Positions 1 to 36,425 of a stretch of 36,425 nucleotides of DNA are shown in pieces. The stretch is taken from contig JAHRFU010000124.1 in assembly GCA_019084485.1 (NCBI GenBank), forward strand, positions 92,706 to 129,130, in the 5' to 3' direction. The notes under the pieces were generated by a model, which did no database searches, had not been told where the DNA came from, and saw only the letters and a list, made by a program, of their open reading frames with translations. Source of the stretch: Desulforudis sp. (GTDB lineage: Bacteria > Bacillota > Desulfotomaculia > Desulfotomaculales > Desulforudaceae). How positions within the stretch are numbered: position 1 is the stretch's first letter; the number at the start of each line of letters is the position of its first letter. The position numbers were made by a program, and so were the translations under genes.

Positions 1-401
1 GCAAAGCTCTCCACAGAACCCCCGACGTGTTCGGCGATGGCCACTGCGGCATCGTTAGCTGAGTTCAGCATCATGGCCCGAACCAGATCGTCCAGCACGA
101 GTTCCTCTCCCTCCACGAGGTAGATCGAGGTTCCGGCCGTACCGCGCACTCCGGGGCCGATGGTCACCATGTCTTCCAGGTTACCGTATTTCAGGGCCAA
201 CAAGGCCGTCAACATCTTGGTCGTGCTGGCCGGGTACATCTGCTCGTCAGCATTCTTTTCGTAAAGACATTGTCCGGTGGACAGATCGATGAGAATTGCG
301 CCCTCCCCCGCCAACCGGGGCTCGGCTGCATAGGCCTCTCCAGTCAGGGAAATAAGCAGGACTAGGATTACGAAAAGGCTAAAGATCCTGGCGCGTGTCA
401 T
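1..401 (-). CDS. D-alanyl-D-alanine carboxypeptidase (DacF/PBP5-like), N-terminal part, truncated by window edge
   Basis: Own reverse translation: MTRARIFSLFVILVLLISLTGEAYAAEPRLAGEGAILIDLSTGQCLYEKNADEQMYPASTTKMLTALLALKYGNLEDMV...LNSANDAAVAIAEHVGG; signal peptide, SxxK (STTK) and SxN (SAN) motifs. Confidence 0.88.
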   Translation of the reverse strand, partial: MTRARIFSLFVILVLLISLTGEAYAAEPRLAGEGAILIDLSTGQCLYEKNADEQMYPASTTKMLTALLALKYGNLEDMVTIGPGVRGTAGTSIYLVEGEELVLDDLVRAMMLNSANDAAVAIAEHVGGSVESF

Positions 402-426
402 TCTGCTCCTCATTTACTAGACTAGA

Positions 427-525
427 CAGGATTCAAAATTCAGAATAGGTGGCGACGATGAACTGTTCTCCCATTCTGACTCCTGACTCCTGACTCCTAA
501 CTCCTAACTCCTAATTCCTAATTCA
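427..525. repeat. Heptameric low-complexity repeat locus A (TCCTGAC/TCCTAAC/TCCTAAT units, inverted arm on left)
   Basis: aggattcaaaattcagaat...34-bp core...attctgactcctgactcctgactcctaactcctaactcctaattcctaattc. Confidence 0.8.
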
Positions 526-602
526 TTATAACGGAAAGCTCGGTAGGTTTGTACCTGAATCTGCCTAATCGACAATAAGAAGATATATGCCGGAGCGCAT
601 GG

Positions 603-680
603 AGACAGAATTCAGAATGAGTCGAGATGATAAAACGTTCTCTCATTCTGGCTCCTGACTACTGACTCCTGACTACTGGG
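603..680. repeat. Heptameric repeat locus B, core related to locus A
   Basis: agacagaattcagaatgagtcgagatgataaaacgttctctcattctggctcctgactactgactcctgactactg; 34-bp core 615-648 aligns with 443-476 (25/34 identical by eye). Confidence 0.75.
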
Positions 681-1809
681 GTTTCTCGCCCAAAACCACC
701 TTCAGGGTAATTGTTTTCCCGTCCCGGTGCAGTGTCGCCTCCAGTTCAGTCCCGACCCGGTTTTGGCGGATCACGTGAATTACGTTCTCACTGTTCTTCG
801 TCTTCTCCCCCCCGAGCTTGAGCAGGACATCTCCCGGTTTGACACCGGCGCGGGCGGCAGGGCTGTTCACCTCAACCGAGTGGATCAAAACACCGTCGAT
901 CTGTTTCAGACCAAGGTAGCTGGCCAGATCGGGGGTCAGCATCTGTAGCCGAACACCTAGCCAGGGATGCGTGATCCTCCCGGTCTCAACCAGTTCCTCC
1001 AACACCGGTTTTAGAACGTTCGAGGGAATCGCAAACCCGATTCCCTGGGCCTGCGCATTTACCGCAGTATTGATCCCGATCACCTCACCCTTTAGATTCA
1101 GTAGCGGACCGCCGCTGTTGCCCGGGTTAATGGAGGCATCGGTCTGCAAGAGGTTATCGTAGTAACGATCCTCAATGGTCACTGGACGGCTCTTGGCACT
1201 GATCACACCCAGGGTAACGGTGTGGTCTAGACCATAGGGGTTACCGATGGCGATCACCCACTCCCCGACCCGGGCCTTCTCAGAATCCCCAAGCTTAAGA
1301 AAAGGCAGCGACTTCGAAGCGTCAATCTTGAGCGTCGCCAAGTCCAGGTCGTGGTCGGAACCAATCACCTTCGCCGGTAGCCGCTCTTCATAACCGGTCA
1401 GGGTCACCCAAACCTCGGTGGCACCCTGGATCACGTGCTGATTCGTCAGGATGTATCCGTCCTTAGAGAACAAAAAACCGGAACCCATTCCCTGGCGGGG
1501 CTGGGGGGTCATTCCCGGGGGGCGCCCGAAGAACTCCCGGAAGAAGGGGTCGTTCCAGAGCGGGCTCCACTCCATATCGTTCGAGGAGGCGACCACAGTG
1601 TCAATTTTAACTACTGCCGGACCGACCTGGGCCACGATATCCGCAACGGATTCCAACTGGCCCATATCAATATGGGCTGCTCCCGCCTGACCACTCTCGA
1701 CGCTCGGCTGGACCGCCACATCCCGCACCAACGCATTTCCCGCCGCAAACATAGCCCCGGCCACGAAGGCACAGAATGCAACCAGAGCCACAAATCTCAT
1801 CGTACTCAT
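673..1809 (-). CDS. HtrA/DegP-like S1C serine protease with C-terminal PDZ domain, N-terminal membrane anchor
   Basis: GSGFLFSKDGYILTNQHVI, DLDLATLKI, QTDASINPGNSGGPLLN motifs; PDZ region HPWLGVRLQ...GVKPGDVLLKLGG. Confidence 0.93.
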   Translation of the reverse strand: MSTMRFVALVAFCAFVAGAMFAAGNALVRDVAVQPSVESGQAGAAHIDMGQLESVADIVAQVGPAVVKIDTVVASSNDMEWSPLWNDPFFREFFGRPPGMTPQPRQGMGSGFLFSKDGYILTNQHVIQGATEVWVTLTGYEERLPAKVIGSDHDLDLATLKIDASKSLPFLKLGDSEKARVGEWVIAIGNPYGLDHTVTLGVISAKSRPVTIEDRYYDNLLQTDASINPGNSGGPLLNLKGEVIGINTAVNAQAQGIGFAIPSNVLKPVLEELVETGRITHPWLGVRLQMLTPDLASYLGLKQIDGVLIHSVEVNSPAARAGVKPGDVLLKLGGEKTKNSENVIHVIRQNRVGTELEATLHRDGKTITLKVVLGEKPQ

Positions 1810-2197
1810 TTCAGCTGGCGCCCCCTCCCGAGAGGATTTTGAGCATATTATAGCAGTAATCTATTTCCCTGGGAAGCGTGCCCCTGCCAAAGACATGGCA
1901 TTCACAGGTCACTTAACCACATCCTGCGTGATCTCTCCAACCATCTCCCGTTGCCCCAAGCGGCAAATTCTTCTTCTCATCGATAAACGACTACTCTTGA
2001 ATTGCGCGTCAGAACACGGTATGATCGTTCAATACGGTTATAATGAGGAACATGCACTCAGACTGCGGATCGTACTTGAATTCGCTGTGTGCTCAGCCGC
2101 CAGAATGTTGTCATTTGTTGTTATTTTGTCGAAACTGCAGGATTTCTTTCTATGGCTGTAGTAATAGTCAACTATAAAACTAAGGTGTTGAAAATCT

Positions 2198-3703
2198 GTG
2201 TTTTTTCGTAAGGTGGTAACGCGCCGTCACGGGCGCGCCTATACCTATCTCAAGCTAATTGAGAATTACCGTGAAGCTGGAAAGATCAAGCAACGGGTCA
2301 TTGCCAACCTGGGCAATATCAACTCCTTTTCCTCAGAGCAGATACAGGCACTGATCGCTGGCCTGGCCCGCATCTATGACGATGCGATGATGGAAAACGA
2401 AGTGGTGAACAGCGCCCGTTTTGATGATCACCTCATCGACCACGAAGTCATCCGTGGCCTTTGGCGCGGGCTGGGGCTGAGCGATCTGGCCCGGGCGGCG
2501 ATCAGAGACCGGGACGGGTTGGAGACTTACCTGGTCGAGGCCGCCGTGCTGCATGAGGTTTTGCATCCTAAAGGCAACCATGCCCTGAGTGCCTGTTACG
2601 CCTCCACCGTTCCTGAGCTGGAAGGGCAGGAGGTCTCCGCCGTGCACTTCCACAATGCCCTTAGCCGGTTTAGCTACGCCATCTCCCCGGTCGAGGTTCT
2701 AATGCTGGAACGGCTGCACAAGGCCGGTCTGGTTTCCGACACCAAAACCATCATAATTAAACTAATCAGCAGTAACTTCACTGGTTTCCAATGTACCCTT
2801 TCCCCGTCCGGCCTGCTCTACGCCGTCCAGCCGTACCGCCGGCCCATCGAACTGGCCGTTGTGTCTTCGTCCAACGGGCTGCCCCTGAGCTGCCGGGTCG
2901 GGCTGACCCCTTTTAGCGGGCAGGACATTGTAAACCTGGTGGCCAACGTGAAGAATAACCTCAACCCGACCCACTGTATTGTTTCGGACGTTCGTCCGAT
3001 CCAGAGCAACGGCCTGGACGAACTGCCTCTGGAGTACCTGTCCATTGTTCCACCTTCCGCGTTTGGCAAGGTCCCAATCGACTTGGACGATGTATGGAAC
3101 GGGCGGACGACGACCCCGATGTGCGGACGTTGGGTTCAGAATTCGGACACCGGGAAGGCCCGGTATATCGCCTGCTATAACCCGAGATCGGAAGCCGTAA
3201 CCGACCATCTGATCGACGATTCGGTAATCCAGGCTGTATTGGAACTGGAACGTCTGGCCAGTGCCGTCCAAAAGGGTCGCATTCGGCGCCGGCGCACCGT
3301 ACTGCGCCAACTCACCGAAATCCTGGAAAGACATAACGCTCTGCCTTATTTCGATTATGATCTGGGTTCGGGTCCCCCGGACATCCGGCTCGATTTTACG
3401 CTGCGGTCGGAGAGCATTCAACGGGATAAAACCCTCCGGCGAACCCGTGTGTTCAAGACCAACCTGTTCGATGTTCCCGTCTACAAAGTCGTAGCGCTGT
3501 TCCAAAACACTAAGAGCGTGGAGGCCAACCTGGGTTTGATCCGCGATCACACCAAGGTTCCGATCGTACCGTCCCTGACCGACTCCCTGCACTCCATCGA
3601 TTTCATTGCCGGGCAGGCTTTGGTGCACGTCCTGGGTGAGACCCTCCGCCGGTTGGAAGACCAGTACGGCCCGAAGATCTTGGAACGCCTCCAGCAGGCA
3701 TAA
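2198..3703 (+). CDS. IS1634/IS4-like transposase-family protein, full-length ORF, catalytic triad apparently degenerate
   Basis: N-terminus MFFRKVVTRRHGRAYTYLKLIENYREAGKIKQRVIANLGNI is typical of IS1634-type transposases; GTG start; central DDE segments not recognisable as intact. Confidence 0.65.
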   Translation: MFFRKVVTRRHGRAYTYLKLIENYREAGKIKQRVIANLGNINSFSSEQIQALIAGLARIYDDAMMENEVVNSARFDDHLIDHEVIRGLWRGLGLSDLARAAIRDRDGLETYLVEAAVLHEVLHPKGNHALSACYASTVPELEGQEVSAVHFHNALSRFSYAISPVEVLMLERLHKAGLVSDTKTIIIKLISSNFTGFQCTLSPSGLLYAVQPYRRPIELAVVSSSNGLPLSCRVGLTPFSGQDIVNLVANVKNNLNPTHCIVSDVRPIQSNGLDELPLEYLSIVPPSAFGKVPIDLDDVWNGRTTTPMCGRWVQNSDTGKARYIACYNPRSEAVTDHLIDDSVIQAVLELERLASAVQKGRIRRRRTVLRQLTEILERHNALPYFDYDLGSGPPDIRLDFTLRSESIQRDKTLRRTRVFKTNLFDVPVYKVVALFQNTKSVEANLGLIRDHTKVPIVPSLTDSLHSIDFIAGQALVHVLGETLRRLEDQYGPKILERLQQA

Positions 3704-3708
3704 AAATA

Positions 3709-3726
3709 GCGTCCCGTTTGGGACGC
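3709..3726. terminator. Hairpin 1 of convergent terminator
   Basis: GCGTCCCGTTTGGGACGC; on the minus strand followed by TATTTTTATG. Confidence 0.7.
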
Positions 3727-3744
3727 CTTAAAATAAGAGATTGA

Positions 3745-3766
3745 GGGCGTCTCAGCTGAGACGCCC
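3745..3766. terminator. Hairpin 2 of convergent terminator (22-bp perfect palindrome)
   Basis: GGGCGTCTCAGCTGAGACGCCC followed by TCTCTTTTCC on +. Confidence 0.75.
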
Positions 3767-3775
3767 TCTCTTTTC

Positions 3776-4657
3776 CTATTTCACGCCGTAGGCAGCAAGC
3801 TTGCTGCCGGGTGCCATCACATTGTAGCTGAATCCCAGATCCTTCGCCTTCAGGTCAAAGGCAATTCCCATGAGCTGTGTAATGAATAATACCGGCATAT
3901 TGTACTTCGTGCCAGTGACCTTGTTGATCTTCTTCTGGTAGACGTCAGTATTCATGTGGCACATCGGACACGGGGTCACGATAATGTCGGCACCAGCCTG
4001 GTGCGCACTTTCCAGAACATTGCCCGTGCAATGGAGCACCAGTTCCAGGTTCGTGAACTGCTGACCACCGCCGCAACAACGGGCCGCCATGGGGAAGGGC
4101 ACTGCGGTAGCCCCGAGCGCCTCCACCACCTTGTCCATCATCTGCGGGTATTCGACGTCGTCAAAGTCCGGACGACGCAGTGCACGTACCGTCTGGCAAC
4201 CGGAATAGCAGGCTACCTTTAAGCCGGTAAGCGGCTTGATGGTGCGGGCCTTGATCTTGTCGAGCCCGACATCATTGACCAGAACGTCAATCAGCTGGCG
4301 GACGTTGAGGGTCATGTCATACTTCAGACCGGCCGCACCCAGAGCCTCATTAATCTGCGCTGCGAAAGCCGGTTCGAGCGTCATGCGCTCTTGGACCCAG
4401 GCCAGATTCAGGTAACAGGAACTGCAGCCGACCAGCACATCGAGCCCGGCGGGTTCTGCCAAGGCCAGGTTCCGGGCGGCAATGGCTAACTGCGGCAGGT
4501 CGCCAGTGAAGTTGGCGGTAATGGAAGCGCCACAGCAGTTCCAGTCCGGAATCTCTTTGGCATGGAGTTCGAGTGCTTTTTCGACGGCTTCAAAGGAGAC
4601 TAGATAGGCTTTGCCCGTTGCCTCCATGGAGCAGCCCGGGTAAAAACTATACGCCAT
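3776..4657 (-). CDS. hdrB: Heterodisulfide reductase subunit B-like (CCG-domain), Qmo-associated
   Basis: MAYSFYPGCSMEATGKAYLVSFEAV; WNCCGAS and ARCCGGGQQ CCG motifs; overlaps hdrC. Confidence 0.9.
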   Translation of the reverse strand: MAYSFYPGCSMEATGKAYLVSFEAVEKALELHAKEIPDWNCCGASITANFTGDLPQLAIAARNLALAEPAGLDVLVGCSSCYLNLAWVQERMTLEPAFAAQINEALGAAGLKYDMTLNVRQLIDVLVNDVGLDKIKARTIKPLTGLKVACYSGCQTVRALRRPDFDDVEYPQMMDKVVEALGATAVPFPMAARCCGGGQQFTNLELVLHCTGNVLESAHQAGADIIVTPCPMCHMNTDVYQKKINKVTGTKYNMPVLFITQLMGIAFDLKAKDLGFSYNVMAPGSKLAAYGVK

Positions 4658-5249
4658 CCTTATGTGCCTCCTTTTGTAGGGCCGCAGCCTTGTTATAAAT
4701 CTTCTTGAGCTGACCGGCGCCTTTGATCTTCTTCGGCGGGAAAAACGGCAGACGCTTGTGCTTCACCATATCTAAAGCGCAGTCCTGCTGTTTCAGGGTC
4801 ACCTTTAGGGCTTTGGGCGGGCCGAGGCCCATCATGAAACCGTTGGTGAAGCCCAGTTCGAATAATCGGCCGCGCTTCATGAAGGTCTTGAAGAATACCT
4901 TGGATAGTAAAGCTACCCCGTCCTTACTGGATTTCTGGGCGAGTTCATGCTTCAGGCCGTGCATCACATCAACAATCGGAATGCCGCGCGGGCAACGCAC
5001 GGTGCACAGGTAGCAGGACGTGCAGAGCCATGGGGTGTTGGCCTTCATTACCTTCTCTTTTTCCCCAGCGTGGATCAGCTTGAAAAACGCACGGGGCGTG
5101 TAGTCCATCATTTCGCGGGACGGACAAGTGACGGCGCACAACCCACACTGCATACACTGACTGGCGTACTCACCGTTTTCAATCTTGCGGAACTCCTGGT
5201 GGAAATCCGGCGCGTACCTCGGAGTCGCCTGTTCTTTATCGGCGGACAT
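4647..5249 (-). CDS. hdrC: Heterodisulfide reductase subunit C-like, 2x[4Fe-4S]
   Basis: CMQCGLCAVTCPSREMMDYTPR and CTSCYLCTVRCPRGIP motifs. Confidence 0.9.
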   Translation of the reverse strand: MSADKEQATPRYAPDFHQEFRKIENGEYASQCMQCGLCAVTCPSREMMDYTPRAFFKLIHAGEKEKVMKANTPWLCTSCYLCTVRCPRGIPIVDVMHGLKHELAQKSSKDGVALLSKVFFKTFMKRGRLFELGFTNGFMMGLGPPKALKVTLKQQDCALDMVKHKRLPFFPPKKIKGAGQLKKIYNKAAALQKEAHKDGV

Positions 5250-5312
5250 CTTGTTCTACCCCCTCCAGACTGGCACAGATTTTAAAATCTATTGAAATCC
5301 AAGACTATTCAG

Positions 5313-5351
5313 GTGGTACCCGGACTATGCCAGGCATGGCCCGGGTACCAC
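5313..5351. other. Compound stem-loop between qmoB and hdrC
   Basis: GTGGTACCCGG ... CCGGGTACCAC 11-bp perfect inverted repeat with internal ATGCCAGGCAT palindrome. Confidence 0.7.
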
Positions 5352-5363
5352 TCAGAGATTGGA

Positions 5364-7583
5364 TTAGAAGCCCTTCATCGGGTTCGGGCCGAGTTCGTCT
5401 ATCTTCTGCGCAAAATCGTCGAGGATAGACGGGATCAGGGTGTAGTCCATGATGTTGATCGCCTTGAACCGGACCCGTTCGGATTCCAGACCCAGGCGGT
5501 CGAGCGTCTCGGAAACCTTGGAGAGGCGGATCTCTGCCAGCTCGCTGCCCTTCATAAAGTGGCACTGGTAATCATCGCCGTGCTTGCAGCCTAACAGCAT
5601 TACACCGTCAAAGCCCTTGGACATCGCATCCGCGATCCAGACCAGGTTCAGCGAACCCAGGCAGCGAACCGGAATCACGCGCACCCAAGCGTTGTACTGC
5701 AGACGACCTAAGCCAGCCATATCCAGCGCCGGGATAGCATCGTTCTCGCAGGCGAAAATCAGAATTCTCGGTTTCTCTTCGTCCTCGTCGGGTACCTCAA
5801 TGGCCTTAGCCATGTTGCCGATCATACCTACCGAGTAGTTCTTGAAGGAGATAATCCGCTCGGGGCAGGCACCCATGCAGGTACCACACCTTCTGCAGCG
5901 GGTAAGCTCGGGCAACGGATTGCCCTTCTCGTCCTCGTTGATCGCGCCGAAGGGACACTCCTCAGTACAACGCTTGCACTGGGTGCAACGCTGCATTGCG
6001 AACTCGGGGTAAGACTCGTCGCCGCTACGCGGGTGCAGAGCCTTTCCGGCCGCGCAACCCTCGATGCACTGGATCGCCTTCATCGCCCCGCCGGTAGCGT
6101 CCTCAATCGCCGCCCCTACGTGCATCGGGTTCCGAACGGTGCCTACGGCGTAGATACCGGTCCGGCGCGACTCGTACGGGAAGCATACAAAGTGTGAATC
6201 CGGGAAGCCGTACTTCAGGGTCGGGAGTTCCGGGCCCTGGCGGTAATTCAGGTTCAGGAGGTCGGACTTCAGGATGACATCCTTCGGAATGTCGTCCTCT
6301 TCGGTCTTCTCCTTGGCCGTAGCCGCTTCCGCCTCGGCTTCAGTCTGTCCGGGCTCGGTGCCGAAAGCGGTGCTCGGAACCATACCGTTGGCCAGGACCA
6401 CATAGTCCAAGCTCTGGACGGCAACCTTTTCACCCAGGATGGCGTCGTCGATCTCCACGGTCAGCTTGCCGCCGTCACCGGCGATGTTGGCAACCTCACC
6501 CTTGATGAAGACCGTTCCGTCAGCCTGGACCTGCTTGTAGAGGTACTCGTACTTGCCGACCGCCCGGAGATCCTTATAGAAGACATAGGCCTGCCCGGCC
6601 GGGTTCTGTTCCTTAAGGTAGCGGGCCTGCTTCAGGGATTCCACACAGCAGGCTGCGGAACAATAGGAAAGGAAATGAGAGTCACGGGAACCGGCACACT
6701 GGATAAAGCCGACCCGTTCCACATTCTTGAGTTTGCCGTCGATCGCCAGCTGCTCAAAGTCGGTCTGGGTGATCACCTGCGGGAACTTGCCGTATCCCAG
6801 GTGGCCCAGTTTGGCCGCCTCAAACGGTACCGAACCGGTGGCCAGGATGACTGCGCCCGCACGCGCGTCTGCGCCACCACTGATCTTAACATCGAAGGTG
6901 CCCGGACCGCCGGAAATGCTCTCCACCGTGGCTCCGGTGTAGACCGTAACATTCGGGTTGTCTTCCAACGCCTTGGTCAGCGCCGGTACCGGATTATCGG
7001 GCAGTACATCATAAGGAGCCTTGGTCGGGGCGACCTTGTACATCTTACCGACATATCCGCCCAGAGCCGGTCCCTTCTCCACGATCGTAACCTTGTAGCC
7101 AGCCTTGGCCGACTCCATGGCTGCGGTCATACCGGCAATACCGCCACCGACTACCAGCACGTCCTTGGACAGGTTCTCGACCTGCCAGGGTTCCGGAAGC
7201 TCGGTGAGTTTTACCTTGGTCATGGCCATCCGCATCAGGTCCTCGCCCAGCATCTGGGTATCTTCGTCGTCGACTTCGTGCGTCCAGGCCGCCTGCTCAC
7301 GAAGGTTTACCCGTTCCACGATGATACCGGGGCCGAAGCGGAACTCCTCGTACTTCGCACGGGAGGAACAGGCCGGGATCACGAGGGTGTTTACGCCGTC
7401 GGCGATGTCGGCCTTGATCGTGTCGATTCCTTCCTTGCTGCAGAGGAATGGATGGTTCTTGCAGTTCTGCTGTTTGAATTCGCTCTTCGCAACCTTAGCC
7501 AGAGCATCGATATCCAGAGCATCACCGATACCGCAGCCGGTGCAGAAGTATACGCCCCACTTCTTATCCATTCTAGTTGCCAC
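5364..7583 (-). CDS. qmoB: Quinone-interacting membrane-bound oxidoreductase subunit B (HdrA-like flavoprotein + MvhD-like domain)
   Basis: MDKKWGVYFCTGCGIGDALDIDALAKVAKSEF; VLVVGGGIAGMTAAMESAKAGY FAD motif; CTQCKRCTEECPFGAI and CRRCGTCMGACPERI ferredoxin motifs. Confidence 0.93.
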   Translation of the reverse strand: MATRMDKKWGVYFCTGCGIGDALDIDALAKVAKSEFKQQNCKNHPFLCSKEGIDTIKADIADGVNTLVIPACSSRAKYEEFRFGPGIIVERVNLREQAAWTHEVDDEDTQMLGEDLMRMAMTKVKLTELPEPWQVENLSKDVLVVGGGIAGMTAAMESAKAGYKVTIVEKGPALGGYVGKMYKVAPTKAPYDVLPDNPVPALTKALEDNPNVTVYTGATVESISGGPGTFDVKISGGADARAGAVILATGSVPFEAAKLGHLGYGKFPQVITQTDFEQLAIDGKLKNVERVGFIQCAGSRDSHFLSYCSAACCVESLKQARYLKEQNPAGQAYVFYKDLRAVGKYEYLYKQVQADGTVFIKGEVANIAGDGGKLTVEIDDAILGEKVAVQSLDYVVLANGMVPSTAFGTEPGQTEAEAEAATAKEKTEEDDIPKDVILKSDLLNLNYRQGPELPTLKYGFPDSHFVCFPYESRRTGIYAVGTVRNPMHVGAAIEDATGGAMKAIQCIEGCAAGKALHPRSGDESYPEFAMQRCTQCKRCTEECPFGAINEDEKGNPLPELTRCRRCGTCMGACPERIISFKNYSVGMIGNMAKAIEVPDEDEEKPRILIFACENDAIPALDMAGLGRLQYNAWVRVIPVRCLGSLNLVWIADAMSKGFDGVMLLGCKHGDDYQCHFMKGSELAEIRLSKVSETLDRLGLESERVRFKAINIMDYTLIPSILDDFAQKIDELGPNPMKGF

Positions 7584-8832
7584 CCCCTACCGTACCCTGA
7601 ATAGCCTGTAACGCTGCAGCGGTAGCGTCCCGAACGGATCCGGAAACCTCAGACGGTTTCTTGGCACAGCCAGCGCCACTGATACCGACCTCAGCCGCGT
7701 TGCTAACCACAAAGCCATCCTGGTCGGTAACCTCAAAGCCGACCGGAACCCCGGTGTCTCTCGTAGGCGGCGCCATACCAGTCGCCAACACTACCAGGTC
7801 GGCCTTTTGCTTAATAATCTTGCCGGCATACTGATCCTCGACCTCGAGTTCCAGGGTGCCCGAAGCATCCTCTGTGATCTCACCGACTTTACCCTTGATG
7901 AAGACCACGTTTTCATCCTTCTGCACATTAACGTAAAAGTCTTCGTACTTACCCATCGCCCGGATGTCGATGTAGAAAATATAAATCTTGGCATCCGGAT
8001 ACTGTTCACGGATGTAGGTGGTCTGCTTCAGGGTAGCCATACAGCAGACTTGTGAGCAGTACGGCTGGTGGTTTTCGTCACGCGATCCGGCGCACTGGAC
8101 AAAAGCGATAGTTTCCGGAGCCTTGCCGTCAGACGGGCGCACAATCTTGCCCCCGGTCGGACCGGCCTCCACGGCCATCCGCTCGAGCATCACGTTGGTA
8201 ATCATGTTCTTGTTCCGGCCATACCCGTAGTAACCGATCTTGGAGGCGTCATAGGGGTTCCAGCCGGTTGCCCATACGACCGCACCTACGTTCAGGCTGA
8301 GCGTCTCCAACTGCATGCCTAAATCGATAGCCTTGTACTCACAGGCCTCGACGCACTTGCCGCAGGACGCGCCCGGACAGGCCGCGGTATCAATCGTAAA
8401 CTTCAAGGGAAAAGCAAATTGGTGCGGCAGGTGGGCAGCTTTGGTCTTATCCAAGCCATAGTTGAAGGCGTTGGGGATTTCCACGGGGCAAACTTCAGCG
8501 CACTTGCCGCAGGCAGTACAGTTAGCATTAATGAAAGTCGGATTCAGATTAACCTTAACGGTAAAATTACCTTTTTCTCCGGTGATGGACTCCACTTCCG
8601 CAGAAGTATAAACCTTGATGCTTGAGTTCTCACGAAGCCTCTTAAAGTTGATTTCCAGTCCACAGTTCGGGGGGCAAAGTTTCGGGAAGTACTGGTGCAA
8701 CTGGGTGACCCGGCCACCCAAGTAGGGGTTCTTCTCAACCAGAACGACTTCGCGTCCGGCCTCGGCTGCTTCTAGTGCCGCCGAAAGACCACTGATTCCC
8801 CCCCCGACCACCAGGATCGTTTTGTTTGCCAT
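7573..8832 (-). CDS. qmoA: Quinone-interacting membrane-bound oxidoreductase subunit A (HdrA-like)
   Basis: MANKTILVVGGGISGLSAALEAAEAGREVVLVEKNPYLGGRVTQLHQYFPKLCPPNCGLEIN; start re-assigned from track start 8913 to ATG at 8832. Confidence 0.93.
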   Translation of the reverse strand: MANKTILVVGGGISGLSAALEAAEAGREVVLVEKNPYLGGRVTQLHQYFPKLCPPNCGLEINFKRLRENSSIKVYTSAEVESITGEKGNFTVKVNLNPTFINANCTACGKCAEVCPVEIPNAFNYGLDKTKAAHLPHQFAFPLKFTIDTAACPGASCGKCVEACEYKAIDLGMQLETLSLNVGAVVWATGWNPYDASKIGYYGYGRNKNMITNVMLERMAVEAGPTGGKIVRPSDGKAPETIAFVQCAGSRDENHQPYCSQVCCMATLKQTTYIREQYPDAKIYIFYIDIRAMGKYEDFYVNVQKDENVVFIKGKVGEITEDASGTLELEVEDQYAGKIIKQKADLVVLATGMAPPTRDTGVPVGFEVTDQDGFVVSNAAEVGISGAGCAKKPSEVSGSVRDATAAALQAIQGTVGGGN

Positions 8833-8985
8833 CTTTCCACACCCTACGTGCAATTTTAAATACGGGGGAGGTCTTGGCTTCCGTCTCCAGCTGCCGTCAG
8901 ACCTCCTCAGCATACATTCCTATGGATTCCGGACAGCCTGCGGGCGCATGGCGGTCACAGGCTGTATCAAGATTAAAGTAAGCGG

Positions 8986-9013
8986 GCGGGCGAAATCGAT
9001 TGATTTCGCCCGC
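8986..9013. other. Stem-loop between aprA and qmoA
   Basis: GCGGGCGAAATC GATT GATTTCGCCCGC, 12-bp perfect inverted repeat; no T-run downstream on the minus strand. Confidence 0.75.
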
Positions 9014-9032
9014 GAACCGCTTATTGTTGGAT

Positions 9033-10904
9033 CTACAGTCTGATGATGGGCTTCTTGAAGACTTCCCAGTTGCCGGTCGCGGCGTCGTACTTACAGTTTA
9101 CGAACACTTCCCAGTTGTCATCAATGGCGGGAGTGTCGCAACGGAAGTAGTAGCCGGGCCAACGGGTCTCTTCCCGGAACAGGACGCTGACCAGGTGAGC
9201 TTCGGCCTGGTAGGTACGGTGATAGTTCTCCCAAACTCTCATGAGTTCGTGGAGGTCTCTCGCCGCCAGCTTGTCGGAGTCTTCCTTCAGAAGCTGGAGG
9301 TACTCCATGCCTTTCTCCAGGAGGGACTTACTGGTCAAGAAGTTGGAGGTGTAACCACCAGCGTACTCGTCCATAAGCTTCTGGAGACGGAACATGTACT
9401 GCCTCGGCAGGATGTAGTTCGGGTTGATTTCGGGAGTCGTGCCGTATCCGCTGAACTCTTCGAAACGAACCATCGGAGCCACGATCTTGGCCGAAAGGGC
9501 TTCGACTTCTGCGGCATCAATGTTCGGGAGTTCGGTGTTCTCAAGGGCGTACTTGCAAGCCGATTTACCGGCGATGCGGCCTTCCGCGTGGGAGCCGGAG
9601 GAGAACTTGTGCGAGGAGGCGCCAGAGGCGTCACCAGCGGCGAACAGACCCTTAACGGTGGTCATATTCGCATAGCCCCAGAAATAGTCGTCCGGAGCAA
9701 GGTCAGCAGCACCGGAAACCCAGGCGCCGGAGGCACCGGAGTGCGAGCCGATGAAGTAAGGCTCAGCAGCAGCGATCTCGGAGGCCTTCTTCTCGGGTTC
9801 GATGTCGCAGGCGGCCCACAGGAGAGCCTGAGCGATCGTCATATCGAGGAAGTCTTCCCAAGCTTCTGCTTCCAGATGCTTCATCTTCTTCTTGAAGGCC
9901 TTCTCGTCGCCTTCGTACTTCTTCGCGAGGTTCTGGATGGCTTCCGCGGTCTGCATGTAGATCGGGCCCTTACCAGCGGAGATGTCCATCATACCGAGCC
10001 AGTTACGCAGGTTGGCAGGGATCGGCTTCACAGCGCCGAAGCGGCCCCACTTCGCCAGTTCGTCTCTGTTGGTGACCATGTATACTTCGCCAGCAGCGTT
10101 AGTCGCAGTGGACTTGAAGAGCAGGAACCAGGCGCCGACCGGGCCGTAAGCATCCTTAAAGCGGACCGGGATGAAGCGGACTTCCTGACAGGTCATTTCC
10201 GCGCCAGCCTTAATGGTAAAGTAAGCGCTGGAACCAGTGGAGAACGGCGGGTACCAGGAACGGCCGAGGCCTTCACCGTTGGAACGGGGACGGAACACGC
10301 CGACGGTACCACCCATCGCGCAGAGGACAGCCTTCGCGCGGAACACATAGATCTTGTTTTCACGGGTGCTGAAGCCGATCGCGCCAGCAATTCTGTCGCC
10401 ATCCATCAGCGGGTCTACGATGAATACACGCTCATAGATGTTGTCTTTGCCGAGGGCGTTCTTTGCGGCTTCTGCGACGATGATCTTGTAAGATTCACCG
10501 TTGATCATGAGCTGCCAGCGGCCGCTCTCACGGAGATATACGCCATCTTCTGATTTCCAGATCGGTAGGCCCCACTTCTCAAATAGGTGCACGCTGGAGT
10601 CAACGTGACGGGCAATGTCGTATACAAGGTCGTCACGGGCGATACCCATAAGGTCGTTGCGGACGTACTCGATGTAGTTCTCGCAGGTGTTCTGGCCTTC
10701 GGCCAGACCGAGGTACAGGTTGATTGCGGAGAGACCCATCGCCACGGCGCCGGAACGATCCATAGCAGCCTTGTCAACGAGAGTTACCTTAAGTCCATGT
10801 TTCTTGGCCCAGTGTGCGGCTTCAACAGCTGCGCCGCAGTTGGCCATACCACCACCGATAAGTAGCACATCAGTAGTGACTTCTACAGTTTCAAAATTCG
10901 GCAT
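9033..10904 (-). CDS. aprA: Adenylylsulfate reductase alpha subunit
   Basis: MPNFETVEVTTDVLLIGGGMANCGAAVEAAHWAKKHGLKVTLVDKAAMDRSGAVAMGLSAIN; RFIPVRFKDAYGPVGAWFLLFKS; GSHSGASGAW. Confidence 0.96.
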   Translation of the reverse strand: MPNFETVEVTTDVLLIGGGMANCGAAVEAAHWAKKHGLKVTLVDKAAMDRSGAVAMGLSAINLYLGLAEGQNTCENYIEYVRNDLMGIARDDLVYDIARHVDSSVHLFEKWGLPIWKSEDGVYLRESGRWQLMINGESYKIIVAEAAKNALGKDNIYERVFIVDPLMDGDRIAGAIGFSTRENKIYVFRAKAVLCAMGGTVGVFRPRSNGEGLGRSWYPPFSTGSSAYFTIKAGAEMTCQEVRFIPVRFKDAYGPVGAWFLLFKSTATNAAGEVYMVTNRDELAKWGRFGAVKPIPANLRNWLGMMDISAGKGPIYMQTAEAIQNLAKKYEGDEKAFKKKMKHLEAEAWEDFLDMTIAQALLWAACDIEPEKKASEIAAAEPYFIGSHSGASGAWVSGAADLAPDDYFWGYANMTTVKGLFAAGDASGASSHKFSSGSHAEGRIAGKSACKYALENTELPNIDAAEVEALSAKIVAPMVRFEEFSGYGTTPEINPNYILPRQYMFRLQKLMDEYAGGYTSNFLTSKSLLEKGMEYLQLLKEDSDKLAARDLHELMRVWENYHRTYQAEAHLVSVLFREETRWPGYYFRCDTPAIDDNWEVFVNCKYDAATGNWEVFKKPIIRL

Positions 10905-10925
10905 TACCTTAACCTCCTTCGTTAG

Positions 10926-11381
10926 TTATTTAAGTTTCGGGATATCCGCACCAGTGTTCAAGAAGTCGTGCGAAGCGGGCTCGGTGAACAGGTAGGTCGG
11001 GTTGTTGATGTCGTCTACACCTGCGCCAAATCCGCCGTCCGGAGCAGCCGAACCTTCGTCGTTGGTGCGGATGGGGAACTTAAAGCGCTTCAAGACGCCG
11101 TTTCTGAACTTGATGGTCCACATGATGTCCTGGGAGCCACGGAGCGGGACACAGCTGGCGCCCATCGGAACGAAGTCAGCATAGCCTCTAAGGTCAATGG
11201 CCTGCTGCGGGCAAATCTTGGCGCAACATAGGCATTCCCAGCAAGCATCGTATTCCTGGTTATAAGCCTTCATTGCTTCTTTGTCGAGCTTCATCAGATC
11301 GTTTGGACAGATGTACATGCAAGCGGTTTTATCCTGCCCCTTGCAGCCGTCGCACTTTTCCGCGATTACAAATGCCGGCAT
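10926..11381 (-). CDS. aprB: Adenylylsulfate reductase beta subunit
   Basis: MPAFVIAEKCDGCKGQDKTACMYICPNDLM ... CWECLCCAKICPQQAIDLRGYADFVPMG. Confidence 0.96.
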   Translation of the reverse strand: MPAFVIAEKCDGCKGQDKTACMYICPNDLMKLDKEAMKAYNQEYDACWECLCCAKICPQQAIDLRGYADFVPMGASCVPLRGSQDIMWTIKFRNGVLKRFKFPIRTNDEGSAAPDGGFGAGVDDINNPTYLFTEPASHDFLNTGADIPKLK

Positions 11382-11455
11382 TTAGTTAAACCTCCTAATT
11401 TAAGTTTTGTAGCTTGGGAACCACAAAAGAGTCTTCAGCAAAGATCCTCCTGGCA

Positions 11456-11816
11456 TCACTCTGAGCCTGCTTCTACCACTCCCTTTCCACAGATTGATCG
11501 TTGAGTGTCCGTGGACAAGCTCCCCTCCAGTACGACCTCCAGCCGGATCCTCTGATTGAGATCGATATAACAGATACTAAAGGAGGCCCAGACCCTGGGG
11601 GTAGTTCCACTTGACTGGAATAACCACACGGAGCTGTACACAATTGCCCTTCGGCTCCGCAAGATTAACCTGAGAATCACCACTCCTGTCCCGGATGCTG
11701 CTGCAAATCAGTTCAGGTGCGACATCCTCGGGCAAGATTGGGCGTATTCCAAGTTGGAAAACTGTTTCGACGCCGATGTATGCTTTTCCTGCAAAGAATT
11801 CTAAAAAACCAATCAT
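11456..11816 (-). pseudogene. Possible frameshifted small-protein remnant (ORFs 11577..11816 and 11456..11683)
   Basis: Two overlapping minus-strand ORFs could be joined by one indel in the CCCCC run of CTACCCCCAGGG near 11595-11600. Confidence 0.25.
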
Positions 11817-12270
11817 TTCCTGGATAATTCCTTGTCAGGGTTCAGTTACCTACGGCTTTCAGATCAGAATATTGTGAAGTTCTGCACATATCGCGTTATA
11901 CGTAATAAGCCTTTCGGCCGCATGTACGATAGAGTTCAGGAGGTATTCAGCCCTACCTTGGGAATTTGAACGTAAATCGATAGCGGGTTAATTAGCTAGA
12001 CTATAACATAAGTTTCCGGGAGTGACAAGCCTTTAAGGGATAAAGCCGCGGGCACTCTCCCCGCTCCCGGACCGCCTAGCGATTCCCCAAACAATCTCAT
12101 TCTATGTATGTAAACGAGGGGCTGCAACAACCGTTATCATCCGAGCCTGAACCACTATTGCAAAATTAATCACATATTCTGTACTGCAAATTCTTTCCCG
12201 TGATATAATACTACTGTTCAATAAGCAAATTTTTGGCAACCATTTTTACCGTGAACAGGAGGTATGATCA

Positions 12271-12609
12271 TTGTCTCAGGAAGTAATGACCAAGGCTGCT
12301 GAGTTAGGCCGCGCCATCAGCGAATCACCCGAGTCGCAACTCGTAAGAGAACGTCAAGGCAAAATGTTTGATAACACCGAGGCTTTGGAAATGCTCAAAA
12401 CCTTTCAGGTAATGCAAAACCAGTGCCGGATCAAGCAGGAGAAGGGTGAGGAAGTCACCCAGGACGAGGCCAAGGCTTTGGAAGCGATGGAGCTGAAGAT
12501 GCAGGAACACCGTCTCATCCGTGAGTTCTTTGAAGCTCAGAACGCGCTGCAGGAAATGCTGAAGAAGGCGATGCAGATCGTGGTTCGCTACGACAAGGAA
12601 ACGCAGTAG
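12271..12609 (+). CDS. YlbF/YmcA family protein
   Basis: Helical 112-aa protein SQEVMTKAAELGRAISESPESQLVRERQGKMF...; RBS AGGAGG, TTG start. Confidence 0.75.
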   Translation: MSQEVMTKAAELGRAISESPESQLVRERQGKMFDNTEALEMLKTFQVMQNQCRIKQEKGEEVTQDEAKALEAMELKMQEHRLIREFFEAQNALQEMLKKAMQIVVRYDKETQ

Positions 12610-12645
12610 TCAGGCGTCAGGAGACGGGGGTCGGGGGTCGGAACA
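12606..12645. repeat. Heptameric repeat locus E
   Basis: agtagtcaggcgtcaggagacgggggtcgggggtcgga; reverse complement reads TCCGACCCCCGACCCCCGTCTCCTGACGCCTGACTACT. Confidence 0.6.
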
Positions 12646-12652
12646 TGAAGAA

Positions 12653-12677
12653 GGGATTGGCTATAATAGCCAATCCC
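12653..12677. terminator. Hairpin between convergent genes (likely terminator)
   Basis: GGGATTGGCTAT A ATAGCCAATCCC, 12-bp perfect stem; only a weak T tract. Confidence 0.6.
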
Positions 12678-12700
12678 TGAACATTTCCAAATTACACCCT

Positions 12701-13042
12701 CTATTCTTCTTCGTCCTCGTCCCCGGCCAACGTCTTCATTACGAAACGCTCCACGTTCCCGTGACAGTCGATCAGCGTCCAGGTCACACTGTGTGTCCCA
12801 ACCAGCGGGATTAACTTCCCGGGAAAGAACGCGCTTTGGTACTGTAACCGGGTCTGGATCGCCTGTCGCGGACAGGACTTCGTGCAGTTCATGCAGTCCC
12901 AGCAGTCCCCTACATTGCGGCACACGGCCTTATTTACGGACTGGTCGAGCATCATCAGGTCACCGGGACAAACCTGTTCGCACAAGGGTTCTGGCTCACC
13001 CTGACACCCGTCACATTTCTCCGGAATGACCATAGGCGGCAT
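12701..13042 (-). CDS. AprB-like 2x[4Fe-4S] ferredoxin (divergent paralog)
   Basis: MPPMVIPEKCDGCQGEPEPLCEQVCPGDLMMLDQ ... CWDCMNCTKSCPRQAI ... GTHSVTWTL; same architecture as aprB but shorter C-terminus. Confidence 0.85.
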   Translation of the reverse strand: MPPMVIPEKCDGCQGEPEPLCEQVCPGDLMMLDQSVNKAVCRNVGDCWDCMNCTKSCPRQAIQTRLQYQSAFFPGKLIPLVGTHSVTWTLIDCHGNVERFVMKTLAGDEDEEE

Positions 13043-13083
13043 TGAATCGTCCCCCCCCCTTTGTTCATGACCGCTGCGCCCTC

Positions 13084-13150
13084 TTTTGAGGGTTGATAAA
13101 CTTCGCCTAGCAAAAAGGAAGTCGGATGCCGGAAGTCAGACTTGATGAAA
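13084..13150. repeat. Degenerate heptameric repeat locus F
   Basis: gaagtcggatgccggaagtcagact. Confidence 0.4.
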
Positions 13151-13247
13151 TCAACCGGGCTTCGCCTTCCTCGCTATGCTCGTTTCTGAACCCCCGACGA
13201 GGGCACAGCGGTCTATGTACACTTATACGCACTCTGTACTCTGTCGA

Positions 13248-15023
13248 TCAGATTGATTCCTTGTTCCGGTCGCCCGGCACGATCTGCACATACGGTTCCT
13301 TCTCGAAGTGGAACTCATCCGTTTCGGGATCCCAGACCGAGGTGATGAAACAGTCGAAGTTCTCGTTGTCCACGTTCGGATAATCTGTCCGGTTCACGTA
13401 ACCGGGGTAACGGGTCTCCTTACGGTAGTCGATATGCTCAATAACCAAATGGCAGACGTCCAGGCGGTTAATTACATCCCAGGCGAGCTGCAGGTCGTGA
13501 AGATCCTTGGTCACCAGGTATTTCAGCTGGTCGTGGCGCATCCGGTTGATCAACTTGCGCGCCAGGGTCAGGTACGATTCGCTGACGTGGAACCAGTGGG
13601 AACGACCCCCGCAATACTCCTCCATGATATACTGCATCCGCCATTCCATCTCTTCCGGGGTGACTCCCTCGATCGGTTTCCCGTTGGTGTAGAAAGTGCA
13701 CTTCTGGTACCGGTCGAGCGGTTCGAAGGTGTGCGCTTCCAGACGATCCAGGTCGTCCGGATTGATCTCCAGATACTGTGGATCGACCCGTTCGATGTAA
13801 TAAAGCATAGACCGTGCCGCCAGGCGTCCGCAGGCCCACGTTCCGGAAATGAAGCGTGAAGGCGCGGCACCCAAAGCATCCCCTGAGACAAAGAGCCGTT
13901 CAAGGGTAGTCATCCGGGAAGTGCCGATCGTCCAGGCCCCGGATAATCCGGCGTGGGAACCGACCAGTGACGGATCGGCGGCGTCGATTTCGATCGGATC
14001 CATTGAGGGGTTAATGTCATTGCAGCCCCAGTACAAAACCAGGGCCGGGGACATGTCGAGATACTGCCCCTTTAGACCGGCTACGCGCTCCGGATCGCCC
14101 CGCCTCGTATCCATCATTATGGGACCGCGGTGATTGAGGGTTTCCTGGCATAAGGCCCAGGCCCGGGTCGGTGTAGGCGCGGTGTGACCGCCCAATTTCA
14201 CATATTCCGGCCGCTCATGCATGAACGCCTCGCCCAGGGCGTTAATCATCGGTGCCCCCATACCGATGGCCAGAGTCCCGGTCGGACTGTAAGTATCCTT
14301 GGTGCGAACGGGAACCAGACGGTGGTCAAAGCCGACCATTTTTACCCCGACCCGTTTACACATCGCATAGGCTCCGCCGGCATTAAACGGGAAGTACCAG
14401 ATGCGGTGATGCGCATCGTCGTGCCCGCGCGGTCTCCAGAGGCCGGCACATCCGCCTGCGGCCAGCAAAACGGCTTTGCCCCTAGCAATGTAGAACTTAC
14501 CGTCACGGACGCCGAAGCCCACACAGCCGGCCACCTTACCGTCAATATTCATAAGCTCGGTTACGTACACCCGGTTGTAAATCTCGGCTCCGGCCTGAAT
14601 CGCCATGCTTGCGGTTATCGGCTTCAATAGAGAGCCGTTGATTTCGACATTCCACTTGCCGCGGTTAAGGTAGCGGCCGTTCGGTTTCTTCTTGATGGGG
14701 AGGCCTTCGGCTTCCAAAAGAGCCACCGTTTCGTTGACCACTTCCGCCACGCTCAAGATGATGTCCTCACGAATCGGTGCTCCGCACATGTCGTACCTGG
14801 TGTAAGACACGTAATCCTCAGGCGTACCTTGGTTAATGTACATGTTAAGTGCGTTCATGCCGGCGGACAGGCAACCGCTGTTGCGGATGAAGGCCTTTTC
14901 AAGGATGACGATTTTCAGATCTTCGCCGCCTCGCTGTCTTGCCTCCCAGGCTGCCAGGCAGCCCGCCGTGCCGCCTCCGATGATTAGCAAGTCGGCATCA
15001 ATGTATACCCTTTCCCTGACCAC
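13248..15023 (-). CDS. AprA-like / fumarate-reductase-superfamily flavoprotein (divergent AprA paralog)
   Basis: MVRERVYIDADLLIIGGGTAGCLAAWEARQRGGEDLKIVILEKAFIRNSGCLSAGMNALNMYI; VGSHAGLSGAW; RETRYPGYVNRTDYPNVDNENFDCFI parallels RWPGYYFRCDTPAIDDNWEVFV in AprA. Confidence 0.88.
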   Translation of the reverse strand: MVRERVYIDADLLIIGGGTAGCLAAWEARQRGGEDLKIVILEKAFIRNSGCLSAGMNALNMYINQGTPEDYVSYTRYDMCGAPIREDIILSVAEVVNETVALLEAEGLPIKKKPNGRYLNRGKWNVEINGSLLKPITASMAIQAGAEIYNRVYVTELMNIDGKVAGCVGFGVRDGKFYIARGKAVLLAAGGCAGLWRPRGHDDAHHRIWYFPFNAGGAYAMCKRVGVKMVGFDHRLVPVRTKDTYSPTGTLAIGMGAPMINALGEAFMHERPEYVKLGGHTAPTPTRAWALCQETLNHRGPIMMDTRRGDPERVAGLKGQYLDMSPALVLYWGCNDINPSMDPIEIDAADPSLVGSHAGLSGAWTIGTSRMTTLERLFVSGDALGAAPSRFISGTWACGRLAARSMLYYIERVDPQYLEINPDDLDRLEAHTFEPLDRYQKCTFYTNGKPIEGVTPEEMEWRMQYIMEEYCGGRSHWFHVSESYLTLARKLINRMRHDQLKYLVTKDLHDLQLAWDVINRLDVCHLVIEHIDYRKETRYPGYVNRTDYPNVDNENFDCFITSVWDPETDEFHFEKEPYVQIVPGDRNKESI

Positions 15024-15144
15024 GCTGCTCCCCCCCCCGTCGCATATTTACAAAGCCGGATCAGGCTTGACCCCAGGAACACCGAATTTCGTCGTGTCTT
15101 CTGTTAATAGAGAATTCAACAAGGATCCTTTGATTCCTGCAAAA

Positions 15145-15240
15145 TGAGAGGTGGGAAGTGAGAAGTTGGAGGTGTGAAATGGAACGGGGATAGCGATCTG
15201 AGATGTGGAATGTGAGAAGTTGGTGAGAAGGGTGTTGAAA
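15145..15240. repeat. Degenerate heptameric repeat locus G
   Basis: gagaggtgggaagtgagaagttggaggtgtgaaatgg...gagatgtggaatgtgagaagttggtgagaagg. Confidence 0.5.
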
Positions 15241-15265
15241 ACAAAACTTGCTGCTTCTTGGCTGC

Positions 15266-16015
15266 CTACCCGCGGGGAAGGCGTGTTTTCATCATCCACA
15301 GAACCAGCAGGGAGACAAGAACCACGGCCAGGCTGAAGGCTTGACCGGTAGTAAGACCGGCCAGTCCGGTTTCGGGAGAAACACGCCAGAAGTCGATTAC
15401 AAAACGGTAGGCACCGTACAGGACGAGGTACAGCATCATCAGGTAGCCGTCAAAGGGTTTACGCTTCCGGCTCAACCAGAGCACCACAAAGATTAAGATC
15501 CCGAAGCCGGCTGAGTAAAGTTGCGTGGGATGACGCAGGACGTGGTCAAAGGGAACGCTGACACCCCACCAGCCGGTGGTGACCTGACCGTGGCAGCAGC
15601 CGTTTAGGAAACAGCCGATCCGCCCAAAGGGGTATCCGGCGGCCACCCCCAAAGCGAGGAGATCACCGAGGTGGGTCAACCGGATCCGCTTACGCTTGGC
15701 GTACCAGGCCGCCACGACCAGGCACAGCGCCAAGGCGCCAAAAAAGGAGAGCCCACCCTCCCAGACATGAAAAACAGCCAGCGGGGCAGCCACAAAGTCG
15801 GCCCAGGTCCACTCCAGTAATATGTAGGCCAGACGGCTCCCAACCACTCCGGCGACAGACATATAGAGCGCCAGATCCAGGATCGTGTCGACATCGTAGC
15901 CCAGCCTTTTCCCTTCACGGAGCACCACCGCCGTCCCAGCGATAATGCCCATGGCGGCCATAAAGCCGTAAGCCGTTACCGGGAAAGGGCCGACATAAAA
16001 CAGTATCGGATGCAA
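15266..16015 (-). CDS. lgt: Prolipoprotein diacylglyceryl transferase (Lgt family)
   Basis: MHPILFYVGPFPVTAYGFMAAMGIIAG ... WEGGLSFFGAL ... PFGRIGCFLNGCCHG. Confidence 0.9.
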   Translation of the reverse strand: MHPILFYVGPFPVTAYGFMAAMGIIAGTAVVLREGKRLGYDVDTILDLALYMSVAGVVGSRLAYILLEWTWADFVAAPLAVFHVWEGGLSFFGALALCLVVAAWYAKRKRIRLTHLGDLLALGVAAGYPFGRIGCFLNGCCHGQVTTGWWGVSVPFDHVLRHPTQLYSAGFGILIFVVLWLSRKRKPFDGYLMMLYLVLYGAYRFVIDFWRVSPETGLAGLTTGQAFSLAVVLVSLLVLWMMKTRLPRG

Positions 16016-16018
16016 GTT

Positions 16019-16522
16019 CTAGCTTTCCACCTTAACCGGTTGCGCGCACTCGCCGGTACGCCCGGTGAGGATTTCCAGACCGTGGGGCAGGATCGGCAGG
16101 ATCACTTCCAGGCACTCCCTGGCCCCCTTGGGACTGCCCGGCAGGTTTACGATCAGGGTCCGCTTGCGGATGCCAGCCACCGCTCGGCTCAGGAAGGCCC
16201 TTGAGGTAATCTTGCTGCTCTCCAGCCGCATGGCCTCGGCCAGTCCCGGCACCTGGCGTTCCATGACTGCCAATGTCGCCTCCGGGGTGTTGTCCCGGGC
16301 GGCAAAGCCGGTACCGCCGGTAGTCAAAATCAGTTCGACCTGCTGGTCGCACAGACCGACCAGGGTCTCGATAATCACTTCAATGTCGTCCGGAACCAAC
16401 TCCGTAGCCGCGACCTCCCAGCCCTGCTCGCGCACCACCTTGGTCAGAACCGCTCCGGCCGCATCTTCCCTTTCGCCCCGTGACCCCTTATCACTGACGG
16501 TGACGATCGCTACCTTAAACAT
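16019..16522 (-). CDS. Molybdenum cofactor biosynthesis MogA/MoaB family
   Basis: [22 protein letters not shown] ... [20 protein letters not shown]. Confidence 0.92.
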
Positions 16523-16958
16523 CTTTCACGACCTCAATAGCGTCCCCGACTTTGATCGTACCGTCCTGGAGCACCTTTATGAAGATCCCCTCCCGGGGCA
16601 TGATACAGTCGCCGACCTCTTTGAATACGGCGCAGCCCACGTGACACTTCTTACCGATCTGGGACACTTCCCCGACGACTTCGCCTCCGATCGCCAGTTT
16701 GGTTCCGACCGGCAGCGTGTGCAGTTCCAGACCCTCGGTGGTCAGGTTTTCCGCGAAGTCACCGGGTCCCACTTTGAGGCCCTTGCCGCGCATCCGTTCG
16801 ATGCTTTCCATGGCCAGCAGGCTGACCTGCCTGTGCCAGGGACCGGCGTGCGCATCGCCAACCATTCCGTGTTCGGTTTGAAACACTGCTTCGCCTACAT
16901 TTTCCTTGCGAACACCTTTGGTCTCACTCGTGCAGACGGCTAGAACACGTCCTGCCAC
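16515..16958 (-). CDS. MOSC domain protein
   Basis: [43 protein letters not shown]...; location between moaC and mog. Confidence 0.9.
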
Positions 16959-17443
16959 TCGGCCCCCCCCTCTCTAGTAAAACGCCCGCTCCGGCCTCCG
17001 GACTTCTCCACCAGCCGGATGTCGCCGATCACCATTTCCTTGTCCACGGCTTTGCACATATCGTAGATGGTCAGGGCCGCCACGCTGACCGCGGGCAGCG
17101 CTTCCATCTCCACCCCGGTCTGACCGGCGGTTTTGACCCGGGCCTGGATTTCGAGCATCCCTGCCTCCGACCCGTCACGGAAATCAATATGGACTCCGGT
17201 GAGCATCAGTGGATGGCAGAGCGGAATCAGGCGCGACGTCTCTTTAGCGGCCATTATCCCCGCCGTCCGCGCCACGGCCAGCACCTCGCCCTTGGCCACC
17301 GTGCCGGAGTGGATCCGTTCCAGGGTTGACGGACGCATCCGCACCGTGCCCCTGGCTACCGCCTCTCGGACCGTGACCGCCTTTTCCGTAACCTCCACCA
17401 TTTTCACCCGGCCTTGGGCGTCCAGGTGCGTAAACTCCGCCAC
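16940..17443 (-). CDS. moaC: Cyclic pyranopterin monophosphate synthase
   Basis: [29 protein letters not shown] ... [13 protein letters not shown] ... [25 protein letters not shown]. Confidence 0.95.
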
Positions 17444-17550
17444 GATAATTCACCTCAGCAATTCCGACTTCGCGCTCGTCGCGTAAAATCCTGCCGTCTC
17501 TTATCGAATCGTGTACTTGACACTCTAATGACCAGCACCACCAATGATCA

Positions 17551-17758
17551 AAGTTGTTGTCTGGTGCACTGCGCTCTCCTGAGGGATTGCCTCCACAAAC
17601 ACGTACGTGACAGAGGACTCTGCTCGCTACGCTCCCTCAAACAGGCGGCCGACGCTGATCCACGGCTCCACTGCGCATTTTTGATCTATACCACCTATCG
17701 TTTGTTCCGGCAATACCCTCAGCGCGCACTGCACCTTCCAAGTGTTAGTACTTTCAAG
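17551..17758. mobile_element. MITE-like intergenic repeat, copy R1 (core with imperfect terminal inverted repeats 17563-17735)
   Basis: Left GGTGCACTGCGCTCTCCTGAGGGATTGCC; right end reverse complement GGTGCAGTGCGCGCTGAGGGTATTGCC; near-identical to 19735-20031; internal palindrome CACGTACGTG. Confidence 0.65.
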
Positions 17759-17775
17759 AGGGTCTCCATCCCGGT

Positions 17776-19716
17776 CTAATGATCGGTTTCTCCGTTAGAC
17801 TCCCACATGACCCGGCCGCAGTCACGCAGGTCGTACCCGCCGAGGGCCTCGACCGCCTTCTGAAATTCGTCGTTTTCGATCACTTCCAACGCCCTTCGGA
17901 CAACGGGCTGATCCCAGAACTTCCGGGGGATACAGAGATCATAGCGTTCCTCGGTGACGGGAACGAAATCCAGCCCTAAGGCCTGAGCTGCGGCGCGGAT
18001 GCCGAGCCCGCAGTCGGCTGTGCCAGAGGCCACCGCAGCGGCGACGGCCATGTGGGTGTACTCCTCCCGGCCATAGCCATTGACCTGGTCGGGACTCATG
18101 CCCTGCTGTTTAAGGTTGAAATCGGTGAGCACCCTTGTCCCCGCTCCACGCTGACGGTTTACGAAGCGTACTTCATCCCGGGCCAGATCACCGAAGTTCT
18201 GAATCTGCTTCGGGTTTCCAGGGGCAACGATAAAACCCTGCTCCCGGTAGGTGAGGTTGATCAGCACCATCGGACGCCCGGGCAGGTACTTTTTGATATC
18301 GAAAACGTTGTATCCGCCGGTCTCCTCGTCCAATAGGTGCGTACCGGCCATATGGGCCTCACCGCGTTTCAGGGCGAGCAGTCCACCCAGGCTTCCGGCG
18401 TGGGCGGACGACAGGCTGGACCGGGGGTATTGGATCTTGAGGTAATTGGCCAGGACGTCTAGGGCGATGTCGTGACTGCCGATGACCACAGTGGTTTCGG
18501 CGATCTCCTCCCGGGTGCGCAGGAGTTCAACCGAAACCCGCTGACCGGCTTCAAACCCCTCGGTGAAACGCGGCACCACCAGGATCCCGTCGGCCCGGAT
18601 CATGGTCAGAATCAGGCCGGCCCCGCGCCCCAAGGGGGTCACGATCACGTTGTCTCCCACCTGCCCAAGTTTCACCCGCACAAACTCATCCACGCCCATC
18701 GGCGAGACCACCCGCCGGGATAGAACCGCTTCGATCTTCTCCCGGCCCGCGACCGCCCGTCCCAACTTCCGGTAGATCACCGGCTTCGCGAACAGTTCCA
18801 GAGTCAGCGCCGCTGAGACCGGATAGCCGGGAATGCCGAACACAGGCTTACCTTTAATTACACCCAGAACCACCGGTTTGCCGGGTTTAATCGCTACCCC
18901 GTGGTTTACGACCTGTCCAAGTTCGCGAATCAGGGCCGCACTGAAGTCTTCCCGCCCGGCCGATGCCCCGGCATTGATGATCACGGCGTCACTCACTGCC
19001 ACTGACTCAGCAAGTGCCTCCCGCAGTTTTTCGTAGACGTCGGGCACGATTTGGTGCCGGACGGCCTCGGCCCCCCATTCCGTCAGAAAGGAGCCGAGCA
19101 CCCGGGAATTGTACTCCACGATATCGCCCGGATGCAGGTCGCCCCCCGGTTCAACCACTTCGGTCCCGGTCGGGATGATCGTTACCCGGGGGCGCGGGTG
19201 CACCTTGATGGTGGTCACACCACCCGCCAGCATCCCACCGATGTCCACCGGCCGCACCACCTGATTGGACGGGATGATCATCTCGGTGGCCACAATGTCC
19301 TCTCCGATCACCCGCACATGCTGCCATGGAAAGGCCGGAGAAATGATCTCGATCTCGTCCTCGGACACCTGGTGCACGTCCTCAACCATGATCACCGCAT
19401 CGCAACCTTCGGGCAAGGGATCACCGGTGTCCACCACAAATGCCTTTTCGTCAACCTTCAGCCGGAGAAGGGTCAGTTCGGTTGCCCCGAAGGTATCCCG
19501 AGCACGCAAGGCGAACCCGTCCATGGCCGAGGCATTGAAGTGCGGCGAAGAGGTTCGAGCGAAGACCGGAGACGCGGTAACCCGCCCGAGCGCTTCGGTG
19601 GTAGGAATCTCTTCGGGCTCAGCCGGGGCCAGTGCCCCCTCGCCCTCCAGTACGGCCAGGTATTCTTCCAGCGCCTCTTCCCAGGGTTTTTCGGAAAGAT
19701 AAATGTTTCGCTTCAC
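17776..19716 (-). CDS. Molybdopterin molybdotransferase MoeA fused to C-terminal PBP-like (LysR substrate-binding) domain
   Basis: MoeA motifs SPHFNASAMDGFALRA, GDPLPEGCDAVIMVE, INAGASAGREDFSA; C-terminal VVIGSHDIALDVLANYL...TDCGLGIRAAAQALGLDFVPVTEERYDL. Confidence 0.93.
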   Translation of the reverse strand: MKRNIYLSEKPWEEALEEYLAVLEGEGALAPAEPEEIPTTEALGRVTASPVFARTSSPHFNASAMDGFALRARDTFGATELTLLRLKVDEKAFVVDTGDPLPEGCDAVIMVEDVHQVSEDEIEIISPAFPWQHVRVIGEDIVATEMIIPSNQVVRPVDIGGMLAGGVTTIKVHPRPRVTIIPTGTEVVEPGGDLHPGDIVEYNSRVLGSFLTEWGAEAVRHQIVPDVYEKLREALAESVAVSDAVIINAGASAGREDFSAALIRELGQVVNHGVAIKPGKPVVLGVIKGKPVFGIPGYPVSAALTLELFAKPVIYRKLGRAVAGREKIEAVLSRRVVSPMGVDEFVRVKLGQVGDNVIVTPLGRGAGLILTMIRADGILVVPRFTEGFEAGQRVSVELLRTREEIAETTVVIGSHDIALDVLANYLKIQYPRSSLSSAHAGSLGGLLALKRGEAHMAGTHLLDEETGGYNVFDIKKYLPGRPMVLINLTYREQGFIVAPGNPKQIQNFGDLARDEVRFVNRQRGAGTRVLTDFNLKQQGMSPDQVNGYGREEYTHMAVAAAVASGTADCGLGIRAAAQALGLDFVPVTEERYDLCIPRKFWDQPVVRRALEVIENDEFQKAVEALGGYDLRDCGRVMWESNGETDH

Positions 19717-19734
19717 GGAATCTCCACCTTCGTT

Positions 19735-20031
19735 TTCGATGTCGTCTGGTGCTGTGTCGCTTTCCTGAGGGATTGCCTACACAAACACGTACGTGACAGA
19801 GGAATCTGCTCGGGTGTGAAACGGGGACAGGCGGTCGACGCTGATCCGCGGCTCACTGCGCATTTTTAATTGGACACAGTCCAATTGAGACGTCTCTAGA
19901 TTCGTAACAAAAAACAAGCACTTCAAAGTTCGAAAGCCCTGAAGGCGCACTGTCATTACAAGTCTCCCTATCGTTTGTTCCGGCAATACCCTCAGCGCGC
20001 ACTGCACCTTCTAGGTGTTGGTATTTTTAAG
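19735..20031. mobile_element. MITE-like intergenic repeat, copy R2, with about 100-bp extra internal segment
   Basis: CTGAGGGATTGCCTACACAAACACGTACGTGACAGAGGAATCTGCTCG and TATCGTTTGTTCCGGCAATACCCTCAGCGCGCACTGCACCTTC shared with R1. Confidence 0.65.
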
Positions 20032-20039
20032 TTAAGCAT

Positions 20040-21332
20040 CTAAAACGGAATTACTTCGACTTCATCCCCCGCCGACACCCCTTGGCTTTCCAGGGGTATC
20101 CGGGCTAGGCCGTCAGAACGAACCATGGTCACAATCAGGCCGGACTTACCCAGGATCGGCTCCGCAGTCAGCACCCCGTCCACGTTCGACAGGGCTACAC
20201 GGACGTAGTCCTCCTTGCCGGGCGGGGAGGAAAGGGAGCGGGTAATCCTGGCCCGCAGCGTCAGCCTGAAGGCCTTCGGGTTGATCAGCGGTTTCACGAT
20301 CAGTTCGAACACGACCATCGCCGATACCGGGTGTCCGGGTAGGCCGATCAGGGGCTTGCCGTCCACAACCGCACCGATGGTCGGTTTGCCCGGACGCACT
20401 GCCAGCCCGTGGAAGAGCACCCCGGGCTCACCCATACTGTTGATCACCTCGGCACTGAAGTCCCTTTTCCCGACCGAACTTCCCCCGGAAATGACCACGG
20501 CATCGTTTTCGTCCAGAGCCCGGCGCACCGCCGCAGAAAGAAGCTCAAAGTCGTCACCAACCACGCCGTAGCGCCGGGCGATCCCGCCGTTTACTTCCAC
20601 CAGTGCCCCGTTGGTATAGGAATTGACATCCCTGACCTGACCGGGAGCCAGCGCCGCATCGACGGGGATCACCTCGTCCCCGCTGGTGATCACTCCCACC
20701 CGAGGCTGCCGCGCCACCGAAACCCTGCTTACACCGGTCGCCGCCAGCAGCCCGATGTCCTGGGGCCGCAACCGGTGCCCGGCGTCTAAGAGTACAGCAT
20801 CGCGGGAAAGGTCATCCCCGCGCCGTACGGTATTATCTCCGGGAGCCACCGGACGGGTAACCCCGATGGTCCGCTCGTCCAGTTGCTCAGTGTATTCAAC
20901 CATTACTACGGCATCAGCACCGGCCGGAATCATTCCGCCTGTGGCGATACGATAGGTTTGCCCGAGACCGACGCGGCCCCCGGGAGCCGATCCCATCAGC
21001 ACTTCCCCGGTGATCTCCAGATAGGCCGGAAGCCCCTCCGTGGCACCGAAGGTATCCTGGGCCCGAACGGCAAAACCGTCCATTGTAGACCGGTCAAAAC
21101 CCGGGACGTCCTCGGGCGCGACCACATCCCGGTCGAGTACCCGTCCGAGCGCCTTCACCAGTCCAACCTCTTCCGATTCCGGCGTCCAGCGAATATGCGT
21201 ACGCAGGACTGCGAGTGCCTCTTCAATAGTCAGAACGCGAAACAGATCCACACCCATAACCTCCGTCAATCTCGCTCTAATACCTAATCCTACCATAGCC
21301 CTTCCTCGACCGCAAAAACCCGTTATCCACAA
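20040..21332 (-). CDS. moeA: Molybdopterin molybdotransferase MoeA (second paralog); actual start probably at internal Met (MGVDLFRVLTIEEAL)
   Basis: PGFDRSTMDGFAVRAQDTFGATEG, ISGGSSVGKRDFSAEVI, GKPLIGLPGHPVSAMVVFELIVKP. Confidence 0.93.
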   Translation of the reverse strand: MWITGFCGRGRAMVGLGIRARLTEVMGVDLFRVLTIEEALAVLRTHIRWTPESEEVGLVKALGRVLDRDVVAPEDVPGFDRSTMDGFAVRAQDTFGATEGLPAYLEITGEVLMGSAPGGRVGLGQTYRIATGGMIPAGADAVVMVEYTEQLDERTIGVTRPVAPGDNTVRRGDDLSRDAVLLDAGHRLRPQDIGLLAATGVSRVSVARQPRVGVITSGDEVIPVDAALAPGQVRDVNSYTNGALVEVNGGIARRYGVVGDDFELLSAAVRRALDENDAVVISGGSSVGKRDFSAEVINSMGEPGVLFHGLAVRPGKPTIGAVVDGKPLIGLPGHPVSAMVVFELIVKPLINPKAFRLTLRARITRSLSSPPGKEDYVRVALSNVDGVLTAEPILGKSGLIVTMVRSDGLARIPLESQGVSAGDEVEVIPF

Positions 21333-21395
21333 ATGGGGTCATATCCACACAAATGGGGTCAGACACAAATCAGAAGAAAGTTAAGCCCCGACCCC
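21325..21395. repeat. Short direct repeat TCCACA(CA)AATGGGGTCA, resembling REP/RAYT-associated GGGGTCAGACAC sequences
   Basis: tatccacaaatggggtcatatccacacaaatggggtcagacacaaat. Confidence 0.5.
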
Positions 21396-21396
21396 G

Positions 21397-22164
21397 CTAG
21401 TAGACGGTGTCGCCTCGGACGAAGGCGGCGGTGCGCTCGTCACGGGGGTTGGCCAGGATCTCCGGCGTGGGGCCTTCCTCGATCAGCTTGCCCTCATAGA
21501 GAAAGGAGAGCCAGTCGGTCAGGCGGCGGGCCTGGAAGATGTTGTGGGTCACCAGAACCACTGAGAAGCCCCGCTCGCGGCTGACGGAACGGACCATAGC
21601 CTCAATCAGGGCTGCGTTGTGGGGGTCAAGGTTGGAGGTGGGCTCGTCCAGGAAAAGCACCTCCGGATCGGTGACCAGGACGCGGGCTAATGCTACCCGC
21701 TGCGCTTCCCCGCCGGAGAGGGTCCGTGCCGCTTGGTTCTCCAGTTGCTCCAAACCCAGGGTCTTCAACTCGGCCCGTACCCGGTCCCGCAGGGCGGGAC
21801 CCCTCAGGCCGCGCACCTTAAGCCCGTAGGCCACGTTTTCAAAGACGGTGGTGTTGAACATCACCGGTTTCTGAAAGACCATGGCCATGCGCCGCTGAAC
21901 CGCCAACCGGCCATTGTTCAGGGAAATGTCTTGTCCGTGGAAGAAAACCCGTCCGGCAGAGGGTTTCTCAATCAGGTTCAATATGCGTAACAGGGTGCTC
22001 TTCCCGGACCCGCTCGGACCGATAATGCCGTGAATGCGCCCTTTCTGAAAAACCAGCCGCTCCACCTGCAGTACATCGCGGGAGCCAAAGCGTTTAACCA
22101 GAGAGTCCAGTTCAAGAATGGCTTCGTTCAATTGCGTGGCACCCCCTGCAGCCGATACAGGCAC
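21397..22164 (-). CDS. tupC: Tungstate ABC transporter ATP-binding protein
   Basis: Walker A GPSGSGKST, signature LSGGEAQRVALARVL, Walker B VLFLDEPTSNLD; adjacent tupBA. Confidence 0.93.
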   Translation of the reverse strand: MPVSAAGGATQLNEAILELDSLVKRFGSRDVLQVERLVFQKGRIHGIIGPSGSGKSTLLRILNLIEKPSAGRVFFHGQDISLNNGRLAVQRRMAMVFQKPVMFNTTVFENVAYGLKVRGLRGPALRDRVRAELKTLGLEQLENQAARTLSGGEAQRVALARVLVTDPEVLFLDEPTSNLDPHNAALIEAMVRSVSRERGFSVVLVTHNIFQARRLTDWLSFLYEGKLIEEGPTPEILANPRDERTAAFVRGDTVY

Positions 22165-22823
22165 GAATTAATGATGAAGGCCAGCACCAGCAACACAATC
22201 CCCAGGCCGATGGCCATTTCAAAATTGCCCCGGCGGGTCTCCAGGACGATGGCGCTGGTCATCACTCGGGTCTTGCCCTCGATATTCCCGCCGACCATCA
22301 TTACCGCCCCGACCTCCGCCATCAGGCGACCAAGCCCCGTGACCACAGCGCCCACGATCGCCAGACGCGCCTCCCGCACAATAGTCAGGGCGGACTGCCA
22401 GGCACTGGCCCCCAGGGAAACGGCGGTGTCCCGAATTTCCTTGTCCTTGCTGCGCACGGCGATCATAGTCAACCCGGTCACAATCGGGAAGGCCAGCACC
22501 GTCTGGGCAACAACCATGGCCCAAGGGGTGTACAGCAGTTTTAAGACACCGAAGGGGCCGCTGGAGGACAACAAAAGGTAGATCAGGAGGCCGGCCAACA
22601 CTGGGGGCAGGCCCATCAAGGTGTATATAATCTGTGCCGCCCACCGGACCCGGTGAGCCGGCAATAGGCCAAGCCACGTTCCCAGCGGGATACCCAGCGC
22701 TGAAGCCAAAAATACCGATATCCCGGACACAAACAGCGACATCCAGATGATGTGCATCATGGCCGGGTCTCGGGAGATGATTAATGCTAAAGCTTGTACC
22801 GTACCTTCCCAGATTCGAATCAA
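22128..22823 (-). CDS. tupB: Tungstate ABC transporter permease
   Basis: Multi-TM permease, ...DTAVSLGASAWQSALTIVREARLAIVGAVVTGLGRLMAEVGAVMMVGGNI. Confidence 0.93.
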   Translation of the reverse strand: MIRIWEGTVQALALIISRDPAMMHIIWMSLFVSGISVFLASALGIPLGTWLGLLPAHRVRWAAQIIYTLMGLPPVLAGLLIYLLLSSSGPFGVLKLLYTPWAMVVAQTVLAFPIVTGLTMIAVRSKDKEIRDTAVSLGASAWQSALTIVREARLAIVGAVVTGLGRLMAEVGAVMMVGGNIEGKTRVMTSAIVLETRRGNFEMAIGLGIVLLVLAFIINSCLYRLQGVPRN

Positions 22824-22922
22824 CCCCTTGTAATTATAAGGGAGGGATGAGAGGAGACACCTCTCATCCCCTCCCCGCTTAACGAGACTGCTCAGGGGGG
22901 TCCTGAGGCTCGCAAAGAGACT

Positions 22923-23783
22923 CTACTGTGCGTTGGGGTAAAAAAGCTGCTCACCGTTTAGTTGGAAACCGGCAATCACTTCTTGACCTTCGTCGCTGAT
23001 GAAGTATTCTATCAAGGCTGTAGCGCCTTCAAAATCAATGTTCGGATGCTGATCCGGATTCGGAGCCATAATCCCGTACTGGTTGAACAGGGCCTGGTCA
23101 CCCTCGACAATCGCTTCCAGGTTCAAGCTATCCCGGAGGGCAATGAAAGTACCCCGGTCGGTCAGGGTGTATCCCTTCTGTTCCGAAGTCATACGCAGGA
23201 CGTCTCCCATGCCCTGCCCCACGGACTGGTACCAGTTTCCCTTTGGCTCGATCTCAGCCTTCTTCCAAATCGACTTCTCCTTGGAATGGGTGCCGGAGTC
23301 ATCGCCACGAGACACGAAGATGGCCTGTTTTTCCGCGATCAGCGCGAAGGCGGCGGCGGCATCCTTTCCGCCTTTAATCCCAACCGGGTCGTCCGCCGGG
23401 CCAACAATGACGAAGTCGTTGTACATTACGTCGTGCCGATCCACGAAGAACCCTTCCTGCACCATTTGCAGTTCCGTAGCTTTGGCGTGCACCAATACCA
23501 CATCGGCATCGCCGCGCTTTCCGGCTTCAAGGGCCGCACCGGTACCCATGGAGATCACGGAAACCTTGTAGTTGAACTTCGCTTCAAATGCCGGCAGGAA
23601 CACATCCAACAGTCCACTGTCGTGAGTACTGGTAGTAGTTGCCAATTTAAGCTCGGTGGGTGCCGGTTTCTGCTCCTCAGGCGGGGTACCGGTACCGGTG
23701 TTGCTCTGCCCGCAGGCGGCGGCGAAAACGGCAAGCACCAGCAGGACGGCCAGGAAAACAATAAACTGTGCTTTTAGTTTCAT
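22923..23783 (-). CDS. tupA: Tungstate-binding lipoprotein
   Basis: Lipobox LAVFAAACGQ; TTSTHDSGLLDVFLPAFEAKFNYKVSVISMGTGAALEAGKRGDADVVLVHA; start set to ATG 23783 after AGGAGG. Confidence 0.93.
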   Translation of the reverse strand: MKLKAQFIVFLAVLLVLAVFAAACGQSNTGTGTPPEEQKPAPTELKLATTTSTHDSGLLDVFLPAFEAKFNYKVSVISMGTGAALEAGKRGDADVVLVHAKATELQMVQEGFFVDRHDVMYNDFVIVGPADDPVGIKGGKDAAAAFALIAEKQAIFVSRGDDSGTHSKEKSIWKKAEIEPKGNWYQSVGQGMGDVLRMTSEQKGYTLTDRGTFIALRDSLNLEAIVEGDQALFNQYGIMAPNPDQHPNIDFEGATALIEYFISDEGQEVIAGFQLNGEQLFYPNAQ

Positions 23784-23891
23784 TGAGCAAATCCTCCTCA
23801 TATGGTGTGTAGTACACATTCATCCGGTTAAGTGGTCAGTAAAGAGCAGTTAAGCTTCCCGCTTACCCCATTTCCGCCCCAAAATCATGAC

Positions 23892-23918
23892 CCGGCCAGC
23901 CCAAAGGAAGCCAGCCGG
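23892..23918 (-). terminator. Terminator hairpin downstream of proximal Moco/Tuco riboswitch
   Basis: Minus strand CCGGCTGGC TTCCTTTGG GCTGGCCGG then GTCATGATTTT. Confidence 0.6.
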
Positions 23919-23929
23919 AATCATGGTCC

Positions 23930-24022
23930 GGATGACGGCTCCTTTCCGCAATGGGAGGCACGTCCGTTTCCAAGCGTACCCTACCGGCCCTGTAACCTTG
24001 GGATTTAAAACCTGTAGGTCAT
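23930..24022 (-). promoter_or_regulatory. Moco/Tuco-type riboswitch (proximal copy) upstream of tupA
   Basis: Minus strand ...GTAGGGTACGCTTGGAAACGGACGTGCCTCCCATTGCGGAAAGGAGCC; matches Moco RNA core (E. coli moaA leader GCCUCCCGUAUCUGGAAAGG). Confidence 0.8.
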
Positions 24023-24058
24023 AGGGCTCGGAGCTACCATATGCCATTGGCCAAATAA

Positions 24059-24090
24059 AAGCCGGGTCCGCGGAAAAGCGAACCCGGCTT
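24059..24090 (-). terminator. Rho-independent terminator downstream of distal Moco/Tuco riboswitch
   Basis: Minus strand AAGCCGGGTTCGCTTTTCCGCGGACCCGGCTTTTATTT. Confidence 0.85.
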
Positions 24091-24113
24091 ATCAGTGCCT
24101 TACGAGCACAACA

Positions 24114-24205
24114 AACCGCATTCTCTCCTTTCCGCAACGGGAGGCGCGTTCGTTTCCAAGCGCACCCTGTCGATCAGCCGCCATAATCCTGATGATCACA
24201 GGCGG
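24114..24205 (-). promoter_or_regulatory. Moco/Tuco-type riboswitch (distal copy) upstream of tupA
   Basis: Minus strand CGCCTGTGATCATCAGGATTATGGCGGCTGATCGACAGGGTGCGCTTGGAAACGAACGCGCCTCCCGTTGCGGAAAGGAGAG. Confidence 0.82.
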
Positions 24206-24394
24206 TCAGATTCGGAGATACTGGGGTGACATATTCGCCCCTAAATAACCCGATTCCTGCCGAATTTCCATAAGGTTTCTAATTTTTTCGAAAGCCGATG
24301 TTCTTTGTTGGCAAATCATTTTCACTTTGTTCACAGTTTCGTCACAACAAATGTTCATACTAGAAGACAAGAACATAAGAGAAGGAGGTCAATC

Positions 24395-24895
24395 GTGAAG
24401 AGCAAAGTAGTGATCCTTGTGCTGACCTTGGTGTTCGCCTTCGGCGCAGTTCAGACCGCAGCAGCCGGGTGGGGCGGAAAGCAGATGAACGCCGTGCCAC
24501 CGGTAAACATGGCCGACGAGCTTGGGCTCACCGCCGAACAAGCGGCCAAGATCCGCGGACTCCAGGAATCCCACCAGAAGGAGATGAATGCACTACAGGA
24601 CAACATCCGGGAGCTTCGTCTGCAGTCTTGGCAGTTAAGCTTCACGCCGGGCACCGACCAGAAGCTTCTGGAAGCCAAATCCCTGGAAGTACGGAAGCTG
24701 CACGAAAAGAAAATGGAACTGATGCAGAAACACCGTGAAGAAGTGCGTGCCATTCTCACGGATGAGCAACAGGCCCGCTGGTCCGAGGTTCGAAACGGCA
24801 GACCCTGCCCCAACCCGGACGGCCCCATGCGCGGTCCAAAAGGTGCTCGGGGGGCTGGCGGCGGCATGTTCTGCCCCTTTGGCCAGACCCCTTAG
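24395..24895 (+). CDS. Spy/CpxP-like periplasmic (extracytoplasmic) adaptor/chaperone family protein
   Basis: Signal peptide MKSKVVILVLTLVFAFGAVQTAAAG; LGLTAEQAAKIRGLQESHQKEMNALQDNIRELR...ILTDEQQARW LTxxQ motifs; GTG start after GAAGGAGG. Confidence 0.82.
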   Translation: MKSKVVILVLTLVFAFGAVQTAAAGWGGKQMNAVPPVNMADELGLTAEQAAKIRGLQESHQKEMNALQDNIRELRLQSWQLSFTPGTDQKLLEAKSLEVRKLHEKKMELMQKHREEVRAILTDEQQARWSEVRNGRPCPNPDGPMRGPKGARGAGGGMFCPFGQTP

Positions 24896-24911
24896 AGGAC
24901 ACGTTCTCAGA

Positions 24912-24937
24912 ACGGGTCGCGGATTGGCGCGGCCCGT
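24912..24937 (+). terminator. Rho-independent terminator after Spy-like gene
   Basis: ACGGGTCGCG GATTGG CGCGGCCCGT TTTTA. Confidence 0.8.
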
Positions 24938-25024
24938 TTTTACGTTTCAGGAGAATGCTAATCGTTTAAAATGAGTGTATAGTTTACTTTAGAGAACCTG
25001 TCCCGGTAGAAGGAGGCGAGGACG

Positions 25025-25705
25025 ATGTTCACAGGCACCATTTTGGTCGTTGACGACGAGCAGGCCGTGCGTGACCTGGCCCGTCTGTACCTGGAACGAG
25101 AGGGGTTCCGGGTGGAGACGGCCGCCGACGGCGAGGAAGCCCTCGCCCGGGTCGCGGATTTGCGCCCGGACCTGATCGTGCTGGACATCATGCTGCCGAA
25201 AATGGATGGTTGGGCAGTCTGCCGGGAAATACGCCGGGAACTGGTCACGCCGATCATCTTCCTGTCGGCTAAGGGTGAGGAATACGACCGCATCCTCGGG
25301 CTCGAACTGGGTGCCGATGACTACCTGACCAAACCCTTCAGCCCGCGTGAACTGGTAGCCCGGGTGAAGGCGGTGCTGCGCCGCGGCAGTGCCGGATCCG
25401 GCGGCAAGACCCTACGCTACCCCGGAATCGTGATCGATGGGGCGGCCCGTACTGTGGAAGCCGATGGGCAGAACCTCGTCCTGGCCCCCCGGGAGTTTGA
25501 ACTGCTGTGGTTCCTGGCCCTGCACCCCGGACAGGTGTTCAGCCGCGACCAGCTCTTGACCAACGTCTGGGGCTACAGCTACCCCGGTGACCAGCGCACC
25601 GTAGACACGCATGTCAAGCGGCTGCGTGAGAAGATGCCTGATAAGAGCGCTTCCTACCTGAAGACCGTCTGGGGCCGGGGCTATAAATTTGAGGTGACCT
25701 CCTGA
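25025..25705 (+). CDS. OmpR/PhoB-family response regulator
   Basis: ILVVDDEQAVRDLARLYLEREGF, LIVLDIMLPKMDGW, ADDYLTKPF; winged-helix C-terminus VWGYSYPGDQRTVDTHVKRLREK. Confidence 0.96.
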   Translation: MFTGTILVVDDEQAVRDLARLYLEREGFRVETAADGEEALARVADLRPDLIVLDIMLPKMDGWAVCREIRRELVTPIIFLSAKGEEYDRILGLELGADDYLTKPFSPRELVARVKAVLRRGSAGSGGKTLRYPGIVIDGAARTVEADGQNLVLAPREFELLWFLALHPGQVFSRDQLLTNVWGYSYPGDQRTVDTHVKRLREKMPDKSASYLKTVWGRGYKFEVTS

Positions 25706-27204
25706 TGGCCAACTCTCTGCTGGGCAAGATGCTCCTCGCTTTCCTGCTGGTGGTGCTGCTCACCCTGTCCATTACCGTGCTGGCCACCACGCATCTCTTC
25801 GGCAGCTATTATGTGGCTGAGAAGCAGCGCGAAATGACCGACCGGGGGCAATACATCGCCGGCGCCATCGCCTCCGAATTGGAGAGCAAACCGGTAGCCG
25901 GGTTGCTCCCCATCGCGCAGGATCTCTCCGGCTATTTCGGAGAGCGCGTCCTGGTCCTTGACCGGCGCGGGTTGGCTTTGACCGGCGCGCACCAACACGG
26001 AATGGGGATGGGCAGGCGTCAGACCGTACTCGCGGAAAATGATATGAGTCGGGTGCTGTTGGGAGAAATCGTATCGCACACCGGGTTTGATGCGCGGCTC
26101 AGCACCAATGTGCTGGCGGTCGCGGTTCCGATTATGGTGGGCACTCAGGCCGAGGGAGCTGTTCTGATGGTCGCCCCTCTGGCCGATATTGAAGCCACGG
26201 TCTCGGCCGTGCGCCGGATTTCACTGTACACGGCGGGGTTGGCCTTGGTGCTGGCCGGGGGTATCGGCTTCTTGTTCTCCCGCTCCATTACCAGACCGAT
26301 CACCGAGATTAGTCAGGCTACCGAACTGATGGCCAAGGGTGATTTCCAGACTCGTATCGAAAACGATTCCCCGGACGAAATCGGCCGGCTGGGCCGTAAC
26401 TTCAATAAACTGGCCGCCAACCTTGACCATACCATAAGCGCCTTGAACCGGGAGAAAGGGAAGATTCAAAAGATGGAGCGACAGCGGCGGGACTTTGTGG
26501 CCGATGTGTCACACGAGCTGCGCACCCCGCTCACCTCCGTACACGGGATTCTCGAGGGGATGATGGACGGGGTGATCGACGAAACGCAGGCGCGGGAACA
26601 ATACCTGCCTCTGGCACACCGTGAGACCTCTCGGATGAACCGCCTGATCCAAAACCTGCTCGACCTTGCACGGCTGGAAGCCGGAAACCACACCTGGGAG
26701 ATCCACGCTGTGGATCTCGGCCAGGCGGTGACCCGTGTCCTCTCCCGCCTCCAGCCTCAGATTGCGGAGGCTGGAGTCACGGTGAGGGCGGAGATCCCGG
26801 CGGAACTGCCTCCGATCCCGGCCAACGAAGAGCGCTTGGAGCAGGTTCTGACCAACCTGATTGCTAACGCCATTCGCTACTCCCCCCCGTCCGAAGACAT
26901 CACGGTAGACACCAAGATACAGCCCGGGGAAAGGATTACCATCTCGATCCGGGACAAGGGTCCGGGAATTCCGGAAAAAGACCTGCCGCATATTTGGGAG
27001 CGGTTCTACCGGGTGGATAAGTCCCGCTCCCGCAGTGCCGGCGGAACGGGCCTCGGCCTGGCGATCGTGAAGGAAATCATTGAAGCCCACGGCGGTACTG
27101 TGGAGGTTGATTCAGCACCAGGACAGGGCTCGACCTTCAGTTTCACCCTGCCCCTGCACCGGGAAACAGACAACCCTGGGACCGAACAAACGGGCTTGGC
27201 ATAG
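25705..27204 (+). CDS. Sensor histidine kinase (TM-extracytoplasmic sensor-TM-HAMP-HisKA-HATPase)
   Basis: FVADVSHELRTPLTSVHGILEG; NLIANAIRYSPP; DKGPGIPEKDLPHIWERFYRVDKSRSRSAGGTGLGLAIVKEI. Confidence 0.96.
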   Translation: MANSLLGKMLLAFLLVVLLTLSITVLATTHLFGSYYVAEKQREMTDRGQYIAGAIASELESKPVAGLLPIAQDLSGYFGERVLVLDRRGLALTGAHQHGMGMGRRQTVLAENDMSRVLLGEIVSHTGFDARLSTNVLAVAVPIMVGTQAEGAVLMVAPLADIEATVSAVRRISLYTAGLALVLAGGIGFLFSRSITRPITEISQATELMAKGDFQTRIENDSPDEIGRLGRNFNKLAANLDHTISALNREKGKIQKMERQRRDFVADVSHELRTPLTSVHGILEGMMDGVIDETQAREQYLPLAHRETSRMNRLIQNLLDLARLEAGNHTWEIHAVDLGQAVTRVLSRLQPQIAEAGVTVRAEIPAELPPIPANEERLEQVLTNLIANAIRYSPPSEDITVDTKIQPGERITISIRDKGPGIPEKDLPHIWERFYRVDKSRSRSAGGTGLGLAIVKEIIEAHGGTVEVDSAPGQGSTFSFTLPLHRETDNPGTEQTGLA

Positions 27205-27416
27205 AGTAGGAAACACTCAGCTTACAGGAGAAATACGAGGCTGATCAGTTGCCCGGGTTACGCGATCTCCATTGGCTGGTAACCAATCTCTAGTGTGTTA
27301 GTGTGTGTTACCCACTGAAAAAAGCAAGGGATGCAATTCATAGGAATTTGCACCCCAAAGGTCTGCTGATTCAAAATATCTGCCCTAAAACCGGGTTATG
27401 TCACGCCCCCCGAGGG

Positions 27417-27710
27417 TCATCGGTTCAAAACTTCAAAGCGTTCTTGGGCCTGCTCCAACAGGATTTCACGGGTGTGATCCAGGATCTTGAAGGCCGCATC
27501 CTGCCGCACCCAGTACATCATCTTCATTCCGTCCTTGCGTGAGCCCAGGACACCCGCCTTCTTCAACACGGCCAGGTGCTGGGAAACGTTTGACTGCTCC
27601 AGTTCGAGTTCCGCCATGATCTCACACACACAGCGTTCCCCGCCTCTTAACCCATCCACGATCCGTACCCGCGTGGGATGAGCGATGGCTTTGAATATTT
27701 CGGCCTGCAT
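27417..27710 (-). CDS. ArsR/SmtB-family transcriptional regulator with CVC-type metal-site motif
   Basis: MQAEIFKAIAHPTRVRIVDGLRGGERCVCEIMAELELEQSNVSQHLAVLKKAGVL; start re-assigned to ATG 27710. Confidence 0.92.
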   Translation of the reverse strand: MQAEIFKAIAHPTRVRIVDGLRGGERCVCEIMAELELEQSNVSQHLAVLKKAGVLGSRKDGMKMMYWVRQDAAFKILDHTREILLEQAQERFEVLNR

Positions 27711-27820
27711 TACCCAGATGTCTGAAGCCAAACACCACACCTCGCGATCATGATAAGGATATACTAATATCTCCAATCTAACCGCTGAATGCCCAAATGT
27801 CAAGCCGTCAAAGGGCTTAG

Positions 27821-28368
27821 CTATTTCCCGGGGATGATCCGCTTGGACGGGAACACTCCCCCGTGGATCGTCCTGGCATCGGTAATGTGGAAGAAAATTT
27901 CCGGATCGCACTTCTTAAGGATACTGCAGGCTCGGTTCACATGCTTACGTTTACTGAGAATGTAGAGCACCTTACGCGGGCCGTCCCGTCCCTCGCCGGT
28001 GACCACCGTCACCCCATAACCAGCGTGTCGCAACATCACGGTCAACTCCGGCACCAGATCCAGCGGCGGGAAGACCTGAAGGGAGATGAACCCCATCGCC
28101 AGACGTTCCTCAATCAGACTCCCGATGTAGTTTCCGGTCGCAAATCCGAGCGCGTAGGCCAGGATTTTCCCCGGATCGTTGAGTCCATCCTGTAGTACGA
28201 AGTTGAGAATTACAATAAAGATACAGACCTCAAAGAAGCCGACCACAGCCGCCCACATCCGGCGGCCGCGGGTAAGCAGGAGCACGCGCAGGACGTCAAG
28301 AGACATGTCCCCGACCCGCGCGATAAAGATCACTAGGTAACCGATGAGCATTGCTACCCAAGCTGCAT
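27821..28368 (-). CDS. UPF0316/DUF2179 membrane protein (YebE-like)
   Basis: Three TM segments then DUF2179-like ...YGVTVVTGEGRDGPRKVLYILSKRKHVNRACSILKKCDPEIFFHITDARTIHGGVF. Confidence 0.85.
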
Positions 28369-28449
28369 CCATCTTCTCCACCCATTTCAACGGGGCACAC
28401 TTAAAGGCAGCTCGAAGCGGAAAAGCTGCCTGTGGCTGGGGGTACAAGT

Positions 28450-28545
28450 AGTCAGAATTCAGGATTCAGAATGAACAAGGAAGGAGAATCTACTGACTAC
28501 TGAATCCTGAATCCTGATTACTGACCACTGACCACTGACTACTAG
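28450..28545. repeat. Heptameric repeat locus C
   Basis: 42-bp TCAGAATTCAGGATTCAGAATGAACAAGGAAGGAGAATCTAC (28452-28493) plus heptads tgactactgaatcctgaatcctgattactgaccactgaccactgactac. Confidence 0.8.
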
Positions 28546-28593
28546 TATAAGACCGACAGACATAATGTCAACCCGCGTTATTCGGTAGACAAC

Positions 28594-29970
28594 CTATCTC
28601 AAAGGGACATCTAAGACTGGATACTCCCACCAGTCCGGACTGTCAAAGTGCCACCATTCGTGAATAATGGGCGTAAAGCCCTCCGCGGTCATCGCCGCGT
28701 GCAGTAATTCTCGATTGTGGCGGGACTCGGCACTCCCGCCCTGGTAATAGCGGTGGGCCCGTATGGAGAACTCGTCAAAGCCCGTGGGCATCTCCACTTC
28801 TTGACCGTCAAGGGTCACCAAGGTCACATCAACCGCCGCCCCCCGGTTATGGTGCGAACCACCGTTGGGCGGTGCTACATAGCGGCGGTCTGGCACCACG
28901 TCCCAGAGCAACTGCTGCGCCGAGGCCGGGCGGTAGGCGTCCCACACCTTGAGCCGGTAGCCCTGCTCATACAGGCGGACGTTGACCCGAACCAAGCGCT
29001 CAGCTACCGGCAGGGGCAGATAGGCGCGCGCGGCATCATAGATCTGTCGGCCGGTGAAATTGTTCGTAGTGGCGTAGCGGATGTCGGTCACGATAGTTGG
29101 GTCTAAGGCATTGATTTCCACCAAGGGGATCTCAATGAAGTCATCAAACAGGTAGAAGTCCTGAATCCGGTAAACCAAGACGGTTGCCTTCCGGAGCGTA
29201 CTCTCCGGGTACACACGGACGATATCGGCGGGATCGAGAGCCTCAGCCGCCGCCAGTACCTCTTCCGGTTTCGTTGAGCGACCCAAGCTTGGATGTTCTG
29301 CCGAAAGCAGCGCCTCCGTGCGCAGAATGCGATCCCCCTCACCCCAGGAGTTACCGGGATCTGGTATCCCGTAGAAGACCGCGCCTACGTTCCGGACATC
29401 GGGCCGCGGGTTTTCGAGTCCACGGACTTCTCGTGCATAAACATTTTCAAAAGACCCGACACCCAGTACGGCAAACTTCCCCGAATAGCTGATGCGCAGG
29501 GTCTCGTACAGTTCAGCGAGGGCGACCGGGGGGTTCCCTGAGTTCAGCCTGAATACCGCCACCGGCCGGTTGCCCTGTTCCAAACCGAGCAGGTAAACTG
29601 AGTTAATAAACGATCCTGTGGAATCGAGCCCGCCCCGGTAATCCGCCGGTCGGGTGTAGGCCCTGCCATTCAGCACAAAGAGCTTTCCGGGGGAATCGGA
29701 AATGTGCAAACTGCCCGAGCCGAAAGCGAAAAGGATATCCTGCACCGCATGTTGCCTGGTGCTACGGTCGGACGGAGTCCCGATCAGAAAGGCGTTTGCG
29801 TTTTCCCAAAAGTCCGCTGCTTTCCAATACTCCCGGGTAGTATCGCTCAGGGGGGGATACAACAGGGCAATTATCGCCGCCAGGGCCAACGGCAGCAGAA
29901 ATCTGATCAAGCCTTTCCGTTTGCCCCTACGGGACTGCACCATCAACACCCCCCTTCCCAGGTACCCCAT
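28594..29970 (-). CDS. VanX-like D-Ala-D-Ala dipeptidase (M15D) with N-terminal TM and uncharacterised extracytoplasmic region
   Basis: C-terminal GSHHNRGAAVDVTLVTLDGQEVEMPTGFDEFS and IIHEWWHFDSPDWW zinc-site motifs; about 270 aa N-terminal region unlike VanX. Confidence 0.85.
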   Translation of the reverse strand: MGYLGRGVLMVQSRRGKRKGLIRFLLPLALAAIIALLYPPLSDTTREYWKAADFWENANAFLIGTPSDRSTRQHAVQDILFAFGSGSLHISDSPGKLFVLNGRAYTRPADYRGGLDSTGSFINSVYLLGLEQGNRPVAVFRLNSGNPPVALAELYETLRISYSGKFAVLGVGSFENVYAREVRGLENPRPDVRNVGAVFYGIPDPGNSWGEGDRILRTEALLSAEHPSLGRSTKPEEVLAAAEALDPADIVRVYPESTLRKATVLVYRIQDFYLFDDFIEIPLVEINALDPTIVTDIRYATTNNFTGRQIYDAARAYLPLPVAERLVRVNVRLYEQGYRLKVWDAYRPASAQQLLWDVVPDRRYVAPPNGGSHHNRGAAVDVTLVTLDGQEVEMPTGFDEFSIRAHRYYQGGSAESRHNRELLHAAMTAEGFTPIIHEWWHFDSPDWWEYPVLDVPLR

Positions 29971-30015
29971 CTATCATACTAACGTTTACTTAGCTCAATC
30001 AACTTCGCTGGATCC

Positions 30016-30100
30016 AGTACTCAGAATTCAGGATTCAGAATGAACAAGGAACGAGAATCTACGAATCCAGGTACTCAGAATTCTGAATTCTGAATCCTGC
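30016..30100. repeat. Heptameric repeat locus D, direct copy of locus C core
   Basis: TCAGAATTCAGGATTCAGAATGAACAAGGAACGAGAATCTAC (30021-30062), one mismatch to 28452-28493. Confidence 0.8.
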
Positions 30101-30143
30101 CCCAACTCCCTTTAATATATTTATACATCCAGCCTAGCAGGAA

Positions 30144-30938
30144 ATGTATTCCATTAATCGAATTCACTATGATATTACCTTCTCTCTTGAAAGAAGGGCA
30201 TCATCATTGAACACAAAACTCTATGATCACAAGCCAGCCCAACAGGAAAAATTAGCTGCTATTGGTCTGCAGGCGGCCGGGATGGCTCACGAACTGAAGA
30301 ATCCCCTGACCTGTATCCGGGGTTTCACGCAGTTGCTTAACGAGCGCCTGGGAGAGGGACACGAGCGTACCTATCTCCGCTACATCGTGGACGAGATAGA
30401 CCGGATGAACAGCATCATCGGGGATTTCTTGCGCTTGGCCCGCCCCAGCGCCCCGGATGTAAACCGCGTCAACCTGAACAACCTGATCAGCAACACCCTG
30501 GCTCTGCTGAAAAGCGAATGTGAGGTGGCGGAGATCACTCTGGATAAGCGCCTTACATCTCTTCCCGAAATCCGTTGCGATGGTGACGGGATCAAGCAGG
30601 TGCTACTGAACCTGATCCACAACGCGATGGATGCCGTGGCCTGTTCTGAGACGAAGATGGTCCGAGTGGAGGCCGAAGTTCTAAATGCTGACGAAGGGGA
30701 CAACGGTGTAATCCTGATCCGGGTGAGCGATACTGGGGAAGGGATTTCGGAAGAAAACCTCGGACAACTCGGTGAGCTTTTCTTTTCCACCAAGCCGCAC
30801 GGCACCGGTCTCGGCCTGGCCATCTCCTACGACATCGTTAAACAAAATGGCGGCCAAATCGACGTTCACAGTAGAGTCGGCGAAGGCACCACCTTCACTC
30901 TCCACATCCCGGTCCACCACACGGTAGAAGTGGGATGA
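30144..30938 (+). CDS. Soluble histidine kinase (HisKA + HATPase_c), no recognised sensor domain, no adjacent response regulator
   Basis: AAGMAHELKNPLTCIRGFTQLL; LLNLIHNAMDAV; VSDTGEGISEENLGQLGELFFSTKPHGTGLGLAISYDIVKQNGG. Confidence 0.93.
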   Translation: MYSINRIHYDITFSLERRASSLNTKLYDHKPAQQEKLAAIGLQAAGMAHELKNPLTCIRGFTQLLNERLGEGHERTYLRYIVDEIDRMNSIIGDFLRLARPSAPDVNRVNLNNLISNTLALLKSECEVAEITLDKRLTSLPEIRCDGDGIKQVLLNLIHNAMDAVACSETKMVRVEAEVLNADEGDNGVILIRVSDTGEGISEENLGQLGELFFSTKPHGTGLGLAISYDIVKQNGGQIDVHSRVGEGTTFTLHIPVHHTVEVG

Positions 30939-30950
30939 ATCAAGAGGGTG

Positions 30951-31859
30951 CTAGGGGGAGCATTTGGCGCATATGGAGCGGAACAACGTAGTGCTCAGGT
31001 AACGGTCGCCCCGGTCGGGGAGGATGGTGACGATGGTGCCGCGGTCTATTTCCCTCGCGATGCGGAGGGCTCCGGCAACGGCGGCCCCGCTGGACATGCC
31101 GAGGAAAATGCCCTGTTGCGTGGCCAAGGCCCGAGTCATCTCAAAGGCTTCATTATCTTCAACGGTGATCTTCTCGTCGAGGAGTTCCGGACGGTAAATG
31201 CGGGGGACAATGGCCTCCCCCATGTTCTTAAGCCCCTGGATGGCGTGGCCCTTTACGGGTTCGACTCCGACGATCCTGACTCCCGGTTTCTTCTCCTTCA
31301 GATACATCGCCACCCCCATCAGAGTTCCGGTAGTACCCATACCCGCGACAAACACATCCACCTCGCCCCCGGTCTGAGCCAGGATTTCCGGACCGGTGCT
31401 TTCGTAGTGGGCCAGGGCGTTGTGCTCATTCTCAAACTGGTTCAGCATGTAATAGCGATCCGGGTCTGCCCCCACGATCAGGTGTGCCTTGCGGATGGCT
31501 CCATCTGTACCTTCCTTGGCCGGGGTGAGCACTACCTCCGCCCCATAAGCCTCCAGCACGCGATGCCTTTCACTGCTTACGCAACCAGGCACCACCAGTT
31601 TCACATCGTAGCCCAGGGCCGCGCCGATCATGGCTAGGGCGATGCCGGTATTTCCTGAGGTCGGCTCCAGGATTACCTTCCCCCGGGTCAGGAGTCCGGC
31701 TTCTTCCGCCTTCCGCACCATGTAGTAGGCCGGACGGTCTTTTACAGAGCCGCCGGGATTAGATCCTTCCAGCTTGCCGAAAATCCTCACCCTCGAACCC
31801 AAGTCCGGATTGCGGATTTCGATCAGGGGTGTGTTTCCGATTGCGGCCAATATATCCAT
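30951..31859 (-). CDS. cysK: Cysteine synthase A (O-acetylserine sulfhydrylase)
   Basis: IGNTPLIEI, LEGSNPGGSVKDRPA, EPTSGNTGIALAM, GMGTTGTLMGV; start re-assigned to ATG 31859. Confidence 0.93.
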   Translation of the reverse strand: MDILAAIGNTPLIEIRNPDLGSRVRIFGKLEGSNPGGSVKDRPAYYMVRKAEEAGLLTRGKVILEPTSGNTGIALAMIGAALGYDVKLVVPGCVSSERHRVLEAYGAEVVLTPAKEGTDGAIRKAHLIVGADPDRYYMLNQFENEHNALAHYESTGPEILAQTGGEVDVFVAGMGTTGTLMGVAMYLKEKKPGVRIVGVEPVKGHAIQGLKNMGEAIVPRIYRPELLDEKITVEDNEAFEMTRALATQQGIFLGMSSGAAVAGALRIAREIDRGTIVTILPDRGDRYLSTTLFRSICAKCSP

Positions 31860-32054
31860 GCAGCAAAGACCTCCACGGGTTATCAATCATCACATTATCC
31901 GAAAAAGCATTCGTCCGTAGGCATCGAAAAACCTGCCACCGGAGAAAAGAATTATACCCCTGTTGCTGTTGTCCACACTAGGCATAACTTACACCGGGCG
32001 GAAGCAATACTAAGAAAACACACTAAGACGTTATGCCGGGAGGCTGGGAAATCA

Positions 32055-32702
32055 ATGCATGAACCAGGACATCACGAAGGCGACGAGGGAATTAAAAGCC
32101 GCAACAAACTGGATCGGGTGGACAGCCGCTGGTGGCTGCTGACGATCGCGGGAGCAGTCTCCCTAGCTTTCTTGCTGGGCTTATTCGCTGGCCCGGCACT
32201 CAGGGGCGAACCCCAGGCCCGGCCCCCACTGCCTGAGGCGAGGCCCGCTCCCCAGGAGGAACGCCAACTTACCCAGCGCGAGGTTTTGGATTGGCTCTCG
32301 GCCGAAGATAACCGAATGGAAACTGCTCAGATACTTAGTTCTTCACGGATGCGCCTGCCCATGATCGAAGCCTTCTCCACCCCCCAGATGCAGGCTGTTC
32401 TTTCCGATATGATTACCGACCCCCAAGTACAGGCCGCCTTTGTGCGCGTACTAGGCAGTTCTAACGGCATTCAGGCTATGGGCCATCAAATGAACCGGCC
32501 CCGCACCCAAGATATCATGGCTGCAATTCTCAGCCAGCCCCAAGGGCGGAGCGGGGTACTGGAGATGATGACCCAGCCTGAAATGCGTTCCGTGATCCGG
32601 GACATGGCCCGAGACCCACGGTTAAGGCCACTGCTGCTGGCTGAGTTCAGTAACGTGGCCAACGACCGGACCCCGCCCGGAATCGAGATCATCACGGACT
32701 GA
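32055..32702 (+). CDS. Single-TM anchored helical-repeat protein, GerD-like pattern (tentative)
   Basis: TM WWLLTIAGAVSLAFLLGLFAGPAL; repeated (M/L)xxPxMQxxLxDMxxDPxxQ-type units. Confidence 0.45.
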   Translation: MHEPGHHEGDEGIKSRNKLDRVDSRWWLLTIAGAVSLAFLLGLFAGPALRGEPQARPPLPEARPAPQEERQLTQREVLDWLSAEDNRMETAQILSSSRMRLPMIEAFSTPQMQAVLSDMITDPQVQAAFVRVLGSSNGIQAMGHQMNRPRTQDIMAAILSQPQGRSGVLEMMTQPEMRSVIRDMARDPRLRPLLLAEFSNVANDRTPPGIEIITD

Positions 32703-32806
32703 GTCGGGGACTTCCGACAGGCCGTTCAAAGCAACTCAATCAAACCCGGAACAATGCTAATGGCATCCGTCTTCCAGGCGGCTGCTACGGAAGGAATGAA
32801 TGAGGT

Positions 32807-32905
32807 ATGGATTTAGGCGCATTGGCCATGTTTATGATCGCCGCCGCCGGAGCAGGCGTACTGTATCTCATCTTACGGACTCTGAGGCGACTAAACATTC
32901 CTTAA
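32807..32905 (+). CDS. 32-aa single-TM small protein (below track cutoff)
   Basis: MDLGALAMFMIAAAGAGVLYLILRTLRRLNIP*; GA-rich purine RBS-like upstream. Confidence 0.5.
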   Translation: MDLGALAMFMIAAAGAGVLYLILRTLRRLNIP

Positions 32906-32920
32906 GGAATCTGGAGGAAA

Positions 32921-33073
32921 ATGGAACAGGGGAGGAAATCCATCCGAGGTATTATACCCGCAAGGGAAAGGGGATCCTCCCCTGTTTTTTTCGCCACCCC
33001 GCAGGCTGACGGCACCCTTTACGTGGACCTCAAAAAGGACAGCCTGGACTATGTACAACGGATCGAGGACTAA
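32921..33073 (+). CDS. 50-aa small ORF (below track cutoff), unknown
   Basis: MEQGRKSIRGIIPARERGSSPVFFATPQADGTLYVDLKKDSLDYVQRIED*; RBS TGGAGGAAA upstream; overlaps pheA stop tail-to-tail. Confidence 0.45.
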   Translation: MEQGRKSIRGIIPARERGSSPVFFATPQADGTLYVDLKKDSLDYVQRIED

Positions 33074-34200
33074 GTATCGGCCTGCTGATTCACCTGCAGC
33101 CGCACGTAGTAGGGCAGCAGGATCGCGTATACCTGCATGACCAGTTGCGGATCCAGGTCTCTGCGTTCCGCCAGCCGCTTCAGACGCTCCATGATCTCCG
33201 CCTCCCGCTTCGGATCCCGCACCGCGGCCCCGGCCTTGAGTGCCCCAATCTGCCGCACCAGAGCCGCCCTTTTGGCCATCAGTTCCACCAACAAATCGTC
33301 CAGTAGGTCGATATCCCGGCGCACGTCGCTGATACCCGCGACCCGGCTACCCTCTTCCGTGTCCCCTGCTGAACCGCTGTCAGCCGGATAAGAACCGAGT
33401 ACGCGGATAAAACCGCAGTGGGCAATCAGCCCGGCTAAGGCCTCCTGCACCTCCGGTTGATCCACGCTGCCGATCAGGTCAACGAAGAAGATGTAGCGTC
33501 CCAGGCGGGTTCTGGCCGGCCGCGACTCGATCCGGCTCAGGCTGATCCCCCGGCGGGCAAACTCACCAAGCATCAGGTACAGTGACCCCGGATGGTCGCT
33601 CCCGGACAACACCAAAGAAGTCTTCTCCGGCCTCCCCGTGCGGCATCCCTTGGCTCCCAACACCAAAAACCGGGTCTCATTGCTGCGGAGATCGGCGATA
33701 TCGCGACCCAGCACCTTAAGCCCATAAATCTCCGCCGCCAGTTCCGTACCGATCGCCGCCATCCCCGGTTCAGAATCAGCCACGATCCGGGCCGCGTCCG
33801 CCGTGCTGACCACTTCTCGGAAGGCCGCCCCCCGATAGCCTTCGGCCAGGTAAGCCCGGCACTGCGCCAACGCCTGCGGGTGAGACACAACGGTGTGCAC
33901 CTCTCCCGCCTCAGTCTCCGGACGGGCCAGCAGGTGATGCCGAATCGGCAGAACCAACTCCGCGCATATCTCCAGGCCATCGCTGTGGAAAGCGAGAAGG
34001 TCGAGGGTAAGCGCCACCGACCCCTCACCGGAGTTCTCCACCGGCAGCACCCCCCGGTCCAAACGTCCGTCTTGGATCGCCTGCACCACGTCTACCAGGG
34101 ATTCCAGCGGAACCAGGCGTGCTTCATCGGCCCTCGCCAGGCGCCGCGCGGCCTGTTCCGAAAATGTGCCTTTGGGTCCCAGATACCCGATCCGCATCAT
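33070..34200 (-). CDS. pheA: Prephenate dehydratase with ACT domain and C-terminal chorismate mutase domain
   Basis: MRIGYLGPKGTFSEQAARRL; DHPGSLYLMLGEFARRGISLSRIESRPARTRLGRYIFFVDLIG (ACT); DIDLLDDLLVELMAKRAALVRQIGALKAG (CM); start re-assigned to 34200. Confidence 0.92.
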   Translation of the reverse strand: MMRIGYLGPKGTFSEQAARRLARADEARLVPLESLVDVVQAIQDGRLDRGVLPVENSGEGSVALTLDLLAFHSDGLEICAELVLPIRHHLLARPETEAGEVHTVVSHPQALAQCRAYLAEGYRGAAFREVVSTADAARIVADSEPGMAAIGTELAAEIYGLKVLGRDIADLRSNETRFLVLGAKGCRTGRPEKTSLVLSGSDHPGSLYLMLGEFARRGISLSRIESRPARTRLGRYIFFVDLIGSVDQPEVQEALAGLIAHCGFIRVLGSYPADSGSAGDTEEGSRVAGISDVRRDIDLLDDLLVELMAKRAALVRQIGALKAGAAVRDPKREAEIMERLKRLAERRDLDPQLVMQVYAILLPYYVRLQVNQQADT

Positions 34201-34249
34201 CTTCCATCCTCTCTCTCTCTCTCCCTCTTCCCAGTTTACCGCGTAGCGC

Positions 34250-35260
34250 CTATTCCCTTCCCATCGCGCGGGAAATGACCTCCAGCCCACTCATCAAATC
34301 AGCGAAGGCTTCCGGAGTCAGTGACTGCTTTCCGTCACACAGCGCCTCGGACGGACATGGATGCACCTCCACGATAATCCCATCCGCTCCGGCGGCCACT
34401 GCGGCCCGCGACATCGGGGCGATCAGCCGCGGATCACCGGTGGCGTGGCTGGGATCGACGATCACCGGCAGGTGGCTGAGGCTCTTAACCAATGGAACCG
34501 CGCTCAGGTCCAGCGTGTTCCGCGTCATTTGCTCAAAGGTGCGGATGCCACGTTCGCACAGAACGACGTTACCGTTTCCTTCGGACATTATGTACTCGGC
34601 GGCCATCAGCCATTCCTCAATCGTGGACGACATTCCCCGTTTCAAAAGCACCGGTTTCGTGGTCTGACCAACCGCCCGGAGCAAGTCGAAGTTCTGCATG
34701 TTCCGGGAGCCGATCTGGAGCATGTCAACGTACTGGGCGGCGATCTCTAGGCTGGAGGCGTTAATCACCTCCGTCACGGTCGCCAAACCATAGGTGCGAC
34801 CGGCTTCCGCCAGCAGGGCGACCCCTTCTTCTTCCATTCCCTGGAAACTGTAGGGCGAAGTGCGCGGTTTGAAGGCACCCCCACGCAGGATGCGCGCCCC
34901 GCTCCTCGCCACCGACTCCGCCGCCGCCATCATCTGGGGCCGGCTCTCCACCGCACAGGGACCGGCGATCACGGTCGTTCTCCCCCCGCCGAGGACCGCG
35001 TCTCCCACCTGTACAACGGTATCATCAGCCTGTACGGCACGGCTGGCCAGTTTGTATGGAACCGATACGTCTACCACCCGTTCAACGCCCGGGCACCCGT
35101 TTAGGTTCAGATCTGCGAGCGCCACGCTACCGGCAGACCGGATCACAATCGGCCCGGAAGCCCCAGAGCGATGCAGTCGAAACCCGTGGCGCTCCAGCAT
35201 GGAACTGACTTCGGCCACCTGCTTGTTGGAAGCACCTCTTGCCATCACAACGACCACCAC
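34250..35260 (-). CDS. aroF: 3-deoxy-7-phosphoheptulonate synthase, type I-beta with N-terminal ferredoxin-like domain
   Basis: VVVMARGASNKQVAEVSSMLERHGF; VIAGPCAVESRPQM; LRGGAFKPRTSPYSFQG; VIVDPSHATGDPRLIAPMSRAAVAAGADGIIVEVHP. Confidence 0.95.
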   Translation of the reverse strand: MVVVVMARGASNKQVAEVSSMLERHGFRLHRSGASGPIVIRSAGSVALADLNLNGCPGVERVVDVSVPYKLASRAVQADDTVVQVGDAVLGGGRTTVIAGPCAVESRPQMMAAAESVARSGARILRGGAFKPRTSPYSFQGMEEEGVALLAEAGRTYGLATVTEVINASSLEIAAQYVDMLQIGSRNMQNFDLLRAVGQTTKPVLLKRGMSSTIEEWLMAAEYIMSEGNGNVVLCERGIRTFEQMTRNTLDLSAVPLVKSLSHLPVIVDPSHATGDPRLIAPMSRAAVAAGADGIIVEVHPCPSEALCDGKQSLTPEAFADLMSGLEVISRAMGRE

Positions 35261-35294
35261 AAACCCCTCCTGCTGCTTGGTTTAAATATAGAAA

Positions 35295-35333
35295 AGCCCG
35301 GACTCCCCCCATACTTGGGACGAAGTCCGGGCT
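35295..35333 (-). terminator. T-box terminator 2 (proximal to aroF)
   Basis: Minus strand AGCCCGGACTTCGTCCCAAGTATGGGGGGAGTCCGGGCTTTTC. Confidence 0.88.
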
Positions 35334-35405
35334 CCGCGTTACCACCCAAATTGGCCCTTGTAAGGGCCCAACTCTGCCGGGTACGGGAACACCAATCCCT
35401 CCAAA
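35334..35405 (-). promoter_or_regulatory. Second T-box module (stem III + antiterminator only)
   Basis: Minus strand CCCGTACCCGGCAGAGTTGGGCCCTTACAAGGGCCAATTTGGGTGGTAACGCGG. Confidence 0.8.
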
Positions 35406-35412
35406 CAAAAAA

Positions 35413-35438
35413 CCCTTCGCCCTTAGAGGGACGAAAGG
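35413..35438 (-). terminator. T-box terminator 1
   Basis: Minus strand CCTTTCGTCCCTCTAAGGGCGAAGGGTTTTTTG. Confidence 0.85.
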
Positions 35439-35695
35439 CATTGCTTCCGCGGTACCACCCTGATTGGCCGTATGAAACGACCCACTCGGCGAAGGGTACG
35501 GGATGATCTCCGATACCCCTCCCTGCTAACGGCGGGAGATTCCGGCACGGCCTACACAGCGCGGGGCGCTTTCAGCCAGCGACTCCGGGGAGAACTTCAA
35601 TCCGTCCGCACTTGGAAACGCTCTCAGTCGGTGGCGCTTCCTCCCTGGAAAGCCGGTCACGGTCTACTTTTCCCCTTCACAGTCTTTAACCTTTT
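35439..35695 (-). promoter_or_regulatory. Full T-box leader (stem I through antiterminator) upstream of aroF-pheA
   Basis: Minus strand GGGTGGTACCGCGG T-box motif at 35447-35460; stem I region with ACTGAGAGCG...TTGAAGTTCTCCCCGGAGTCGCTGGCTGAAAGC. Confidence 0.88.
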
Positions 35696-35710
35696 GTAGC
35701 TATATCAGGA

Positions 35711-35740
35711 ATTGTACCAGAGGGGACAACCCGTTGTCAA
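35711..35740 (-). promoter_or_regulatory. Sigma-A-type promoter for the T-box/aroF transcript
   Basis: TTGACA (35740-35735) - 18 nt - TACAAT (35716-35711) on the minus strand. Confidence 0.75.
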
Positions 35741-35763
35741 CAGGGTTAACCCCCCATTAATAG

Positions 35764-35958
35764 TTAGCGTGTTCTGGTGTATCTCAGGTCTCCGTCATGC
35801 CCGGTGGCGATGACCACTTCCCAACCGTCGGTGCAGCGCACCACACACTGGTCGACACTGGCGGACACGATCACTCCCCCCTCCATGATACTGGATAGCA
35901 CCTGGTCAATGAGCGAAGCTTTGAAAAGAATCTCTTTGGGGCTGATTTGTCCGGACAT
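35764..35958 (-). CDS. Conserved-looking small protein, unknown
   Basis: 64-aa ORF MSGQISPKEILFKASLIDQVLSSIMEGG...; AGGTGGCC region upstream. Confidence 0.5.
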   Translation of the reverse strand: MSGQISPKEILFKASLIDQVLSSIMEGGVIVSASVDQCVVRCTDGWEVVIATGHDGDLRYTRTR

Positions 35959-36126
35959 GTGGCCACCTCCAACAACCCGAAACCCTACAGGGGTATGCAG
36001 AACCTAGCTTGCGCAGATTTGCATCCCTTTAACCATCTATGATATGCTGAGCGCAAATAAGATGATCGTTCCTTTGCATACTTTTATTTGCGGTTCGCTG
36101 GAACGGCATGGAGGGAGGAAAAGGGT

Positions 36127-36414
36127 TTGAGTAACCGAAAGATTAAGGAACCGTGTCCCCACTGCAAAACCGGCCGGGTGATCAAGGTCGGCCAGTTCGA
36201 CAAGTTTATGTACTGGGGTTTCGGCGGCACAATAGTGATGGCCCTCGGCGGATTCCTCGTAATGCCTGGATTCTACACGATTATGCCCCTGTGGTGGTTC
36301 CTGTGCCTGTTTGTATACCTGTCCCGGCCGCTTTACACCTGTGATGAATGTAACACCACCTGGGATCCGCGCAAGGAAGACGGTCCCAAGCCGGTCGCCA
36401 CTGAGACGAAATAG
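36127..36414 (+). CDS. Small membrane protein with split zinc ribbon (CPHC...CDEC)
   Basis: MSNRKIKEPCPHCKTGRVIKVGQF...TM...YTCDECNTTWDPRKEDG; TTG start after GGAGGGAGGAAAAGGG. Confidence 0.65.
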   Translation: MSNRKIKEPCPHCKTGRVIKVGQFDKFMYWGFGGTIVMALGGFLVMPGFYTIMPLWWFLCLFVYLSRPLYTCDECNTTWDPRKEDGPKPVATETK

Positions 36415-36425
36415 CGACTAACTAA

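Follow-up and report, generated by a model that had tools for sequence, protein, structure and literature searches.

The regulated operon and its leader

The window, that is, the whole stretch of DNA that was analysed (36,425 nt of a Desulforudis sp. contig), carries on its minus strand the genes aroF and pheA preceded by a leader, whose features are as follows, in the order of transcription and in window positions:

35711..35740, minus: promoter-like site TTGACA-18-TACAAT, with 11/12 matches and an extended -10 TG, with no other found for this leader
35583..35689, minus: stem I of the Phe T-box, with AG box GGGGAAAAGUA, apical GACUGAGAGCG and specifier loop UUGAAGUUCU (RF00230 alignment)
about 35595-35593, minus: specifier UUC (Phe), in the specifier loop (RF00230 alignment; the genome has a tRNA-Phe(GAA))
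35549..35577, minus: stem II region (RF00230 alignment)
35519..35545, minus: stem IIA/B pseudoknot, CGG/CCG(UUA) plus CUCCC/GGGAG (RF00230 alignment, sequence)
35509..35518, minus: HA, GGGUAUCGGA, the 5' strand of the linker directly 3' of the pseudoknot (sequence; kept in 135/142 double leaders)
35508-35504, minus: loop GAUCA of the HA:H1 hairpin (sequence)
35494..35503, minus: H1, UCCCGUACCC, local hairpin partner of HA, just ahead of stem III-1 (sequence)
35464..35487, minus: stem III-1, purine string GAGUG ... AA (sequence; motif definition from PMC7583486)
35428..35460, minus: antiterminator 1, GGG-UGGUACC-GCG...CGU-CCC (RF00230 alignment)
35407..35439, minus: terminator 1 with its U run (sequence)
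35389..35395, minus: H2 extension UUGGUGU, a candidate toehold predicted to pair with the HA:H1 loop with one bulged G (duplex predictions; moderate in the window)
35379..35388, minus: H2, again UCCCGUACCC, second partner for HA, just ahead of stem III-2 (sequence)
35351..35374, minus: stem III-2, purines GAGUU(G) ... AA (RF00230 partial match, sequence)
35317..35347, minus: antiterminator 2, GGG-UGGUAAC-GCGGAG...CUUCGU-CCC (RF00230 partial match, sequence)
35292..35333, minus: terminator 2, AGCCCGGACU ... AGUCCGGGCU UUUU (fold z -3.5, sequence)
34250..35260, minus: aroF, DAHP synthase (DAHP_snth_FXD plus DAHP_synth_1), the first regulated gene (domain matches)
33070..34290, minus: pheA-like gene, a fusion of prephenate dehydratase, ACT and chorismate mutase (domain matches)

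The initial annotation had placed here a full minus-strand T-box followed by a second stem III/antiterminator/terminator, and had proposed a search with a T-box model. That search confirmed the layout: RF00230 calls a full T-box at 35689-35424 (minus strand; module 1) with 98.5 bits, against a gathering score of 93, and on the downstream unit (about 35423-35313, minus strand; module 2) it matches the 3' half of the model only, with 31.4 bits, below the gathering score, and an E-value of 1.5e-5 in a 274-base search. The downstream unit is a stem III plus an antiterminator, without stem I. It had also been claimed that the second unit has no room for a stem I, and indeed only about 32 nt separate terminator 1 from stem III-2, which leaves no space for a second one. 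When the module 2 region was scanned alone for a second stem I with a specifier, no RF00230 stem I match was found, and no second promoter was found between the modules, the sole promoter-like site being located upstream of stem I. Regarding the previously noted alignment of the two copies, the repeat itself is real, but the segment that begins with CCCGTACCC is more than a featureless linker, since it constitutes the 3' strand of a helix (H1 in the first copy and H2 in the second one). The fold of unit 2 is far more stable than its shuffles (-57.8 kcal/mol, z -3.5), and terminator 2 consists of a perfect 10-bp stem plus UUUU, after which come a Shine-Dalgarno-like AGGAGGGG and aroF.

Module 1 thus contains a stem I with AG box, apical loops and specifier loop, and both modules contain an RRRxG...AA plus UGGN discriminator and a competing terminator; the second antiterminator/terminator lies in the same transcript without a second stem I, and the second stem I with a specifier that is proper to fully tandem T-boxes is absent from this leader. 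Judging by these elements, the leader is a partially tandem T-box for Phe that acts at the level of transcription, its two discriminators being arranged in series, each of them with its own terminator. In the PheA-like protein (33070-34290, minus strand), the chorismate mutase is C-terminal, which is the reverse of the domain order in E. coli.

Distribution and gene context

A pair of T-box cores separated by 108-153 nt precedes aroF in approximately 20 of the 80 named aroF relatives, which are mostly of the Desulfotomaculum, Pelotomaculum, Desulfallas, Thermincola and Syntrophomonas types, and the element is matched in 8/8 genomes of the window's own family. The strict double-core pattern is present in 71 of the 113 genomes of the class and in 49/399 genomes sampled over the phylum, whereas the reversed pattern, used as a control, is matched nowhere in the class and twice among the genomes sampled over the phylum. 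Because so many related genomes have the double core and the reversed pattern has essentially none, the arrangement is not due to chance. In total, 142 distinct double leaders were collected, all of them selected by means of a strict T-box core pattern. Their specifiers are mostly for Phe (UUC in at least 116 of 142), and the genes behind them, named by eye from the translations, comprise aroF, sodium:solute symporters, phenylacetate-CoA ligases, ABC substrate-binding proteins and a few trpD, trpE and serC. The RF00230 matches, the domains encoded by the downstream genes and the conservation of the layout support the initial proposal of one stem I with two antiterminator/terminator decisions ahead of aroF-pheA.

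Partially tandem Phe T-boxes located ahead of symporters, phenylacetate-CoA ligases and ABC substrate-binding proteins (L096, L113, L135, L171, L180, L214 and others) suggest a Phe regulon that includes the uptake and activation of aromatic acids.

Module 2 was also considered as a decayed relic, an idea that was rejected because the double layout and the UGGN are conserved across many genomes. A related view would reduce module 2 to an additional terminator that limits leakage independently of tRNA, with the antiterminator left as a remnant. The window would lend itself to it, as the bulge of its module 2 reads AAC and not ACC, the purine string GAGUUG is less regular and the terminator is very stable. 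Nonetheless, module 2 has retained UGGN, A1/A2 and stem III in many genomes, the operon would be shut off by a strong terminator acting constitutively, and the bulge TAAC is not a defect, since it is the commonest one in module 1 itself (75/142), all of which makes this view very improbable.

Matching of both modules to the same tRNA

As initially noted, both bulges in the window are UGGU and fit an ACCA end, and the tRNA-Phe(GAA) of the genome does end in ACCA. The variable base of UGGN is equal in modules 1 and 2 in 140/142 leaders (135 with U/U, and 5 with C/C in Trp and Ser leaders), and the agreement extends to 15/15 newly found leaders. The tRNA-Trp of the window's genome ends in GCCA, which fits UGGC, and the discriminator base of tRNA-Ser is G. 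Furthermore, the closing AA of the stem III purine motif is retained in module 2 of 134 of the 142 leaders. The sole two leaders with UGGA or UGGG in module 2 and UGGU in module 1 are L131 and L132, from the same genus, in which the second module may be in decay or may read a different tRNA.

The choice between the same tRNA and a sensor of the acceptor end only had been left open. The agreement of UGGN in the 140 leaders favours the same tRNA species for both modules, which are probably served through the shared stem I by a strand exchange in the linker, although this agreement could be explained in part by inheritance from the duplication. The other option would be an autonomous discriminator 2, binding without stem I the acceptor end of any fitting free uncharged tRNA and acting as a generic second sensor of charging; in this sense, module 2 has all the parts of a discriminator (stem III motif, UGGU, A1/A2), and such a unit has been described as sufficient for sensing aminoacylation (PMC7583486). 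That the UGGN of module 2 tracks that of module 1 also in Ser and Trp leaders speaks against this autonomy, though duplication fits too. Moreover, a contact restricted to the antiterminator amounts to four base pairs, common to most A73 tRNAs, and would destroy the Phe specificity. An autonomous second sensor is hence regarded as unlikely, also in view of the linker strands considered below.

Strands of the linker

The window contains two copies of the same strand, since H2 is a second copy of H1. Among the 142 double leaders, HA was found in 135. Of these 135, 127 have an H1-like strand and 120 an H2-like one, with a match to no fewer than 6 of the 8 consensus bases required, versus 8.7% of shuffled linkers. 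The median spacing between H1 and the purine string of stem III-1 is 6 nt, and between H2 and the purine string of stem III-2 it is 5 nt. As a consequence of this nearly equal spacing, HA:H1 and HA:H2 would set both discriminators equally far from the pseudoknot.

The HA:H1 hairpin is absent from the readable T-boxes for other amino acids in the window's genome (L001-L003, L005 and L007), and several single-discriminator T-boxes ahead of aroF do have this hairpin. One family of Ser T-boxes ahead of serC (L163, L164 and L165) has two UGGC discriminators without an HA helix, so the HA device is not common to every partially tandem T-box. These leaders, which could then be a different solution or an independent duplication, count in favour of an autonomous second sensor.

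Two further variations of the linker were observed. In L086, a single-discriminator T-box ahead of aroF, two successive linker hairpins lie between the pseudoknot and stem III (GGUAUAAG...CCGUACC, and then GGUAUCGG...CCGUACUC). In L009 and L012, long insertions place a repeated CAGTTGGCAGTTAATAGTCGG-like or GGCCAGTTGCCAGCAGTC-like sequence in the HA:H1 loop and in linker 2, possibly a small repeat element.

Complementarity between HA and H2

The main comparison, between own and swapped partners, involves the HA:H1 hairpin loop, which H2 would not have to match if it were just a copy of H1. In register, over positions x4-x9 beyond the core, 3.61/6 are paired between HA and the H2 of the same leader versus 2.93 when H2 is swapped (z 7.2, 0/20000 permutations, 116 leaders). 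Sliding the register makes z drop from 7.0 to between -0.5 and 3.1, the peak being at the predicted register, and restricting the in-register test by identity gives z values of 4.0 (61 leaders below 80%), 3.0 (24 below 70%) and 2.0 (only 10 below 65%). With bulges allowed, the duplex energy of HA plus loop is -16.4 kcal/mol with the own linker 2 and -13.3 kcal/mol with swapped ones (z -17.4, n=133), the diverged subsets giving z values of -12.1 (n=69) and -7.8 (n=30, below 70% identity). The loop alone with the H2 extension is likewise distinguished from swapped pairs (z -13.8, -10.3 and -7.4, the last for 23 diverged leaders) and from dinucleotide shuffles (z -7.4). These duplex tests were run on windows excluding H1, which avoids the pairing between H1 and anti-H1, and all these z values overstate the independent support, given that the leaders share ancestry and their effective number is below 133. 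In a scan of the leader with the same own-versus-swapped test, covering downstream windows up to +48, the signal appears solely in windows over H2. A bias in GC content was rejected as its cause, because z is about 0 when windows elsewhere in these leaders are used and the effect is kept against shuffles.

The leaders that were found after the idea had been formed, and thus held out, agree in the full test (z -4.4, 0/20000, n=14) and in the loop-only test (z -2.05, 524/20000, n=13). At the level of single positions, changes on both sides are found at x2-x8, in 22-39 leaders per position. The longest contiguous pairings beyond the core comprise 10 (L146 and L169) and 9 (L144 and L212) positions; L229-L237 have HA GGAUA with H2 UAUCC, and in the trpE leader L238, GGCUGUUG..GAAUCU pairs with AGAUUC..AACAGCC. 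When folds from HA through the linker of module 2 are forced, HA:H2 beats HA:H1 in 87% of 117 leaders, by a median of 5.4 kcal/mol. Complementarity is also seen between the stretch preceding H2 and H1 with its tail, which implies that the whole hairpin of linker 1 could be opened by linker 2 in many leaders. The predicted HA/H2 pairing is accordingly well supported comparatively: as far as pairing can be judged from aligned leaders, HA is complementary to H1 and, in a leader-specific manner, to its own H2, whose extension also fits the HA:H1 loop, and this holds for the set of about 130 leaders.

This complementarity might also be a mere by-product, in case module 2 is a copy starting inside the linker hairpin, with H2 resembling H1 through duplication or gene conversion and each discriminator having a local hairpin of its own, with no exchange. 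The near identity of the H1 and H2 cores would follow from such an origin; an HA-like strand of some kind is located before H2 in 24/135 leaders, and the complementarity of H1 and its tail to the stretch before H2 is what two inverted-repeat copies would be expected to show. In L089, the nearest relative, a GGGGUAGG strand just ahead of H2 could form a local hairpin instead. A copy of H1, however, cannot explain why H2 matches the unpaired loop of HA:H1, as seen in the x4-x9 and loop-only tests, and in most leaders H2 has no local partner strand. An origin as by-product is for these reasons rather unlikely, and an autonomous second sensor would, for its part, leave the specific complementarity between HA and H2 purposeless.

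In the window itself the evidence for HA:H2 is moderate. Its forced fold slightly favours HA:H1 (-76.3 kcal/mol, versus -73.3 kcal/mol for HA:H2), the predicted pairing of the loop with H2 is weak (-2.8 kcal/mol, with one bulged G), and in the loop/H2 test its own H2 ranks only within the best 16% of foreign ones.

Proposed mechanism

Taken as a whole, the data are best explained by a shared stem I that serves two discriminators through the exchange of HA from H1 to H2, a reading to which we give a probability of about 0.6. In T-boxes, the tRNA is captured by stem I and has its 3' end examined by the discriminator, the antiterminator being stabilised when the tRNA is uncharged (PMC7583486). 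In the leader of the window, tRNA-Phe would be captured by the unit of stem I, stem II and the pseudoknot. With the RNA polymerase at terminator 1, HA:H1 would keep discriminator 1 beside the pseudoknot, where the bound tRNA would be tested. After read-through, the H2 extension would bind the loop of HA:H1 as a toehold and displace H1, so that HA:H2 would loop out module 1 as a side arm and discriminator 2 would take the same place relative to stem I. The tRNA, either the same molecule or a second one on the same stem I, would then be tested again at terminator 2. Two serial checks of this kind would cut leakage and make aroF-pheA respond more sharply to Phe starvation. The more specific proposal, namely that the linker is a strand-exchange switch with the HA:H1 loop as toehold and that one arm for tRNA recognition is reused for two successive charging tests, is given even odds, and it is from pairing and geometry that we infer a handover of the tRNA between the discriminators.

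Relation to known systems

T-boxes with duplicated terminator-antiterminator elements are reportedly described in the abstract of Vitreschak et al. 2008. Partially tandem T-boxes have the same layout as the window, with one stem I with its specifier and two antiterminator/terminator units in series. They are named as a class, with their mode of action given as unknown, in a review (PMC7583486); as such a class had already been described, the T-box of the window as stated is a member of it. The apparently new part is the linker helix with exchangeable partners (HA with H1 or H2), of which no description was found in the papers that were searched.

Canonical class I transcriptional T-boxes (RF00230) share stem I, stem II, stem IIA/B, stem III, antiterminator and terminator with module 1, but have one discriminator and not two. 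Fully tandem T-boxes, such as those ahead of aroF in L008 and L009 (cores 345-350 nt apart), resemble the window in taking two decisions in series; unlike it, each of their units has its own stem I and linker hairpin, neither of which is present in module 2. Tandem riboswitches with two expression platforms, e.g., tandem TPP (PMC9481103), also take serial decisions on one ligand, from which a sharper response is expected, although each unit has its own ligand-recognition domain, whereas the leader of the window shares one stem I.

The complementarity between HA and H2, being specific to each leader, gives a concrete mechanism for partially tandem T-boxes, testable by a few point mutations. If it holds, they would represent an RNA device found in nature, whose two output platforms reuse a single ligand-recognition domain via a co-transcriptional, toehold-mediated strand exchange, and this would explain the persistence of the layout, mostly on Phe genes, in a whole bacterial class.

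Elsewhere in the window, two aptamers of the Moco/tungsten-cofactor riboswitch (RF01055, 67.7 and 65.2 bits) lie in tandem at 23923-24045 and 24109-24229 (minus strand), ahead of what appears, by translation, to be a tungstate ABC transporter (binding protein at 22923-23819, followed by permease and ATPase).
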